Assembly: GCA_018435665.1 (NCBI GenBank)
Contig: JAHDND010000011.1
Coordinates: 62,001-126,000 of the forward strand
Reading direction: 5' to 3'
Source of the DNA: Candidatus Thiosymbion sp.
GTDB taxonomy: Bacteria; Pseudomonadota; Gammaproteobacteria; Chromatiales; Chromatiaceae
Length of the DNA: 64,000 nucleotides
Shown here: piece by piece, positions 1 through 64,000 of the stretch
Numbering within the stretch: the first letter of the stretch is position 1
Layout of the letters: every line of letters starts with the position of its first letter
The notes under the pieces: generated by a model
The model's database searches: none
Seen by the model: only the letters and a program-made list of their open reading frames with translations
What the model was told of the DNA's origin: nothing
Program-made: the position numbers and the translations under genes

Positions 1-56
1 TCGGCGCCCAGCGCCGGTGCCGAGGCCAGGGCAAGCAAGGCCCCCGCCAGCTTCAT
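1..56 (-). CDS. N-terminus of an exported protein, cut by the window edge
   Basis: Reading leftward from the ATG at 56, the first 18 codons give MKLAGALLALASAPALGA. This is a typical Sec signal peptide: one Lys, a hydrophobic core and Ala-rich cleavage-site residues. A GGGGA ribosome-binding site lies about 6 nt upstream of the start. The mature protein is outside the window, so only its export to the periplasm or outer membrane can be proposed. Confidence 0.6.
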   Translation of the reverse strand, partial: MKLAGALLALASAPALGA

Positions 57-202
57 GTTGTTCCCCATGTCTCAAGACCTCGTCTCTCTCGTTGTTATTG
101 CTGAAACGCCGGCAGGGTGCCGGCGTCAGCCTTTGTGATCGGGCCTGTGAAAGGTACAGGCTCGTTCGTCTCTCGTGAATACCCAGGTTTTAGGCGCCAT
201 TA

Positions 203-1297
203 TTAACCAACCGGCGCCGTGGTCTGGTGATGGCGGGCGGCGCTCACCTCCCTCAGGACCGCCGCCGCATCCCGAATCATGGCAACCGTGGTTTCCCAGC
301 CGACGCAGGCATCGGTAACCGAACAGCCATAAACAAGCTGGGACAGATCCGCGGGGATGGGTTGATTTCCCTCCACCAGGTGGCTCTCGATCATGAGTCC
401 GACGACCGAGCGGTTGCCTTCGCGGATCTGATGCATCACATCCCGCATCACCAGGGGCTGGTAATCGGGCTGCTTCCAAGAATTGGCATGTGAACAGTCG
501 ATGACGATGTTACCTGGCAGCCCGGCCTTGGCCAAGGCTTTTTCCGCCAGCGAGATGGAAACGGTGTCGTAATTGGGCCGCCCGCCACCGCCCCGCAGCA
601 CCAGATGGCCATAGGGATTGCCCCGGGTGCGGGTGATCGCCGACTGGCCCTGACTGTTGATGCCCAGGAAGCTGTGGGGGTGGGCGGCGGAGATGATGGC
701 GTTGATCGCCACGTCCAGATCGCCGTCGGTGGCGTTCTTGAAGCCGACCGGGGTGGAGAGACCCGAGGCCATCTCGCGGTGGGTCTGGGACTCCGAGGTC
801 CGGGCGCCGATGGCGGTCCAGGCGACCAGGTCGCCGTAATACTGGGGAGCGATGGGGTCCAGGGCCTCGGTGGCCGTCGGCAGGCCCAGTTCGCAGACAT
901 CCAGCAGGAAGCGCCGGGCCTTCTCCATGCCGACGTCGATACGGAAGGAGTCGTCCATGAAGGGGTCGTTGATGAAGCCCTTCCAGCCGGTGGAGGTACG
1001 GGGCTTTTCAAAGTAGACCCGCATCACTGGCAGCAGCACATCCGCCACCTCATCGCTCAGGGCCTTGAGGCGCGCGGCGTAATCGAGGCCGGCCACGGGA
1101 TCGTGGATGGAACAGGGGCCCACGACGACAAACAGCCGCGGATCCTGACGGTCCAGGATGTTCGTCAGGGCGCGACGCCCGGCCACCACCACCTCGGCCG
1201 CCCGATCCGTCAGCGGCACCCGGGCCTTGATCTCGTCCGGTGACGGCATGTGATCGAAGGCGGTGACGTTGAGGTTTTCGGTCTGTACGGCTGACAT
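203..1297 (-). CDS. aroG: 3-deoxy-7-phosphoheptulonate synthase, class I (AroG/AroF type)
   Basis: Condenses phosphoenolpyruvate and erythrose 4-phosphate in the first step of the shikimate pathway. The 364-residue product is close to the usual 350. It carries the family motifs GPCSIHD (60-66, metal-ligand Cys61), KPRTSTGWKG (98-107), IGARTSESQTHRE (163-175) and DCSHANS (267-273, metal-ligand His). The start at 1297 is preferred over an upstream in-frame ATG because GGAG lies 8 nt before it and the extra residues would be non-conserved. It is divergent from iorA. The Phe/Tyr/Trp feedback type cannot be read with certainty. A second, class II, DAHP synthase lies 3.9-5.3 kb. Confidence 0.95.
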   Translation of the reverse strand: MSAVQTENLNVTAFDHMPSPDEIKARVPLTDRAAEVVVAGRRALTNILDRQDPRLFVVVGPCSIHDPVAGLDYAARLKALSDEVADVLLPVMRVYFEKPRTSTGWKGFINDPFMDDSFRIDVGMEKARRFLLDVCELGLPTATEALDPIAPQYYGDLVAWTAIGARTSESQTHREMASGLSTPVGFKNATDGDLDVAINAIISAAHPHSFLGINSQGQSAITRTRGNPYGHLVLRGGGGRPNYDTVSISLAEKALAKAGLPGNIVIDCSHANSWKQPDYQPLVMRDVMHQIREGNRSVVGLMIESHLVEGNQPIPADLSQLVYGCSVTDACVGWETTVAMIRDAAAVLREVSAARHHQTTAPVG

Positions 1298-1340
1298 GCG
1301 GGGCTCCGTCGGGGGCTGTCTCGGGCTTGGGCTTTGCCCG

Positions 1341-1374
1341 TATAATGCCATATTTTCCCAACCGAACACTCGGA
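1341..1374 (+). promoter_or_regulatory. Possible -10 box and ribosome-binding site for iorA
   Basis: The 87-bp gap between the divergent aroG and iorA genes contains TATAAT at 1341-1346 and GGAG at 1371-1374, about 10 nt before the TTG start of iorA. No good -35 box is seen 16-18 bp upstream, so the promoter is tentative. Confidence 0.35.
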
Positions 1375-1384
1375 GAGCCCAGCC

Positions 1385-3265
1385 TTGAGCGCTGTGAATC
1401 CTCTACCCCAACCTGAACGCCGCTTCATGTCCGGCAACGAGGCCGTGGCCCGCGGCGCCTGGGAGGCCGGCTGCCGGGTGGCGGCGGCCTACCCGGGCAC
1501 GCCCTCGACGGAAATCCTGGAGTACGCCGCGACCTACGCCGACCTCTACGCCGAGTGGTCGGTGAACGAAAAGGTCGCGCTGGAGGTAGCCATCGGTGCC
1601 TCCCTGGCCGGCAGCCGGTCGATGTGCGCCATGAAGCACGTGGGGCTGAACGTGGCCTCGGATGCCCTCATGACCCAGACCCTGATCGGCGTCGGTGGCG
1701 GCCTGGTGGTGGTGGTCGCGGACGATGTCGGCCTGTCCTCCTCCCAGAACGAGCAGGACTCCCGGCACTGGGGCCGCTTCGCCCACCTCCCGGTCCTGGA
1801 GCCCGCCGACGCCCAGGAGGCCTACGAGATGACCCGGGAGGCCTTCGCCCTCTCGGAGCAGTTCGACACCCCGGTGATCCTGCGCCTGACCACGCGCATC
1901 TGCCACGTCAAGGGGGTGGTGGTGCCGGGCGAGCGCGAGGAGCGCCCCGTCCTGGGCTTCCGCAAGGACCCGGCGCGCATGGTCATGACCCCCCTGAACG
2001 CCGGCCGCCGCATCCCGCTGATGCTCCAGCGGGAGGAGAAGCTGCGGGAGTTCGCCGAGGTCACCGACCTCAACCGCATCGAGGATGGCAAGGACGCGCG
2101 CGTGGGTTTCGTCACCTCGGGACCGACCTACCTGCACATCCTGGAATCCTTCCCGGATGCCCCCCTGGTCAAACTGGGTCTGAGCCACCCGGCGCCCCTG
2201 GGCCTCATCCGGTCCCTGGCGGAGAAGGTGGAGCACCTGGTGGTGGTCGAGGAGGTGGAGCCGCTGCTGGAGCAGGAGATCCGCGCCGCCGGCATTCCCG
2301 TCCACGGCAAGGACCTGCTGCCGCGCATGGGCGAACTGGCGCCCCACGTCCTGCGCCCGGCCATCCGCGCCTTTCTGGGCGAGGCGGTGGAGCCCGAGCC
2401 CGCCCCCCGGCGCACCCTGGAATTCACGGTGCCGGTCAAGGTCTTCCCCCGGCCGCCGACCATGTGCGTGGCCTGCCCGCACCTGGGCATCTATTACTGC
2501 CTGTCCAAGATCAAGAACACCCAGATCGCCGGCGACATCGGCTGTTATACCCTGGGCGCCGGTCACCCCTGGAACGCCCTCGACACCTGCATCGCCATGG
2601 GCGCCTCCATGGGCGTGGCCCTGGGGCTGGACAAGGGCCGCAGTCCCGCCGACAAGGATAAGCGGGTCATCGCCGTCATCGGCGACTCCACCTTCCTGCA
2701 CATGGGCATGCAGGGCCTGCTGAACATTGTCTACAACCGCGGCAATGTCACCATCCTGCTGCTCAATAACAGCACGGTGGGCATGACCGGTGGTCAGGAG
2801 CACCCGGGCAGCGGCCGTGACATCCGCGGGATGGATGCCCCCCAGGTCGACTTCCGCAAGCTGGTGGAAAGCCTGGGGGTCAAGCCCGAGCGCATCCACG
2901 AGGTCAACCCCTACGAGCTGCCGACCCTGTTCAAGGCCCTGCGCGAGGAGGTCAAGGTCGAGGATACCTCGGTCATCATCACCAATCAGCCCTGCGTCCT
3001 CACCGACCGTTACAGCCACCAGCCGCCCTACGCGGTGGACGCGGAACTCTGCACCGGCTGCTCCAACTGCCTGGCGGTAGGCTGTCCGGCCATCGCCGTC
3101 ACCCGGCGCGAGACCGTCATCAAGCCCAATGGCAGCGAGAAGGAACTGACCTTCGTCGCCATCGACAGCGCCGCCTGCACCGGCTGCGACCTCTGTCCCG
3201 GCACCTGCGGGCCCGAGGCCATCCGGCCGCTGGCGGAATTCAATCGCGCGGGGGCCCGGGTATGA
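1385..3265 (+). CDS. iorA: Indolepyruvate:ferredoxin oxidoreductase alpha subunit (IorA)
   Basis: Thiamine-diphosphate and [4Fe-4S] subunit of the enzyme that oxidatively decarboxylates aryl pyruvates (indole-, phenyl- and hydroxyphenylpyruvate) to aryl-acyl-CoA, reducing ferredoxin. At 626 residues it is full length. The N-terminal pyrimidine-binding domain carries AYPGTPSTEILE. The TPP domain (about 350-510) has GDIGCYTLG and GDSTFLHMG. The C-terminus has two ferredoxin motifs, CTGCSNCLAVGCP near 556 and CTGCDLCPGTCG near 599. The start is TTG at 1385, with GGAG upstream. An internal ATG at 1427 is the alternative. iorB follows after 115 bp. Confidence 0.94.
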   Translation: MSAVNPLPQPERRFMSGNEAVARGAWEAGCRVAAAYPGTPSTEILEYAATYADLYAEWSVNEKVALEVAIGASLAGSRSMCAMKHVGLNVASDALMTQTLIGVGGGLVVVVADDVGLSSSQNEQDSRHWGRFAHLPVLEPADAQEAYEMTREAFALSEQFDTPVILRLTTRICHVKGVVVPGEREERPVLGFRKDPARMVMTPLNAGRRIPLMLQREEKLREFAEVTDLNRIEDGKDARVGFVTSGPTYLHILESFPDAPLVKLGLSHPAPLGLIRSLAEKVEHLVVVEEVEPLLEQEIRAAGIPVHGKDLLPRMGELAPHVLRPAIRAFLGEAVEPEPAPRRTLEFTVPVKVFPRPPTMCVACPHLGIYYCLSKIKNTQIAGDIGCYTLGAGHPWNALDTCIAMGASMGVALGLDKGRSPADKDKRVIAVIGDSTFLHMGMQGLLNIVYNRGNVTILLLNNSTVGMTGGQEHPGSGRDIRGMDAPQVDFRKLVESLGVKPERIHEVNPYELPTLFKALREEVKVEDTSVIITNQPCVLTDRYSHQPPYAVDAELCTGCSNCLAVGCPAIAVTRRETVIKPNGSEKELTFVAIDSAACTGCDLCPGTCGPEAIRPLAEFNRAGARV

Positions 3266-3380
3266 GCAAGCGCATTGGACGAAGAGCGGCAGACGGGAAG
3301 CTCCGGTCGGCCCTCGCCCGCGGGGCCGTCGTTCGTCATTCAGCCAGTGCCCCGGTGGCCCACGCAAAAGGAGCAGGATC

Positions 3381-3986
3381 ATGAAGGGTGAAGATCAGGT
3401 AACCAACATCCTCGTCGCCGGCATCGGTGGTCAGGGCGTCATGACGGCGGCGGAGGTCCTCTCCCAGACCGCCCTCTCCCAGGGCTATGACGTCAAGAAG
3501 ACCGAGGTGGCGGGCATGGCCCAGCGCGGTGGGGTCGTCACCTCCCATGTGCGTTTCGGGCGGCGAGTCCTCTCGCCGGCCATCCCGAACGGGGAGGCCG
3601 ACATCCTGGTGGGCTTCGAACCGGCGGAGGCCCTGCGCTGGTGCGGCCAATTGCGCCCCGACGGCGTGGCCATGGTCAACCGGGTGCGGCAGGAACCGCC
3701 GGTGGTCACCCTGGGGCTCTTCACCTACCCGGATGACCCGGTGGCGGAGATGCGCGCCCGGGGCATCGAGGTCCACGCCTTCGATGCCGGCGCCATCGCC
3801 CGTGAGCTGGGCAACCTCAAGCTGGTGAATACCGTCATGCTCGGGGCCATCGCCGACTATCTGCCCTTCCCCGCCGAAATCCTCAAGGAGGAGATCGTCC
3901 ACCGCTTCCGCGCCCGCAAGCCGGACCTGGTGGCGGTCAACGAAACCGCCTTCGAGGCGGGACGGGCGGCCCAGGCGGCCTCCTGA
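3381..3986 (+). CDS. iorB: Indolepyruvate:ferredoxin oxidoreductase beta subunit (IorB)
   Basis: Gamma-domain subunit of the 2-oxoacid:ferredoxin oxidoreductase family that pairs with IorA. The product of 201 residues has the usual length. It begins with the glycine-rich segment GIGGQGVMTAAEVL and contains KTEVAGMAQRGG, both typical of IorB and PorG-like subunits. AAGGAG lies about 9 nt before the ATG. Its TGA at 3984-3986 directly abuts the ATG of the next gene, indicating a translationally coupled operon with the class II DAHP synthase. Confidence 0.93.
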   Translation: MKGEDQVTNILVAGIGGQGVMTAAEVLSQTALSQGYDVKKTEVAGMAQRGGVVTSHVRFGRRVLSPAIPNGEADILVGFEPAEALRWCGQLRPDGVAMVNRVRQEPPVVTLGLFTYPDDPVAEMRARGIEVHAFDAGAIARELGNLKLVNTVMLGAIADYLPFPAEILKEEIVHRFRARKPDLVAVNETAFEAGRAAQAAS

Positions 3987-5348
3987 ATGACTGACTGGTC
4001 CCCCGCTTCCTGGCAAGCCTACCCCGCCCTGCAACAGGCCAACTACCCCGATCCAGCGGCCCTGGAGGCCGCCCTGGCGGAACTGCGCACCCTGCCGCCC
4101 CTGGTCACTTCCTGGGAGATCCAGTCCCTGCGCAAGCAGTTGGCCCGGGCCGAGGCCGGTGATGGCTTCTTGTTGCAGGGGGGCGACTGTGCCGAGGGGT
4201 TTACCGACTGCAACCCCGAGGTCATCACCAATAAGCTAAAGATCCTGCTGCAAATGAGCCTGGTGCTGGTGCTGGGCCTCAAGCAGCGGGTGATCCGCGT
4301 CGGCCGCATCGCCGGTCAGTACACCAAGCCGCGCTCGGCGGACCTGGAGACCCGCGAGGGCCTCACCCTACCCAGCTATCGCGGCGACCTGGTCAATGGA
4401 CCTGAGTTCACCGCCGCGGCCCGCACCCCGGACCCGGCGCGGCTGCTCCAGGGCCATGGCCACGCGGCCCTGACCCTGAACTTCATCCGCGCCCTCTCCG
4501 AGGGGGGCTTTGCCGACCTCCACCATCCGGAAAACTGGGACCTGGCCTTTGTCGCCCAGTCCCCCAGCGCCCTGGACTATCGCAAGGTGGTGGAGGAACT
4601 GGGTGAATCCCTGCGCTTCATGCGCGCCGTGGGCTGCGGAGCGGCGGGGGAACTGGCACGGGTGCAGTTCTTCACCAGCCACGAGGCCCTGCACCTGCCC
4701 TACGAACAGGCCCTGACCCGCCAGGTGCGGCGCTTTCCCGGCTGGTTCGATCTCAGCACCCACCTGCCCTGGATCGGTTTCCGCACCGCCGACCCCGGGG
4801 GCGCCCACGTGGAATTCATGCGCGGCATCGCCAATCCCATCGGCGTCAAGGTCGGCAGCAGCGCCACGCCCGACTGGCTGCAGGCCCTGGTGGGGCGGCT
4901 CAACCCGGACCGCGAGCCGGGGCGCCTGGTGCTGATCCACCGCTTCGGCGCCGACCAGATCGCCCGGGAGCTGCCGGAGATGATCGCCGCGGTCCGGGCG
5001 ACCGGCATCCCGGTGCTGTGGGTCAGCGACCCCATGCACGGCAACACCGAGACCACCGCCAGCGGCTACAAGACCCGCCGCTTTGACAAGATCCTCGCCG
5101 AGCTGAGCCTGGCCTTCGATATCCACCGGGACCAGGGCAGCCGACTGGGCGGGGTCCATTTCGAACTCACCGGCGATGACGTCACTGAATGCCTGGGCGG
5201 CGCCCGGGGCCTGGACGAATCCGGCCTGGAGCGCGCCTACCGTACCCAGGTCGATCCCCGCCTCAACTACGAGCAGGCACTGGAGATGGCCATGGCCATT
5301 GTGCGCAAATTGCGCGCGCCGGCGGTCGGTGCTTCGAGGAACGTGTAG
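3987..5348 (+). CDS. 3-deoxy-7-phosphoheptulonate synthase, class II
   Basis: Class II (plant/Mycobacterium type) DAHP synthase, catalysing the same reaction as the class I enzyme at 203-1297 but with no sequence similarity. The 453 residues include QGGDCAEGF at 64-72 (metal-ligand Cys68), FFTSHEALHLPYE, the HRFGAD segment and WVSDPMHGNT. It starts immediately after the iorB stop codon, so iorA-iorB-DAHPS is probably one transcript. In phototrophs and anaerobes IorAB can run in the carboxylating direction, so the association with aromatic biosynthesis is meaningful, although the direction here is inference. Confidence 0.94.
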   Translation: MTDWSPASWQAYPALQQANYPDPAALEAALAELRTLPPLVTSWEIQSLRKQLARAEAGDGFLLQGGDCAEGFTDCNPEVITNKLKILLQMSLVLVLGLKQRVIRVGRIAGQYTKPRSADLETREGLTLPSYRGDLVNGPEFTAAARTPDPARLLQGHGHAALTLNFIRALSEGGFADLHHPENWDLAFVAQSPSALDYRKVVEELGESLRFMRAVGCGAAGELARVQFFTSHEALHLPYEQALTRQVRRFPGWFDLSTHLPWIGFRTADPGGAHVEFMRGIANPIGVKVGSSATPDWLQALVGRLNPDREPGRLVLIHRFGADQIARELPEMIAAVRATGIPVLWVSDPMHGNTETTASGYKTRRFDKILAELSLAFDIHRDQGSRLGGVHFELTGDDVTECLGGARGLDESGLERAYRTQVDPRLNYEQALEMAMAIVRKLRAPAVGASRNV

Positions 5349-5384
5349 CAATCCTCCCTAAAGCTAGTCAAGAATCCTCTGGGG

Positions 5385-5705
5385 TCAGGCCATCCCGATC
5401 TGGGTGTGGACCTCGACCTTGAGTGCATGCTTGATGGCGGCAAAATCCGCCGAGATATTGCTCATAGTCGGATTTCCAGACCGCGACAGCATCCGATGTA
5501 AGCTCTTAGTTGGCTCTTGAATTTCCACGGCCAGTGCCTCGAAACCCACGGTGGCGTTGACGAGATCGCGCAGGATCCGCTTGGCCGATTCCGGCTCGCC
5601 ATTGACGAATAGGGTGATGGCCTCCTCCTGAAGGGCCTGCGCAAAAGCCGGATCGTTCTGTACGCGCGCGGCCACGGTCTCCTTGAAGTCACGGGGCAAT
5701 GCCAT
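5385..5705 (-). CDS. Orphan HigA-like addiction-module antitoxin / DNA-binding protein
   Basis: The 106-residue product begins MALPRDFKETVAARVQ and contains ILRDLVNATVGFEALA and SKSLHRMLSRSGNPTMSN. These are hallmark segments of the small antidote proteins that normally sit directly downstream of a RelE/HigB-type (gp49-like) toxin gene. AAGGAG lies 8 nt before the ATG at 5705. Upstream in-frame codons back to 5795 are rejected as start because they overlap hipA and lack similarity to the family. No intact RelE/HigB toxin gene is present. The upstream neighbour is hipA, 73 bp away on the same strand. Confidence 0.8.
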   Translation of the reverse strand: MALPRDFKETVAARVQNDPAFAQALQEEAITLFVNGEPESAKRILRDLVNATVGFEALAVEIQEPTKSLHRMLSRSGNPTMSNISADFAAIKHALKVEVHTQIGMA

Positions 5706-5706
5706 G

Positions 5707-5778
5707 TCACTTCGCTCCTTGCGGGGTTGATGCCTTGCGGCGCTTGTAGTCTTCCACAGAGCCATCGTCTGGTCGATG
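5707..5778 (-). pseudogene. Possible remnant of a RelE/HigB-type toxin C-terminus
   Basis: Between the hipA stop and the orphan antitoxin start, the hipA reading frame stays open past the stop for 23 codons, ending DYKRRKASTPQGAK then TGA one base before the antitoxin ATG. The basic tail and the stop position resemble the end of a toxin gene that would normally precede such an antitoxin. The stretch is too short for certainty and may be chance. Confidence 0.25.
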
Positions 5779-7059
5779 TCAGGCATCCTCTGCATCGTCG
5801 GCCTTTCCGCTGAATCGTCGAATCGTCATGGCACAGCGTTGCTCAATTAGCGTCATGATTCGCTCAACCATGGCCTGGCCGGCAAAGCCATGATTGGGGT
5901 CGGATTGGAGTTTGCGCCCCGTCGGGGGCAACAACTTTGCCAGCGCCAGAACCCGCTTCCTGGCCTGCGCCTTGCCAAGTCCAACATCTTCAGCAAACTG
6001 ATCCCAGTGCCGGGCCTGGACTTCGCTGAACTTGTACTTGCTACCGATTTTCATCGCCATATTCGGCGTCAGTGTCGGGTAGACCGCCGTCGATAGCGTG
6101 TCGTAGAACGGCGCCAGGACGGGCGTTTTGCCGAAGTACAGCAGCGAGAAATTCTTGGCGTGCGCGTCGTGATTACCGATCAATGCGTTAAAGATCACGT
6201 GGTCGAGCAAACGTAGGATCTGCGGTGCGTTGGGGCGCGTGACACGTCGAACCAGATCGAAGCATTGCGCCAGATCCGGACCACCTTCGTTCTGGTATTT
6301 CATTTCCGGAACCGCACCCAGCGCCTGGCAGAAGTCCTCTTGGTGCAGGCGCTGCCGATGTCCTTGTGCATCTACGACCCGGTCGTAACGCTCGACCAAC
6401 AGAAACTGCCGCCCCAGCACGCAATGCACCTGTGACTTGGCAGGTCCGAGTTGCAGGGCCTCGCCCAGCGCCAGGCAGAAGCCTTCATTGGTGACCGTGT
6501 CTGCAAGGGCATGGATTGAGGCTTTCAAAATGTGGGAACTGGGTGTGCCATTGAGGGGCAAGCCAATACGGACGCCATCAAAAACCACCGGCAATTTATC
6601 TTGTGCCCCCGCTAGCGAGAGCCGCAAACCGACCTTGCCAGCTAACATCGGCCGGTGCGGAAGCTCATCGAGGATGGCGACGACCTCTTCCTCGCTCAAC
6701 CACTGTATATCTTCACCCACTTCAGGACGGTGCAACGCCTGCCCGGGTGCCAGCAAGGTCACTGCCCCAGCACATTCCCCACCGATGCGATCCAGCAGCG
6801 CAAAATCATTCTGACCCGAGACTTGGAGTTGCTGTGCGATGAGGCGGCGCAACCGACCCTCTGGCAGCAGCCCGGCAAAGAAGGGGCGGGTTTGGTGATC
6901 GTTGAACGATTCCGCTTGCAGAGGCAATGAACTCGACAGCGTCACGGCATCTAGTCGGGACAGCCAATCCGGGCTGTAACGGAAGTTCAGCCGATCCTTG
7001 ACCAGTGCCAGGGTGCCAACTTGGTCAGTGAACAGCCAGACCTCCAACTCACGCACCAT
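5779..7059 (-). CDS. hipA: HipA-family serine/threonine kinase toxin
   Basis: Toxin of a type II toxin-antitoxin pair. HipA kinases phosphorylate aminoacyl-tRNA synthetases or other targets and cause growth arrest; the target here is unknown. The 426 residues have a HipA N-terminal domain (about 5-105), SLAGAQDK (148-155), the loop TPSSHILK (172-179) whose Ser corresponds to the autophosphorylated position, the catalytic NHDAHAKNFSLL (296-307) and the metal-binding PFYD (317-320). All catalytic positions look intact. It overlaps hipB by 11 nt, giving the usual hipB-hipA order. Confidence 0.9.
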   Translation of the reverse strand: MVRELEVWLFTDQVGTLALVKDRLNFRYSPDWLSRLDAVTLSSSLPLQAESFNDHQTRPFFAGLLPEGRLRRLIAQQLQVSGQNDFALLDRIGGECAGAVTLLAPGQALHRPEVGEDIQWLSEEEVVAILDELPHRPMLAGKVGLRLSLAGAQDKLPVVFDGVRIGLPLNGTPSSHILKASIHALADTVTNEGFCLALGEALQLGPAKSQVHCVLGRQFLLVERYDRVVDAQGHRQRLHQEDFCQALGAVPEMKYQNEGGPDLAQCFDLVRRVTRPNAPQILRLLDHVIFNALIGNHDAHAKNFSLLYFGKTPVLAPFYDTLSTAVYPTLTPNMAMKIGSKYKFSEVQARHWDQFAEDVGLGKAQARKRVLALAKLLPPTGRKLQSDPNHGFAGQAMVERIMTLIEQRCAMTIRRFSGKADDAEDA

Positions 7060-7318
7060 GGTCGTTACCCTCGCGATGAGCCATGGGGGCTGTCGATGTC
7101 AACCCGCTGAGTTGAAGCTCTCCACCCAAGGCGTCGATCACGCGCATTACGTTTTCAAGCCGCAAGGTGGGCTTGCCTGCTTCAAGATCGACAATGAAGC
7201 GCACACCAACCCCTGCCGCCAAGGCCAGCTGAGGCTGAGTCAGCCCCAATTGCTTGCGTGCAGCACGAAGGGTGTCACCAAGTTGTTCTGCGGTTCGTAT
7301 GGAGATCATCGGCGCCAT
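7049..7318 (-). CDS. hipB: HipB-like antitoxin, XRE-family repressor
   Basis: Small (89-residue) helix-turn-helix protein that would neutralise HipA and repress the hipBA operon. The HTH spans roughly residues 12-65 (LRAARKQLGLTQPQLAL and the RFIVDLEAGK recognition region). The start at 7318 has GGGA four bases upstream; a second Met three codons in is the alternative. Three inverted repeats of TTCCCG...CGGGAA lie directly upstream and are good candidate operators. Confidence 0.88.
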   Translation of the reverse strand: MAPMISIRTAEQLGDTLRAARKQLGLTQPQLALAAGVGVRFIVDLEAGKPTLRLENVMRVIDALGGELQLSGLTSTAPMAHREGNDHGA

Positions 7319-7320
7319 TG

Positions 7321-7336
7321 TTTCCCGTCCGGGAAA
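7321..7336. promoter_or_regulatory. hipBA operator O1
   Basis: TTTCCCGTCCGGGAAA is a perfect inverted repeat with 7-bp arms and a 2-bp centre, immediately upstream of the hipB start. E. coli HipB binds a set of comparable inverted repeats, so autoregulation by HipB is the likely role. Confidence 0.7.
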
Positions 7337-7371
7337 TTTTCGGCCGGAAATAAGACTGAAGCAAGTTACAT

Positions 7372-7385
7372 TTCCCGATCGGGAA
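7372..7385. promoter_or_regulatory. hipBA operator O2
   Basis: TTCCCGATCGGGAA is a perfect 14-bp palindrome with the same arms as O1. Its centre is 50 bp from that of O1, about five helical turns, which would place bound dimers on the same DNA face. Confidence 0.7.
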
Positions 7386-7391
7386 TTTTCC

Positions 7392-8639
7392 CTACGAGAC
7401 AGTGCTAGAGGCCGGAAACATTCCTGATCGGGAATCAATCCTCTCAATGGCCTCCAAGGTCTGACGGGCGATCTCCAATTCCTCATTGGTCGGGATAACC
7501 AGCACCGCCACCGGGCTCTCCGCCCGGGTGACCCGGCGCTCACCCTGACCGCGGGCCTGATTGGCCGCCTCGTCCAGCAGAATCCCCATCCCCTCCAGAC
7601 CGGCGCAGGTGCGCGCCCGGACCTCGGCGTCGTTCTCGCCGATGCCGCCGGTGAAGACCAGGGCGTCCAGGCGCCCCAGTTCCACCCAGTAGGCGCCCAG
7701 GTACTTGCGCAGCCGGTGGCAGAAGACCTCCAGGGCCAGGGCGGCGGCCGAGTCACCCTGGCCGATGCGGCGGTGGATCTCCCGCATGTCGTTGACCCCG
7801 CACAGGCCGAGCAGGCCGCTGCGGCGGTTGAAGAGGTCATCCAGGGCCTGGATGTCCATGCCCAGGTTGTTGGCCAGATAGAAATGGATGGCCGGGTCCA
7901 GGTCCCCGCAGCGCGTCCCCATCACCAGACCCTCCAGGGGGGTCAGACCCATGGAGGTATCGATACTCTCGCCGCCACGCACCGCCGTGGCGCTGGCGCC
8001 GTTGCCCAGGTGCAGGGTGATCAGGTTGCACTCCTGGGGGGCCTTGCCCAGTAGGGCGGCGGCGCGGCGGCTCACATAGGCATGGGAGGTGCCATGAAAG
8101 CCATAGCGCCGCACCCGATGCGCCTTGTACAGCTCCTCAGGTAGGGCATAGCGGTAGGCCGCCGGGGGCATGGTCTGATGGAAGGCGGTATCGAAGACCG
8201 CCACCTGGGGCACCCCGGGAAAAAGGTTCAGGGCGACCTCGATGCCCGCCAGATTAGCCGGATTGTGCAGGGGCGCCAGGGGGCTCATGCCGCGGATGAC
8301 GGCCATCACCGCCCCGTCAATGAGGGTCGGGCGCTGGAAGGCCTCACCCCCATGCACCACCCGATGGCCGATGGCGGTCAGATCCCCCTCCCCCGCCAGC
8401 ACCTGGGTCTCGCGCAGCCGGGCGACGATGCGCCCCAGGCCCTCGCGGTGATTGGCGATGGTCTGATCGAGGGCGAAGCCTTGCTCTTCCCCGTCCGCGT
8501 CGCGCCAGCGGCCGGAGAACTCGCCCCGGGGCTCGCCGATGCGGTTCACCGCCCCCGCGGCCAGGACCCGCCAGTTGGCGGCGTGGAAGAGCTGATATTT
8601 GATGGATGAACTGCCGGAGTTCAGGACCAGGACCTTCAT
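7392..8639 (-). CDS. ackA: Acetate kinase
   Basis: Interconverts acetyl phosphate + ADP and acetate + ATP. At 415 residues it is slightly longer than E. coli AckA (400). It starts MKVLVLNSGSSSIKYQ, carries RVVHGGEAF, DTAFHQTMP and HLGNGAS, and ends in the ASKHA nucleotide-binding segment FTGGIGEN. It lies 46 bp downstream of pta on the same strand, so the two probably form one operon. The last residues (DSRSGMFPASSTVS) overlap a hip operator repeat and look non-conserved, suggesting that the 3' end was reshaped when the hip locus arrived. Confidence 0.95.
   Translation of the reverse strand: MKVLVLNSGSSSIKYQLFHAANWRVLAAGAVNRIGEPRGEFSGRWRDADGEEQGFALDQTIANHREGLGRIVARLRETQVLAGEGDLTAIGHRVVHGGEAFQRPTLIDGAVMAVIRGMSPLAPLHNPANLAGIEVALNLFPGVPQVAVFDTAFHQTMPPAAYRYALPEELYKAHRVRRYGFHGTSHAYVSRRAAALLGKAPQECNLITLHLGNGASATAVRGGESIDTSMGLTPLEGLVMGTRCGDLDPAIHFYLANNLGMDIQALDDLFNRRSGLLGLCGVNDMREIHRRIGQGDSAAALALEVFCHRLRKYLGAYWVELGRLDALVFTGGIGENDAEVRARTCAGLEGMGILLDEAANQARGQGERRVTRAESPVAVLVIPTNEELEIARQTLEAIERIDSRSGMFPASSTVS
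7421..7434. promoter_or_regulatory. hipBA operator O3, inside the 3' end of ackA
   Basis: TTCCTGATCGGGAA matches O2 at 13 of 14 positions. Its centre is 49 bp from that of O2. It lies within the last codons of ackA, so the operator array extends into the neighbouring gene. Confidence 0.55.
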
Positions 8640-8685
8640 GGCAAATCCGTATTTTCCGAGTCAATCGGTAGGTTTCGGGAGGTTG

Positions 8686-10770
8686 TCAGGCGGTGGTCTG
8701 GGCCTGAATGGCGGTGATGACCACGGTGTTGACGATGTCGGCCACCAGGCAGCCGCGGCTCAGGTCGTTCACCGGCTTGTTGAGCCCCTGCAGGACCGGG
8801 CCGATGGCGATGGCGTCGGCGCTGCGCTGCACCGCCTTGTAGGTGTTGTTGCCGGTGTTGAGGTCGGGGAAGATGAAGACCGTCGCCTGGCCCGCGACCT
8901 GACTGCCGGGCATCTTGGACCGGGCGACCTCGGCGTCCACGGCGGCGTCGTACTGGATGGGCCCCTCCAGCTTGAGGTCGGGCCGGCGGGCGTGGGCGAT
9001 GCGCGTCGCCTCCCGGACCTTCTCCACATCCGCGCCCTTGCTGGACTCTCCGGTGGAATAAGAGAGCATCGCCACCCGCGGCTCGATGCCGAAGGCAGCG
9101 GCGGTGGCAGCGGAGGAGATGGCGATGTCGGCCAGTTCCTCGGCGTCGGGGTTGGGGTTGACGGCGCAGTCGCCATAGACCAGGACCCGGTCCGCCAGGC
9201 ACATAAAGAAGACGCTGGAGACGATCCGCACCCCGGGCTGGGTCTTGATGATCTCGAAGGCGGGGCGGATGGTGTGCTGGGTGGTGTGGACCGCGCCGGA
9301 GACCATGCCGTCGGCGTCGCCATGGTAGACCATGGAGGTGCCAAAGTAGCTGACATCCTGCATCAGGTCGAAGGCCAGTTGCTCCGAGATGCCCTTCTGT
9401 CGGCGCAGTTCGAAATAGGTTCGTCCGTAGCGCTCCCGTTCCGGGGCGGTGACGGGATCAAGGATGCGGATGCCGTTGAGCTTGAGGCCCAGTTCGCGGA
9501 CCCGGCGACCAATCTTTTCCGGGTTGCCGAGCAGGGTGAGGTCGACCACATCGCGCAGGACCAGGATCTCGGCGGCGCGCAGGATGCGCTCCTCCTCCCC
9601 CTCGGGCAGGACAATGTGACGGCGCTGATACTTGGCGCGGCGGAAGAGTTCGTACTCGAACATCAGCGGGGTGCGCCGCTCCAGGTGCCGCTCCGGCGGC
9701 CGCCGGGGCATCTCGTTCATGACATTGGCCTCGAACAGGCCAATGGCGGCGGCGATCTTGCGCTCGTCCGTGGGCAGGATGCTGGCATGGACCCGGGTCA
9801 GGTCCATGACCGTCCGGTAGGTGTCGGTGTCGACGCTGAGAATGGGCACCTTGGCGCGGCGCAGGCCCCCCATGAGCTTGCGCAGATTCTCCCCCATGTC
9901 CAGGCCACCGGTCAGGAGCATACCCGCCACCCGGGGAAAGGTAGTGGAGGCATCCGCCACCAGGCTGGCAAGGATGATGTCGGACCGGTCCCCCGGGGTG
10001 ATGATGAGGGAGCCGTCTTCCAGGTGGTTGAGAAAGTCCGGGACCTGCATGGCGGCAATCTTGAAATGCGACACCACCTGATTGAGGGCATCCTCGTCGC
10101 CATAGAGGGGCTGGGCCCCCAGGGTGTGGGCGATTTCGCCAATGGTGGGCTGGCCCAGCAAGGGGTGTTCGGGCAGGACATAGACCGAGGAGTCGGGCAA
10201 GGCGGCGCGCACCCGCTCGCGCAGCGCGACTGCCTGATTCGGCGCCACGCCGTTGATAACGGTCGCCCAGACATCGCTGCCGCGGTCCAGGAGGGACTCC
10301 TGGGCCAGACGCACGGCATCGAGGATCTCCTCGGGATCGCGATGGAAGCCCTTGACCACGGCGATCAGCAGACAGCCCAGGTTGTTGGCCAGATCGGCGT
10401 TGAAGTCGAACTCCAGGGAGGGGACCAGGCCGTCATAATCAGTGCCAGCGCAGACCACCAGGTCGCACTTTTCCTCCAGAGCCTTGAATTTACTGAGAAT
10501 CCGTTTGATCAGCTCCTCGTACTGGCCACTGCCGAGCAGGTGCTTGGCCTCATCAGCCGTGCAGCCATAGAGCATCTCGGGGGCAAAGGGCAGGTTGTAG
10601 CGCTGGCGCATGAGGGCGATCTGCGCATCGTCCTGGGGCGAGGACTGGACGACGGTGCGGAAGAAACCGATCTTGCGGTTGATGGCCGACAGCATTTCCA
10701 TCAGGCCCAGGGCCACGACGGACTTACCCGTGCCGACACCGGCCCCGGCGACATAGAGACTGATCTGCAT
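8686..10770 (-). CDS. pta: Phosphate acetyltransferase, long form
   Basis: Transfers the acetyl group between acetyl-CoA and phosphate, paired with AckA for acetate overflow or assimilation. The 694-residue protein has the three-part long-form layout: an N-terminal P-loop domain (AGAGVGTGKSV near 9-19), a DRTGG regulatory domain in the middle and a C-terminal PTA domain (from about 375, with PEGEEERILRAAEIL and FPDLNTGNNTYKAVQR). The start at 10770 is chosen because AAGGAA precedes it and MQISLYVAGAG is the usual N-terminus. Confidence 0.95.
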   Translation of the reverse strand: MQISLYVAGAGVGTGKSVVALGLMEMLSAINRKIGFFRTVVQSSPQDDAQIALMRQRYNLPFAPEMLYGCTADEAKHLLGSGQYEELIKRILSKFKALEEKCDLVVCAGTDYDGLVPSLEFDFNADLANNLGCLLIAVVKGFHRDPEEILDAVRLAQESLLDRGSDVWATVINGVAPNQAVALRERVRAALPDSSVYVLPEHPLLGQPTIGEIAHTLGAQPLYGDEDALNQVVSHFKIAAMQVPDFLNHLEDGSLIITPGDRSDIILASLVADASTTFPRVAGMLLTGGLDMGENLRKLMGGLRRAKVPILSVDTDTYRTVMDLTRVHASILPTDERKIAAAIGLFEANVMNEMPRRPPERHLERRTPLMFEYELFRRAKYQRRHIVLPEGEEERILRAAEILVLRDVVDLTLLGNPEKIGRRVRELGLKLNGIRILDPVTAPERERYGRTYFELRRQKGISEQLAFDLMQDVSYFGTSMVYHGDADGMVSGAVHTTQHTIRPAFEIIKTQPGVRIVSSVFFMCLADRVLVYGDCAVNPNPDAEELADIAISSAATAAAFGIEPRVAMLSYSTGESSKGADVEKVREATRIAHARRPDLKLEGPIQYDAAVDAEVARSKMPGSQVAGQATVFIFPDLNTGNNTYKAVQRSADAIAIGPVLQGLNKPVNDLSRGCLVADIVNTVVITAIQAQTTA

Positions 10771-11186
10771 GGGAAATTCCTTGGAGTACCACTTTCGGCC
10801 CAAGCAGGGCCGGCTCGGGAATAGTGCACCGGACCGGTGTCACGGCACCGTCATGAGGGTAGGATGCCGTGAAAACATGACGCTTTGCTGACGCTGCAAG
10901 CGCCCAATACCCCCTGCATTCAACGGCGACGGTGGTGCCGCGCCTTCAGGGGCGGATAGGGCGACGCCCGCCGGGCGGGAGGTCGGTCACGGTGACAGGA
11001 GTCCACCATAGCCTGAAATGCTGCGGCGCACAAATCCGTTTTGAGTCGGCGGATTCCTCCCCTTGCTCTCCCCCCTTGCTCCACCCTTGCTCTACCCCCC
11101 GCCGGCCAGAGCCTGACGGCAAGGAGCCTGACCCCGCCACCCCAACCTGGTGGACCTCAGGCCCTCGGCTGCGATCCGGTAGGGGG
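10771..11186. other. 416-bp intergenic region upstream of pta
   Basis: No coding sequence is seen. The region holds the presumed pta promoter and a pyrimidine-rich run at 11060-11100 with imperfect CTTGCTC repeats. No clear -10/-35 pair, tRNA or strong terminator was recognised. Confidence 0.5.
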
Positions 11187-12260
11187 TCACCCGGACTGGC
11201 TGGCGCGCCACCGCGGATAGCTCAGGTCCCGGTAGGCACGGCTGGAGACATAGCGCAGGACCTGATCCAGGCGGTAAAAGCGGACCAGGGAATCGAGGCG
11301 CAGGACCTCACGCCCCTGCTCGTCGAAAAAGATCAAGGTGGGGACATGGAAGAGGCCCAGTTCCGCGGCCCATTCCCGCGCCTGGAGCCGCCGGCCATCC
11401 GGGGTGACCACGGGTACCTGGCTCTGGAGGTCGATCTGGACGGCATCCAGTTCCTGCACGAGGCTGCGGATGGGCGGGGCCTGGAGGAGCTGGCCGTGGA
11501 GCACGTCGCAGGCGTGACAATCGCCCTGTTCGAAGAACACCACCAGGGGGCGCTCCCCGGGGCGTTGGCGACGATTCAGGTTGAAAGGCGGGGGGATGAA
11601 GAAGTCCTCCTCATTCAGGTCTTCGGCATCGAAAACCCGCCGGTTGTCGCCCCGGGCCAGGAAGTCGCGAAAGCTTTCCTCGTCGTAGTGGCCATCGGCC
11701 ACGAATTCCAGGGCGGCGCGGAACTGGTAGGGCGGGTAGTAACCCCGCAGGCGCAAGGCCTCCTGGCCCTGCCGGTCGTAGAAGATGATGGAGGGCGTGA
11801 AGTTGGTATCCATGGCCTGGGCGAATTCCTGCTCGGTCATTCGAGAGCCGTCCAGCAGCCGAACCTCCCGTGGCCCCCGGGCATCGAGGGCAATGACATC
11901 GAAGTGCTGGCGGGTATAGCCGGAGATATCCTCCAGGCCAAAGTTGACCTGCAACAGGCGGTGGCAATAGGCGCAATGGTCCTGGCCGAAATAGACCATG
12001 ATCCCCTGCTTGCCGGCCTTAACCGCCTCCTTGAGGTCCTCGCGCAGGTCGAGGAAGCTCTGCTTGAACCAGTCCGGCAGTTCCGCCGCTGAGGGACGAG
12101 GGTTGTCGTCAAAGGTGTAATCGTCCGCCTGTGACAGGGCCTGACTGACCGGATTGACCTGGTTGACCTGATTGACCGGGCTGGCCGCGGAAGCGCCTGC
12201 CGCCGTCACCAGGACGCAGGCCAGAAACAGGGTGGGTAGGCGGATAAGGGCAGTGTTCAT
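11187..12260 (-). CDS. Exported protein with two thioredoxin-like domains
   Basis: A Sec signal peptide (about residues 1-26) is followed by two thioredoxin-fold domains: DHCAYC with Cys96/Cys99 and DCHACD with Cys248/Cys251. Each has a cis-Pro-type loop (NFTPSIIFYD and LFHVPTLIFFD). The layout suggests a periplasmic thiol-disulfide protein, perhaps for cytochrome c or sulfur metabolism as in SoxW-like proteins; the partner is unknown. A short repetitive stretch, VNQVNQVNPVSQ, follows the signal peptide. The start at 12260 has AGGA just upstream; an ATG four codons earlier lacks a ribosome site. Confidence 0.8.
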   Translation of the reverse strand: MNTALIRLPTLFLACVLVTAAGASAASPVNQVNQVNPVSQALSQADDYTFDDNPRPSAAELPDWFKQSFLDLREDLKEAVKAGKQGIMVYFGQDHCAYCHRLLQVNFGLEDISGYTRQHFDVIALDARGPREVRLLDGSRMTEQEFAQAMDTNFTPSIIFYDRQGQEALRLRGYYPPYQFRAALEFVADGHYDEESFRDFLARGDNRRVFDAEDLNEEDFFIPPPFNLNRRQRPGERPLVVFFEQGDCHACDVLHGQLLQAPPIRSLVQELDAVQIDLQSQVPVVTPDGRRLQAREWAAELGLFHVPTLIFFDEQGREVLRLDSLVRFYRLDQVLRYVSSRAYRDLSYPRWRASQSG

Positions 12261-12351
12261 GGTCCTGACCATTTGCGTGAAGCACAGCAGGATGGGGGAA
12301 GTTTGACTATGCCAGCCCATCGGCAGTAGGGACATTATTCAGTATGCGGCA

Positions 12352-12473
12352 TCGAAAGGGAGGATCGGGTGGCGTCTGGTTGGGGTGGCGTCTGGCGGAG
12401 GTGTCGAACGCAGGGAGGCGGTCGTCAAGCCTCCAGGGACGGATTCAGGTTGTCCCCCGCCAGACGCCACCCT
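12352..12473 (+). repeat. Dispersed palindromic element, long form, diverged copy A
   Basis: Same orientation as the copy at 56104. Both ends carry GGTGGCGTCTGGCGG and its complement (12384 onward and ending near 12472), and the interior shares CAGGGACG and ATTCA blocks. The left end GGTGGCGTCTGG is duplicated once. The left flank (ATCGAAAGGGAGG) matches the short-form element at 37962. It lies in the gap between the tandem thioredoxin gene and nudE. Confidence 0.75.
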
Positions 12474-12509
12474 ACTCTAAAACACCGCACATTGATGGGC
12501 GATGACATA

Positions 12510-13052
12510 TCAGCCTCCTGACCCCAGAAAGCGTCGTAACAGCCAGAGGGCGGCGATGGCCCGTGCCTCGCTGAACTCGGGGTGAGTCAGGAGGGCCTCG
12601 GCCTCCGCCAGGGGCCAGGGCACTACCTCCACCGGCTCGGGTTCATCGCCCTGCGCCCGCTGCTCATAAAGGTCACGGGCCAGGTGGATGTGGGTGACAT
12701 GCTGGATGTAGCCGGGGGCCAGGGAGACGGTCTGGAGGTGGTCGATCCGGCGGGCGGCATAGCCGACCTCTTCCTGGAGTTCGCGATTGGCGGCCGCCGC
12801 GGGCTGCTCCCCCAGATCAACCACCCCCTTGGGAAAGCCGAGTTCGTAGCGGTCGAAGCCGGCGGCATATTCGCGCGTCAGGAGCAGGGTTTCGCCCTGG
12901 AGGGGCACCACCAGGATGGAGCTGGCGCTACTCAGCAGGCGCTCATACTGCCGGCGCTGGCCATTGGCGAATTCCAGATCGACGGCCTCGACCTGGAAGA
13001 TGCGGGTGCGGGCGGCGATCCGCCGGGAGAGAATGCGGGGCTTGGTCTTCAT
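12510..13052 (-). CDS. nudE: ADP compounds hydrolase, Nudix family (NudE)
   Basis: Hydrolyses ADP-ribose, NADH and diadenosine nucleotides to mononucleotides. The 180-residue protein has a complete Nudix box from Gly76 to Tyr98: GVVDLGEQ, then the catalytic REL..EEVGY. It is divergent from yrfG, the same pairing as in enterobacteria, which supports the NudE assignment over a generic ADP-ribose pyrophosphatase. Confidence 0.88.
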   Translation of the reverse strand: MKTKPRILSRRIAARTRIFQVEAVDLEFANGQRRQYERLLSSASSILVVPLQGETLLLTREYAAGFDRYELGFPKGVVDLGEQPAAAANRELQEEVGYAARRIDHLQTVSLAPGYIQHVTHIHLARDLYEQRAQGDEPEPVEVVPWPLAEAEALLTHPEFSEARAIAALWLLRRFLGSGG

Positions 13053-13141
13053 GGCCAGGGCAGGGTTGCAAATGAAAAATATCCGGTCGAGGCGTTATGC
13101 TGTCGTCTCGTCACGGCAGTTCAGGAGGCGACAAGCCAACG

Positions 13142-13849
13142 ATGATCGACTGGAGCCAAATCGACAAGGTCTTCCTCGATATGGATGGGACCTTGCTGGA
13201 TCTGCATTTCGATAACCGCTTCTGGCGGGAGCACGTCCCCGCGCGGTTCGCGGCCGCCCGGGGCCTGAAGCTGGCGCAGGCCCGGGAGGAACTCATGGCC
13301 CGGTACCGCGACCGGGAGGGCAGCCTGGAATGGTACTGCGTCGACCATTGGAGTCGTGAACTGGGCCTGGACATCGCCCTGCTCAAGGAAGAGATCGAGC
13401 ACCTGATCGCGGTCCATCCCCGGGTTCTGGAATTTCTCGAGGCCCTGGCGGAACGCCCCTGGCGGCGCGTACTGGTGACCAACGCCCATCAGAAGGCCAT
13501 CGCCCTCAAGATGCGCAAGACGCCCCTGGTGGGCCACCTGGAGCGGATCATCAGCGCCCATGACCTGGGCTTGCCGAAGGAGACCCCGGGGTTCTGGCAC
13601 CGGGTCCAGGCCATTGAGCCCTTCGACCCGGAACGCACCCTCTTCATCGACGACAGCCTCGAGGTCCTGGATGCCGCCCTGGACTATGGTTTTCGCCATC
13701 TGGTGCAGGTGCTGGCGCCAGACTCCAAGGCTCCACCCCGTGACGCGGAACGCTACCTGGCCATCCACGGCTTCGGCGAGTTGCTGCCCGGACTGCGGAC
13801 AGCGCTCCGGGCTCAGGACTCCGGGGACGGCGGGGTCCGCCCCTCCTGA
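13142..13849 (+). CDS. yrfG: HAD-family GMP/IMP nucleotidase (YrfG-like)
   Basis: Haloacid-dehalogenase phosphatase; the E. coli homologue dephosphorylates purine monophosphates. Of 235 residues, DMDGTLLD (13-20) is motif I with nucleophile Asp13 and acid Asp15. VTNAHQKA is motif II, Lys in LPKETP is motif III and FIDDSLEVL is motif IV. The start at 13142 is preferred to an upstream ATG because it gives the standard N-terminus. The gene's 3' end overlaps the convergent rhlB gene by 37 bp. Confidence 0.88.
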
Positions 13850-15399
13850 CCACCACCCCCCGCCTCCGGGGCCAGGACGGCTGGGCGACGGGAACGCCGC
13901 CGCCGGCGTCGCTTGGGCGGCCCCTCCCCCATCGCCGCACCTTCCGGATGTGGTCCGGGTTCCGACCCCGCCTCCGCCGGCTGCTGGGACTGGTGCTGGG
14001 CCCGGGATATCGCCGCGTCACCGTCCGGGGCGTATGGGGTCCTTTCCGGCACCGTAGGGACGGCCGACACCTCACCGCCCGCTGCTGGGTTGGCGCGGCG
14101 CTGCTCGCCGCCGCGCCGGCCACCGGTTGGGGGGCCTTCACGCCGGCTACCCCGGCCACGACGGGGTCCCTCGCCCTCATGCCAGTCACCATGGTGGGGC
14201 ACGCGCACCCGGCTGTGGGGACTGACGTGGACCAGCATCTCGGCCGTCACCGGCTCCACGGGGATCTTGGCGCCAATGAAGCGCTCGATATCCGGCAGGC
14301 AGAAGGCGTAGGTCTCGCAGACGAAGCTGATGGCCTCACCCGTCGCCCCGGCGCGGGCGGTGCGGCCGATGCGATGGACATAATCCTCCGCGTCCTCGGG
14401 GAGGTCGTAATTGATGACGTGGGTCACGCCGGGAATGTGCAGGCCCCGCGCCGCCACGTCCGTGGCCACCAGGATCGGCAGCTCGCCGTGCTGAAAGGCC
14501 TTGAGCAGGCTCAGGCGCTTTTTCTGCGGCACGTCGCCGGAGAGGATGGCGGCGCGCAGGCCGTTGCCCTCCAGGAAACCCCAGATGCCTTCGGTGACGC
14601 GCTTGGTGTTGGCGAAGATGATCACCCGCGCCTCCACCAACCCCCGCAGCAGGCCGATGATCAGCGGCACCTTTTCCTCGTTGGCGACCATGTAGCAGCG
14701 CTGGACCACCCGGTCGGCCGTCACCCGGTCCGGTTCGATCGCTACCGGGCGCGGGTCGTTCATGTGTTCGTAGGCCAGTTCCGTAACCCGGTAGGATAGG
14801 GTGGCGGAGAAGAGCATCCCCAGGCGCCGGCTTGGGGGCGGCAGGCGCCGCAGCAGATAGCGAATGTCCTTGATGAAGCCGAGGTCGAACATGCGATCGG
14901 CCTCATCGATGACCACCACCTCGGCCTGATGCAGATCGAAGACCCGCTGTTTGAAATAATCGATCAGCCGGCCCGGGGTGCCGATGAGGATGTCGACCCC
15001 GGCGAAGACCTCGTCCCGTTGTTGCTGATAGCCGGTGCCGCCATACACCAGGCCCAGGCGAAAGCCGCAGTGGGCCGCCAGGGCCTGGGTGTCCTTGTGG
15101 ATTTGCACCGCCAGTTCCCGGGTCGGCGCCACGAACAGGGCCCGGGGCTCGTTGGGCTTACGCTCGGGGGCCGGGGTCTGGGTCAACAGGCGTTGCAGGG
15201 TGGCGACGACGAAGGCCGCCGTCTTGCCGGTGCCGGTCTGGGCCTGCCCGGCGACATCCTGCCCCGCCAGGGCGATGGGCAGGGTTTCGGCCTGGATGGG
15301 GGTGCAGTACTCGAAACCCGCGTCAGCGAGGCCTTGGAGGATGCGTGGATCGAGATCGAAGCTGGAAAACCGGGTGGCGGTCAGATGTGTCTGGGTCAT
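13813..15399 (-). CDS. rhlB: ATP-dependent RNA helicase RhlB
   Basis: DEAD-box helicase; in E. coli it is part of the RNA degradosome and unwinds structured mRNA. It has the Q motif ([10 protein letters not shown]), Walker A AQTGTGKT (53-60), DEAD motif [13 protein letters not shown], and motifs V/VI ([23 protein letters not shown]). The C-terminal 130 residues are Arg/Gly/Pro-rich, ending in a [13 protein letters not shown] segment, typical of the RNA-binding tail. The gene is divergent from trxA, as in E. coli. The ATG at 15399 is used because [16 protein letters not shown] is the family N-terminus. Confidence 0.94.
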
Positions 15400-15606
15400 G
15401 TATTCGGGGGCTCTCCGGCCCGGATGCGCGACGCTGCCGCGAAGGGCTTGCAAATTTTCGGAATCTTGGCTGAAATAGCATCTTACTCAAGCCCGGTTCC
15501 CGGCGCCACCCGGCACCCTTTCACGCACCTTCCGCGCCACGCCTGCCGCCGGCCTCCTTCGGGGCCTCGCCCCGCCAGCATCACAAAGTAAGGGAGAATG
15601 ACTCCA

Positions 15607-15933
15607 GTGAGCGATCGCATCATGCATGTGACGGATGCATCCTTTGAACAAGATGTCCTCAAGTCCGCAGAACCCGTACTTGTCGATTACTGGGCCGACT
15701 GGTGCGGCCCCTGCAAGATGATCGCCCCTGTCCTGGATGAGATCGCCGGCGAATACGAAGGCCGGGTCCGCATCGCCAAGCTAAATATCGATCAGAATCC
15801 GGACACCCCCCCGCGTTACGGCATCCGCGGTATTCCCACCCTCATGCTGTTCAAGCAGGGCGAGGTCGAGGCCACCAAGGTGGGGGCCGTCTCCAAATCT
15901 CAATTGACCGCCTTTATCGACAGCAATCTCTGA
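15607..15933 (+). CDS. trxA: Thioredoxin 1
   Basis: Small cytoplasmic disulfide reductase. From the GTG at 15607 the protein has 108 residues, the standard length, with WCGPC at 32-36 and the cis-Pro loop [11 protein letters not shown]. An ATG three codons upstream (15598) lies too close to the GGGAG ribosome site, so the GTG is the better start. It sits between divergent rhlB and downstream rho, the conserved gammaproteobacterial order. Confidence 0.95.
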
Positions 15934-16089
15934 CCTTCCCTATCGGAAAGCGTCTTACCAATCCGCATCGGGCGCCCCGCCGGGCGCCCCGCCCCCGCCC
16001 TCCCAACCCCCTCCACCCCTCCCGCACCCCCCGGGGCGCAACCTGACCGGGTTGGAGCGAACCGATCCTACCTCTTCGCCCGAAAAAAC

Positions 16090-17346
16090 ATGAATCTGAC
16101 CGAACTGAAAAAGATGCCGGTGAACGAACTGGTGGACATGGCCCAGGCCATGCTCATCGAGGGCGTGGGCCGGTCCCGCAAGCAGGACCTGATTTTCGCC
16201 ATCCTCAAGGCGCATGCCAAAAAGGGCGAGGAAATCTCGGGGGATGGGGTCCTGGAGATCCTGCAAGACGGGTTCGGTTTTCTACGCGCCGGCGACTCCT
16301 CCTACCTGGCCGGGCCCGACGATATCTACGTCTCTCCCAGCCAGATCCGCCGTTTCAACCTGCGCACCGGCGACACCATCACCGGCAAGATCCGGCCGCC
16401 CAAGGAGGGTGAGCGCTATTTCGCCCTGCTCAAGGTCAACGACATCAACTTTGACCGCCCCGAGGCGACCAAGACCAAGATTCTCTTTGAGAACTTCACC
16501 CCACTCTTCGCCAACAAACGCCTCAAGCTGGAGTTGGGCAACGGCAGTACCGAGGACATCACCGCCCGCACCATCGACCTGGTGGCCCCCATCGGCAAGG
16601 GCCAGCGCGGTCTCATCGTCTCCCCGCCCAAGGCGGGCAAGACCATGATGCTGCAGAACATCGCCCAGTCCATCGGCCACAACCACCCGGACTGCTACCT
16701 GATCGTCCTGCTCATCGATGAACGTCCCGAGGAGGTCACCGAGATGACCCGTTCGGTGCGCGGCGAGGTTATCTCCTCCACCTTCGACGAGCCCGCCACC
16801 CGCCACGTCCAGGTGGCCGAGATGGTCATCGAAAAGGCCAAGCGCCTGGTCGAGCACAAGCACGACGTGGTCATCCTGCTAGACTCCATCACCCGCCTGG
16901 CCCGCGCCTACAACACCGTGGTGCCCTCCTCCGGCAAGGTCCTCACCGGCGGCGTCGACGCCAACGCCCTGCAGCGGCCCAAGCGCTTCTTTGGCGCCGC
17001 CCGCAACGTCGAGGAGGGTGGCTCCTTGACCATCCTCGCCACCGCGCTGATCGACACCGGCTCGCGGATGGACGACGTCATCTACGAGGAGTTCAAGGGC
17101 ACCGGTAACATGGAGATCCACATGGATCGGCGCATCGCCGAGAAGCGCATCTTCCCCTCCATCAACATCAACCGCTCCGGCACCCGTCGCGAGGAACTGC
17201 TGATGGACCCGGGCGAATTGCAGAAGATGTGGATCCTGCGCAAGATCCTGCATCCCATGGATGAACTGGCCGCCATGGAATTCCTCCATGACAAGCTCAA
17301 GGCGACCAAGACCAATGGGGAATTCTTCGATTCCATGCGCGGATAA
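16090..17346 (+). CDS. rho: Transcription termination factor Rho
   Basis: Hexameric RNA helicase that terminates transcription. The 418 residues match E. coli Rho (419) nearly throughout: an N-terminal helical domain ([14 protein letters not shown]), the primary RNA-binding OSB fold with GFGFLR (61-66), Walker A SPPKAGKT (178-185), Walker [13 protein letters not shown] and the Q-loop region [11 protein letters not shown]. The 156-bp gap after trxA contains a long C-rich stretch before the start, plausible for autogenous Rho control. Confidence 0.97.
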
Positions 17347-17489
17347 GTGCTCTCAGAGGCCTTTACCCCCTTACCGCCCACGGAACTACCCTATCACTAC
17401 CGGGCCAGCCGCCCCCTAAGGGTCACCAGACCACCCGTTGGCTGACGCGGTCACCACCGGTTATCACATCAACCCGAGAGGTAAATCCT

Positions 17490-17693
17490 ATGACCATCGA
17501 TCGCATCGTACTGGCGGTTGCCGGCACCTTCATTCTTGTCACCGTGCTGCTGACCTATCTGACCGGCAATCAACTCTGGCTCCTTCTCACGGCCTTTGTG
17601 GGTCTGAATCTGCTCCAGTCCGCCTTTACCGGCTTCTGCCCCTTGGCCGTGATTCTAAAGAAGCTTGGCAAACCCTCCGGTGCCGCGTTCTGA
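17490..17693 (+). CDS. Small inner-membrane protein, DUF2892/YgaP-like membrane domain
   Basis: A 67-residue protein with two predicted membrane helices (about 7-25 and 29-45) joined by a short TGNQ turn, then [15 protein letters not shown], the hallmark end of the DUF2892 family. GAGAGG lies about 8 nt before the ATG. In other proteins this module is fused to rhodanese domains; here it stands alone, and its function is unknown. Confidence 0.85.
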
Positions 17694-17716
17694 CACCCGC
17701 CAGCTACCCGTTTTGC

Positions 17717-17736
17717 GGCCCGCTACTTCGCGGGCC
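17717..17736 (+). terminator. Hairpin after the DUF2892 gene
   Basis: GGCCCGC, a TACTTC loop, then GCGGGCC forms a perfect 7-bp GC-rich stem 23 bp after the DUF2892 stop. Only TTC follows, so it is a weak intrinsic terminator at best. Confidence 0.4.
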
Positions 17737-17798
17737 TTCATGCTATACTTTGTCAGTTCACCGTGAGGAGCGCCCCTGAGGAGCCAAGCAACGCATCC

Positions 17799-18017
17799 AT
17801 GGCCAAAGAAGACGTCATTTCCATGGAGGGTACCGTGATCGATACCCTGCCCAATACCATGTTTCGTGTCGAGTTAGAGAACGGTCACGTGGTGACCGCG
17901 CATATCTCGGGGAAGATGCGCAAGCACTACATCCGCATCCTGACCGGGGATAAGGTGACCGTGGAGCTCACACCCTACGATCTGACCAAGGGGCGCATCA
18001 CCTACCGGGCGCGCTGA
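17799..18017 (+). CDS. infA: Translation initiation factor IF-1
   Basis: 72-residue OB-fold protein that binds the ribosomal A site during initiation. The sequence is the full canonical IF-1, starting [13 protein letters not shown] and ending [22 protein letters not shown] box lies at 17744-17749, with no clear -35. Its convergent neighbour clpA reproduces the enterobacterial infA-clpA proximity. The in-frame GTG at 17763 is rejected because it adds non-family residues. Confidence 0.96.
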
Positions 18018-18308
18018 AAGGGTCTGTTTTCCCCCGCTCCCCCGACTAACCCCAGCCCCTGGCCAATCTTGTCAGGGCGTCATTGCACCGCTGGTAATCA
18101 AAGATCTTGTTGAGAAGTCGTCACCTGAGGTGGCGTCTTTCGCGCCAAGATCCCAATCACAAACCTTAACTCAGCCACAAACCTTCCGCCCTGAATAACC
18201 CTCCTCGGAGGGTCCACCCATTAGCCCTCCACCGAGGGCACTGCGGCCATCCTTCACTCCCGTCAGGGCATCTTCTCCCCCTACCGCGATGCGATAGCGC
18301 CGGGTGGG
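18018..18308. other. Gap between convergent infA and clpA with two hairpins
   Basis: Two stem-loops lie between the convergent genes: ACCCTCC-TC-GGAGGGT at 18198-18213 and GCCCTC-CACC-GAGGGC at 18224-18239. They could end transcription from either side, although no T tract follows. The serine tRNA found at this position in E. coli was looked for and not seen. Confidence 0.5.
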
Positions 18309-20588
18309 TCACGCGCAGGCGGCAGCTACTGGAAATGCTTTGATCTTGTAATCAAAGCCTAGCTCTTCTCCCTCCACGGTCACTCGAACTTCCCCCCCGT
18401 TGACCAGCTCGCCGAAAAGGAGCGCGTTGGCCAAGGGTTTCTTGATGTGGTCCTTGATGATCCGGCTCATGGGGCGAGCACCCATGCGGGGGTCGTAACC
18501 CCTGGCTGCCAGCCAGGCGCGGGCCTGGTCGTCCACGATCAGGCTGACCTTTTTCTCCAATAACTGCTGTTCCAGTTCGAAGAGGAATTTATCCACCACG
18601 CTGGCGATGGTCGCGGGAGACAGGGCACCGAACTGGACCACGGCATCGAGCCGGTTACGGAACTCCGGGGTGAACATCCGTTTGATGACTTCCAGGCCAT
18701 CGCTGGCATGATCTTGTTCGGTGAAGCCGATCGAGGGCCGGCTCGTTTCGGCGGCGCCGGCATTGGTGGTCATCACCAGCACCACATGGCGGAAGTCCGC
18801 CTTGCGGCCGTTGTTATCGGTCAGGGTGCCATGATCCATGACCTGGAGCAGCAGGTTGAAGACGTCCGGGTGGGCCTTCTCGATTTCATCCAGCAGCAGG
18901 ACCGCATGGGGATTCTTGTTGATCTCCTCCGTCAACAGCCCGCCCTGATCGAAGCCGACATAGCCCGGCGGGGCGCCGATGAGGCGCGATACCGTGTGGC
19001 GCTCCATGTACTCCGACATATCGAAACGGATCAGTTTCAGGCCCAGGATCCGGGCGAGCTGACGGGTCACCTCGGTCTTGCCCACCCCCGTGGGACCGGC
19101 GAAGAGGAAGGAACCGATGGGTTTCTCCTCCTGCCCCAGGCCGGAGCGACTCATGCGGATGGCGGCGGTCAGGGTGTCGATGGCCGGTTCCTGGCCGAAG
19201 ACCACCAGTTTCAGATCCCGGTCCAGATTGCGCAGGGACTCGGTGTCGGAGGCCGACACCTGCTTGGGAGGGATGCGGGCGATCTTGGCGACGATGCGTT
19301 CGATATCGGCGACGTCGATCCGTTTCTTGCGGCGGGCCGCGGGCATGAGTTGCACATGGGCGCCGGCCTCGTCGATGACATCGATGGCCTTGTCGGGCAG
19401 GTGCCGGTCGTTGATATGCTTGGCCGCCAGTTCCGCCGCGGCCCGCAGGGCCGGCTGGGTATAGCTGACCTGATGGTGCTCCTCGAAGCGATTCTTGAGG
19501 CCCTTGAGAATCAGCACCGTATCTTCGACACTGGGCTCGTTGATGTCGATCTTTTGGAAGCGCCGGGCCAGGGCCCGATCCTTTTCGAAGATGCCACGAA
19601 ACTCCTGGTAGGTGGTGGAGCCGATACAGCGCAATTCCCCGGAGGCCAGGACCGGCTTGATCAGGTTGGAGGCGTCCATGACCCCGCCCGAGGCCGAACC
19701 AGCGCCGATGATGGTGTGAATCTCGTCGATGAAGAGAATCGCCTTGGGCTGGCGCTTGAGTTGGGCAATGACCGCCTTCAGGCGCTTCTCGAAGTCACCC
19801 CGGTACTTGGTGCCGGCCACCAGGGCGCCCAGGTCCAAGGCATAAATGACGGCGTCCCCCAGGATCTCCGGCACCGCCTCCTCGACGATCCGCCGCGCCA
19901 GACCCTCGGCGATGGCGGTCTTGCCCACCCCGGCCTCGCCCACCAGCAGGGGATTGTTCTTGCGCCGCCGACAGAGGATCTGAATGGTGCGCTCGACCTC
20001 GGCGTCGCGACCGATGAGGGGATCGATACGACCTAGGCGCGCCTGCTCGTTGAGGTTGGTCGTGAAATTCTCCAGCGGGCTGGCGTTGTCCTTCCCCCGG
20101 CCTTCCCGCTCCTCGCCCGCCTCGCCCGCAGCCTCGTCGTCCTGCCCCTCACCAGGGACCTTGGAGATCCCGTGGGAGATGTAATTCACGACATCGAGGC
20201 GGCTGATATCCTGACGGTTCAGGAGATAAACCGCCTGAGAGTCCTGTTCACCGAACAAGGCCACCAGGACGTTCGCCCCCGTGACCTCCTTCTTGCCAGC
20301 GGACTGGACATGAAAGACGGCGCGTTGCAAGACGCGCTGGAAGCCGATGGTCGGCTGAGTCTCCCGCTTATCCCCCTGGGGGATGAGGGGGATGGTTTCC
20401 TCGATGAAAGCAGCGATGTCGGAACGCAGCCGGCCCTCATCGGCCCCACAGGCCCGCAGCACCTTGGCGGCGCTCGGATTATCGATCAGCGAGAGCAGCA
20501 GGTGTTCGACGGTCATGTATTCATGCCGTTGTTCTCGCGCCTGGTGGAAGGCCTGGGTCAGGGTGAATTCAAGATCTTTACTCAGCAT
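18309..20588 (-). CDS. clpA: ATP-dependent Clp protease ATP-binding subunit ClpA
   Basis: Unfoldase partner of ClpP; with ClpS it degrades N-end-rule substrates. The 759-residue protein equals E. coli ClpA in length. It has a Clp-N double repeat (1-145), AAA module 1 with GEAGVGKT and AAA module 2 with GPTGVGKT. An IGF-type ClpP-docking loop appears as SIGFTEQD. The start at 20588 ([10 protein letters not shown]) is the family N-terminus. clpS lies 25 bp upstream on the same strand. Confidence 0.96.
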
Positions 20589-20613
20589 AGGGATCACCGG
20601 TCCGGGAGGGGCT

Positions 20614-20937
20614 TCAGGCCTCTTCCATGGTACACATAAGGGGGTGCTGGTGCCGCCGGGCAAAGTCCTTGACCTGAGCCACCTTGGTCTCGGCGACGTC
20701 CCGCGAGAAGACCCCGCAGACGCCCACGCCCCGCGTGTGGACATGGAGCATGATCTGGGTGGCCTTCTCCCGGCTCAGGTGGAAAAAGAGTTCCAGGACC
20801 TGAACGACAAAATCCATGGGAGTGAAATCATCATTGAGCAGCAAAACCCTATATCTCGGCGGGGGTTTGAGTTCGGGCCTGGCCTCCTGGACGGCCGCTC
20901 CCGCCGCGTGTTCCTGTGTCACATCCGAACCACTCAT
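20614..20937 (-). CDS. clpS: ATP-dependent Clp protease adaptor ClpS
   Basis: Adaptor that delivers N-degron substrates to ClpAP. The 107 residues contain [20 protein letters not shown] and the [13 protein letters not shown] core, including the residues that form the N-degron pocket. ATG 20937 is taken as the start; GTG 20955 is possible. It is co-directional with clpA and divergent from the cold-shock gene. Confidence 0.93.
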
Positions 20938-20973
20938 GTCAATGCGAATTCCCACGAAGCTGTCATTTTTGGA

Positions 20974-21001
20974 TTGACCCCAAGAATGGGGTCATTATAC
21001 T
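20974..21001 (+). promoter_or_regulatory. Sigma-70 promoter toward the cold-shock gene, overlapped by a palindrome
   Basis: TTGACC (20974-20979) and TATACT (20996-21001) are separated by 16 bp. TGACCCC-AAGAAT-GGGGTCA, a 7-bp-arm inverted repeat at 20975-20994, covers the -35 and spacer, so a repressor site is plausible. The implied 5' leader before 21280 is about 270 nt, comparable to the long leaders of cold-shock mRNAs. Confidence 0.5.
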
Positions 21002-21279
21002 TGACCCTCAAGAAGGCGACCGGCGAAGCCAGATCCGTCTTCGGCAGGGCAGGCAAGGGGCTGAAGAGGTGGCGCAGGCTTCTTGCGGGCAAGGCTCTTC
21101 ATGAAATCTCGCGGAGAGAGGCCTTCCTCGAACTGCTCGTTTCCATTACCGCACCATAACATAGACGTCAGTAGGGCAAGGCCCTGAGTAGTCGCCTGGC
21201 ACAAACCGGATTCGGGCTCAGCCAGGAATGAAAACAAATGGGGGAAAACCCCCAAAATCTCCCAGGAGGAGTGACAGCG

Positions 21280-21486
21280 ATGATGACCGGTATCGTGAAA
21301 TGGTTCAACAACGCCAAGGGATATGGATTCGTCAGATCAGACGGCAATGAAGAGGACGTTTTCGTTCACTTCTCCGCCATTGACATGGATGGTTATCGGA
21401 CCCTCAAGGAGGGACAAAAGGTTCAGTTCGAAATCAGTCAGGGCCCGAAGGGACTGCATGCCGCCCGCGTTAACCGGCTCAATTAA
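21280..21486 (+). CDS. cspD: Cold-shock domain protein (CspD/CspA family)
   Basis: A 68-residue single OB-fold RNA/DNA-binding protein with both RNP motifs: KGYGFV (14-19) and DVFVHF (27-32). AGGAGGA lies 10 nt before the first of two adjacent ATG codons. Its position divergent to clpS-clpA matches cspD of E. coli, which supports that name. Sequence alone fits any CspA-family member. Confidence 0.92.
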
Positions 21487-21504
21487 CCCCCGCTGATTCC
21501 AGCG

Positions 21505-21545
21505 CAAAAAAAACCACGCCGCCTTCGGGCGGCATGGTTATTTGG
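21505..21545. terminator. Bidirectional intrinsic terminator between cspD and icd
   Basis: A run of As precedes AACCACGCCGCC, a TTCG tetraloop, then GGCGGCATGGTT and ATTT. The 12-bp stem has a single mismatch. The A tract on the left and the T-containing tract on the right let it serve both the rightward cspD and the leftward icd transcripts. Confidence 0.85.
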
Positions 21546-21601
21546 GAAACTCGCCGGCAGGGTGCTGGCCGGCCTGAACATCAGGCCAGCCAGATCCGGA
21601 T

Positions 21602-22858
<1,257 letters not shown>

Positions 22859-23011
22859 GTCGTCTATCTCATCGCGATTGATAAAGGGGAAGTTTCCAGC
22901 CCCCGCAGGAGGTCTGAGTGAAGCCGGGGGAATTATAGGACTTCGCGGACCTGAATGGCTCCTCCCGTTGGTTTTTTAATTCAGAAACATATTCTTAAAC
23001 AGTAATATCCC

Positions 23012-24355
23012 ATGCCCTCACCCCCTGGCTCCCCCGCGGGAGGATCGGGAGTAGACCCCTCAGCCACCCACCGCACCTCGGGCCCTGATCCTGGCCCTGG
23101 TCTTGGCATAGTGCCTGGTCCTTGCCCAGATCTCGATGCTGGCCCTGGTCTTAGTCTTGGCCTTGGTACTGACACGGCTCTTGGTCCTGGCCCAACCGCA
23201 TCGGACCGGATCATGGTCGGCCTCTCGGGGGGCGTCGATTCCTCCGTGGCCGCCCTGCTGCTCCGCGACCAGGGTTACCGCCTGGAGGGCCTGTTCATGA
23301 AGAACTGGGAGGAGGACGACGAACCTGGCTACTGCGCCGCCGCCGCGGATCTGGCGGATGCGACCCTCGTCGCCCGGCAACTCGGCATCCCCCTGCATAG
23401 CGTCAACTTCGCCACCGAATACTGGGACCAGGTCTTCACCGCTTTTCTCGCCGAGTACCGGGCCCACCGCACCCCCAATCCGGACGTCCTGTGCAACCGC
23501 GAGATCAAATTCCGCGCCTTTCTGGACCATGCCCGGGGTCTGGGGGCCACCGCCATCGCCACCGGCCACTATGCCCGACGGGTGACGGATGACCGGGGCC
23601 ATCACCTCTGCCTGAGTCAGGATCCGGACAAGGATCAGACCTACTTCCTGCACCTCCTCGACCAGGAACAGCTTGGCCGCGCCCTGTTCCCCCTCGGCGA
23701 CCTGCGCAAGGGTGAGGTGCGGGACCTGGCCCGGCGCGCCGGTCTGACCACGGCGACCAAGAAGGACAGCACCGGCATCTGCTTCATCGGCGAGCGCCGT
23801 TTCCGCGATTTTCTCGCCCGCTACGTGCCCCCGGAGCCGGGGCCCATCCTGACCCCCGCGGGGATCCAACTGGGTGAACATCAGGGTCTGGCCTATTACA
23901 CTCTGGGCCAGCGTCAGGGACTGGGTATCGGCGGCCAGGCCGGCGGCCCGGAGGCACCCTGGTATGTGGCTGGCAAGGACCCGGAACGCAATGCCCTCAT
24001 CGTCGTCCAGGGTCACGACCATCCCCTCCTGTTCAGCCAGGCCCTGACCCTGACCGGTCTCCACTGGATCGCCGGCCAGCCGCCCCGGGAGGCGCCCTTC
24101 GCTTGCGAGGCACGTCTCAGGCACCGCCAACCCTTGCAAGACTGCCGAGTCGAGTACCTGGACGACACCCAGGCGCGCCTGCGCTTTTCGCACCCCCAAC
24201 GGGCCGCGACCCCCGGCCAGTCGGCGGTCCTGTACCTCGGCGCGGAATGCCTGGGCGGCGGTGTCATCGCCTCAACACCGGACAACCCCCTGACGGGTGT
24301 CCTCTCGCCACCCTTATCGCCATCCATTCCATCCCCCTCAACGGCCAAGTCATGA
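23012..24355 (+). CDS. mnmA: tRNA-specific 2-thiouridylase MnmA with a low-complexity N-terminal extension
   Basis: Thiolates U34 of tRNA Lys, Glu and Gln. The PP-loop SGGVDSS appears only near residue 71, followed by the catalytic Cys in NPDVLCNREIKF and the second Cys in GICFIGERRF. The 65 residues before the P-loop are Gly/Pro/Leu repeats (GPGLGI, GPGLSLGLG) that the family lacks. They derive from a degenerate CCTGGTCTTGG-like DNA repeat at 23085-23195. No convincing ribosome site precedes the ATG at 23012, so the true start may lie further in. The 3' end overlaps hflD by the ATGA junction. Confidence 0.9.
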   Translation: MPSPPGSPAGGSGVDPSATHRTSGPDPGPGLGIVPGPCPDLDAGPGLSLGLGTDTALGPGPTASDRIMVGLSGGVDSSVAALLLRDQGYRLEGLFMKNWEEDDEPGYCAAAADLADATLVARQLGIPLHSVNFATEYWDQVFTAFLAEYRAHRTPNPDVLCNREIKFRAFLDHARGLGATAIATGHYARRVTDDRGHHLCLSQDPDKDQTYFLHLLDQEQLGRALFPLGDLRKGEVRDLARRAGLTTATKKDSTGICFIGERRFRDFLARYVPPEPGPILTPAGIQLGEHQGLAYYTLGQRQGLGIGGQAGGPEAPWYVAGKDPERNALIVVQGHDHPLLFSQALTLTGLHWIAGQPPREAPFACEARLRHRQPLQDCRVEYLDDTQARLRFSHPQRAATPGQSAVLYLGAECLGGGVIASTPDNPLTGVLSPPLSPSIPSPSTAKS

Positions 24356-24978
24356 CCTACACCGTTCAAGATCGCCTCATCGCGCTGGGTGCCATCTATC
24401 AGGCCAGCCTGTGCGTGCGCCGCATTGCCACCAAAGGTACGGTGGACACGGAACTCATGGAGCCCTGCATCTACAGTCTCTTCCAGAAGGATGCCCCCAC
24501 CCCGGCGGAGGTCTTTGGACCACCCGGCGCCCTGGCCCCCGGGGTCCGGGAACTCGCCAACCAACTCTCGGGCAAGACCGCGCGAGATCTGGAATTCACC
24601 CGTTACCTGCTCGCCCTGCTCAAGCTGGAATCCGTCCTCAACCGTCGCCCGGACCTGGTCGAGCGGATCGCCCAGGGGATCGAGGGGGCCCGCGCCAAAC
24701 TGGACCACTTCCCCCTCCTCCACCCCAATCTCCTGGCCCACATCGCCGAGCTTTATAGCCAGACCGTCAGCCAGCTCCAGCCGCGGATCCTCGTCCGGGG
24801 GGACCCCGCCTATTTGCAGAATCCGGACAACCAGAACCGCATCCGCGCCCTGTTGCTGGCGGGGATCCGCGCCGCCTGGCTGTGGCGGCAGATGGGCGGC
24901 AGCCGCTGGAAGATCCTCTTTGGCCGCCAGCAGTTTCTGGCGGCCGCCCAGGCTTATCTGCGCCCACTAACTCATTGA
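24352..24978 (+). CDS. hflD: High-frequency-lysogenization protein HflD homologue
   Basis: A 208-residue mostly helical protein. The family includes E. coli HflD (YcfC), a peripheral membrane protein that modulates CII/lysogeny. Recognisable segments are DRLIALGAIYQAS, PCIYSLFQ and IRALLLAGIRAAWLWRQMGG. The start ATG overlaps the mnmA stop (ATGA), indicating coupled translation as in the conserved mnmA-hflD pair. purB, which follows in E. coli, is absent here. Confidence 0.9.
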   Translation: MTYTVQDRLIALGAIYQASLCVRRIATKGTVDTELMEPCIYSLFQKDAPTPAEVFGPPGALAPGVRELANQLSGKTARDLEFTRYLLALLKLESVLNRRPDLVERIAQGIEGARAKLDHFPLLHPNLLAHIAELYSQTVSQLQPRILVRGDPAYLQNPDNQNRIRALLLAGIRAAWLWRQMGGSRWKILFGRQQFLAAAQAYLRPLTH

Positions 24979-25083
24979 CGATTACAGTCATCGCACCTCA
25001 ATGTTCGGTATCCCCGGGTCGGATGGTTTACATCTGGGCCAGCACGTCACCCCCCCTGAGAACCTCGCGTGGAGAATCCAGCC

Positions 25084-25380
25084 ATGAATCAGGACGTCAT
25101 CGGTCGCTGCTGGCACTGTGGCCGCGACCTGACCAAAACGGATTATGGCCGTGAGACCCTCTGCCTGGGTTGCGGCAAGGCGACCCGGGTATGCCGCAAT
25201 TGTCGCCACTATGCCCCGGGCAGGCCCAACGCCTGTCTGGAACCCATGGCGGAGGAGGTGCTGGACAAGGAACGGGCCAATTTCTGTGAGTTATTCGACC
25301 CAGGTGATCGCCATAGCGGCACGGCGGGTGCCACAAGCGCCGCTGAACTGCTCAAACGGGCGAACGACCTCTTCCAGTAG
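25084..25380 (+). CDS. Small zinc-ribbon-like protein of unknown function
   Basis: A 98-residue protein with CWHCGRD (10-16), CLGCGK, CRNCRHY and later single Cys residues in NACLEP and NFCELF. Four CxxC-type pairs suggest two zinc ribbons or a metal site. GGAG lies 9 nt before the ATG at 25084, which is why the upstream in-frame GTG (25069) is not used. No partner is evident. It is transcribed toward the convergent response regulator gene. Confidence 0.75.
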   Translation: MNQDVIGRCWHCGRDLTKTDYGRETLCLGCGKATRVCRNCRHYAPGRPNACLEPMAEEVLDKERANFCELFDPGDRHSGTAGATSAAELLKRANDLFQ

Positions 25381-25524
25381 GCCGCCCTCGCGGCAAACTG
25401 AAAGGAGGCGGCGCTCGCGGCAAGGCAGACCCGCCGCCTTACGGGCAGCGGCCATGTCAGGGATGTCGGTCGGCTCAGGAAGCTGCGGGTAGACCAGCCG
25501 GCCATGTGCGATGGCCACCCAGGA

Positions 25525-26868
25525 CTAGAGTTCCTCAAGCTTGTGGCGTTTCAGGAGGCGATAAATGCTGCGTTCACTGACATCCATGACCTCCGCCACC
25601 TTGCCGCGATGCCCCATGAACTTGCTCAGGAGCAGGCGTACATACTCCAGTTCAAGTTCCTCCAGGGTCGGGTCGTGGTCAAACTTGAGGTTGAACTCGA
25701 CCGCCGGGCGATTATCGAAGGCCAGGTGCTCGGGGCGAATCAGGCTGGTGTCCCGGGAGAGGATAATCGCCCGCTCGATGACATTCTTGAGTTCCCGGAC
25801 ATTACCGGGCCAATCATAGGCCGTGAGTTTGCGGATCGCCTCGGCGGCGATGCTCTTGTTGATCCGCCGACTGAAATTATGGTTGCGGATGAAGTGGTTG
25901 GCGAGATACGGGATATCGTCCCGTCGCTCCCGCAGGGGTGGGGTGTCGATGACGAAGGCGCTGAGCCGGTAATAGAGATCGGCGCGAAAGCTGCCGAGCT
26001 CGCAGAGTTGCGCCAGGTCGCGGTTGGTCGCCGCCACGACGCGGATATTGGCCTGCAGGTCGCGAGTCCCCCCCAGGCGACGAAAGACCCCAGTTTCCAA
26101 TACCCGTAACAGCTTGGCCTGAATCCCAGGCTCGATCTCGCCGATCTCATCCAGAAACAGGGTCCCCCCCTCGGCGCCCTCGATAAGGCCGCGTTTCTGC
26201 TTGTCCGCGCCGGTGAAGGCCCCGCGCTCGTGACCGAAGAGCTCCGACTCGAAGAGCTTCTCCTGCAGCGTGCAGCAGTCCACGGCCACGAAGTTACGTT
26301 TGGCGCGATTGCTCTGATCATGGATGGCGCGGGCAACCAATTCCTTGCCGGACCCGCTTTCCCCCTGAATCAGGACGGTGATATCCGCGGGCGCCACGTG
26401 CTTGATGACCTCCTTGATGCGATTCAGGGGGGTGCTGACCCCGATCATGAAGTTGGAGACCGCCTCGCGGGCCTGGAGCTGATGACGGCAGACTTGATGG
26501 TCGATGCGCAGGAGGGCGTCGGCCAGGGCCCGCTGCACCACCAGGATCAATTCGTCGGGGCTCACGGGTTTGAGCAGGTACTCGAAGGCCCCGGCCTTCA
26601 TGGCCTGAACGGCATCACGGACCGAGCCAAAGGCGGTGAGGACGATAACCGGCTGGCTCTTGGCCAGTTCCGGCAGGCGCTCCAGGCTGTCGCCATCGGG
26701 CAGGCGCACATCGGTGATGACCAGACTGGGTTCATGCCGGCTCAGATAGCGTTCCCCATCCCGCCAGTTCATGACGCCCGTAACGTCATAGCCCTGGTCG
26801 CGCAACTGGCCGACCAGCAACCGGTTGAGTACGTTGTCATCTTCGACGACCAGGATGCGTTTGGGCAT
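25525..26868 (-). CDS. NtrC-family sigma-54-dependent response regulator
   Basis: Three domains in 447 residues: an N-terminal receiver with acidic pocket Glu9/Asp10/Asp11 and phosphoacceptor Asp53, a central AAA+ domain with Walker A GESGSGKE and the sigma-54-contacting GAFTGAD loop, and a C-terminal Fis-type HTH (GKVAEVMDVSERSIYRLLKRH). It begins 2 nt after the stop of the histidine kinase gene, so the two are a cognate, coupled pair. Two sigma-54-type promoters occur nearby at 29173 and 32249, in front of the respiratory genes, which are its probable targets. Confidence 0.95.
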   Translation of the reverse strand: MPKRILVVEDDNVLNRLLVGQLRDQGYDVTGVMNWRDGERYLSRHEPSLVITDVRLPDGDSLERLPELAKSQPVIVLTAFGSVRDAVQAMKAGAFEYLLKPVSPDELILVVQRALADALLRIDHQVCRHQLQAREAVSNFMIGVSTPLNRIKEVIKHVAPADITVLIQGESGSGKELVARAIHDQSNRAKRNFVAVDCCTLQEKLFESELFGHERGAFTGADKQKRGLIEGAEGGTLFLDEIGEIEPGIQAKLLRVLETGVFRRLGGTRDLQANIRVVAATNRDLAQLCELGSFRADLYYRLSAFVIDTPPLRERRDDIPYLANHFIRNHNFSRRINKSIAAEAIRKLTAYDWPGNVRELKNVIERAIILSRDTSLIRPEHLAFDNRPAVEFNLKFDHDPTLEELELEYVRLLLSKFMGHRGKVAEVMDVSERSIYRLLKRHKLEEL

Positions 26869-26870
26869 GG

Positions 26871-28853
26871 TCACACCTCAGGTACAGGGTCGGGGTTGAC
26901 TCCGGTCGATGCCGAGAACCGAGCGGCATCGTCCCTATCCCTTCCGGGAGCGTCAATGTCTTCCGGGAAGAGTGAACTGGCCCGTTCACCCTCGTCAGGG
27001 GCCTGGACACTGACGTTGGCATCCGCATCTGGAAACAGCAGGCTGACGCAAGTCCCCTGCCCCAGGACGCTGTTGATGGCGATACCGCCGCCATGGCGGC
27101 TGACGATATCCTTGGTGATGGCGAGTCCCAGACCCGTTCCCCGGACGCCATCGGCACGGCGACTGAAGAAGGGCTCGAAGATCCGTTGCAGATTGGAGGG
27201 GGGGATGCCAATCCCCGTATCCTCGACCCGAATCCGGATCTGGCCCGACTCACGCCCCAGGCTGACGCTCAAACGACCGCCCTTGGGCATGGCATGCAGG
27301 GCGTTCTGGCAGAGATTGAGGATCGCCATGCGCAACTCACTGTCACTGGCCAGGATCCGGAAGGCGCCCGGGGGGAAGTCGCGGCAAATCTCGACTCCCA
27401 GGGTATCGGCCTCCCAGTGCAACAGGCGCAGGTTGTCGTCCACCACCTGTTCCAGACTGACCAGTTCCGGCTGACTGGGCGGAGGGACACTCAGTTTGAG
27501 CAGCCGCTCGGTGACCTGGTTGCACTTGTCCACCTCCTGGTCGACCAGGACCAGGTACTCGCCGGCCAGTTCCAGACGCGGGGGATCGCTGGCGAGGGCC
27601 TGAAGGGCGGCATGCAAGGCCATGCGCACCGAGGCGAGGGGGTTGTGGATCTCATGGGCGACGCCGGCGGCAAGACGCCCCAATTCGGACAACTTTTGCT
27701 CGTGGGAGAAGTGGATATCCTGGGCCAGATCCCTGATGGACTCCACCACATAGTCCTGGGTCACCCCGCCCTTTATCACCCGCAAGGGTGCGGCGTAGAT
27801 CTCCGCGTCCAGGGTACCGCCATCCAAGCGTGGCCGGCGCTGCACGAAGCGCAAGGGTGCGGCATCCTTGACCATTTCAGCAAGGGGACAGGTCACCAGA
27901 TGTTCCGGACAGGGCACATCCCGTCCATGGCTGGCGGCGAAGCAAAATCTGGGCATGGGCTGCCCCTCGGCCAGGCCCACCTGGCGGCGAAAGGCGGCAT
28001 TGGCCAGGACCTGGTGGTAATTGGCGTCCACCACCCGGACCCCATCGGGAAAGGCGTCCAGGAGTTGTTCCAGGAAGCGCTCCTGGTCTTTCAGCTCCAC
28101 CATTTTGTCTTGCAGGGCCGCCGCCATGCGATTGAAGCCCCGCCCCAGCTCCGCCAGTTCGTCCGTGCCCGGGAGGTCCACCCGCGCCGTCAGGTCGCCG
28201 TTTTCCAGGCCAGCGCTGACCTGGGTGAGCTGGCGGATGGGTCGGATGACATACCGCCCCATGAACCACCAGCCCCCCGCCAGGTTGATCAGCACGATCA
28301 GGGACCCGGAGCCCGTCAGCAACAGGGTGGTGCGCCAGGCCTGCTCGCGAATCGGCTCGGCGACGAAATCCACATAAAGGATGCCGTTGACCGGGTGCTG
28401 GTCCAGGGGGCCATGACACTCCTGACAGGGGGGCTTGTTGGCCACCGGATTGATGGTGCGCAGCACCAGTTCCCCACTGGGGTTCTCCAGGAGTTCGGTG
28501 GTGGGCGTATCCGCCGCGATCGACGGTACGGGTAACCGTTCTCCCAGCCAGGCGGGATTGCTGGCAAAGCGGACCTCGCCCTGGGGAGCGATGATGCGCA
28601 CCCCCGCCACCCCCTCCGTCTGACCCAGGCGCCCGACAATGGCCCGCAGGCCATCCAGGTCGCGCTTCAACATGGCGTTTTCCAGCGAGGTCTGAAACAG
28701 ACGGGTGACCTGGCCGGCGGCCGCGGACCGTTCCCGCTCCAGCTCGAGCCGGTAAAGCCAGGTAAAGATTAGCAGGAAGATCAGCGAACTGGAGAGCAGG
28801 CCCGCTGCGGTGCCCAGGGCAAATTTGCGATTCAATCCCCCCTGCCAAGTCAT
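26871..28853 (-). CDS. Membrane sensor histidine kinase with periplasmic haem-binding motif
   Basis: A 660-residue kinase. TM1 lies at about 11-35. A periplasmic domain (36-173) contains a single CQECH motif (Cys143, Cys146, His147) of the Tll0287/DUF3365 type that binds c-type haem. TM2 lies at about 175-197, followed by HAMP and a PAS domain (about 260-370) with Cys304, Cys315 and Cys322. HisKA follows with His400 in AAGVAHEIHNPLASVR, then HATPase_c with DTGIGIPPSN and GTGLGLAITK. A periplasmic redox or ligand signal sensed through haem is a reasonable inference. It is immediately followed by its sigma-54 regulator and divergent from the genes it probably controls. Confidence 0.92.
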   Translation of the reverse strand: MTWQGGLNRKFALGTAAGLLSSSLIFLLIFTWLYRLELERERSAAAGQVTRLFQTSLENAMLKRDLDGLRAIVGRLGQTEGVAGVRIIAPQGEVRFASNPAWLGERLPVPSIAADTPTTELLENPSGELVLRTINPVANKPPCQECHGPLDQHPVNGILYVDFVAEPIREQAWRTTLLLTGSGSLIVLINLAGGWWFMGRYVIRPIRQLTQVSAGLENGDLTARVDLPGTDELAELGRGFNRMAAALQDKMVELKDQERFLEQLLDAFPDGVRVVDANYHQVLANAAFRRQVGLAEGQPMPRFCFAASHGRDVPCPEHLVTCPLAEMVKDAAPLRFVQRRPRLDGGTLDAEIYAAPLRVIKGGVTQDYVVESIRDLAQDIHFSHEQKLSELGRLAAGVAHEIHNPLASVRMALHAALQALASDPPRLELAGEYLVLVDQEVDKCNQVTERLLKLSVPPPSQPELVSLEQVVDDNLRLLHWEADTLGVEICRDFPPGAFRILASDSELRMAILNLCQNALHAMPKGGRLSVSLGRESGQIRIRVEDTGIGIPPSNLQRIFEPFFSRRADGVRGTGLGLAITKDIVSRHGGGIAINSVLGQGTCVSLLFPDADANVSVQAPDEGERASSLFPEDIDAPGRDRDDAARFSASTGVNPDPVPEV

Positions 28854-28951
28854 CGTGTCCTCCCGCGGGTGGCTGCCAGCGCCGCCCCCTCCAGCACAGT
28901 GAATGGAGACCCCTGCCCAGCGTACCGCACCACCCTGGGTTGGGGACTGAA

Positions 28952-28965
28952 TGTCATTTTGTCAG
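28952..28965 (+). promoter_or_regulatory. Candidate activator site 1 (TGTCATTTTGTCAG)
   Basis: A direct repeat of TGTCA spaced by three T. It is identical at 13 of 14 positions to the site at 32101-32114. It lies 208 bp upstream of the -24 element at 29173, a normal distance for an NtrC-type enhancer. Confidence 0.5.
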
Positions 28966-29068
28966 TTCACCCTGGTGGAGGAAACCGGCAATCCCCACCC
29001 TATCCATGGGGCCTTGGCCGGCCAAGTCCGACCCAGATCGTAGCGTAACGGACCTGAAGTGCCTGACT

Positions 29069-29083
29069 CTGACAAAAGGTCAG
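29069..29083 (-). promoter_or_regulatory. Candidate activator site 2 (CTGACAAAAGGTCAG)
   Basis: Inverted relative to site 1 and sharing CTGACAAAA with its complement. It is also a perfect CTGAC-AAAAG-GTCAG inverted repeat. It lies 90 bp upstream of the -24 element at 29173. Confidence 0.45.
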
Positions 29084-29172
29084 TGATTCAGCGACACCCT
29101 CGGGACATAGTGAGGGTGCCGCTTGCCGCGTGTGAGCGCTAACTATCCCGATTGGCGGAGATAAAGGCCGCT

Positions 29173-29188
29173 TGGCATCGCACATGCT
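29173..29188 (+). promoter_or_regulatory. Sigma-54 (-24/-12) promoter P1
   Basis: TGGCATCGCACATGCT fits the TGGCAC-N5-TTGCW consensus with two mismatches and the correct GG-N10-GC spacing. It points toward the small exported protein and TorD-like genes. The NtrC-family regulator next door supports the assignment. Confidence 0.55.
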
Positions 29189-29473
29189 TCACAGACCTCG
29201 CAGGTCAATTTGCGGTTTTTTCGGTTCGGGTGGCACCTGGGATGGGTGTCGTTCGCAAGGCTGCTGTCATCAGCCCTGCCGGGACGAATACGGTTGTCCC
29301 CCAGCTCCCCCGCCCCCTACCGATGCCGGAGAATGAGCTGCGAGGTCGCGATGTGCGGGGTGAGTTCGAACATCGGGTGCCCTTCAGGGGCGGTCCCTGC
29401 CACCGTCGGCTCTTGCGCGCTGCCCTCCGCCCCGATCCCCAACCCCTCATCCTTCGCGGGAGATTGTAACGCT

Positions 29474-29773
29474 ATGATCAAGCATTCCTTCATTTCCCTC
29501 CTGATCGGCGGTCTGGCCCTTGGACCAACCGCTACCTTCGCGGCGGAGGGGGGGTTCCCCATCGCGGGCACCGCCCCCTACCAGCGGCCCGCCGGGGCAC
29601 CGGTCATCGCCCATGTCAGCCATGATCCCGCCTGGTTTGCCTTCGCCTTGACCGGTGTTAGTCAGCCCTACCCCGATAGCCTGGTGTTTCTTCGGAATCA
29701 GGGGAACTGGTACACACCCTTCGATCGGCCCGGCATGTTGCCGCCCTACGATCTGCGCGGCTGGCACCAGTGA
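29474..29773 (+). CDS. Small exported protein of unknown function
   Basis: 99 residues with a clear Sec signal peptide (about 1-24, ending ATFAA). The mature part of about 75 residues is rich in Pro, Tyr and Trp (PAWFAFALTGVSQPYPDS, NWYTPFDRPGMLPPYDLRGW) with no Cys. GGGAG lies about 10 nt upstream of the ATG. It is the first gene after promoter P1 and is followed by the TorD-like chaperone, so it probably belongs to the respiratory system. The family is not recognised. Confidence 0.75.
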   Translation: MIKHSFISLLIGGLALGPTATFAAEGGFPIAGTAPYQRPAGAPVIAHVSHDPAWFAFALTGVSQPYPDSLVFLRNQGNWYTPFDRPGMLPPYDLRGWHQ

Positions 29774-29810
29774 GCATTCCCCACCTACGCCAAGGAGGCG
29801 GGGCGCCGGC

Positions 29811-30593
29811 ATGACCTCAGCTCCCGAACCCGCAACCCCCTCCGCGCCGGACCTTCGGGTCTTGTGCCAGGCCGTCGGCGAAGACCTGTTGCTGCTGGCC
29901 TTGCTCCACGACCGGGAGCTGACGGCCCAGACCCTCGACGCCCTGCGCCAGGACGGGGTGGGAGACCTGTTGGGGCTCCGGCTGGCATCCCCCGCGGCGC
30001 GGGAGGCCCTGGACCTCCTGCGGCAGGGACTGAGTGATATCCCTCATCCACCCGATGCCCAGACCCTGGACATCCTGGCGGCCGAATACGCCGACATCTA
30101 TCTCAACCATACCTTCGAGGCCTCGCCCTGTGAGTCCGTCTGGCTGGATGAGGACGGCCTCATCATGCAGGAGCCCATGTTCCAGATCCGCGCCTGGTAC
30201 CAACGTTATGGCCTGACGGTGGCCAACTGGCGCCTGCGCACGGATGACCACCTGGTCAGCCAGTTGCAGTTCCTCGCCTTCCTGCTTCAGGGTGATGCCA
30301 GCACCCCGCGCCTGGAGGAAATCGCCCGCTTTCTGGACGAACACCTGTTGCGCTGGATCGGGGCCTTCGCCAGTCGGATCGCGGCACGCTCCCGCACCCG
30401 CTTCTACGCGGGGCTGGCCAGTCTCACCGCCGCCTACCTGGAGGAGTTCCGGGATCTCGCCGCTGACCTGCTGGCCTGTCCACGTCCCAGTGCCGCCGAG
30501 ATCGAGGAACGTCTGCGTCCGCCCCGGGAGGTCCTGGGCCAGGCGGTCAAGGGTCCCCTCCCCTACCGCCCCAGCGAAGGGCCCGGCTGGTAG
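29811..30593 (+). CDS. TorD/DmsD-family molybdoenzyme maturation chaperone
   Basis: All-helical cytoplasmic chaperones of this family bind the Tat signal of a specific molybdoenzyme and aid cofactor insertion. The 260-residue protein shows the pattern EYADIYLNHTFEASPCESVWLD..., then RYGL...DDHLVSQLQFLAFLL, corresponding to the conserved E-x-S and DH-x3-EL-x-F core. It lies 3 kb upstream of the Tat-dependent catalytic subunit at 33404, its probable client. AAGGAGG lies 14 nt before the ATG. Confidence 0.85.
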   Translation: MTSAPEPATPSAPDLRVLCQAVGEDLLLLALLHDRELTAQTLDALRQDGVGDLLGLRLASPAAREALDLLRQGLSDIPHPPDAQTLDILAAEYADIYLNHTFEASPCESVWLDEDGLIMQEPMFQIRAWYQRYGLTVANWRLRTDDHLVSQLQFLAFLLQGDASTPRLEEIARFLDEHLLRWIGAFASRIAARSRTRFYAGLASLTAAYLEEFRDLAADLLACPRPSAAEIEERLRPPREVLGQAVKGPLPYRPSEGPGW

Positions 30594-30627
30594 CGCTTGC
30601 CTGAGCGTCCCGGGCCTCTTCTCGCCC

Positions 30628-31710
30628 ATGGCCGACCTGCTGCCCCGCCTGCATGCCTACCGGTGCGTGCACAGCCGCATCGCCCAGGCTCAATGCCGGG
30701 CCTGTGTCGATGCCTGTCCCACCGGGGCCTGGGTCATCGACGACGAGCGCCTGGGCATCGACCCCGGCCGATGCGATGGCTGTGACCTCTGCGTCCCCGT
30801 TTGCCCGACAGGGGCCCTCGCCCCCCGTTTTCGCCCGGCGGTGCGCCGGACCCGCCACGGGGCCTCCGCCTTCGTGGCCTGCCATTTCAGCGACCTCGCC
30901 AACCTGGCGAACCTTGAGGACCCGGCAGACGGCGACCGGCCTCTGGTCGCCTGTCTCAACAGCCTGGGGGTCCTCGATCTCTTGCGCCTCGTCCACGCGG
31001 GGATCGACCAGTTACTGACCGCCGCGGGCGACTGTTCCCGTTGTCCCCGCGGCCAGGGTGAGGGGTTGGGGCATCGCCTGGCGGCGGTCAACCAACTGCT
31101 GGCGGCCCGCGGCCTGCCAATCCTGGCTCACCAAACCCTCGGCGCCCAGGCCTGGGCACGCGCCTGGCAGGCGGCGTTCGACCCCGACAATCGCCCCACC
31201 CTCGACCGCCGCGCCTTCTTCCGCTCGGCCATGGCCGTCCCCCTGCGCCGTGTCAGCGAGGCCTTGGACCAGGCGGAGGAGCAGGATCACCGGCCTGGTC
31301 GGCTCCTCCCCCCCGCCGGTCCCGGCGACCCGGTCCCCCTGGCCCTGGACCTGGATACCTTGCTCTGTTCTGGGTGCGATGCCTGCCTGCGAATCTGTCC
31401 GCAGGACGTGATCCAACTCGACCGACGGGATGGCCGGGCCCAGGCCTATGTCATCGCCGCCGAGGACTGCAACGGCTGCGGCCTGTGCGTGGATGTCTGT
31501 CCGACGCGTGCCATCCGCATCCAGCGCTGGGTGCCCTTGCCTCAGCCGCGCATCCCCTTGATCGAGCAGCGTTGCCGCTCCTGCGGGGTGACCTTTCACC
31601 TCCCCCAAGGGGAAATCCCCACCAAAGACCGGCGCGCCACGGCCCCGTTACGCTGTCCGATCTGTTTCCAGGTCGATCACCAGCGCCATCTCTATCAGGT
31701 CCTGGCGTAA
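30628..31710 (+). CDS. Multi-[4Fe-4S] ferredoxin-like protein of the molybdoenzyme locus
   Basis: 360 residues with two double-cluster ferredoxin modules. The N-terminal one uses CRACVDACP (23-31) and CDGCDLCVPVCP (49-60). The C-terminal one uses CSGCDACLRICP (247-258) and CNGCGLCVDVCP (281-292). A CxxC...CxxC zinc-ribbon-like end follows (316, 319, 343, 346). An internal DRRAFFRSAM at 193-202 resembles the twin-Arg start of NapF, so the protein looks like a ferredoxin fused to a NapF-like half. No signal peptide is seen, so it is probably cytoplasmic, assisting cluster loading or electron supply. Confidence 0.85.
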   Translation: MADLLPRLHAYRCVHSRIAQAQCRACVDACPTGAWVIDDERLGIDPGRCDGCDLCVPVCPTGALAPRFRPAVRRTRHGASAFVACHFSDLANLANLEDPADGDRPLVACLNSLGVLDLLRLVHAGIDQLLTAAGDCSRCPRGQGEGLGHRLAAVNQLLAARGLPILAHQTLGAQAWARAWQAAFDPDNRPTLDRRAFFRSAMAVPLRRVSEALDQAEEQDHRPGRLLPPAGPGDPVPLALDLDTLLCSGCDACLRICPQDVIQLDRRDGRAQAYVIAAEDCNGCGLCVDVCPTRAIRIQRWVPLPQPRIPLIEQRCRSCGVTFHLPQGEIPTKDRRATAPLRCPICFQVDHQRHLYQVLA

Positions 31711-32100
31711 AGCGCGGCCGCCAGAGTCCCTATCGGCATGGTGTCCTTCCGCTCATGAAAGGGGCCGAGGCGACAAAAAAGGGGGTGCCGGGCAGGCCCG
31801 ACCGACGGCTGACAAGCTGTCAGGTCCGCTCGGCCCGCCCGATCCCGGATGCCCGGCGCTTGGGTTGGCTGATCCGGTCGAGCCCGATGAACAGGAATGA
31901 GCCCTCGCCCCCTCGCCAGCTTGTTATCAATAATATAATCAATCACTTGCTGATACTGGACTCATCCTCGGCAATGAAACTTGGTCAGTATCCCCGATAG
32001 GTCGGCCCTCCCACGCCCGCGCTCCGCCTGCAAGTCTCCCCCCACCCGGGCGCGAACCTTGACCTTCCCGGAAGCCCGCTCGGGTGATTCCCTTCCTCTC

Positions 32101-32114
32101 TGTCATTCTGTCAG
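32101..32114 (+). promoter_or_regulatory. Candidate activator site 3 (TGTCATTCTGTCAG)
   Basis: Differs from the site at 28952-28965 at one position and lies 135 bp upstream of the -24 element of promoter P2. The shared motif before two sigma-54-type promoters argues for binding of the same activator. Confidence 0.5.
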
Positions 32115-32124
32115 CCAGTGACGC

Positions 32125-32151
32125 GATTCACCTCAGGGGGGAACGTGAATC
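32125..32151. promoter_or_regulatory. Inverted repeat upstream of promoter P2
   Basis: GATTCAC and GTGAATC are perfect inverted arms separated by 13 bp and centred about 111 bp upstream of the -24 element. The position fits an upstream activating sequence; the binding protein is unknown. Confidence 0.5.
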
Positions 32152-32248
32152 ATGGCCTGAATCCGAGCAAATCAATAAGGATTATTAATCAGTTATAACA
32201 AGATCTAACCACCTCGCCAGGGAAAGGAGTGGCCGCGCCGAAAAAGAA

Positions 32249-32264
32249 TGGCAAGATAATTGCT
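32249..32264 (+). promoter_or_regulatory. Sigma-54 (-24/-12) promoter P2
   Basis: TGGCAAGATAATTGCT matches TGGCAC-N5-TTGCW with a single mismatch and correct spacing. It drives toward the five-haem cytochrome and DmsAB-like genes. Confidence 0.75.
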
Positions 32265-32583
32265 TTGTCGGGAAAGACTGAATGATGAGGTCCTGACCAG
32301 CGACCACAGGCCGGTGCGACTGGCAGGAAAGTTCCCGACGTGAGGCGACGGGGTGACGAGTTGCCCCGCCCGCCTTAACGCGAGGGTCCGGCTGGCGAAG
32401 GAATGCCGTTACTGAGCCCGGATGCCGACCCGACCCTGGGACTCATCACCAGCCATTGCGCCAGGAGCGCGGACGGGAGTTCCCAGCGGCATCGCCCCCA
32501 CCGGCGATGTTCCCGATGGCGAGCCATGCCACCGCGGACGCTGTGCGACAAGAACCCCGAGGATCACCATCTGGAGCCGAGGC

Positions 32584-33387
32584 ATGAATCGAGCAACGCC
32601 CCTACTCGCTCTCACCACCCTGCTGGCCGGGTTGACGGCCAGTACCCAGGCCCTGGCGGCCACAGCCCCCACCTATCATCAAGCCCGCTGGGACCCTATC
32701 CATTTCCAGCCCGCCATCGCCACGGCCACCGATGAGCAGTGTCTCGCGTGTCATAAAGAAGTCCTCGAACCCAGTATCAGCCCCCAATCACCCGCCGGGG
32801 TCAAGGCCAGCGAGACCCTGGCCTGGTATCAGACCCTGAGTACCTATAGCGGCGACCAGGAGACCTTCCACCGCCGCCACCTGGTCACCCCCCTGGCCCA
32901 GGAACTCATGGCCATGAAGTGCAACACCTGCCACCAGGGCAACGACCCGCGGGAGGAGACCGCCAATTCCTCGGCCACTGGCCTACCGGACCTGATCCAG
33001 CGCAAACACGTCAACCCCGACATCTGCCTCATGTGTCATGGCCAGTTCCCCTGGCAGAACATGGCCGGCCTCCCCGGCCCCTGGAGCGAGTTCGGTAACA
33101 TCTTTCAGGACAACTGCAACACCGCCTGCCACGGGGCCGTCTTCCGCACCGTGCGCCATCAGGTCAATTACCTGAAACCGGAGGCCATCGAGAAGGCCGG
33201 CAGTGAGAATGGCGACGTCTGCTACGGTTGCCATGGCGGCCGGAGCTGGTACCGCATCTCCTTCCCCTACCCCCGCCACGCCTGGCCGAACATGCCGCCG
33301 GGCACCCCGGACTGGGCCAAAGATCGTCCCTCCACCTCCGAGGCGCGCTTCCTGGAAGGCGTCAAGGCACCGGCAGCGAAGCAATAG
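32584..33387 (+). CDS. Periplasmic five-haem cytochrome c
   Basis: 267 residues: a signal peptide (about 1-26) and five haem motifs, CLACH (53-57), CNTCH (113-117), CLMCH (148-152), CNTACH (178-183) and CYGCH (213-217). The fourth is the uncommon C-x3-CH form. GGAG lies 7 nt before the ATG. It is the first gene after promoter P2 and ends 16 bp before the molybdoenzyme gene, so it is the probable electron partner of that enzyme, taking the place of a membrane anchor subunit. No family name is assigned; it does not look like NapC/NrfH because no N-terminal anchor persists after cleavage. Confidence 0.88.
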   Translation: MNRATPLLALTTLLAGLTASTQALAATAPTYHQARWDPIHFQPAIATATDEQCLACHKEVLEPSISPQSPAGVKASETLAWYQTLSTYSGDQETFHRRHLVTPLAQELMAMKCNTCHQGNDPREETANSSATGLPDLIQRKHVNPDICLMCHGQFPWQNMAGLPGPWSEFGNIFQDNCNTACHGAVFRTVRHQVNYLKPEAIEKAGSENGDVCYGCHGGRSWYRISFPYPRHAWPNMPPGTPDWAKDRPSTSEARFLEGVKAPAAKQ

Positions 33388-33403
33388 GCCGAGGAGCACC
33401 ACC

Positions 33404-36019
33404 ATGACCGACAAGACCGCAACCCCAGACCGCGACATCGACCTGGATCTCGCCTCGCGCCTCAATCTTAGCCGCCGCGGCTTCCTCAAGACCACCGCCG
33501 TGGGCGCCATGGCCGTGGGCGCCGGAGGCCTGCTCAAGACCGAGGAGGCCCAGGCCTTTGCCTACGAACCCTACCCGCGCGATGACGACCTGCAGACGGT
33601 GGTGACCAGTTGCGCCCACAACTGCGGCTCCCGTCACGCCCTCATCGCCCACAAGAAGGGCGACGTCATCGTCCGCATCAGCACGGATGACGGCCGTTAC
33701 CAGAAGGACGGCTTCTTCGGCAAGGACACCGAGGAAGAGCCCCAGTTGCGGGGCTGCCTGCGTGGCCGCTCCTACCGCCAGCGCCTCTACTCCGCCGAGC
33801 GCCTCCTCTACCCCATGATGCGGGTGGGCGAGCGCGGCGAGGGCAAATTCAAGCGTGTCTCCTGGGACGAGGCCCTGAACTTCATCGCCATGAAGATGCT
33901 GGCGATCAAGAACACCTACGGCCCCACGGCCCTGGTCGACCAGAGCTATGCCGGGGCCTCCTATGGCGTGCTGCACAAGTCCGACCAGATCGAGGGCCTG
34001 CTGGGCCGATTCCTCGGCATGTTCGGCTGCCGCACCAGTTCCTGGTCCGTGCCCTCCTACCAGGGCACCACCACCAGTTCCCGCTGGACCTTCGGCACCA
34101 TCGAGGACGGCAACGAGGACGACGCCTTCGCCCACTCCAAGCTGATCATCATGTGGGGCTGGAACCCGGCCTACACCTTCCACGGTGGCAACACCTTTTA
34201 CTACATGCGCCTGGCCAAGCAGCGCGGCTGCAAGTTCGTCCTGGTCGATCCCCAGTACACCGACTCCGCCGCCGTCTACGACGCCTGGTGGATTCCCATC
34301 CGCCCCAATACCGACGCCGCCATGATGGCGGGCATGGCCCATCACATCTTCACCAATAACCTCCATGATCAGGCCTTCATCGACAAGTTCTGCCAGGGCA
34401 TGGATGCCGGCACCATGCCGGACTGGGCCAAGGACACGCCCAACGGCAAGGAGAATTTCAAGGACTACATCCTCGGCACCTACGATGGCACCCCCAAGAC
34501 CCCCGAATGGGCCGCCGCGATCTGTGGCGTGAGCGCGGGGGACATCGTCAAGCTGGCGGATATGTACGCCAAGACCAAGCCCGCCGCGCTCAAGGCCTCC
34601 TGGGCCCCGGGCCGCAATGCCTTCGGCGAGCAGTACAACCGCATGGCGGCGGCCCTCCAGGCCATGACCGGCAATATCGGCGTCCTGGGCGGCTGCGCCG
34701 AGGGCGTGGGCAAGGCCTGGCACCCGGAGGCGGTGGCCTACCCTTATGATGAATGGGCCAACATCTGGTTCGCCTCCATCAAGTCCGACCGCTGGGCGCA
34801 CATCGTCCTCAACTACCCCAACGTCAAGCGCGAGGAGGTCGGCCTCTGGCCGCGCAACGACCAGCTCGACGGCGTCATCCCCAACATCAAGGGCATCTTC
34901 TGGCAGGGCTCCAACTGGTTCAACCAGTTGACCAACATCAACAAGGAGATCGAGGCGGTCAAGAAGCTGGAGCTCGTGGTGTGCATGGACTCTACCATCA
35001 CCCCCTCCGGCCTCTATGCCGATGTCCTACTCCCGGTGGCCACCCACTTCGAGCGCCACGACGTGGCCCTGCCCTGGTACAAGGGCCACTACTACATCCA
35101 CCGGCCCAAGGTCATCGAGCCCATGGGCGAGTCCCGGACCGACTTCCAGATCTTCACCGAACTGGCCTACCGCATCGGCGAACTGGACCCCCAGGGCTAT
35201 GGGATGTTCGGCAAGATCTACAACCCCAAGGCCGACCGCGGCTACTTCCTCAATCCCGACGCCGTGGACGAGGCCTACCTGGCCGAGTGGTGGAACACCA
35301 AGGTCATGCCCCACCACCACATCGACATGCCCTGGGAGGAGTTCAAGGGCTACGGCATCTACAAGTTCCTGCTCAAGGAGCCCCACGTCGGTTTCCGCGC
35401 CCAGATCGAACAGGGGGTGCCCTTCCAGACACCCTCCGGCAAGATTGAGATCCTGGTCAACGAGCTGGCCTGGATTCAGGACTGGAAGAAGACCAAGTAT
35501 GGTGAGCACGTCCCCTCCATCCCCAAGTGGATCGAGCCCTGGGAATCCCTCAACAGCCCCAAGACCAAGGAGTATCCCTTCCACCTGGTCTCGCCGCATC
35601 CCCGGTGGCGCACCCACTCCATCTTCAACAACTGCGCCTGGCTACGGGAGACCTACGAGCAGGAGTGCACCCTCAACGCCAGTGACGCCAAGAAGCTGGG
35701 CATCAAGACCGGCGACACGGTGGAACTATGGAACGAACGCGGCAAGGTGGTGGTGCCGGCCTACGTCACCGAGCGCTGCATGCCCGGCGTCCTGGTGCTC
35801 CACGAGGGGTCCTGGCTGGATCTGGACGAGAACGGGGTGGACCGTTCCGGCAACCCGGACTTCCTCACCCTCGACGCCCCCAGCCCTGCCGGGGCCTTCG
35901 CTTACAACACGGTGCTGTGCAATATCGCCAAGAGCGACCTGGAGCATCGCCCGGGATGGGACAGACTGGCCACCGCCCGCTCGCACGTCTTCCGTCGCGA
36001 GCATCGGCGCGAGCTCTAA
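33404..36019 (+). CDS. Tat-exported molybdopterin oxidoreductase, DmsA-like catalytic subunit
   Basis: 871 residues of the DMSO-reductase family. The N-terminus carries the Tat motif SRRGFLK (23-29) and a hydrophobic stretch ending EAQAFA. The FS0 site reads CAHNCGSRH (70-78) with Cys118 in RGCLRGRS. The third ligand position is His78, where E. coli DmsA has Cys. RVGERGEGKFKRVSWDEA follows, as in DmsA. The Mo ligand region (SVPSYQGTTTSSRW) has no Cys or Sec, so Ser or another oxygen ligand is probable. The C-terminal molydopterin-binding domain is present (GDTVELWNERG). Substrate unknown: sulfoxide/N-oxide, chalcogen oxyanion and sulfur compounds are all possible. Confidence 0.9.
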   Translation: MTDKTATPDRDIDLDLASRLNLSRRGFLKTTAVGAMAVGAGGLLKTEEAQAFAYEPYPRDDDLQTVVTSCAHNCGSRHALIAHKKGDVIVRISTDDGRYQKDGFFGKDTEEEPQLRGCLRGRSYRQRLYSAERLLYPMMRVGERGEGKFKRVSWDEALNFIAMKMLAIKNTYGPTALVDQSYAGASYGVLHKSDQIEGLLGRFLGMFGCRTSSWSVPSYQGTTTSSRWTFGTIEDGNEDDAFAHSKLIIMWGWNPAYTFHGGNTFYYMRLAKQRGCKFVLVDPQYTDSAAVYDAWWIPIRPNTDAAMMAGMAHHIFTNNLHDQAFIDKFCQGMDAGTMPDWAKDTPNGKENFKDYILGTYDGTPKTPEWAAAICGVSAGDIVKLADMYAKTKPAALKASWAPGRNAFGEQYNRMAAALQAMTGNIGVLGGCAEGVGKAWHPEAVAYPYDEWANIWFASIKSDRWAHIVLNYPNVKREEVGLWPRNDQLDGVIPNIKGIFWQGSNWFNQLTNINKEIEAVKKLELVVCMDSTITPSGLYADVLLPVATHFERHDVALPWYKGHYYIHRPKVIEPMGESRTDFQIFTELAYRIGELDPQGYGMFGKIYNPKADRGYFLNPDAVDEAYLAEWWNTKVMPHHHIDMPWEEFKGYGIYKFLLKEPHVGFRAQIEQGVPFQTPSGKIEILVNELAWIQDWKKTKYGEHVPSIPKWIEPWESLNSPKTKEYPFHLVSPHPRWRTHSIFNNCAWLRETYEQECTLNASDAKKLGIKTGDTVELWNERGKVVVPAYVTERCMPGVLVLHEGSWLDLDENGVDRSGNPDFLTLDAPSPAGAFAYNTVLCNIAKSDLEHRPGWDRLATARSHVFRREHRREL

Positions 36020-36043
36020 TCGCAGCGCGGAGTGACAGATCCA

Positions 36044-36706
36044 ATGGCTAACGAAAAAGACACCGCAACCATCAAGACCGCCGTCGAGCGCAAAAAGAAG
36101 GTGGCCTACACCCCGGTCGTGCCCGACATGCAGCTCGGCTTCATCCACAACAATGTCGACTGCATCGGCTGCCGCGCCTGCGAAATCGCCTGCAAGGACA
36201 AGAATGGCCTGCCCGCCGGACCGCGCTTCCGGCGTGTCCAGTACATCGAGGGCGGCACCTACCCCGAGGTCTACGCCTACAAGGTCAACGTCTCCTGCAA
36301 CCACTGCGCGGAACCGGCCTGTCTGCCGACCTGCCCCACCGGGGCCATCTGGAAGCGCAAGGACAACGGCATCGTCGACATCGACTCGACCCTCTGCATC
36401 GGCTGCCGCCGCTGCGAGGCCGCCTGCCCCTATGGCGCCCCCCAGTTCATCCCTGAGCTCAACATCGTCGGTAAGTGCAACCTCTGCGTGGACGAGATCG
36501 AGGCCGGCCGCAAGCCTTACTGCGTCATGGCCTGCATGATGCGCACCCTGGACATTGGCCCCATCGATAAGCTCCGCGAGGGCAAATGGGAGACGAAGGC
36601 CCTGGGTCCCAATGACAAACCGGTACGGGCGGTGAAGAACTTCGCCAACCCGGAACTGACCAAGCCCTCCATCGTCTTCGTGGTGCATGACAAGGGCAAG
36701 GTCTAG
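36044..36706 (+). CDS. DmsB-like four-cluster [4Fe-4S] electron-transfer subunit
   Basis: 220 residues with four complete cysteine groups: 40/43/46/50, 85/88/93/97, 118/121/124/128 and 145/148/160/164. This is the standard DmsB/PsrB/NrfC ferredoxin arrangement. No signal peptide is present; such subunits are normally co-exported with the Tat-bearing partner encoded 24 bp upstream. No DmsC/NrfD-type membrane subunit follows. A terminator lies at 36939, so the operon ends here. An in-frame GTG at 36032 is less probable as the start. Confidence 0.93.
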   Translation: MANEKDTATIKTAVERKKKVAYTPVVPDMQLGFIHNNVDCIGCRACEIACKDKNGLPAGPRFRRVQYIEGGTYPEVYAYKVNVSCNHCAEPACLPTCPTGAIWKRKDNGIVDIDSTLCIGCRRCEAACPYGAPQFIPELNIVGKCNLCVDEIEAGRKPYCVMACMMRTLDIGPIDKLREGKWETKALGPNDKPVRAVKNFANPELTKPSIVFVVHDKGKV

Positions 36707-36751
36707 CCCGGATTTGGCCAGGCACCGGAGGCCTGGCCAGTGGCCCAGCCT

Positions 36752-36800
36752 TTAACGTGAAAGTCACGACAAAGGCTTGCAATGTCAGGGGTGTGGCGAC
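36752..36800 (-). repeat. Short intergenic repeat (family 2), inverted copy
   Basis: The complement contains GCCACACCC, then TTTGTCGTGACTTTCACG, matching the two tandem copies at 62391-62508. Its core CGTGAAAGTCACG (36757-36769) is an inverted repeat. It lies between the DmsB-like gene and the terminator. Confidence 0.6.
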
Positions 36801-36938
36801 CCCATCATGTCAGTTAGCCGGGTTCCGATAGCTCGGCACGCTATCGCGGCCCCAGGGACGGGGCATCCTTCTCCGCCGGGGGATAATGAACAAGAGAAGG
36901 TCACCACAAGGGGGCGGATGATCTCCTGAGAAAAAACT

Positions 36939-36961
36939 GGGGCAGGATGCCCCTTTTTTTT
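36939..36961 (+). terminator. Intrinsic terminator of the cytochrome-DmsAB operon
   Basis: GGGGCA, a GGA loop, then TGCCCC forms a 6-bp stem followed directly by a run of eight Ts. Confidence 0.88.
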
Positions 36962-37119
36962 ATGGGCGGGAACAGCTATACAGTCTGATGAGAGGGAGAA
37001 AGCTATTCTGTCCACCGATGCTGTCCGCTTGTGTCCGCCAATTGGCTTAGCGCCCGTCTTGACACTTGTGGAGTAGGCGGCTTGGTCTGACCAGGCGCGC
37101 ACCCGACCCGGAGATGCCC

Positions 37120-37905
37120 ATGATCCAGCCCCGCCAAATCCCGGAGTCCGGCCCCTTTCGCGTCGAGCACCTGCGCGAGGGTGACCGTTACGAACTCTCC
37201 CACGGCCATCCCATTTACTGCGCCCCGGCGCGGCGCGAGCATGCCGCCCCCAACCTCACCGGCGCCAACGTCATCGACAGCGACCCGGACGTGGCCTGGG
37301 CGGGGGTCGATGCCGGCTTCACCCCTGAGCCCGGCACCCTGCGCGCCCCCGATGTCGCCGTCGCCGCCCCGGCGGATGCCAGCGCCACTGGCTGGCTCAC
37401 CACCGCCCCCCCTCTGGCGCTGGAATACGCCGGTCGCGGCCAGGACGAGGCCGACCTGCAACTAAAGATCGCCGAATTACTGGACGCCGGCACTCGCTTC
37501 ATCTGGGTGGTGCGTCTCCAGGGCCCCCAGCGCGTCGAAGTCCACCGCCCCGATGCCCCCACGCGGACCTTCACCGCCGGTGAGGTCCTGGAAGCCCCGG
37601 GCATCCTGCGCAATCCCGTCCCCGTCCGCGCCCTCTTCGACCGCGAGACCGCCCACGAGGTGGTCCTGCGCAATCTCCTGCAACGCCGCGGCTATGACAG
37701 CCTCAGCGCGGTGTTCGAGGAGGGGCGCGAGGAAGGGCGCATGGAAGGCGAGGCCGCCGTCCTCCTCCGCTTGATCCAACTCAAATTTGGCCCCCCGGAC
37801 AGCGACCTCCGTCAGCGCATCGAGACCGCCGACGCCGCTATGCTGCTGCGCTGGTCCGAGCGTATCCTCACCGCCGCGACCCTAGAGGAGTTCCTGAACG
37901 ATTGA
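37120..37905 (+). CDS. Uma2-family (DUF820) putative endonuclease
   Basis: 261 residues. The Uma2 PD-(D/E)XK-like fold is suggested by APDVAVAAP, LALEYAGRGQDEADLQLKIAELLDAG and FIWVVRL. The C-terminal third is a charged coil (EEGREEGRMEGEAAVLLRLIQ) with a DUF4351-like helical end. Such proteins are abundant in Chromatiaceae and cyanobacteria; some relatives are nucleases, but no function is established. The ATG at 37120 is preferred to 37114 because GGAG then has 6 nt spacing. The preceding 413-bp gap contains the repeat and terminator listed above and nothing else recognisable. Confidence 0.8.
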   Translation: MIQPRQIPESGPFRVEHLREGDRYELSHGHPIYCAPARREHAAPNLTGANVIDSDPDVAWAGVDAGFTPEPGTLRAPDVAVAAPADASATGWLTTAPPLALEYAGRGQDEADLQLKIAELLDAGTRFIWVVRLQGPQRVEVHRPDAPTRTFTAGEVLEAPGILRNPVPVRALFDRETAHEVVLRNLLQRRGYDSLSAVFEEGREEGRMEGEAAVLLRLIQLKFGPPDSDLRQRIETADAAMLLRWSERILTAATLEEFLND

Positions 37906-37961
37906 AGCGTCCCATCGAAAACACAGGGAAAATAGCGGTCAGAAGGTATACATATCGCGTT

Positions 37962-38012
37962 TCAGTTTTCGGCCTCGATAGGGAGGGTCGGAAAAACCGA
38001 AAATTGAGATGC
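37962..38012 (+). repeat. Dispersed palindromic element, short form S1
   Basis: TCAGTTTTCGGCCTCGATAG, then GGAGGGTCGG and AAAAACCGAAAATTGAG. Outer arms TTTTCGG and CCGAAAA are inverted. The same outer sequence flanks the long-form copy at 43323, where about 95 bp of extra sequence sits after GGGTC. It lies between the Uma2 gene and folK. Confidence 0.75.
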
Positions 38013-38038
38013 AAAGTCCATAGCTTCAGCACCCCCTC

Positions 38039-38530
38039 TTAACCAAGCTGAAGCGCGACGACCGTCAACTCCGGCGCCTCGTGGCTGAATTGCCGCCATA
38101 GCTCGGCATAGCTATGCCCCGTGGCGGGGTGCCTTTCGTCCCCGGCCAGATCCGCCAGGGGCTTGAGGACGAAGGCATAGCGCAGGATCTCGTCCCGCGG
38201 CAATTCATAGCCGTCCACCACCCCCACCGTTTCACCATGGGTGAGCAGATCGAGATCCAGGGTCCGGGGGGCGAACTTGTCGGGGCCCCGCACCCGGCCG
38301 GCCGCATCCTCGATGGCGCGCAGCCGGCGTCGCACCTCTTCCACGTCTTCCGTGGTCTCGAACCCGGCGACCAGATTGAGGAAGGGTTCCCCGCTGAAGC
38401 CTTGCGCCGCGCTTTCGGAGACCGGCGACAGGCGCAACTCACCGTAGTGCGCCCGGAGGGCGGCGACGGCAATGCCCAGGGAGCGCTCCCGCTCCTGGTT
38501 GCTGCCCAGGCTGACCCAGACCCTAGGCAT
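38039..38530 (-). CDS. folK: 2-amino-4-hydroxy-6-hydroxymethyldihydropteridine pyrophosphokinase
   Basis: Transfers pyrophosphate from ATP to the pterin in folate synthesis. The 163 residues start MPRVWVSLGSNQERE and include the FLNLVAGFET strand and the metal/ATP signature APRTLDLDLL. The start ATG overlaps the folB stop by 8 bp, so the two are translationally coupled. Confidence 0.93.
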   Translation of the reverse strand: MPRVWVSLGSNQERERSLGIAVAALRAHYGELRLSPVSESAAQGFSGEPFLNLVAGFETTEDVEEVRRRLRAIEDAAGRVRGPDKFAPRTLDLDLLTHGETVGVVDGYELPRDEILRYAFVLKPLADLAGDERHPATGHSYAELWRQFSHEAPELTVVALQLG

Positions 38531-38912
38531 CGCCCGCTGCCCGACGCGGGATCGTCCCAACCCAGGCCCCGCGCTCGATGATGACCCCCACGTCCGTGGC
38601 ATCGGTCACCGCGCCGATCTTGTTGACGCTCAGGCGCAGCCAGGGAATGCCAAACTCCTCCCGCAGCAGGGCCGCGCACCGTTCCGCCAGGGTCTCGACC
38701 AGCTCAAAGCGGCTGCCACCCACGAATTCCTTGAGGCGCTTGGACACCCGCTTGTAGTCAAGGGCATCCTCGATACGGTCGGTGGCCGCGCCCTTGGCGA
38801 CATCCGCGCCCATTTCCAGGTCCAGCACCACGGGCTGTTTGATCTGCTTTTCCCAATCGTAGATGCCGATGGTAGTCTCGATGCGCAGACCGCGCAGGAA
38901 CACGATATCCAT
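38523..38912 (-). CDS. folB: Dihydroneopterin aldolase
   Basis: Cleaves dihydroneopterin to the pterin used by FolK. The 129 residues begin [21 protein letters not shown] (catalytic Glu region) and contain the conserved Tyr/Lys region DYKRVSKRLKEFV. GAGAGGA lies 4 nt upstream of the ATG. The start codon overlaps that of divergent queG within the four bases CATG at 38910-38913. Confidence 0.93.
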   Translation of the reverse strand: MDIVFLRGLRIETTIGIYDWEKQIKQPVVLDLEMGADVAKGAATDRIEDALDYKRVSKRLKEFVGGSRFELVETLAERCAALLREEFGIPWLRLSVNKIGAVTDATDVGVIIERGAWVGTIPRRAAGDA

Positions 38913-40404
38913 GAAATCCTCTCCGCTCAGTGCCGATGAACTTATTGCCGCTCTTCCTCGCCATGGTAGGGGAGGCGGGGAGGATTACAACCCCGTCGCG
39001 GAACTGGCGGAGCGCGCAGGCGACATGCCCGCCGGCGACGAACGGGTCCGGCTGGCGGGCCAGACCAAAGACCGGGACCGGGACCGCGCCCGGGACTTGG
39101 AGCTGGACTTTCGTGGCGGGGCCAGCGTCCAACTGGATCTGGCCGCAGACGACCTGGCCCGGCTGACAGGCCAGACCAAAGACCGGGACCGCGACTTGGA
39201 GCTGGAATTTCGTGGCGTGGCTAGCGCCCACCGGGATCTGACCGCGGACGACCTGGCCCGGCTGGCGGTCCAGATCAAGGACTGGGGCCGGGAGCTGGGC
39301 TTTCAGCGGGTGGGTATCGCCGACCTGGACCTCACCGCGGACGAGGCACGGCTGGCGGCCTGGCTGGCCGCGGGCCGTCACGGGGAGATGGCGTACATGG
39401 CCCGTCATGGCACCCGGCGTACCCGCCCAGCGGAACTGGTACCCGGCACCCAGCGGGTGATCTCGGCGCGGATGGACTACCTGCCCGAAAATCCAGACCA
39501 GAGCGAGGCGCGGCTCAGGGACCCGGCCACGGCCTTCCTCTCCCGTTATGCCCTGGGCCGTGACTATCACAAGGTCCTGCGCCAGCGCTTGCAGTGCTTG
39601 GCCACGCGCATCCAGGACCAGATCGGGCCCTGCGGCTACCGCGTCTTCGTCGACTCGGCCCCGGTGATGGAAAAGGCCCTGGCGCAACAGGCCGGCCTGG
39701 GCTGGATCGGCAAACACACCAACCTGATCGACACCCGGGCGGGGTCCTGGTTCTTTCTGGGCGAGATCTACCTCGCCCTGCCCTTGCCGGTGGACCGCCC
39801 GGCGGCCAACCATTGTGGCCGTTGCCGGGCCTGCCTCGACGCCTGCCCCACCGGCGCCATCCTCGCCCCCTACGAACTGGATGCCCGCCGCTGCATCTCC
39901 TACCTCACCATCGAGCTCCAGGGCCCCATCCCGGAACCGCTGCGGCCCCTGATCGGCAACCGCGTCTATGGCTGCGATGACTGCCAACTGGTCTGTCCCT
40001 GGAACCGCTTCGCCCGCCTGACGGCGGAGGGGGATTTCCACCCGCGCCAGGGCCTGGACACCGCCACCCTGCTCGAACTCCTCGCCTGGGACGAGGCCGA
40101 GTTCCTGCGCCGCACCGAGGGCAGCGCCATCCGCCGCCTCGGTCATTGGCGCTGGCTACGCAATCTCGCCGTGGCCCTGGGCAATGGCCCCCCCCACCCC
40201 GCCGCCCTGGCGGCCCTGAGGGCCCGTCGCCACCACCTCAGCGACCTGGTGCGGGAGCATGTCGCCTGGGCCCTGGACCGCCTTCGCGACCGCCGGCGAG
40301 GCCCGGCCGCCATCAACAGCGCAGCAGATGCGCCCGATAGTGCCGCAACTCGGCGATCGACTCGCGGATGTCGGCCAGGGCCAGGTGGGCCGAGTCCTTC
40401 TTGA
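38911..40404 (+). CDS. queG: Epoxyqueuosine reductase QueG with N-terminal triplicated segment
   Basis: Cobalamin/[4Fe-4S] enzyme that makes queuosine from epoxyqueuosine in tRNA. Two cluster motifs are intact, [12 protein letters not shown] and [13 protein letters not shown], as are [24 protein letters not shown] and the HEAT-like C-terminus. At 497 residues it exceeds the usual 350-380. Residues 48-84, 85-117 and 118-147 are three copies of one segment (LA-Q-KD...D-TADDLAR); the last is the native N-terminal helix. The last 30 residues read across the 3' end of convergent orn. The true start may be 38911 or the ATG at 39025. Confidence 0.9.
39052..39351 (+). repeat. In-frame tandem triplication inside queG
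   Basis: Units at 39052-39162, 39163-39261 and 39262-39351 (37, 33 and 30 codons). Units 1 and 2 share CAGACCAAAGACCGGGACCG and GACGACCTGGCCCGG almost exactly. Unit 3 is the family-conserved copy. Confidence 0.8.
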
Positions 40405-40870
40405 ACGCATCCGCCACCGCCGGCGCCCAGCGCTGGGCGAGGATCTTCACCGTGCTCACGTCCAGGTTGCGGTAGTGGAACCAGGCCTCGAGCCGGGGCA
40501 TGGCGCGGGCGAGAAAGCGCCGATCCTGGCAGATGCTGTTGCCACAGAGGGGCGACTTGCCCGCCGGAACCCACTGGTTGAGAAAGCGCAGGGTCTCCTC
40601 CTCCGCAGCCACCTCATCGAGCTGGCTGGCGCGCACCCGCGCCAGCAGGCCCGAGGCCCCGTGGTGCTGCTGGTTCCAGTCATCCATGGCCGCCAGGACC
40701 GCCTCCGGCTGATGGATGGCCAGGACCGGACCCTCCGCCAGGACATTGAGCTGGGTATCGGTGACCAGGGTGGCGATTTCCAGGATATGGTCCCTGGCCG
40801 GCTCCAGGCCGGTCATCTCCAGGTCTAGCCAGACCAGATGGGTGTCGGCGGGTTTGATCGTGTCTTGCAT
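40313..40870 (-). CDS. orn: Oligoribonuclease
   Basis: 3'-5' exoribonuclease that degrades di- to penta-nucleotides, including pGpG from cyclic-di-GMP. It has 185 residues. The DEDDh exonuclease motifs are WLDLEMTGL (Asp16, Glu18), [13 protein letters not shown] and the H/D pair [11 protein letters not shown]. It is divergent from the cytochrome c-rsgA operon, matching the widespread orn/rsgA neighbourhood. Confidence 0.95.
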
Positions 40871-40950
40871 CGTCGGGAAACTGACCTCAGTCTATAGTCA
40901 ATGTCTGATCATGCATGATATCCCCTACCCTCACCCACACGGAGATCCCG

Positions 40951-41295
40951 ATGCCCCCCCGCCCCTCATTCAGTCCCTTATCGCACCCGTCAGCCCGGCG
41001 CTTGCCCCGCCTCGCCCTGATCCTGACCTGCCTCCTGGCCCTGGCCCTGGTCCTGGTCCTTCCGACCCTGGTGGTTGCGGAGGACGCGGATATCGGCGAG
41101 CTCTACCAGTTCAACTGCACCTCCTGCCACGGGGCCGAGGTCTATACCCGCACGGACCGCAAGGTGACCTCCCCGGATGCCCTGGAGCGCCAGGTCCGGC
41201 GGTGCGAGACGGCCCTGAGCCTCAAATGGTTCGACGATGACATCGTCGCCATGGCCAACTATCTGGATACCCATTACTACAAGTTCAAACCCTGA
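40951..41295 (+). CDS. Small exported mono-haem cytochrome c
   Basis: 114 residues. A long basic/hydrophobic N-terminus (RRLPRLALILTCLLALALVLV) acts as signal peptide or anchor, followed by one CTSCH haem motif (Cys56, Cys59, His60). The only Met residue beyond the start lies in DDIVAMANYLDTHYYKF, a plausible distal ligand in a class I cytochrome fold. GGAG lies 7 nt before the ATG. Its TGA overlaps the rsgA ATG, so they are co-translated. The redox partner is not evident. Confidence 0.85.
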   Translation: MPPRPSFSPLSHPSARRLPRLALILTCLLALALVLVLPTLVVAEDADIGELYQFNCTSCHGAEVYTRTDRKVTSPDALERQVRRCETALSLKWFDDDIVAMANYLDTHYYKFKP

Positions 41296-42311
41296 TGCCG
41301 GTCCGCCGGCTATCGGAGCGGCAGAAGGCGCGCATCCAGCAGATCCAGGATCAGCGCCGCCAGCGCCTGGACCAGCGGGCCCTGGAAGCCCTAACGGAAA
41401 TCGAGGTCGACCAGCCCCAGCCCGGTCTGGTCGTCGTCCGCCACGGGGCGGACCTGGCGGTGGAGGATCAGGAGGGACGGGTCTGGCACTGTCTGGCCCG
41501 CCAGCACATCGGCCACCCGGTGTGCGGCGATCGCGTGGTCTGGCAGGCCACGGGACCGGACCGGGGGGTGGTCACCGCCATCCAGGACCGTACCAGCCGC
41601 CTCGCCCGCCCGGACTACAGCGGCCGCACCAAGCCCTTGGCGGCCAACCTGACGCAACTGGTGGTTGTCCTGGCCCCCCAGCCCGAACCCAGCACCTACC
41701 TGCTGGACCAGTACCTCGCCGCCGCGGAGGGCATGGGGGTCGCGGCCCTGATCGCTTGCAACAAGATGGACCTGCTGGCGGCCCCGGGGCGGGCGGCCCT
41801 GACTGAACGGCTGGCCCCCTACCCCCGGATCGGCTATCCCCTGGTCTGGTTGAGCCTCCACGGCGGCGAAGGCCTGGCACCCCTGGCGGAGCGGCTCGCG
41901 GGGGAGACCAGCATCCTGGTGGGTCAGTCCGGGGTCGGCAAATCCTCCCTGGTCCAGGCCCTGCTGCCGGACCTGGAGATCCAGATCGGCCGGCTGTCCC
42001 AGGCCACCGGCCTCGGCCGGCATACCACCTCCGCCGCCAGTTGCTACCGACTCCCGCGGGGGGGTTACCTGATCGACTCCCCCGGGGTGCGCAGTTTCCG
42101 CCTGAGCCTGGACGACCCGGACGATCTGGTCAGCGGCTTTCGCGACATCGCCCCCCTCATCGGCCACTGCCGCTTCGCTAATTGCCGCCACGATCGCGAA
42201 CCGGGCTGCGCCCTCAAGGCGGCGATCACTACCGGAGCACTGCATCCGGAGCGACTGGCCAATTTTCTGCACCTGGCCGCGGCCCTGGAGCGGTCCGGCA
42301 GGCGCTATTGA
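41295..42311 (+). CDS. rsgA: Ribosome small-subunit GTPase RsgA
   Basis: Circularly permuted GTPase involved in late 30S maturation. The 338 residues show an N-terminal OB fold, then G motifs in permuted order: NKMD (G4), GQSGVGKSS (G1), TTSAA (switch region) and DSPG (G3). A zinc site CRFANCRHDREPGC closes the protein. The ATG overlaps the stop codon of the preceding cytochrome gene. Confidence 0.94.
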   Translation: MPVRRLSERQKARIQQIQDQRRQRLDQRALEALTEIEVDQPQPGLVVVRHGADLAVEDQEGRVWHCLARQHIGHPVCGDRVVWQATGPDRGVVTAIQDRTSRLARPDYSGRTKPLAANLTQLVVVLAPQPEPSTYLLDQYLAAAEGMGVAALIACNKMDLLAAPGRAALTERLAPYPRIGYPLVWLSLHGGEGLAPLAERLAGETSILVGQSGVGKSSLVQALLPDLEIQIGRLSQATGLGRHTTSAASCYRLPRGGYLIDSPGVRSFRLSLDDPDDLVSGFRDIAPLIGHCRFANCRHDREPGCALKAAITTGALHPERLANFLHLAAALERSGRRY

Positions 42312-42332
42312 AAAACCACGTGAGGAACCCCC

Positions 42333-42797
42333 ATGGCCTACTGGCTGATGAAATCCGAACCCCATGTCTTTGGCATCGACCACCTGGTCGCCTGCCCCAA
42401 CCAGACCGAGCCCTGGGATGGGGTGCGCAACTACCAGGCGCGCAACATGATGCGCGACGAGATGCGCCAGGGTGACCAGATCTTCTTCTACCATTCCAAT
42501 TGCGCCGAGCCGGGCATCGTCGGACTGATGGAGGTGGCCCGGGAGGCCTACCCGGACCACACCGCCTTCGACCCCGAGGCCAAGTACTACGATCCGAAAA
42601 GCGACCCGTCCAAGCCCCGCTGGTTCATGGTCGATGTCCGCTATGTGCGCCATCTCAAGCGGCTGATCAGCCTCACCGAGCTCAAGACCCATGCCGAGGG
42701 CCCCCTCGCCGGCATGCCCTTGGTCCGCCAGGGCAACCGGCTATCAGTGATGCCGGTGACGCCGGCGCAATGGGATTTCATCCTCTCCCTGGAGTGA
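42333..42797 (+). CDS. EVE-domain protein
   Basis: 154 residues starting MAYWLMKSEPHVFGIDHL and containing WDGVRNYQARNMMRDEMRQGDQIFFYHS and GIVGLMEV. This is the full EVE (PUA-like) fold, whose members read modified bases in RNA or DNA. It lies 21 bp downstream of rsgA and may share its transcript. The modified base recognised is not deducible. Confidence 0.9.
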   Translation: MAYWLMKSEPHVFGIDHLVACPNQTEPWDGVRNYQARNMMRDEMRQGDQIFFYHSNCAEPGIVGLMEVAREAYPDHTAFDPEAKYYDPKSDPSKPRWFMVDVRYVRHLKRLISLTELKTHAEGPLAGMPLVRQGNRLSVMPVTPAQWDFILSLE

Positions 42798-42820
42798 TCA
42801 GGACTCCGGGAGAAACCCAG

Positions 42821-43177
42821 TCAGAGGAGCCTGATCACCGCCTCCCGCTGCAAGCCCAGGGCCTGGACGCCCAGCTTGATCGCCTGTTCCGCGAAGGTAT
42901 CCAGATCGCCCCAGCGATCGTCGCTGTCCATGATCTCTGCCAGGGCCTCCGTGATGAGCCACAGACGATAGCGGCCCTGCGCCGCTTCCCGGGGCGGCGT
43001 AATCTCGGCACCGACATAGAGCGTCGGCTCCCGTTGCCCCAGGGGGACGAAGGCCAGGAGGTAGCGAAAGGCGCGGGCATCCCCGCTCTCGATCTCCCCC
43101 AGGAGCGTGGCGCTATGGTCGCCGATCTGATAACGGCGCTTGGGAATGGCGGTACGGATGACGGGCTTGTCCTGCAT
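42821..43177 (-). CDS. Conserved hypothetical protein
   Basis: 118 residues, acidic and soluble with no Cys, starting MQDKPVIRTAIPKRRYQIGD. A central YLLAFVPLGQREPTLYVGAE strand pair and a helical C-terminus are visible. GGGGGTGA precedes the ATG at 43177. The family is not recognised. It is convergent with the EVE gene. Confidence 0.65.
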   Translation of the reverse strand: MQDKPVIRTAIPKRRYQIGDHSATLLGEIESGDARAFRYLLAFVPLGQREPTLYVGAEITPPREAAQGRYRLWLITEALAEIMDSDDRWGDLDTFAEQAIKLGVQALGLQREAVIRLL

Positions 43178-43509
43178 GGTGATCACCCCCTAATGACGAT
43201 GGCCTGGAATTGGTGGCGGCAGCCAGGAATCCAAAGCCCCTGAGCGGTCCTGCCCTGGTTCGAAGGAGGGCACGAACTGGAGAGGGCGTGAAATGGACAG
43301 ATCCAAAGTCTTGGCACATCCATGCTCGGTTTTTCCGGGTCGGGTGGCGTCTGGCGGGGGACGCCGTGAATACGTCCCTGTAGGCTTGGCACCAGCATCC
43401 CTGCTGGTGACACCCCCTCCAGACGCCACTCGACCCTCCCTATCCAGGCCAAAAGCCGAAGCGCGAGTCTCTATTGGCATACCGCAACGGGTTGGGATAC
43501 CGGCAAGGG
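43178..43509. other. 332-bp intergenic region holding repeat copy B
   Basis: Apart from the dispersed element at 43323-43463, no gene, tRNA or clear promoter is seen. An apparent leftward open frame over the region is created by the repeat itself. Confidence 0.5.
43323..43463 (-). repeat. Dispersed palindromic element, long form, copy B
   Basis: The core 43337-43436 is 100 bp and matches the complement of the core at 56104-56203 at 97 positions. Terminal inverted arms of about 24 bp (GGGTCGGGTGGCGTCTGG inward) are near perfect. An inner hairpin CCAGCA-TCCC-TGCTGG is present. The flanks GGTTTTTCC and TCCCTATCCAGGCC match the short-form element S1, marking this as an S1-like site carrying extra core. 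Confidence 0.85.
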
Positions 43510-44067
43510 TCATGCCCGGGCTGGCAGCCTCCCTTCGGGGTGATGAAAATCCGGGGCGGGCGTGGGATGGCGCAAGGCCCAGTAACTTAGCCGGCCCGCG
43601 GCGTCCGCCACGACCGCCGTCAAACCCAGTTCCCAGTCGCGTCCCGCTGCAACGGCGGGCAAGAGCGCGGCTGGGACCCTGGCACGCAGGAGCCACTGGT
43701 GCCGGCGGCGCTCGCAATGACAGCTTGGTGCCTCTGCCGGCTCGGCCACCTGTGGCGGCGCCAGGGTGGTGCGGTATTCGGAAAAGGCATAGAGCGCCCA
43801 CTGGCCCGAGGGCGAGAAGTTGAACTCCCGGTAGCCGGTCTCCCGGCGGGCCCCGATGAAGGCCTCGCAACAGGTATGACGCCAGAGCCCGTCGACGCGA
43901 GCGGGCGCCGCCCTAGGCGGGATGATCAAGGCCCGCCGCGGCGCCGCCAGGCGGTAATCCACTAACAGGCCGTCCCGCTCGCTCCAGGTCCAGCGTGCCC
44001 ACAGGCTCGTGCCCGGTGGCCCGGGCGTGCCGGGATGAGGCGCCAGGGGTATCCAACGTCGCGCCAT
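43510..44067 (-). CDS. DOMON-like domain protein of unknown function
   Basis: 185 residues: LVDYRLAAPRR, VDGLWRHTCCEAFIG, YREFNFSPSGQWALYAFSEYR and SYWALRHPTPAPDFHHPE. These segments recall a conserved family described as DOMON-like in cyanobacteria and Chromatiales, possibly a beta-sandwich binding module. There is no signal peptide. The start at 44067 gives the conserved N-terminus; longer in-frame readings lack support. Nothing nearby suggests a role. Confidence 0.7.
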   Translation of the reverse strand: MARRWIPLAPHPGTPGPPGTSLWARWTWSERDGLLVDYRLAAPRRALIIPPRAAPARVDGLWRHTCCEAFIGARRETGYREFNFSPSGQWALYAFSEYRTTLAPPQVAEPAEAPSCHCERRRHQWLLRARVPAALLPAVAAGRDWELGLTAVVADAAGRLSYWALRHPTPAPDFHHPEGRLPARA

Positions 44068-44225
44068 AGGCTCAGATCTCGTTTCACAGCGACCGGGCCT
44101 CGTTCCACGAACCACCCCTTGTCCACCCCCGGGGCTGGTCCCTGAAATCCCGCGCCACCTTGACGCCAGACGCCTGGCTACCCATTTCCTGCTCATTCGC
44201 GATCACATCCTCAGGAGAAAAGCTC

Positions 44226-44567
44226 ATGACTGCCGTCGCCAATGCCGCCACCCAACTGGAGGCCTTGCTGGCGAAAGGGCCCGATACGGCCCTGTTACGT
44301 TACAGCCTGGGCAACGAATATCTCAAACAAGGCGATCTGGACCGGGCGATCGAGCATCTGGCCGCCGCCACCCGCCTCGATCCCCGCTATTCCGCCGCCT
44401 GGAAACTCCAGGGCAAGGCCCTTCAGGCCGCCGGTCGACCGGTCGAGGCCATCGCCATCCTCGACCGGGGTATCCAGGTCGCCGAGGAGCGGGGCGACAT
44501 CCAGGCCGCCAAGGAGATGCGAGTCTTCCACCGGCGCGCCCTGAAGGAACTGGAGGCCGCCCACTGA
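44226..44567 (+). CDS. Small tetratricopeptide-repeat protein
   Basis: 113 residues with two to three TPR units: LLRYSLGNEYLKQGDLDRAIEHL, AWKLQGKALQAAGRPVEAIAIL and a degenerate third ending in EMRVFHRRALKEL. AGGAGAAAAGC precedes the ATG. A protein-protein interaction role is inferred; no partner is identified. Confidence 0.85.
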   Translation: MTAVANAATQLEALLAKGPDTALLRYSLGNEYLKQGDLDRAIEHLAAATRLDPRYSAAWKLQGKALQAAGRPVEAIAILDRGIQVAEERGDIQAAKEMRVFHRRALKELEAAH

Positions 44568-44630
44568 TACCAGTGGCGCCTACCCCCATAACAATCGTGG
44601 TCACTACGTCAAGCCCAACGCGTTACGAGA

Positions 44631-45617
44631 TCAGCGCACCTGGGGCTGCCCCAGCCCGGTCACGGCGATCAGGCTGTTGGCCAAGGCCGTGCCCATCCGG
44701 TCGGCGAGCCGTTCGAGGAGGTCCTTCTTGGCGGTGAACTCGACCAGCTTTTCAGCGCCGATGACGTCCCGGGCCACGGATTCCGGACTCCCGAGGTGAT
44801 CCGCCAGACCCAGCTTGAGGCTCTCGGCGCCATTCCAGAACAGGCCACTGTAGATCTCCTCACCCCCGGTGAGCTTCTCGCCCCGTCCCTCGCGCACCGC
44901 GGTGATGAACTGCTGGTGCAACTGATCCAACTGGCCCTGGAGGAAAGTCTTCTGCGCCTCCGTCATGGGGGAGAAGGGATCGAGGATCCCCTTGTTGGCC
45001 CCGGCGACGAGGAGGCGGCGCTCGACGCCTAGGTCCGTCATGGCCTGCTCGAAGCCAAAGGCATCCAGGCGCACCCCGATGGAACCGATCAGGCTGGCCT
45101 TGTCGACATGGATGGCCTCCGCCGCCACCGCGACATAGTAGCCGGCGGAGGCGCAGAGGTCGGCGACCACGGCATGGACCGGAATGTCGTTGTGCTTCTC
45201 CCGCAGGCGACGGATCTCGTCGTTGATCTGACCCGCCTGCACCGGGCTGCCCCCCGGGGTGTTGAGGCGCAGAATGATGCCCTTGGTGTTCTTGTCCTCG
45301 TAGGCCTTGCCCAGGGCGGTGATGACCTCCGTGGCGCTGGCCGGGGTGCCGGCGGCCATGACGCCCTTGATGTCGATCACCGCCGTATGCTTCTCCGCGG
45401 GGGTCAGGCCCTCCACCACCTTGTCCTCCCAGAAGAGCCCCAGCAGGGCGAAGAGATAGGCAAAGGTCAGCAGCTTGAAGGCCAGGCCCCAACGTCGGCT
45501 ACGGCGCTGCTCCCGCAGGCTCTCGGTCACCACCCGTTCCACCAGGCCCTGCTCCCAGCCCGGCTCGCCCGGCCCCGGTCCCTGAGGGACGTTCTTTTTC
45601 CAAAATCTGAGCTTCAT
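44631..45617 (-). CDS. sppA: Signal peptide peptidase SppA, short form
   Basis: Membrane-bound serine protease that digests cleaved signal peptides. It has 328 residues. One membrane helix lies at about 46-63. The S49 catalytic Ser157 is in DLCASAGYY, and the Lys general base lies in the following GANKGILDPFSP segment. RLNTPGGSP forms the oxyanion strand. This is the 36-kDa archetype with one S49 domain, unlike the 67-kDa E. coli form. Confidence 0.92.
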   Translation of the reverse strand: MKLRFWKKNVPQGPGPGEPGWEQGLVERVVTESLREQRRSRRWGLAFKLLTFAYLFALLGLFWEDKVVEGLTPAEKHTAVIDIKGVMAAGTPASATEVITALGKAYEDKNTKGIILRLNTPGGSPVQAGQINDEIRRLREKHNDIPVHAVVADLCASAGYYVAVAAEAIHVDKASLIGSIGVRLDAFGFEQAMTDLGVERRLLVAGANKGILDPFSPMTEAQKTFLQGQLDQLHQQFITAVREGRGEKLTGGEEIYSGLFWNGAESLKLGLADHLGSPESVARDVIGAEKLVEFTAKKDLLERLADRMGTALANSLIAVTGLGQPQVR

Positions 45618-45764
45618 GTCATCTCCAACGGCAAATCAAGACAGGGCAACCCGTGCCTGAGGGCGGCGTCCTTGACACGGGGTGTGGGTGGGATTGGACA
45701 AAATTCGGTCTTTACGGGGCGGAAACAATCCCCGGGCAACCGGGCCAACTCACCCCAGGGTCTG

Positions 45765-47495
45765 CTAGCGTTCGGTCCAGAGCCCATAAACCGCCGGCAG
45801 GGGCCTGCGCAATCCATGGCCGAGGAACAGGCGCAACTCGATCTCCGGCCGCCCGCCCCGGCCCACCGCGGTGGTTGGCAGCTCTTCCAGCGACTCGAAA
45901 TAGTCTGCCAGGGCCGGCAGGACCCGAGCGACCTGCTCGCTGGGGCCCATCAGCAGGGCATCCTGGCCAACGAAGTTCCCCAGGTCCTGGCGAAAGGCGA
46001 AATGCCGCTGGTCAGGACCAAAGACCACCACCGGCAGGGCACCGCCGAGGCCATGGTCGAGTTTGCCACCCGTGATCCAATGCGGTGCCAGGACAAAGAG
46101 CCCCGGACGTTCAAGCAAGCCCCGGGCCTGGAGTTCCGGACGCAGGGACGTCCACTCCAGGGCCTCCAGGGTCGGGTCCTTGGCCAGGAGCGTGGGGAAC
46201 CAGACCCGTCCCAGACCGGTGGCGGCATGGCCCACGGCGATGAACACCAGACCGACCAGGGCCGCCCCCGAAGCCAGGGCCCAGCGCCGGGGCCAGGTGG
46301 CCCGGCGTGCCGCCGTCGCCAGCCAGGCCCCGAGCAGGGGATAGAGCATCAGCCAGCCGGGCATCTGCCAATGCGGCAGGCCTCGGCTCCCCCAGAGCGG
46401 CACCAGGGTGAAAATCGCCAGGGTGGGCAGGGCCAGGCAGAGCAAAAACCAGGAGCGCTCGACCCCAGGGCCCCGACGCAGGGCGCCCCAGGCGGCGATG
46501 ACCAGGGGAACGAAGACCCAGGGCAGGATCCACCCCATCTGACCGGCGATGTTCGCCAGCACCTGGTCGAAGCGAATCCCCTGGGGCAGACCACGCCCCG
46601 ACTGAAAGGCCAGGGAGACCCAGTCGTGCTGGGCATTCCACACCAGGGCCGGTGACACCACCAGGAGGGCGATGAGCGCCCCCACCCAGGGGGCGGGGTG
46701 GCGCAGCAGCCGACGCCGCGACGGCAGGCTGAGGAGATAGCCCAGCAGTCCCAGGGCGAACAAGGCGGCGTGGTACTTGGACAGGCCCGCCAGACCGAGC
46801 CAGAGACCGGCCAGGGGCCAGGTCCTCCAGGGGGAGGGGACGGAAAGGGTTGAGCCAGGCGGATGGGCGTGGTTGGCGGAATAAGCTTGATCGGCGGGAT
46901 GGGCGCGATTGGCGCGATCGGGGGGGTTGGTAGGACGGGCTTGATCCGCGGGATGGACCAGATCAGTGGGATCGGCGGGACGGACATGACCCGCGGGATG
47001 GGCGGAATCGGCGAAATCGGTGGCCCCCGCGGCATTGGGTAACAGCCCCCTCGCCAGGGTCAGGGCGGCGGCCAGCAAGCAGAACTGCAAGGGCCCATCC
47101 GGCACCAGTCCCCCGCCCGAGAGGGTGTAGAAGGCGGACAGATTGAGGGCGATCACCGCCCACACCCCGGCCTGGGCCCCAAACAGGTGCCGTGTCAGGG
47201 CAAAGAGCAGCCAGGAAGAGCCGGCAAAGAGCAGCACGAAGGGCAGTCGCGCCGCCCGTCCCTCCCCCAGCCAGGGGGTCATGGCATGGATCAGCCAGTA
47301 ATGTAGCGGGGGATGATCGAAATAGGACAGCGACAGGTCACGGGCGCTGGCCAGGGTATAGGTCTCGTCGACCCCCAGTCCCAGGGTCGCGGCGATCAGC
47401 AGGCGAAAGACCAGGAAGAAGCCGATCAGCGCCAGGACCAGCCGTTCCGGATGGGGAAAGTCACTGGATGATGGCAGGGATGCAGGGGGAGGCAT
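45765..47495 (-). CDS. GT39-type (ArnT/PMT-like) membrane glycosyltransferase with a low-complexity insert
   Basis: 576 residues with about ten or more hydrophobic helices. The GT39/GT83 catalytic Asp lies in VDETYTLA, and SYFDHPPLHYWLIH follows. The enzyme would move a sugar from a polyprenyl-phosphate donor to lipid or protein at the periplasmic face. Residues 155-218 are a repetitive hydrophilic insert (HPADQA, HPAGHV, DRANRAHPAD) in a loop that should be short. Its DNA at 46850-47030 is a degenerate GGCGGGATGGGCG-like array. A second GT39 gene lies at 49666-51507. Confidence 0.85.
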   Translation of the reverse strand: MPPPASLPSSSDFPHPERLVLALIGFFLVFRLLIAATLGLGVDETYTLASARDLSLSYFDHPPLHYWLIHAMTPWLGEGRAARLPFVLLFAGSSWLLFALTRHLFGAQAGVWAVIALNLSAFYTLSGGGLVPDGPLQFCLLAAALTLARGLLPNAAGATDFADSAHPAGHVRPADPTDLVHPADQARPTNPPDRANRAHPADQAYSANHAHPPGSTLSVPSPWRTWPLAGLWLGLAGLSKYHAALFALGLLGYLLSLPSRRRLLRHPAPWVGALIALLVVSPALVWNAQHDWVSLAFQSGRGLPQGIRFDQVLANIAGQMGWILPWVFVPLVIAAWGALRRGPGVERSWFLLCLALPTLAIFTLVPLWGSRGLPHWQMPGWLMLYPLLGAWLATAARRATWPRRWALASGAALVGLVFIAVGHAATGLGRVWFPTLLAKDPTLEALEWTSLRPELQARGLLERPGLFVLAPHWITGGKLDHGLGGALPVVVFGPDQRHFAFRQDLGNFVGQDALLMGPSEQVARVLPALADYFESLEELPTTAVGRGGRPEIELRLFLGHGLRRPLPAVYGLWTER

Positions 47496-47534
47496 GGTGA
47501 TTGGACAACTCAGGAGGAGACGAGATGGGATAGG

Positions 47535-47639
47535 ATGGATGTTATCAAGCTAGATGATATCAACCGCATGCATGAGGGTGCCCCGCCCTTCCCCATCGAC
47601 GCCGAAAACGGAGATACCTCGTCTATAACCAGACGGTAA
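47535..47639 (+). CDS. Possible 34-residue leader peptide before the AlbA-domain gene
   Basis: ATG at 47535 opens a frame starting MDVIKLDDINRMHEG and closing with TAA 4 nt before the next gene's start. GGATAGG sits just before it. It could be a short translated leader, a small antitoxin-like product, or the remnant of a larger gene. The supporting signal is only spacing and codon sense. Confidence 0.35.
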   Translation: MDVIKLDDINRMHEGAPPFPIDAENGDTSSITRR

Positions 47640-47643
47640 GAGC

Positions 47644-48852
47644 ATGCTGACACCAGAACAGTTACAAACCCTGCTGGCGGATCTCGAGTCCGATCGCATC
47701 GAGCGCACGACATCGACCAAGGATACCGACAAGTTTGCTCAGGCCGTCTGTGCCTTTGCGAATGATCTGCCCAATCATGACCAACCCGGCTTTCTGGTCA
47801 TTGGCGTCAACGATCAAGGGCGGCCATCCGGTCTCGAAGTCACCGATCAGCTCCTGCAAAACTTGGGCGCCCTGCGCTCGGATGGGAATATTCAGCCACT
47901 GCCGGCCCTGATCGTGGGTAAGGTTTCCTTGCCGGGCGGCGACGTCGCGGTGGTCCAAGTCCGGCCGTCCGATCTGCCACCCGTTCGTTACAAAGGCCAG
48001 GTCTGGATTCGGGTCGGGCCACGCAAGGCCATCGCCAGCGAACAGGAAGAACGTATCCTGATCGAGCGTCGCATTGCCCAGGCCCGCAGCTTCGATGCCC
48101 AGCCTTGCGTGGAAGCGGCCCTCAGCGACCTCAACGATGAACGATTCCTCCTCGGCTACCGCAAACGGGTCATCGCCGAGGACGTCATCGCCGCCAACGG
48201 GCGCACACTGGCGCAACAACTGGCCGGATTGCGGTTTTTCGACCTGCGGCGCAACTGTCCCACCCATGCGGGGGTGCTGCTGTTCGGTAACGCGCCGACC
48301 TTCTTCCTGCCGGGCGCCTATGTCCAGTTCCTGCGCCTGGCGGGAACCGAGCCGACCAGCGACGTGATCGACGAAAAGCGTCTCGCTGGTGACCTCATCA
48401 CCGTCTTGCAGACCCTTGATCTGCTGATCGACGTCAACATTCGCCAGCGTCCGGTTTATGTGTCGAGCCTGCGCGAGGAAACTTTCGCCGATTACCCGAA
48501 AACGGCCGTCCGCGAACTGCTGCTCAATGCCATCATGCACCGCAACTACCAGTCAAATGCGCCGGTGCGCTTTTACTGGTATGCCGATCACATCGAAATC
48601 ACCAACCCCGGTGGCCTGTACGGGGAGGCGATCGGTCACTTTCCCGAACGCAATGATTACCGCAACCCGGTCATTGCCGAGGCCATGCGCGCCCTTGGTT
48701 ATGTCAACCGATATGGGCAGGGCGTGCTGCGTGCCCGCAAGGCACTGCTTGACAACGGCAACCCACCCGCCGACATCCGGCCGGAAAGCGACTGGTTCAG
48801 CGTGCGGATCGACGAACCGCAAGGCGGCGCTCACCCCGGGGGCACGCCTTGA
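47644..48852 (+). CDS. AlbA_2 (Schlafen-like) domain ATP-binding protein
   Basis: 402 residues. The N-terminal AlbA_2/AAA_4 domain shows RIERTTSTKDTDKFAQAVCAFAND and GFLVIGVND. The C-terminal GHKL-like ATP-binding and winged-helix region shows AVRELLLNAIMHRNY and GGLYGEA...YRNPVIAEAM. Related proteins are annotated as ATP-dependent helicase RecG-like or transcription regulators and occur in accessory or defence regions. Codon use appears less GC-skewed than in neighbouring genes, consistent with acquisition. Confidence 0.85.
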   Translation: MLTPEQLQTLLADLESDRIERTTSTKDTDKFAQAVCAFANDLPNHDQPGFLVIGVNDQGRPSGLEVTDQLLQNLGALRSDGNIQPLPALIVGKVSLPGGDVAVVQVRPSDLPPVRYKGQVWIRVGPRKAIASEQEERILIERRIAQARSFDAQPCVEAALSDLNDERFLLGYRKRVIAEDVIAANGRTLAQQLAGLRFFDLRRNCPTHAGVLLFGNAPTFFLPGAYVQFLRLAGTEPTSDVIDEKRLAGDLITVLQTLDLLIDVNIRQRPVYVSSLREETFADYPKTAVRELLLNAIMHRNYQSNAPVRFYWYADHIEITNPGGLYGEAIGHFPERNDYRNPVIAEAMRALGYVNRYGQGVLRARKALLDNGNPPADIRPESDWFSVRIDEPQGGAHPGGTP

Positions 48853-48883
48853 GCCGCCGTAACCGCCCTTGTCGTCATCGCGC

Positions 48884-48935
48884 ATCAGATTCGGTTTCCC
48901 CGACCCGCCCTATCCATGCCGAAAACTGACAAGCG
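48884..48935 (-). repeat. Dispersed palindromic element, short form S2, fused into the PAP2 gene
   Basis: The complement reads TCAGTTTTCGGCATGGATAG, then GGCGGGTCGG and GGAAACCGAATCTGATGC, matching S1 at about 34 of the first 39 positions. It encodes the final 15 or so residues and the stop codon of the PAP2 protein. Confidence 0.75.
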
Positions 48936-49688
48936 GGATCCATACAACCCCCAGGCCAACAGGGCGAGGATGAACCAGGAGATAAGTATGTCGCTGAAAA
49001 AATGCCCCCCGGCGGCCAGGCGCGCCCAGGCCACCAGCAGACTGTAGCCAACCGCCAGACCCAGCCAATACCGCCGCCGGGGCCCCTGGGCCAGGACCAA
49101 GGCGACCACCACCCAGTAGGCAGAGCCGGCGGCATGACCGGAGCTGAAGGATTTTCCGCCCTGATCGCTGACCACGAAGGCCGGGGTGAAGACCTGGGTG
49201 CCGCCAAAGTCCTCGCAGTTCACCGGCCGGGCCCGGCCCCACTGCTCCTTGAGGAGACCGTTGACGATCAGTCCGGGACCCAGGGCCAGGACCAGGAGCA
49301 GATAGGCCAGGTCGCGCCCGCTCAGGGTGAATCGGCCGGGACGGGGGCTGGTATTGGGAACACGGCCCCCAACCTTGCGATTGACCCACCAGAGGCCGAT
49401 CAGGGCCGGCACCCCCAGGATCAGCAACCAGTAGGTGGATTCATGCACCAGGCGCTCGAACCAGGTCCCCCGGGCGGTAAAGCCCACCCCTGGGGTGTAG
49501 AAGAGATTGGAGACGGCCAGATCTATCCCCGGGAACAGGACCAGCAGCAGGCTGATGCCGAGAAAGGCCAGCCAGAGCCAGCGGGGAGCGTACAAAAAGG
49601 GGCGTCCCAGCCATCGTGACCAACGGGGAGGTGACACGGCAGCAGCATCCTGCGAGGGATCGGCTTCAGAGGATTGGTTCAGGGACAT
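48885..49688 (-). CDS. PAP2-family membrane phosphatase
   Basis: 267 residues with six predicted membrane helices and the three PAP2 signature motifs: KEQWGRARP, SFSSGHAAGSA and R-x5-GGHFFSDI. The expected role is dephosphorylation of a lipid phosphate or pyrophosphate such as undecaprenyl-PP. It overlaps the upstream GT39 gene by 23 bp on the same strand, which links lipid-carrier recycling to glycosyl transfer. The C-terminal tail is encoded by a dispersed repeat. Confidence 0.9.
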   Translation of the reverse strand: MSLNQSSEADPSQDAAAVSPPRWSRWLGRPFLYAPRWLWLAFLGISLLLVLFPGIDLAVSNLFYTPGVGFTARGTWFERLVHESTYWLLILGVPALIGLWWVNRKVGGRVPNTSPRPGRFTLSGRDLAYLLLVLALGPGLIVNGLLKEQWGRARPVNCEDFGGTQVFTPAFVVSDQGGKSFSSGHAAGSAYWVVVALVLAQGPRRRYWLGLAVGYSLLVAWARLAAGGHFFSDILISWFILALLAWGLYGSRLSVFGMDRAGRGNRI

Positions 49689-51507
49689 AGCGCACGAGCC
49701 ACCAACGATGAAGGGGGGCGGCACAGGGTTCCGGCCGCTCGGTTACGGCCTCCCGCAGGCCCTCGCGCAGACAGTCATAGAGGAGACGCTGCCGCTCGAT
49801 CTGAAACCCCGGAATGCCGGGACGATAGGGATCGCGGCTCAGCAGCCAGAAGCCGCCGGCCCTGGCCACCGCCGCCGGATCGACCGTGGGCCGCAGGCGG
49901 CCGCGCAGATACTCCGAGGGACGAAACAGGCCCGGCCACTGGCTGATCTCCAGCCCCGGGGCATGGAAGCGCATCATCGCCACCAGTTGGTAGCGGTCGG
50001 CGAACAGGGGGCCGGGGAGGTCCTTCACCTCCTCGGCCAGGGCCGCAAAGCCATGGGTCTCGTAGAGGATGCGCTGCTGCTTGTCCGGCAGGGGCAAGAG
50101 GCCGGTGCGGGCATGGAAGACATAGACGCTGACCAGCAGCAGGTTGATTAGGGCCGCGATCAGCATGGCCTTGGCGACGCGCTGCATGACCAGGGCCAGC
50201 AGGGGGATGGCCGTCAGCAGATAGAGGATGGCCCAGTTCGGCTGGACGGGGCTGAAGGCCGCCACCAGGGCGAAGAAGCCCAGGGGGAAGAGGGTCCCGG
50301 CGACCAGCAGGGCCCGGGCGGGACGATCCTGAAGACCTAGGGGTACGGAATGATGCATGTGGCCGGATGAGACGGCATGAGCATCATGTGTGCCCAGGGA
50401 GGACGCAGGAAGAGCCTGGCTCCATAGCGATGCGTGACGATCCGGGCGCTGGTTGGAGACGGGGTGATCCAGACTTTGGACCTTGAGGTTGCTTCCCGCC
50501 ACGGTGCCCGGAATGCCGGGAAGCACGTTGACCGCGGGGATGAAATCAGCCGGCGGAACTTCGACCGGGATGACCCTGGGAGAACGCCGGCGCCAGGACA
50601 GCCAGATCCCCGCCAGCAACGGCAGGAGCATGCAGCCCCAGAGGGCGGCCTGAATGCCCAGAAAACTCAGGACCGCCATCAGCCGCTCCCCCAGCCCGGC
50701 TCCCGCCAAGGGCGAGACGCGCGTGGGGAGGGCCATGATCGCCCCGGTGGCGGCATCGGCCACCCCGGCGCTGGTGGAAAAGCCGTGCCCGAACTGGAAG
50801 CGCAGGGCCAGCCAGTCGTTATGGGCATTCCAGACCAGGTTGGGGGCGAAGACCAGCAAGGCCGCCAGGGCCCCCAGGTAGGGCCAGGGGGTGCGCAGGG
50901 CCCGGGGGTCGGCCCAGAGGATGGCCCAGAGAAAGACTGGACCGATCAGGGCCATGCCATACTTGCCGAGCAGGCCCAGCCCGGTGGCGAGACCCGCCGT
51001 CACCCAGCGGCGGCGGTCACCGCGCAGGGCGGCCAGGGCCTCGTGCAGGGCCAGGGCCCAGGCCAGGGCCAGGGGGGTGTCCGGGGTGGCCAGGACACCG
51101 GAGATCAGCCCACCGAAAGTCGCGGCAGTCACCACCAGGGCCAGAAACTGCTGTTGCGGGGTCAAGCCGCAGGCGCGGTAGAAGCGGATCAGCACCCACA
51201 GGGTCAGGGTCGCGGCGAGCAGATTGCCCAACCGGCCCGCCAGGGCCGAGGCGGGGGCCAAGCAGGAGCCAATTGCCAGGAGGGCAACCCCCGGGGGGTG
51301 ATCGAAATAGCCCCAGTCCAGGCGGCTCGCCCAATCGATGTAATAAGCCTCATCCTGGGTCACCGGCAGCAGCCAGGCCGCCCCCAGCCGCCAGAGGCTG
51401 ATGAGGGCGAAGGCCAGCCACAGCCAGCGGATGGCGGGATCCGCGGCCCAGGGCGGCGGTCGGCTCGCGGGCGGAAGGTCGGGTGAAGAGCTGTTGGTTT
51501 TACCCAT
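49666..51507 (-). CDS. GT39-type (ArnT-like) membrane glycosyltransferase
   Basis: 613 residues, polytopic. The N-terminus has QDEAYYIDWASRLDWGYFDHPPGVALL (catalytic Asp and the DHPP loop), the signature of ArnT/PMT transferases that use polyprenyl-phosphate sugars. A stretch of about 80 residues from IPVEVPPADF to SVPLGLQDRP separates two helix bundles and looks hydrophilic and weakly conserved. The gene overlaps the PAP2 gene and is divergent from the polyprenyl-phosphate glycosyltransferase at 51658, its probable donor synthase. Confidence 0.88.
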   Translation of the reverse strand: MGKTNSSSPDLPPASRPPPWAADPAIRWLWLAFALISLWRLGAAWLLPVTQDEAYYIDWASRLDWGYFDHPPGVALLAIGSCLAPASALAGRLGNLLAATLTLWVLIRFYRACGLTPQQQFLALVVTAATFGGLISGVLATPDTPLALAWALALHEALAALRGDRRRWVTAGLATGLGLLGKYGMALIGPVFLWAILWADPRALRTPWPYLGALAALLVFAPNLVWNAHNDWLALRFQFGHGFSTSAGVADAATGAIMALPTRVSPLAGAGLGERLMAVLSFLGIQAALWGCMLLPLLAGIWLSWRRRSPRVIPVEVPPADFIPAVNVLPGIPGTVAGSNLKVQSLDHPVSNQRPDRHASLWSQALPASSLGTHDAHAVSSGHMHHSVPLGLQDRPARALLVAGTLFPLGFFALVAAFSPVQPNWAILYLLTAIPLLALVMQRVAKAMLIAALINLLLVSVYVFHARTGLLPLPDKQQRILYETHGFAALAEEVKDLPGPLFADRYQLVAMMRFHAPGLEISQWPGLFRPSEYLRGRLRPTVDPAAVARAGGFWLLSRDPYRPGIPGFQIERQRLLYDCLREGLREAVTERPEPCAAPLHRWWLVRYVPEPIL

Positions 51508-51657
51508 CGCGAAAGGTGCAGTGGCCGTGGGTCCGGCGGTCAGGCCCCAAGCCGGGTCCAGGGACCAGGGGAGGCCGGCTGTCCGGTATCAGGGGCATAG
51601 CTTACAATAGTCCCGCCCGCGGAGAGCCGCCGGCACTCGCCACAGGAATCCGCCGCC

Positions 51658-52782
51658 ATGTCCGATCCGTCCCCGACCCGGGGCCCCTGCCCTCCCCCCG
51701 AGCTGGCCATCGTCATCCCGACCTTCAACGAGGCGGGCAACGTGGCGGAGATCGCCCGGCGCATCGGGGCCAGTCTGGAAGGGATCGCCTGGGAGATCAT
51801 TTTCGTCGACGACGACTCCGCCGACGGCACGGCGGAGCGGGTGCGCGAACTCGCCCGCGCGGACAGCCGCATCCGCCTGCTTCGCCGGGTCGGCCGGCGC
51901 GGCCTCTCCTCCGCCTGCATCGAGGGCATGCTGGCGACCACCGCTCCCTTCCTGGCGGTCATCGACGCCGACCTCCAGCACGACGAGACCCTGCTGCCCC
52001 GGATGCTGGCATGTCTCCAGGCCGAGGACCTGGACATCGTCGTCGGTAGCCGCTACGTCAGCGGCGGCAGCGTCGGCGACTGGAACGAGCACCGCCAGGC
52101 CATGAGCCGCTTCGCCAGCCGTCTGGCCCAGCGCCTGATCCACGCCGACCTCGCCGATCCCATGAGCGGCTTCTTCATGCTGCGGGCCCCAGTGCTGGCG
52201 GCCTGCGTGGGCGACCTGAGCGGCGTTGGCTACAAGATCCTGCTCGACCTCTTCGCCTCCTCCCCGCGGCCGCTGAAATTCGCCGAGCTTCCTTACGGCT
52301 TCCGCCAGCGCGAGCACGGCGAGAGCAAGCTCGACAACGCCGTGCTCTGGGAGTACGCGCTGATGCTGCTGCAAAAGCTCATCGGCCCACGCATCCCGGT
52401 GCGCTTCATTGCCTTCTCGCTCATCGGCGGCTCCGGCGTGCTGGTGCATCTGGGGGTACTCTGGCTGCTCAACCGCCTGCTCGGCACCTCCTTCCTCATC
52501 GGCCAGGCCGTCGCCGCCCTGGTGGCCATGACCACCAACTTCTTCCTCAACAACGTGCTGACCTACCGCGACATGCGCCTGCGCGGCCGGCAACTGCTCT
52601 GGGGCTGGTTCTCCTTCGTCATCGCGTGCAGCATCGGCGCCATCGCCAACGTCGGCATCGCCACCTACCTGTTCGAGGGCGACACCGGCTGGGTCCTCTC
52701 CGCCCTGGCCGGCATCCTGGTGGGGGCCGTCTGGAACTACGCCGTCACCGCCGTCTACACCTGGCGCGGCAAGGCCGGGTGA
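51658..52782 (+). CDS. Polyprenyl-phosphate glycosyltransferase, GT2 (DPM1-like) with GtrA-type C-terminus
   Basis: 374 residues. The N-terminal GT2 domain shows IVIPTFNEAGNVAEI (19-33), the DDDSADGT loop and the metal-binding DADLQHDE. The last 130 residues form four GtrA-like membrane helices (FIAFSLIGGSGVLVHLGVLWLL onward). The enzyme is expected to make undecaprenyl- or dolichyl-phosphate sugar at the inner membrane and help flip it, feeding the two GT39 transferases. Confidence 0.9.
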   Translation: MSDPSPTRGPCPPPELAIVIPTFNEAGNVAEIARRIGASLEGIAWEIIFVDDDSADGTAERVRELARADSRIRLLRRVGRRGLSSACIEGMLATTAPFLAVIDADLQHDETLLPRMLACLQAEDLDIVVGSRYVSGGSVGDWNEHRQAMSRFASRLAQRLIHADLADPMSGFFMLRAPVLAACVGDLSGVGYKILLDLFASSPRPLKFAELPYGFRQREHGESKLDNAVLWEYALMLLQKLIGPRIPVRFIAFSLIGGSGVLVHLGVLWLLNRLLGTSFLIGQAVAALVAMTTNFFLNNVLTYRDMRLRGRQLLWGWFSFVIACSIGAIANVGIATYLFEGDTGWVLSALAGILVGAVWNYAVTAVYTWRGKAG

Positions 52783-52916
52783 GGGAGACCCCGGCGTGCA
52801 ACAATTGACCATCCTGTTCCAAAGCTCCCCCATGACCGCCACTCGCTTGTTGACGGTTTCGACCAACTCGCCTGCCTATCGAGCACCACCGCTGCTCCCC
52901 GGATACCTAGCGCCCC

Positions 52917-54389
52917 ATGAGTGACCCCTTCGCCACCTTCGATCTCCCGGAGCCTCTGCTGCGGGGCCTGGACAAACTGGGCTTCAGTGAACCGACGCCG
53001 GTCCAGCGGCAGGTCATCCCCCTGGCCAACGACGGCGCCGACCTGCTGGTGACCGCCGCCACGGGCTCGGGGAAGACCCTGGCCTTCCTCCTGCCCATGC
53101 TGCGGCGCTTTCTGGCCGCGCCAGCACCCCGGACGGGCATCCGCGCCCTGGTCCTGGTTCCGACCCGGGAACTGGCCTATCAGATCCAGGAGCACTTCCT
53201 CCAGGTCGCCAGCTTCACCCGCCTCACCGCCGGCGTCATCGTCGGTGGGGTGGCCGCCAGCCATCAGGTCAATACCCTGCGCCGCAACCCGGATATCCTC
53301 ATCGCCACCCCGGGGCGGTTGCTCGACCACCTGGAGCGGGGCGCCACCGATCTGGGCGACCTGGAGTTCCTGATCCTGGACGAGGCCGACCGCATGCTCG
53401 ACATGGGCTTCGCCCCGGACGTGATGCAGATCATCCAGACCTGCAACGAGGAGCGCCAATCCCTGCTCTTCTCCGCCACCCTGAGCCGCGGCGGGCTGCA
53501 ATCCTTCATCGACGCCGCCCTGCGCGACCCCCAGCGGGTCCAGGTGGACCATCACCGAGCCGCCCACCCCGACATCCGTCACCAGCGCCTGCTGGCGGAT
53601 GACCTGGACCACAAGCGGACCCTGCTGCTGGCCTATCTCACCCAGGGCGAGAGCGAAGCGGGCGACCAAATAACCGTTACCCCCCCCTCTCCCCAACTCT
53701 CCCCCGTCATAGAAGAGGGAGAAGAAGAAGCAGCGGATCGTGCCACCGCCGCCATCCTGGCCCATGCGGGGTCTGACGGCATACCAGACAAGATCCTCAT
53801 CTTCAGCAATACCCGCGAACAGGCGACGGCCCTGGGCCATTTCCTGATCGGCAAGGGCCAGCGGGCCGCGATTCTTCACGGCGAACTGGAACAGCCCGAA
53901 CGCGTCCGGGTATTGAACTTGCTCCGCGAGGGGCGGATTCGCATCCTGGTCGCCACCGACGTGGCCGCCCGCGGTCTGGACGTCCCCGGCATGGACCTGG
54001 TGATCAACTTCGAGGTCCCCCGCAGCGGCAGTGATTATCTCCATCGTACCGGCCGCACCGGGCGGGCCGGCGCCCCGGGCCTGGCCATCACCCTGGTCAG
54101 CCCGCCGGAATGGAACCGCATGGAGAGCATCGAGCGTTATCTCCAGCTCGACCTGCACCCCCTGAGCCTTCCCGGCCTGGCGGGTCATTACCAGGGGCCG
54201 ACCCGCTCCCGTTCACCGCGAAAGAAGATCCACGGCCAGGCCCCCAAGCCCGCCACCACCCAGGCGCCCAAGGTCAAAGAACGTCACCGCGACCGGAAAA
54301 ACATCGGCAAGCGCCGCCTGCCCTCCCGGCCCGCGGCTGAGGGGAGTACCGAGGCCGGCCTCACCCCACCCAAGCGTACGCCGGGCTGA
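52917..54389 (+). CDS. DEAD-box RNA helicase with in-frame palindromic insert
   Basis: 490 residues: Q motif FSEPTPVQRQ, Walker A AATGSGKT, ILDEADRMLDMG (DEAD box), SAT and [13 protein letters not shown] with HRTGRTGRAG, then a basic tail (RSRSPRKKIHGQ). It resembles the RhlE/SrmB group; the exact orthologue is uncertain. Residues about 255-272, between the two RecA domains (TPPSPQLSPVIEEGEEE), are encoded by a palindromic repeat at 53679-53724 and are not part of the helicase fold. Confidence 0.9.
   Translation: MSDPFATFDLPEPLLRGLDKLGFSEPTPVQRQVIPLANDGADLLVTAATGSGKTLAFLLPMLRRFLAAPAPRTGIRALVLVPTRELAYQIQEHFLQVASFTRLTAGVIVGGVAASHQVNTLRRNPDILIATPGRLLDHLERGATDLGDLEFLILDEADRMLDMGFAPDVMQIIQTCNEERQSLLFSATLSRGGLQSFIDAALRDPQRVQVDHHRAAHPDIRHQRLLADDLDHKRTLLLAYLTQGESEAGDQITVTPPSPQLSPVIEEGEEEAADRATAAILAHAGSDGIPDKILIFSNTREQATALGHFLIGKGQRAAILHGELEQPERVRVLNLLREGRIRILVATDVAARGLDVPGMDLVINFEVPRSGSDYLHRTGRTGRAGAPGLAITLVSPPEWNRMESIERYLQLDLHPLSLPGLAGHYQGPTRSRSPRKKIHGQAPKPATTQAPKVKERHRDRKNIGKRRLPSRPAAEGSTEAGLTPPKRTPG
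53679..53724 (+). repeat. Palindromic C-rich repeat inserted in a coding region
   Basis: CCCCCCTCTCCCCAACTCTC, then CCCCGTCATAGAAGAGGGAG. It has the same left half as the intergenic copy at 61178-61217. The frame is kept, so the helicase gains about 16 residues. Confidence 0.6.
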
Positions 54390-54462
54390 GGGGCAGTGCC
54401 CGTCACCGGAACCTTTCAGTTCCAGTCACCGGTAGCCCTCCAGTCCCAAACTACGAAGCCCC

Positions 54463-56010
54463 ATGTCCCTGCCCTACATCACCGACCTGCAAGTCCCCCG
54501 GCATGACGCCAGCATCCCGGCCCTCCAGGCCTTGTTCGCCTCGCTGTGCGCCAGCCTAGGGATCTCGGATGGCATACGTCGACAGGTCGAGCTGGCCCTG
54601 GAGGAGGGGATCGCCAACTTTTTCAAACACGCCATGCCGGCGGGGGTGGATGCGCCCGTCAAGCTGCGGATCGAATTCCAACCGGACGCCATCCGCCTGG
54701 TAGCCAGGGCCCCGGGCCGGCCCTTCGACTTCAGCCACCTGCCCCATTACCAGGCCCCCCATTCCCTGCAAGAGACCCCCCAGGGCCTGGGCACCTTCCT
54801 CATCGAACAGGTCATGGACAGCGTCAACTGGCGCTATGTCGCCAAGGAAGGACAGGAATTCGAGATGATCAAGCGGCTGCCGGCGGCGCTCGCCCCGGAC
54901 CGCGACGACAGCCAACTCCAGCCCGAGCGAGTGGGCGTGCGCATCCAGGGCGCCATCAGCTACCGCCGCCTGCAAACCGCCGAGGAGGCCCTCGCCCTGG
55001 CCAGCGCCGCCTGGGACCTCTATGGTTATGGCTACAAGGAGGTCATCTACTACCCGGAACTGGTCCTGCAACAGGTCCGCTCCGGCCAGCTCCTGTCCTG
55101 GATCGCCCGCGACGAGGCGGGGCAGATCCTGGGCCATTACGCCATGCTGCGGCACCGCCCCGACGACCCCCTGGGGGAGATGGGCGCCGCCTTCGTCCTG
55201 CCGGAGGCGCGCCAGGCCGGGGTCTTCCGCCAGCTTTCCGACCGCCTCCACGCCGATGCGCGCCATAGTGGGGTGCGCGCCCTCTATTCCCTGTCGGTGA
55301 CCAATCACATCGCCACCCAGAAGATCAGCCAGGAGGCTGGCCGCATCACCGTCGGCCTGCGCCTGGGGTCCACGCCGGCCATCTTTGTCGAGGGGGCCAG
55401 GCCGGGGGAGCGCATCACCACCACCCTGAATTACGATCAGCTCGCCACCCGGCCCAGCCGGATCATCTACCCGCCACCCCGCCATCGGGACCTGATCCTG
55501 CGCAGCTATGGCTGGCTGGGATTGAGCGTGACCACCCCGGACCCCGAAGCCCCGCTCCCCTCCAGCCCCGCGGAAGGCCCGGGCGATTACCTGCACTGCC
55601 ACCGCGACCTGACCTGGAACCGGGCCCTGATCGACGCCGCCGGCGGGGAGGGGGTGCGCTATAAACTGGCCGCCTTTACCGAGTTCCTGACCGAACAAGG
55701 GATTGCCTGCATCCAGCTCGCCCTCGACCTCGAGGACCCCGGTACGCCGGCCCTCACCGCCGCGGCGGAGGACCTGGGATTCTTCTACTCCGGCATCTTC
55801 CCGGAGAGCGGCCCCGGCGGCCATGACATGCTGGAACTTCAGTTCCTCAACGGCATCTCGATCGATCTGGACCAGATACGGCTGTATCAGCCCTCTGGCC
55901 AGGCGATCATGGCGTATCTCAAAACCTTGCCGGGCGTTGAGCGTGTCCGGTCGGGTGGCGCTCTGGTTCGCGGTGGGGTTGGGGATTGGGGCGGTGCTGT
56001 GGTTGGGTAG
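54463..56010 (+). CDS. Fusion of a HATPase_c_2 (anti-sigma-like) domain with a GNAT acetyltransferase domain
   Basis: 515 residues. The N-terminal 140 show the GHKL N-box VELALEEGIANFFKHAM (Glu and Asn52), a G-box-like APGRPFDF and GLGTFLIEQVMDSVNW, as in serine-kinase anti-sigma factors. Residues about 160-320 form a GNAT-like domain (LSWIARDEAGQILGHYAMLR, VLPEARQAGVFRQLSDRL), and a further domain of unknown type follows. A signalling role is inferred. The final 25 residues (VRSGGALVRGGVGDWGGAVV) are low-complexity and probably not conserved. It lies 73 bp after the helicase gene. Confidence 0.75.
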   Translation: MSLPYITDLQVPRHDASIPALQALFASLCASLGISDGIRRQVELALEEGIANFFKHAMPAGVDAPVKLRIEFQPDAIRLVARAPGRPFDFSHLPHYQAPHSLQETPQGLGTFLIEQVMDSVNWRYVAKEGQEFEMIKRLPAALAPDRDDSQLQPERVGVRIQGAISYRRLQTAEEALALASAAWDLYGYGYKEVIYYPELVLQQVRSGQLLSWIARDEAGQILGHYAMLRHRPDDPLGEMGAAFVLPEARQAGVFRQLSDRLHADARHSGVRALYSLSVTNHIATQKISQEAGRITVGLRLGSTPAIFVEGARPGERITTTLNYDQLATRPSRIIYPPPRHRDLILRSYGWLGLSVTTPDPEAPLPSSPAEGPGDYLHCHRDLTWNRALIDAAGGEGVRYKLAAFTEFLTEQGIACIQLALDLEDPGTPALTAAAEDLGFFYSGIFPESGPGGHDMLELQFLNGISIDLDQIRLYQPSGQAIMAYLKTLPGVERVRSGGALVRGGVGDWGGAVVG

Positions 56011-56103
56011 GCGGTAGTGCGCTCGTAACTCCCCCCGCTCCCGGATGGGCAAGATGAAGTTGGGATCTTCCGGATGTAGCCGACTTTTTAGCCGCGTCGA
56101 GGA

Positions 56104-56203
56104 GGGTCGGGTGGCGTCTGGCGGGGGTGTCGCCAGCAGGGATGCTGGTGCCAAGCCTACAGGGACGTATTCACGGCGTCCCCCGCCAGACGCCACCCGA
56201 CCC
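56104..56203 (+). repeat. Dispersed palindromic element, long form, copy C
   Basis: 100 bp bounded by perfect 24-bp inverted arms starting GGGTCGGGTGGCGTCTGG. The interior hairpin is CCAGCA-GGGA-TGCTGG. It is inverted relative to copy B (three differences in 100) and parallel to copy A. It lies in the gap between two convergent genes. Confidence 0.9.
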
Positions 56204-56232
56204 GGGGGCGCTGAACAGATAACGGTTGACCG

Positions 56233-57573
56233 TCAGCCACGCACCCGCCACAGCAGCAGGGCGCCCAGCAGGAACAGGAGCAGGATAGGCAACAGGGACA
56301 GGCGCGGATCGCCCGTAACCAGGGCGGCGACGCCTACCAGACCTGGCCCCAGGACGGCGGCGAACTTGCCCAGCATGTTGTAGAAACCGAAGAACTCCGC
56401 CTCACGCCCCGCGGGGACGAAGCCGGCGAAGAGGGCGCGGCTCAGGGCCTGGATGCCGCCCTGGACCAGACCGATGACCACCGCCATGAGATAAAACTCC
56501 TCGACCCGCGTCATGCCGGCGGCGAACAGGACCACCAGGGCATAGACGCCGATGGCCAGCAAGATGCCGCGCTTGGCCCCCCAGCGTTCCCCCAGCCAGC
56601 CAAAGGCCAGGGCCGAGGGGAAGCCGACGAACTGGGTGATGAGCAGGGCGACCATGAGACCGTCCGCCGCCAGCCCGATGGCGAGGCCGAAATCCACCGC
56701 CATGTGGACGATGGTGTCCACCCCGTCGATGTAACACCAGTAGGCCAGCAGGAAGAGGAAGGCATCGCGGCGCTGCCGGATCTCCCTCAGGGTCTGGCGC
56801 AGCTCCCGGAAGGCGGCGCGGGCGGCCACCCCCAGGGGCCGGTCGCCGCGGCCATCGGGCTCCCGCACCCAGAGGGCCAGGGGGACGGCGAAGAGGGTCC
56901 ACCAGGCGGCAACGCCGATGAAGGCGGCCCGCACCGCCTCCCCCGCGTCGGCGAAGCCGAAGCGGGCGGGAAAGAGGGTCATGAGGACATTGAGGGCGAA
57001 CAACAACCCGCCGCCCAGATAGCCCAGGGCATAGCCCAGGGCCGAGACCCGGTTATAGTCCCCCGGCCTGGCCACCACCACCAGCAGGGCGTCGTAAAAG
57101 ATGTTGCTACCGGAAAAGCCCAGCAGACCGAGGAGATAGAGGCCCAGGGCCAGCCCCCAGTGACCCTGGGCGACCAGCCAGAGGGCACCGGTGGCCAGGA
57201 CCCCCAGGGCGGTGAAGACCAGCAGGAAACCTTTCCGCGCCCCGAGCTGATCGGCCAGGGCCCCGAGCAGCGGGGCGGACAGCACGACCAGGGCGCTGCC
57301 GAGGGTGTTGGTCATCCCCAGCCAGAAGGTGCTCTCGGTGACCGGCAGACCGGCGGCCCAGAACTGCTTGAAGAAGACCGGGAAGAAACCGGCGATGACG
57401 ACCGTGGCGAAGGCGGAGTTGGCCCAGTCGTAAGTGGCCCAGGCCAGGACCGTCCGGCGGGAGGCACTGACCGCGGGCCGGTTCCCATCGGACCGGGCGC
57501 GGTTCTCCCGCGTGGCGGCACCTTCCGGTTGCGCCCCGGTGCCGTTTCCGCCCTGGGTCGGGGTCCCGGTCAA
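56233..57573 (-). CDS. MFS transporter, UMF1/Atg22-like family
   Basis: 446 residues with about 12 membrane helices. ATYDWANSAFATVVIAGFFPVFFKQFW near the N-terminus is the family signature; GALADQLGARKGFL is the MFS loop 2-3 motif. No ATG occurs in frame before the first helix. TTG at 57573 overlaps the stop of the upstream response regulator gene (TTGA), so coupled translation from TTG is the best start. The substrate is unknown. Confidence 0.85.
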   Translation of the reverse strand: MTGTPTQGGNGTGAQPEGAATRENRARSDGNRPAVSASRRTVLAWATYDWANSAFATVVIAGFFPVFFKQFWAAGLPVTESTFWLGMTNTLGSALVVLSAPLLGALADQLGARKGFLLVFTALGVLATGALWLVAQGHWGLALGLYLLGLLGFSGSNIFYDALLVVVARPGDYNRVSALGYALGYLGGGLLFALNVLMTLFPARFGFADAGEAVRAAFIGVAAWWTLFAVPLALWVREPDGRGDRPLGVAARAAFRELRQTLREIRQRRDAFLFLLAYWCYIDGVDTIVHMAVDFGLAIGLAADGLMVALLITQFVGFPSALAFGWLGERWGAKRGILLAIGVYALVVLFAAGMTRVEEFYLMAVVIGLVQGGIQALSRALFAGFVPAGREAEFFGFYNMLGKFAAVLGPGLVGVAALVTGDPRLSLLPILLLFLLGALLLWRVRG

Positions 57574-58208
57574 GGCTCGGTCCCCGGGGTCTCGTTGGCG
57601 AGGATGCCGGCGGTCAGGCACAGCCGGACCAGTTCCGCCAGGGAGGCGGCGCGCATCTTGTCCATCACCCGGGCGCGATGTGCCTCCACCGTCTTGGTGC
57701 TGACCCCCAGGGCGGCGGCGATCTCCCGGTTGGAACGGCCATCGGTGACCATGACCATCACCTCGTGTTCCCGGGGTGTCAGTTCCGCCAGGCGGCGGGC
57801 GATCTCGGCGCGCTGCTGGCGATCGACTCGGCGCTGCTTGTCGGCCTCCAGGGCCTGGCGCAGACTGACGATCAGGGCCTCGTCGTCGAAGGGTTTCTCG
57901 ATGAAGTCCAGGGCGCCGGAGCGCATCGCCTTCACCGCCATGCCCACATCGCCGTGGCCGGTGATGATCACCACCGGGATGCGGATCGCCTCCCGCGCCA
58001 GATAGGCCTGGAGTTCCAGGCCGCTCATGCCTGGCATGCGCACATCGAGCAGCAGACAGCCGGCCTGGCCGGGGTAATAGGCCCGCAGGAAGGCCTCGGC
58101 GGAGCCGAAGGTCTTGACCCGGAGCCCGGCGGACTCGATGAGCCACTCCAGGGAATGGCGCATGGCCTGATCATCGTCGACGACGAAGACGGTGGGTTCG
58201 CTGTGCAT
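57570..58208 (-). CDS. FixJ/TtrR-type response regulator
   Basis: 212 residues: a receiver domain with acidic pocket DDD (11-13), phosphoacceptor Asp55 and conserved Lys in FIEKPFDDE, and a LuxR-type HTH (ELTPREHEVMVMVTDGRSNREIAAALGVSTKTVEAHRARVMDKM, abbreviated here to its helices). It lies 53 bp downstream of its probable kinase and 4 bp overlapped with the MFS gene, so a three-gene operon is likely. Confidence 0.92.
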   Translation of the reverse strand: MHSEPTVFVVDDDQAMRHSLEWLIESAGLRVKTFGSAEAFLRAYYPGQAGCLLLDVRMPGMSGLELQAYLAREAIRIPVVIITGHGDVGMAVKAMRSGALDFIEKPFDDEALIVSLRQALEADKQRRVDRQQRAEIARRLAELTPREHEVMVMVTDGRSNREIAAALGVSTKTVEAHRARVMDKMRAASLAELVRLCLTAGILANETPGTEP

Positions 58209-58261
58209 CGGCCTTCTCCCTAACTCCTTGAAGCAACTTGCTGATCGCTCCCGACGCCGTC

Positions 58262-60868
58262 TCAGGGAGCCGCCGGGACCGGTGCCAGGGGCAAGCGTAC
58301 CTGAAAGCAGGTCCCGACGCCCACCTCGGAAGTGACGCGCAACTCGCCGCCATGGTTGTCGAGAATGGTCTGGCTGATCGGCAGCCCCATGCCCATCCCC
58401 GTGAGCTTGGTGGTGAAGAAGGCATCGAAGAGCCGCGCCATGGCCTCCGGTGGGATGCCGGGGCCGCTGTCCTCCACCAGGGCCAGGGCCCGGTCACCTT
58501 CGCGGCGGACGCGCAGGGCGAGCCGCCGCCGTTCGACCGGGACCTCCTCCAGGGCATCCAGGGCATTGCGCACCAGATTGAGCAGCACCTGTTCGATCTG
58601 CACCCGGTCGACCAGGACCGGAATCTCCTCCGCCGCCAGATCCAGCTCGATACTCAGTCCCAGTTTGGCGATCTCGAACTCAGCAAAGACGCTCACCTCC
58701 GTCAGCAGTTCGTTGAGATCCGACCACACCCGCACCGGCGCCTGTTTGCCGACCAGGGCCCGCAGGCGCTTGATGATCTCCCCCGCCCGCTGGGCCTGAC
58801 TGCGAATCCGGTCCATGGCCTGGGCCAGGTCCTCCGGATCGGCATCTCCCCGACGCAGGCGGCGCTCGCAACCGCTGGCATAGTTGGCAATGGCCGCCAG
58901 GGGCTGATTGAGCTCGTGGGCCATGCCCGTGGCCATCTCGCCCATGGTGCTGAGCCGGCAGACATGGACCAGCTCCGCCTGATGCCGACGGAGTTCCTGC
59001 TCGGCACGCCGCACGGCGGTGATATCCCGGGCATAGATGTTGACGTAACCCAGTTCGCTCACCGGGAAGAAGAGGCTAGAGTAGATCCGCTCCCCCTCGG
59101 GGAACTCGGCCTCCCGTTGATGGCCTGCGGATAGGGCCTCCCGGGCAAGGGCCAGCCAGGGTTTGGGTAGGGCGCTCATCCGCTCCCCCAGCGGGGGCTT
59201 CGCCAGGGCGCTTGTCCCCTCCCCCGCCCAAGTCTTGAGCAAGGGCTCGCTGGCGCGGTTGTTATACAGCAGGCGCCCGCCGGGGCTGACGCGCAGCATG
59301 GGGATGGGGCTCTCGCTGGCAAAGCCGGCGAGACTTCGGATCTCCTGGTCCCGTGCCTTGCGCTGGGTGATGTCGTGCAGGTACAGGGTATGAAAGAGCT
59401 CGTCGCCCAGTTCCAGGGGGACGACGGAGACCTCCAGGGGCATCAGTCGGCCATCGGCGCGCCGCGCCAGCAGCTCGCTGCGGGTCTGGGGCTGGCGCCC
59501 CTGGCGTTGGGCCCGACGCCCCTCCCGCAACAGGGCGTAGAAGTTGGCGCGGGCGGAACCCGCCAGCAGGAGGCGGCTGAAACTTTGTCCCAGGATCTGC
59601 CCCCGTCCATAGCCGAAGGTCCGTTCCGCGGTGGGATTGAGCTCCCGCACCCGGCCGTGGCGGTCCAGGGTGACGATGGAATCGAGTGCGGCCTCCATGA
59701 CCGCCGCCTTGAGGGCCTCGCTCTCGCGCATCTCGATCTCATGGCGACGGCTGGTCTCTTCCCGCGCCCGCAGGACCAACTGGGTGAACTGCTGGACCCA
59801 GTCCTCCAGCAGGATCAACTGATTGGCGCCCTGACTGAACCCAGGGTCCTCGATCTCCAGGGCGCGGCGGGCGAAGCCCGACAGGCGCCGCATCACCTTG
59901 TTGAGTCGCGCCGAAACCAGGTAGATGACCAGGGTGAAGGTGGTGATGAAGACCAGGGCGGCGATGCCCCGCTGCCGCCGCTCGAAGATGCTGACATGAC
60001 GGGACATGCGCTCCACGTCGACGTAGGACACCAGGGTGGTGAAGAGCAGGTTCAGGTCCGAGCCCTCGTAGCCCGGCAGGGATTGGGAGGTGACCTGATA
60101 ATCCTCCCGCCACCGGGACAGGGGACTGCCGAGGGTCAGCCAGGAGGGGTCCATGCTGACCAGGATCCGCTGATCGTCGGCGTTCACCAGGGCGATGGCG
60201 CTGTCCCCGGCCAGCAGGCCCCTTTGGGAGGCGAGCAGAAAACGCTCGTCCAGGGGAACGAGGACCACCAGGCTGCCCAGGGGCTCCCCCTGGCGATCCT
60301 CGATGGGGCTGGTCACCACCAGATAGGGCTGATTGTCGAGGCTGGTCAGCACCGTCCGGGCCTCGTCGTCATCACGCAACGGCGGGTCCACGCCGGGGGC
60401 GAGATCGGCCGGCAAGGGCCGGTCTTCAAGGGAATAGTGTTCCCGAACCTCCCCGGCCCGATCGACCAGCAGCACATGGGCGGGGGGCACAAGACCCTCA
60501 CGCTCCAGATAATCGGGCAGCCAGCCCGGTCGCGTGCCCACGCGGTGGCGCGGCGTGAAGGCCTCGCCAGCCCGCCAGGTCCGGGACTCCAGGTACTCGG
60601 CGAGACGCCGGTAATGGGCGACCAGCCGGGTGGTCGCCGTGTACTGGGACAGGTACTGATCGAAGCGGATCAGGCTCTCCCGGGCGCGCTGGTCCAGCCG
60701 GGTGGCGAGTTCCTGACCGAAGATGCGCGCCAGTTGCTGACTCTGGATCTGTTCCAGGACCCCCCAGACGAGCAGACCAGCCGCCAGGCCCACCAGGATG
60801 GCGATGAGCGGCATGGGCACGCCGCGCAGTAGGCGAAAGAGGATGGGTTTGAGATCAATGCGAATCAC
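58262..60868 (-). CDS. Sensor histidine kinase with periplasmic CACHE-like and two PAS domains
   Basis: 868 residues. TM1 lies at about 17-37. A periplasmic sensor region (38-300) has a dCACHE-like pattern (LLVDRAGEVREHYSL, PYLVVTSPIEDRQGEPLGSLVVL). TM2 lies at about 301-320. PAS 1 (about 385-500) and PAS 2 (about 510-620) follow. HisKA has His651 in ATGMAHELNQPLAAIANYASGC, the FixL-type sequence. HATPase_c has LNLVRNALDAL and DSGPGIPPE. The PAS domains lack obvious haem- or flavin-binding signatures. The signal may be a small periplasmic ligand; the regulon is unknown. Confidence 0.92.
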   Translation of the reverse strand: MIRIDLKPILFRLLRGVPMPLIAILVGLAAGLLVWGVLEQIQSQQLARIFGQELATRLDQRARESLIRFDQYLSQYTATTRLVAHYRRLAEYLESRTWRAGEAFTPRHRVGTRPGWLPDYLEREGLVPPAHVLLVDRAGEVREHYSLEDRPLPADLAPGVDPPLRDDDEARTVLTSLDNQPYLVVTSPIEDRQGEPLGSLVVLVPLDERFLLASQRGLLAGDSAIALVNADDQRILVSMDPSWLTLGSPLSRWREDYQVTSQSLPGYEGSDLNLLFTTLVSYVDVERMSRHVSIFERRQRGIAALVFITTFTLVIYLVSARLNKVMRRLSGFARRALEIEDPGFSQGANQLILLEDWVQQFTQLVLRAREETSRRHEIEMRESEALKAAVMEAALDSIVTLDRHGRVRELNPTAERTFGYGRGQILGQSFSRLLLAGSARANFYALLREGRRAQRQGRQPQTRSELLARRADGRLMPLEVSVVPLELGDELFHTLYLHDITQRKARDQEIRSLAGFASESPIPMLRVSPGGRLLYNNRASEPLLKTWAGEGTSALAKPPLGERMSALPKPWLALAREALSAGHQREAEFPEGERIYSSLFFPVSELGYVNIYARDITAVRRAEQELRRHQAELVHVCRLSTMGEMATGMAHELNQPLAAIANYASGCERRLRRGDADPEDLAQAMDRIRSQAQRAGEIIKRLRALVGKQAPVRVWSDLNELLTEVSVFAEFEIAKLGLSIELDLAAEEIPVLVDRVQIEQVLLNLVRNALDALEEVPVERRRLALRVRREGDRALALVEDSGPGIPPEAMARLFDAFFTTKLTGMGMGLPISQTILDNHGGELRVTSEVGVGTCFQVRLPLAPVPAAP

Positions 60869-61317
60869 GGCCTGGTCCTGAAGAGTGATCCCCAGGCCGC
60901 CCGAGCGGCCGGAAACCGGTCAGAGGCGGCCGAAGGTCCAACGCGGCGTCCCCGCTATCGGTCGGACCCGCGCCAGACCAGATCGGGAATGATGCCCCTC
61001 ATATTACGCCAAGGCGTCGGGGCTTCGGGGCATGAGGCCCCGCCCCAACAGGCTTGCCCCCAAGCCTGCTGCTAACCTTCTCGTGCTTCGGGGCATGACG
61101 CCCTGCCCCGATCCTGGGACAATGCCGGGGACGCCTCCCGTCCGTCACGGCATTCTTACCCATGAGTAACCCTTCAGCCCCCTCTCCCCAACCCTCCCCC
61201 ACCAGGGGGGAGGGAGTAAGAGATGCAGCGGTTGATGTTGTAGAAGCTGCATGATGTACGTGAGGGGTCTGAACGGTTACTCCTTTTGTACTGGCTGTTT
61301 TGATTTGGAGCCGCCTT
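60869..61317. other. 449-bp repeat-rich region between the sensor kinase and the RDD gene
   Basis: No gene is seen. It contains two 25-bp direct repeats at 61022-61046 and 61085-61109 (starting GCTTCGGGGCATGA, 23 of 25 identical). A perfect hairpin CAGGCTTG-CCCC-CAAGCCTG lies between them (61049-61068), and the C-rich palindromic repeat follows at 61178-61217. Confidence 0.6.
61178..61217 (+). repeat. Palindromic C-rich repeat, intergenic copy
   Basis: CCCCTCTCCCCAACCCTCCC followed by CCACCAGGGGGGAGGGAG: complementary C and G runs form a hairpin. It shares its left half with the insert in the helicase gene at 53679. Confidence 0.65.
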
Positions 61318-61779
61318 GTGGCCGATGCTGACGATCTCGCCCCCGCCCGCCCCCCGGGGTTACTGCGGCGCCTGTCGGCGTTGCTCTACGATGTAATCCT
61401 GCTGTTCGGCATGCTGCTGCTCGCGGCGACCCTGTTGATCGTCCCGGCCTCCGCCCTGAGCGGGCATGAGATTTGGATCGAGGGATGGCCCAGGCACCTC
61501 TTCCAGCTTTACCTGATCCTGGTCGGCTATGGGTTTTTCGCCTATTTCTGGCGTTACGGCGGCCAGACCCTGGGCATGCGCTCCTGGCGCTTCCGGCTGG
61601 TCCGCACCGACGGTCAGCCCCTGACCTCCGCGGACGTCCGCCGCCGGCTCCTCTGGTCCACCCTGATCCCGGCCCCCCTGGGGCTCTTCTGGGTCCCTTT
61701 CGACCCGGAGCGCCTCGCCCCCCATGATCGCCTCTCCGGTACCCAGCCCCGGCTTCTACCATCCAAAGTCCGGGGATGA
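61318..61779 (+). CDS. RDD-family membrane protein
   Basis: 153 residues with two or three membrane helices. ARPPGLLRRLSALLYDVILLFGMLLLAATLL contains the Arg...Asp pattern of the RDD family; YFWRYGGQTLGMRSWRFRLV follows. The GTG at 61318 is used because GGAG lies 8 nt upstream. RDD proteins are often transport-related, but no specific function is known. Confidence 0.88.
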   Translation: MADADDLAPARPPGLLRRLSALLYDVILLFGMLLLAATLLIVPASALSGHEIWIEGWPRHLFQLYLILVGYGFFAYFWRYGGQTLGMRSWRFRLVRTDGQPLTSADVRRRLLWSTLIPAPLGLFWVPFDPERLAPHDRLSGTQPRLLPSKVRG

Positions 61780-61946
61780 TCATCCGCTTGCACCGTGGCG
61801 GATCATAAAGTCACGGGATGACTATCCGCTGGTGCCGTGGTGGGTCGTCAGATGGGGAAGATGGTTAGAGATGACCAATTTGGAAGGGTGGCCCTCGACC
61901 CCATGAAGACCTGAACCCGGACTTCCTGGGGCCACCCTTGCCGAAT

Positions 61947-62339
61947 CTACCCCGGCGCCACCCCCTTACTGGCAGGTAGAAATTCCAGGGCATTGGCATC
62001 CGGGTCCCGACAGAAGAGGGCCGTGCGGCCGGAACGGCTGCGGGTATAGGGGATGCCGGCGGCTTCCAAGCGACTGGCGAGGACCTCCAGGTCGGCGACA
62101 TGCAGGGCCAGGTGGCGGTCTCGCCCCCCGTGGGCGGGGCGACCGCTGAGGGGATCGGGATTGGGCAGTTCCAGCAGGTGAATCTGCTGCGCGCCGACCC
62201 GTAGCCAGGCGCCGGGAAAGCCCAGATCCGGTCGCTCGGCCATGACCTCCAGCCCTAGCAGGTCACGATAGAAGCCCAGGGCACGGGCGGTGTCCGTGAC
62301 CAGCAGGCTGGCGTGGTGAATACCCAGGATGTCTGACAT
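61947..62339 (-). CDS. VOC-family (glyoxalase/bleomycin-resistance fold) protein
   Basis: 130 residues with the paired beta-alpha-beta-beta-beta modules: GIHHASLLVTDTARALGFYRDLLGLEV, HLALHVADLEVLASRLEAAGIPY and FCRDPDANALEFLPA. Metal-ligand candidates are His8, His in RHLALHV and Glu in ALEF. The substrate cannot be assigned; glyoxalase-like or dioxygenase-like roles are both possible. Confidence 0.88.
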   Translation of the reverse strand: MSDILGIHHASLLVTDTARALGFYRDLLGLEVMAERPDLGFPGAWLRVGAQQIHLLELPNPDPLSGRPAHGGRDRHLALHVADLEVLASRLEAAGIPYTRSRSGRTALFCRDPDANALEFLPASKGVAPG

Positions 62340-62390
62340 AGGCTGATATACTAATGCAATTCCAGCCTGGCCTGGGCAGACAAACGGCCA

Positions 62391-62446
62391 GGGGAGGTGT
62401 GCCACACCCTCGAAGATGTAAGCTTTGCCGTGAATTTCACGCCAAC
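62391..62446 (+). repeat. Short intergenic repeat (family 2), tandem copy 1
   Basis: Contains GCCACACCC, ATGTAAGC and TTTGCCGTGAATTTCACG. The core CGTGAATTTCACG (62429-62441) is a perfect inverted repeat around one base. Confidence 0.65.
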
Positions 62447-62453
62447 TGTCATG

Positions 62454-62508
62454 AGGGGCGCGCCATACCCCTGATCATGTAATTATTTGCCGTGACTTTC
62501 GCGCTAAC
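62454..62508 (+). repeat. Short intergenic repeat (family 2), tandem copy 2
   Basis: Repeats copy 1 at a 62-bp offset: GCCATACCC, ATGTAATT, TTTGCCGTGACTTTCGCG. The last 23 bp match copy 1 at 20 positions. It ends 35 bp before dapC, so it may influence dapC-dapD expression. Confidence 0.65.
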
Positions 62509-62543
62509 CGGCGGCCTAACCCCACAGAGACCCTCCGTTCCGC

Positions 62544-63740
62544 ATGAATCCCGATCTGGCCCGGCTCCAACCCTACCCCTTCGAAAAGCTTGCCGCCCTC
62601 AAGGCAGGCCTGGAGCCGCCCGCGGGCCTGGGGCCCATCGCCCTCTCCATCGGGGAGCCCAAGCACCCGGCACCGGACTTCATCACCGAGACCCTGATCG
62701 CTCACCTGCACCTGCTGTCAAGCTACCCCACCACCCGGGGTCTTCCAGCCCTGCGCCAGGCGATCGCCGACTGGCTCACCCGGCGCTTCCAGCTCCCCGC
62801 CGGTGGCCTGGACCCGGAGCGGCAGATCCTCCCCCTCAATGGCACCCGCGAGGGCCTCTTCGCCCTGCCCCAGGCCCTGGTGGACCGGTCGCGGCAACCC
62901 CTGGTGCTGATGCCCAACCCCTTCTATCAGATCTACGAGGGGACGGCCCTGCTGGCTGGGGCCGAGCCGGTCTACCTGCCCTGTCTCGCCGAGCAGGGCT
63001 ACCTCCCGGATTTCAGCACCGTGACGGCCGACACCTGGCGCCGCTGCCAGTTGCTCTTCCTCTGTTCCCCGGGCAACCCCAGCGGCGCGGTGATCCCCCA
63101 AGAGATTCTGCAACGGCTGATCGAACTGGCCCAAGAGTTCGATTTCGTCATCGCCGCCGACGAGTGCTACGCCGAGCTCTACGACGACGAGTCCCGGCCC
63201 CCGGTGGGTCTGCTTCAGGCCGCCGCCGCGCTGGGTCACACCGATTTTCGCCGTTGCCTGGTCTTCCATAGCCTGTCCAAGCGCTCCAATGTCCCCGGGT
63301 TGCGCTCCGGGTTCGTCGCCGGCGATGCGGAACTGATCGAGCGCTTTTTCCAGTACCGCACCTATCACGGCTGCGCCATGCCGGTCCAGCATCAGCACGC
63401 CAGCCTCGTCGCCTGGCGGGACGAGGCCCATGTGGTGGCCAACCGCGCCCTGTATCGAGCCAAGTTCGACGCCGTGCTGCCGATCCTGGGAGGGGTCCTG
63501 GAGGTCAGCCGGCCCGAGGGCGGCTTCTATCTCTGGCCACGAACGCCCATAGCGGACCCCGACTTTGCCCGGGGCCTCTTCGCCGCCACCAATGTCACCG
63601 TCCTGCCGGGTTCCTATCTGTCCCGGGGGGTGGACGGTGTCGATCCCGGCGCGGGCCGTGTCCGTCTGGCCCTGGTGGCGCCCCTGGAGGAGTGCGTCGA
63701 GGCCTCCTGGCGCATTCGCCGTTACCTCGAAGGCTTGTGA
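62544..63740 (+). CDS. dapC: Succinyldiaminopimelate transaminase DapC
   Basis: PLP-dependent aminotransferase of lysine/diaminopimelate synthesis. The 398 residues show fold-type I features: SIGEPKHPAPDFI, SYPTTRGLPALRQAIADW, CSPGNPSGAVIP, AADECYAELY (PLP Asp) and the Schiff-base Lys in SLSKRSNVPGLRSGF. dapD follows after 126 bp on the same strand, which decides DapC over other class I aminotransferases. Confidence 0.93.
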   Translation: MNPDLARLQPYPFEKLAALKAGLEPPAGLGPIALSIGEPKHPAPDFITETLIAHLHLLSSYPTTRGLPALRQAIADWLTRRFQLPAGGLDPERQILPLNGTREGLFALPQALVDRSRQPLVLMPNPFYQIYEGTALLAGAEPVYLPCLAEQGYLPDFSTVTADTWRRCQLLFLCSPGNPSGAVIPQEILQRLIELAQEFDFVIAADECYAELYDDESRPPVGLLQAAAALGHTDFRRCLVFHSLSKRSNVPGLRSGFVAGDAELIERFFQYRTYHGCAMPVQHQHASLVAWRDEAHVVANRALYRAKFDAVLPILGGVLEVSRPEGGFYLWPRTPIADPDFARGLFAATNVTVLPGSYLSRGVDGVDPGAGRVRLALVAPLEECVEASWRIRRYLEGL

Positions 63741-63866
63741 CCTGGCCCCGCCTCGCATGACCAGTCTTGCTACCCGACTCTCTACCAACCCGTCCGGACC
63801 CAGCAGAAAACCGCAAACCGCGGGCAACGTTTCTAACCTTTACTTCCTCGACTTCTGGAGTAGCCC

Positions 63867-64000
63867 ATGAGCGACAACCGCCCCATCATCGAGGCAGCCT
63901 TTGAGCGCCGCGCCGAGATCACCCCCCGCAGCGTCGAAACCCTGGTCCGCGATGCCGTCCTCGACACCATCGAGCGCCTCGACCGCGGTGAGATCCGGGT
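63867..64000 (+). CDS. dapD: Tetrahydrodipicolinate N-succinyltransferase DapD, N-terminal part
   Basis: The first 44 codons read [20 protein letters not shown], continuing with [24 protein letters not shown]. They match the helical N-terminus of DapD ([13 protein letters not shown] in E. coli). The gene runs off the window. GGAG lies 7 nt before the ATG. It acts one step before DapC in the succinylase branch of lysine synthesis. Confidence 0.9.

Follow-up and report, generated by a model that had tools for sequence, protein, structure and literature searches.

A non-coding MITE-like, YPAL-type hairpin repeat of Candidatus Thiosymbion carries a tip module found across Gammaproteobacteria and possibly bound by CsrA/RsmA

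What is the palindromic element that recurs in this part of the Candidatus Thiosymbion genome, does it move, and why would its center be conserved? The window, that is, the whole stretch of 64,000 nucleotides analyzed here, had been described in a first-pass annotation as holding five copies of a MITE- or REP-like palindrome in long and short forms, and all five are present. Copy A is a full unit on the plus strand (43304..43473), composed of a left terminal repeat (43304-43336), a core (43337-43436), and a right terminal repeat (43437-43473). Its tip, a two-hairpin module with the inner arm pairs, occupies 43352..43423 (+) and scores 92.4 bits against our covariance model R1; the GGA loops of copy A are on the strand complementary to this interval. 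The core of copy B lies at 56104..56203 on the minus strand (tip, 56117-56188; 91.6 bits with R1), and the two cores are indeed inverted copies with 97% identity. The outer sequence reported around the cores flanks the copy at 43337 but is undetectable at 56104. The diverged copy previously placed at 12352-12473 is a long form on the minus strand (12329..12509, limits approximate; tip, 12391-12462; 76.6 bits), in which a piece of one arm is duplicated. The short forms noted at 37962 and 48884 are also real, and they are larger than described, spanning ~37944..38027 (−) and ~48870..48945 (+) with terminal repeats that had been left undescribed; in both, the outer repeats enclose a core apparently deleted down to GACCC. 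The count of five missed a decayed full unit at ~29190..29347 (−; tip, 29236-29303), which gave a weak match of 20.3 bits (E = 0.0017), and two remnants, one in which the left outer repeat runs into the beginning of an arm (GGGTCGGATGG; 24980..25015, +) and one with the right outer repeat alone (47587..47630, +). The window also holds a separate pair of 54-bp repeats, 80% identical and unrelated to the hairpin family (53683-53736 and 61178-61231; CCCCCTCTCCCCAAC...), and an open frame that contains tandem 99-bp repeats (39031-39294).

A search of the Chromatiaceae-like host genome (5.0 Mb, 263 contigs) with the covariance model of the tip returned 134 core copies at E ≤ 1e-3, far more than had been reported from the window, and the same model found 66, 63, and 72 copies in three congeners. 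The arm GGGTGGCGTCTGGCGG, with up to two mismatches allowed, occurred 229 times in the genome versus 14 times for a reversed-pattern control. These arm counts, together with the 134 copies found by the tip model, indicate that the repeats are not due to chance. The full unit measures ~170 bp and has no open reading frame; from the outside inward, it consists of TA-ended terminal inverted repeats (TATAGTCATCGCAC...TTTTCGG), palindromic arms (GGGTCGGGTGGCGTCTGGCGGGG), and a tip of ~55 nt formed by two hairpins. Among 96 distinct core copies analyzed, both outer repeats were found in 54, one in 24, and none in 18. Two cores adjoin each other almost in tandem at L068:8074-8256 (host contig C156), as if one had inserted beside an existing hairpin. 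All 92 copies that could be placed are intergenic, between codirectional (58), convergent (21), or divergent (13) genes; the gene calls came from a simple codon-usage caller, which recovered all 15 of its training genes. Convergent contexts are commoner, and divergent ones rarer, than intergenic length predicts for the placed copies.

The short form had been read as an empty or a collapsed site. Across 17 short forms, the outer repeats are retained, and the junction between them is GACCC in 10 and differs in the other 7. GACCC with TCC after it is the end of the core itself, and the same core ends occur in sister genomes without the outer sequence. Because GACCC is the terminal sequence of the core itself and the remaining junctions vary in a deletion-like manner, the short forms look like units from which the hairpin was deleted, in many cases between the CCG repeats found at the hairpin base. 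Thus, of the two possibilities, a collapsed site fits better than an empty one.

Comparison with sister genomes, as the first-pass annotation had suggested, provided evidence of mobility. Full units were absent at all five orthologous sites compared in sister genome G002 (copy A, two sites in locus L084, and two in locus L092), where the G002 segments near the sites are mostly 82 to 94% identical to the host; the full unit of copy A is also absent from the orthologous site in genome G001. One core-only copy is common to the host and G002. The second copy in L084 fits insertion at TA (GTTA/TACACATC...GACTA/TG in the host versus GTTA/CTGT), at a single site with diverged flanks. Statistics on core copies detected no target duplication longer than TA and nothing beyond the TA ends; since TA belongs to the ends of the element, such statistics cannot show a TA duplication. 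Terminal inverted repeats, the lack of an open reading frame, more than 100 intergenic copies, full units specific to each lineage, the five absences, and the one TA-compatible site bear out the MITE-like description. IS630-type MITEs such as RUP are likewise short and non-coding, with terminal inverted repeats and TA at their ends. They differ from the present family, for which no parent insertion sequence with matching ends was found and which has a class-wide structured tip.

Which transposase moves the element? One IS630-type (DDE_3) gene and one Y1 gene were detected in the host genome, and neither is bordered there by element ends, arms, or tips. The IS630-type gene was rejected as the parent, as its flanks carry other ends. 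It lies at L306:1000-2500 (host contig C78), its frames split and overlapping around a T run, ~350 bp from a core-only copy, and its ends weakly resemble those of the element. The search of the host genome thus yielded no parent insertion sequence or REP-associated transposase with the same arms, which counts against a MITE reading as well. Were the repeats REP/REPIN elements moved by a RAYT transposase, their palindromic shape, intergenic placement, and high copy number would follow, as would the GTAG present in most tips and the single Y1 transposase gene. However, GTAG is replaced by GGAG, with a compensating change, in a large subfamily, and the hairpin units, at ~170 bp, are much longer than REP/REPIN; nor is a RAYT gene linked to them, the Y1 gene having no arms, tips, or ends at its borders. 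The REP-like half of the original description was therefore not supported, and we regard this origin as most improbable. Carriage by phage was also rejected for want of a phage match, the lone match to a viral contig being a YPAL-like copy.

The closest described relative is the YPAL/RU-2 element of Yersinia, the sequence of which is printed in PMC2759123. The tip is homologous to the center of YPAL/RU-2, with a local score of 24 versus at most 16 in 500 shuffles, and model R1, built without Enterobacterales, found a YPAL-like copy at 61.7 bits. YPAL/RU-2 (~168 bp) shares the two-hairpin center, the long palindromic arms, and an intergenic, multicopy, and mobile habit with the present repeats, whereas its arms and ends are different; it has been described without TA ends and with target duplications of 3 to 26 bp, in contrast to the TA ends and absence of any longer detectable duplication seen here. 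Taken together, these data make it very probable that the repeats are both MITE-like and of the YPAL type. The tip module is also contained in the consensus of the Yersinia sRNA Ysr224 (Rfam RF02770). There, however, the scores are 24 to 36 bits, short of the gathering score of 70, and Rfam treats Ysr224 as an sRNA, not as a repeat, modeled on the strand opposite to that of the GGA loops. Ysr224 figures in a published list of the commonest sRNA families (PMC9029176), and Yersinia ruckeri has several differently expressed copies (PMC12112432). No known RNA family matched the repeat at the Rfam gathering score, and low-scoring miRNA matches were dismissed as palindrome artifacts. In the open-access literature, we found no published account that treats these repeats as a single family spanning the class, and one string of the tip sequence turned up in two papers, neither of which, to judge by its title, concerns repeats.

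Small bacterial repeats are usually private to one genus, whereas the tip of this one is class-wide. An exact search for the 29-mer GACGCCGTGAATACGTCCCTGTAGGCTTG across 84,980 species genomes gave 95 stretches, and all 80 of the stretches listed (80 of 95) are gammaproteobacterial, with hosts that include Ectothiorhodospira, Thioalkalivibrio, Methylotuvimicrobium, Methylocucumis, Halopseudomonas, Marinobacter, and Lysobacteraceae, among others. In our survey, the module was found in 50 of 276 gammaproteobacterial genomes, representing 46 of 216 genera. The arms and terminal repeats around it differ between lineages: an Ectothiorhodospiraceae MAG (12 copies), Methylotuvimicrobium, and MAG Ifr-MOX-184 each surround the tip with terminal inverted repeats of their own, and among these three, TA at the ends is clearest in the Ectothiorhodospiraceae MAG. 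The tip itself covaries, with 94.1% of cells paired and 468 double-changed cells. The covariation score was 0.617 versus 0.169 for shuffled and at most 0.104 for slid controls in an alignment fitted to the model, and a MAFFT alignment (A2) agrees (0.476 versus 0.147 for the control). The repeats have the tip in common with YPAL and Ysr224, and across Gammaproteobacteria covariation has preserved it while the arms and ends around it are unrelated. A second structured module, a hairpin with a CANGGANG loop followed by one with a GCAGGAGC loop, sits inside hairpin b or is repeated nearby, on the strand opposite to the main GGA loops; it was seen at L141, L143, L152, L178, L187, L191, and L193 (Methylotuvimicrobium buryatense/Methylococcales type) and at L115:6781-6852 (Halopseudomonas).

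Could the identity of tips in distant genera merely reflect recent horizontal transfer of a sequence with no function? Identical 29-mers in distant genera would fit, as would YPAL-like copies on conjugative plasmids. Enterobacterial plasmids do carry a related tip copy, for example, at L312:2491-2563 in Citrobacter plasmid NZ_CP039328.1, near IS26 and ISKpn26 genes, and such conjugative plasmids are a possible route of spread. Nevertheless, lineages have unrelated arms around the tip, and variation in the tip comes with compensating changes at paired positions, which are seen in part along vertical lineages; a tip without function is accordingly very unlikely in our assessment.

A candidate partner is suggested by the tip loops. 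On the minus (complement) strand, both loops read C-A-N-GGA-N-G, with the C, A, GGA, and closing G conserved at 96 to 100% and the two N positions at 60 to 74% in the alignment. CANGGANG is present on the complement strand in hairpin a of 70 and hairpin b of 50 of 78 sequences. An ANGGAN hexaloop is the recognition criterion of CsrA/RsmA (PMC7652899, PMC3791407), and both complement-strand loops are ANGGAN hexaloops closed by C-G. One CsrA/RsmA dimer bridges sites 10 to 63 nt apart (PMC7652899), a range that includes the 20 nt between the GGA motifs of copy A, as read from its sequence. The host genome has a csrA gene. In Methylococcales and Halopseudomonas, hairpin b may hold inserted hairpins, again with ANGGAN and CAGGAG loops, one of which reads UUACAUGGAUGUAA. 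The GGA is unpaired in the consensus fold, and host-genome copies allow an alternative helix that pairs one GGA, which speaks against CsrA binding. An alternative hairpin, GGGACG/CGTCCC, was rejected as the conserved fold since it does not persist through changes of the loop base. Rare variants are weakly depleted at GGA (P = 0.011 versus the arms and 0.12 versus the rest of the tip, with cells that are not independent), and the CsrA loop motif was recognized after the alignment had been seen. Moreover, GTGAA and GGCTTG, which the CsrA reading does not explain, are as conserved as the GGA loops, and the modeling of Ysr224 on the other strand also counts against this reading. On balance, CsrA binding as the reason for conservation of the tip, argued from loop sequence and spacing, is a real possibility that falls somewhat below an even chance.

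Strand preference, considered as support for a role in RNA, was not seen: relative to codirectional neighbor genes, 33 copies are sense and 25 antisense, and comparable counts of G-T and A-C give no clear sign of which strand is under selection. The lack of strand bias and the similar wobble types on both strands would suit a tip that acts as DNA, with a hairpin that is extruded in single-stranded DNA, binds a mobility or replication factor, and is kept for the copying of the element. Strong folding of the tip as DNA (z = −5.3) and the turnover of arms and ends between lineages point the same way. Yet the tip is central and far from the ends, on which a transposase acts, short forms lacking the tip keep those ends, and the analysis found no conserved nuclease or transposase in linkage with the tip, which leaves a DNA-level role rather unlikely. 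The hairpin might instead be a general signal for RNA stability or processing (an RNase III or RNase E target or a 3′-end protector) without CsrA, a role proposed for YPAL and ERIC (PMC2229807) and also for NEMIS. Stable folding, intergenic placement, and a surplus of convergent and shortage of divergent contexts relative to the expectation from intergenic length agree with such a signal; a generic stem, however, would not need identical loop and linker sequences across orders, and we consider this role unlikely.

We propose, at nearly even confidence, that the repeat is a MITE-like, non-autonomous hairpin element whose conserved tip has a regulatory role of the CsrA/RsmA type. A transposase supplied in trans would insert the element at TA, and some copies would lose the hairpin by deletion and so collapse to short forms. 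The tip would be kept for its two ANGGAN hexaloops, 20 nt apart, which may be offered to one CsrA/RsmA dimer when the minus strand is transcribed. Each copy would thereby equip a transcript with a CsrA site, and the many copies could jointly act as a dispersed CsrA sponge. Sponges of the CsrB/RsmZ type similarly present ANGGAN hairpin loops, with two sites at bridging distance, but each is encoded by one dedicated sRNA gene, whereas here the candidate binding sites are on dispersed mobile repeats. No paper linking CsrA with a MITE was found in the open-access literature.

What makes this family interesting is the module and its possible partner rather than the repeats themselves. The tip ties together YPAL, the sRNA Ysr224, and unnamed repeats of many orders, and a class-wide center amid turnover of all surrounding sequence suggests that the host cell contains a conserved partner. 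A wider reading, to which we give somewhat less than an even chance, is that unrelated gammaproteobacterial MITE families share one CsrA/RsmA-binding double hairpin, seeding up to hundreds of sites per genome and titrating or rewiring the regulator; YPAL and Ysr224 of Yersinia would then be the branch already described. Should CsrA prove to be the partner, mobile elements would be disseminating sites at which a global regulator binds.
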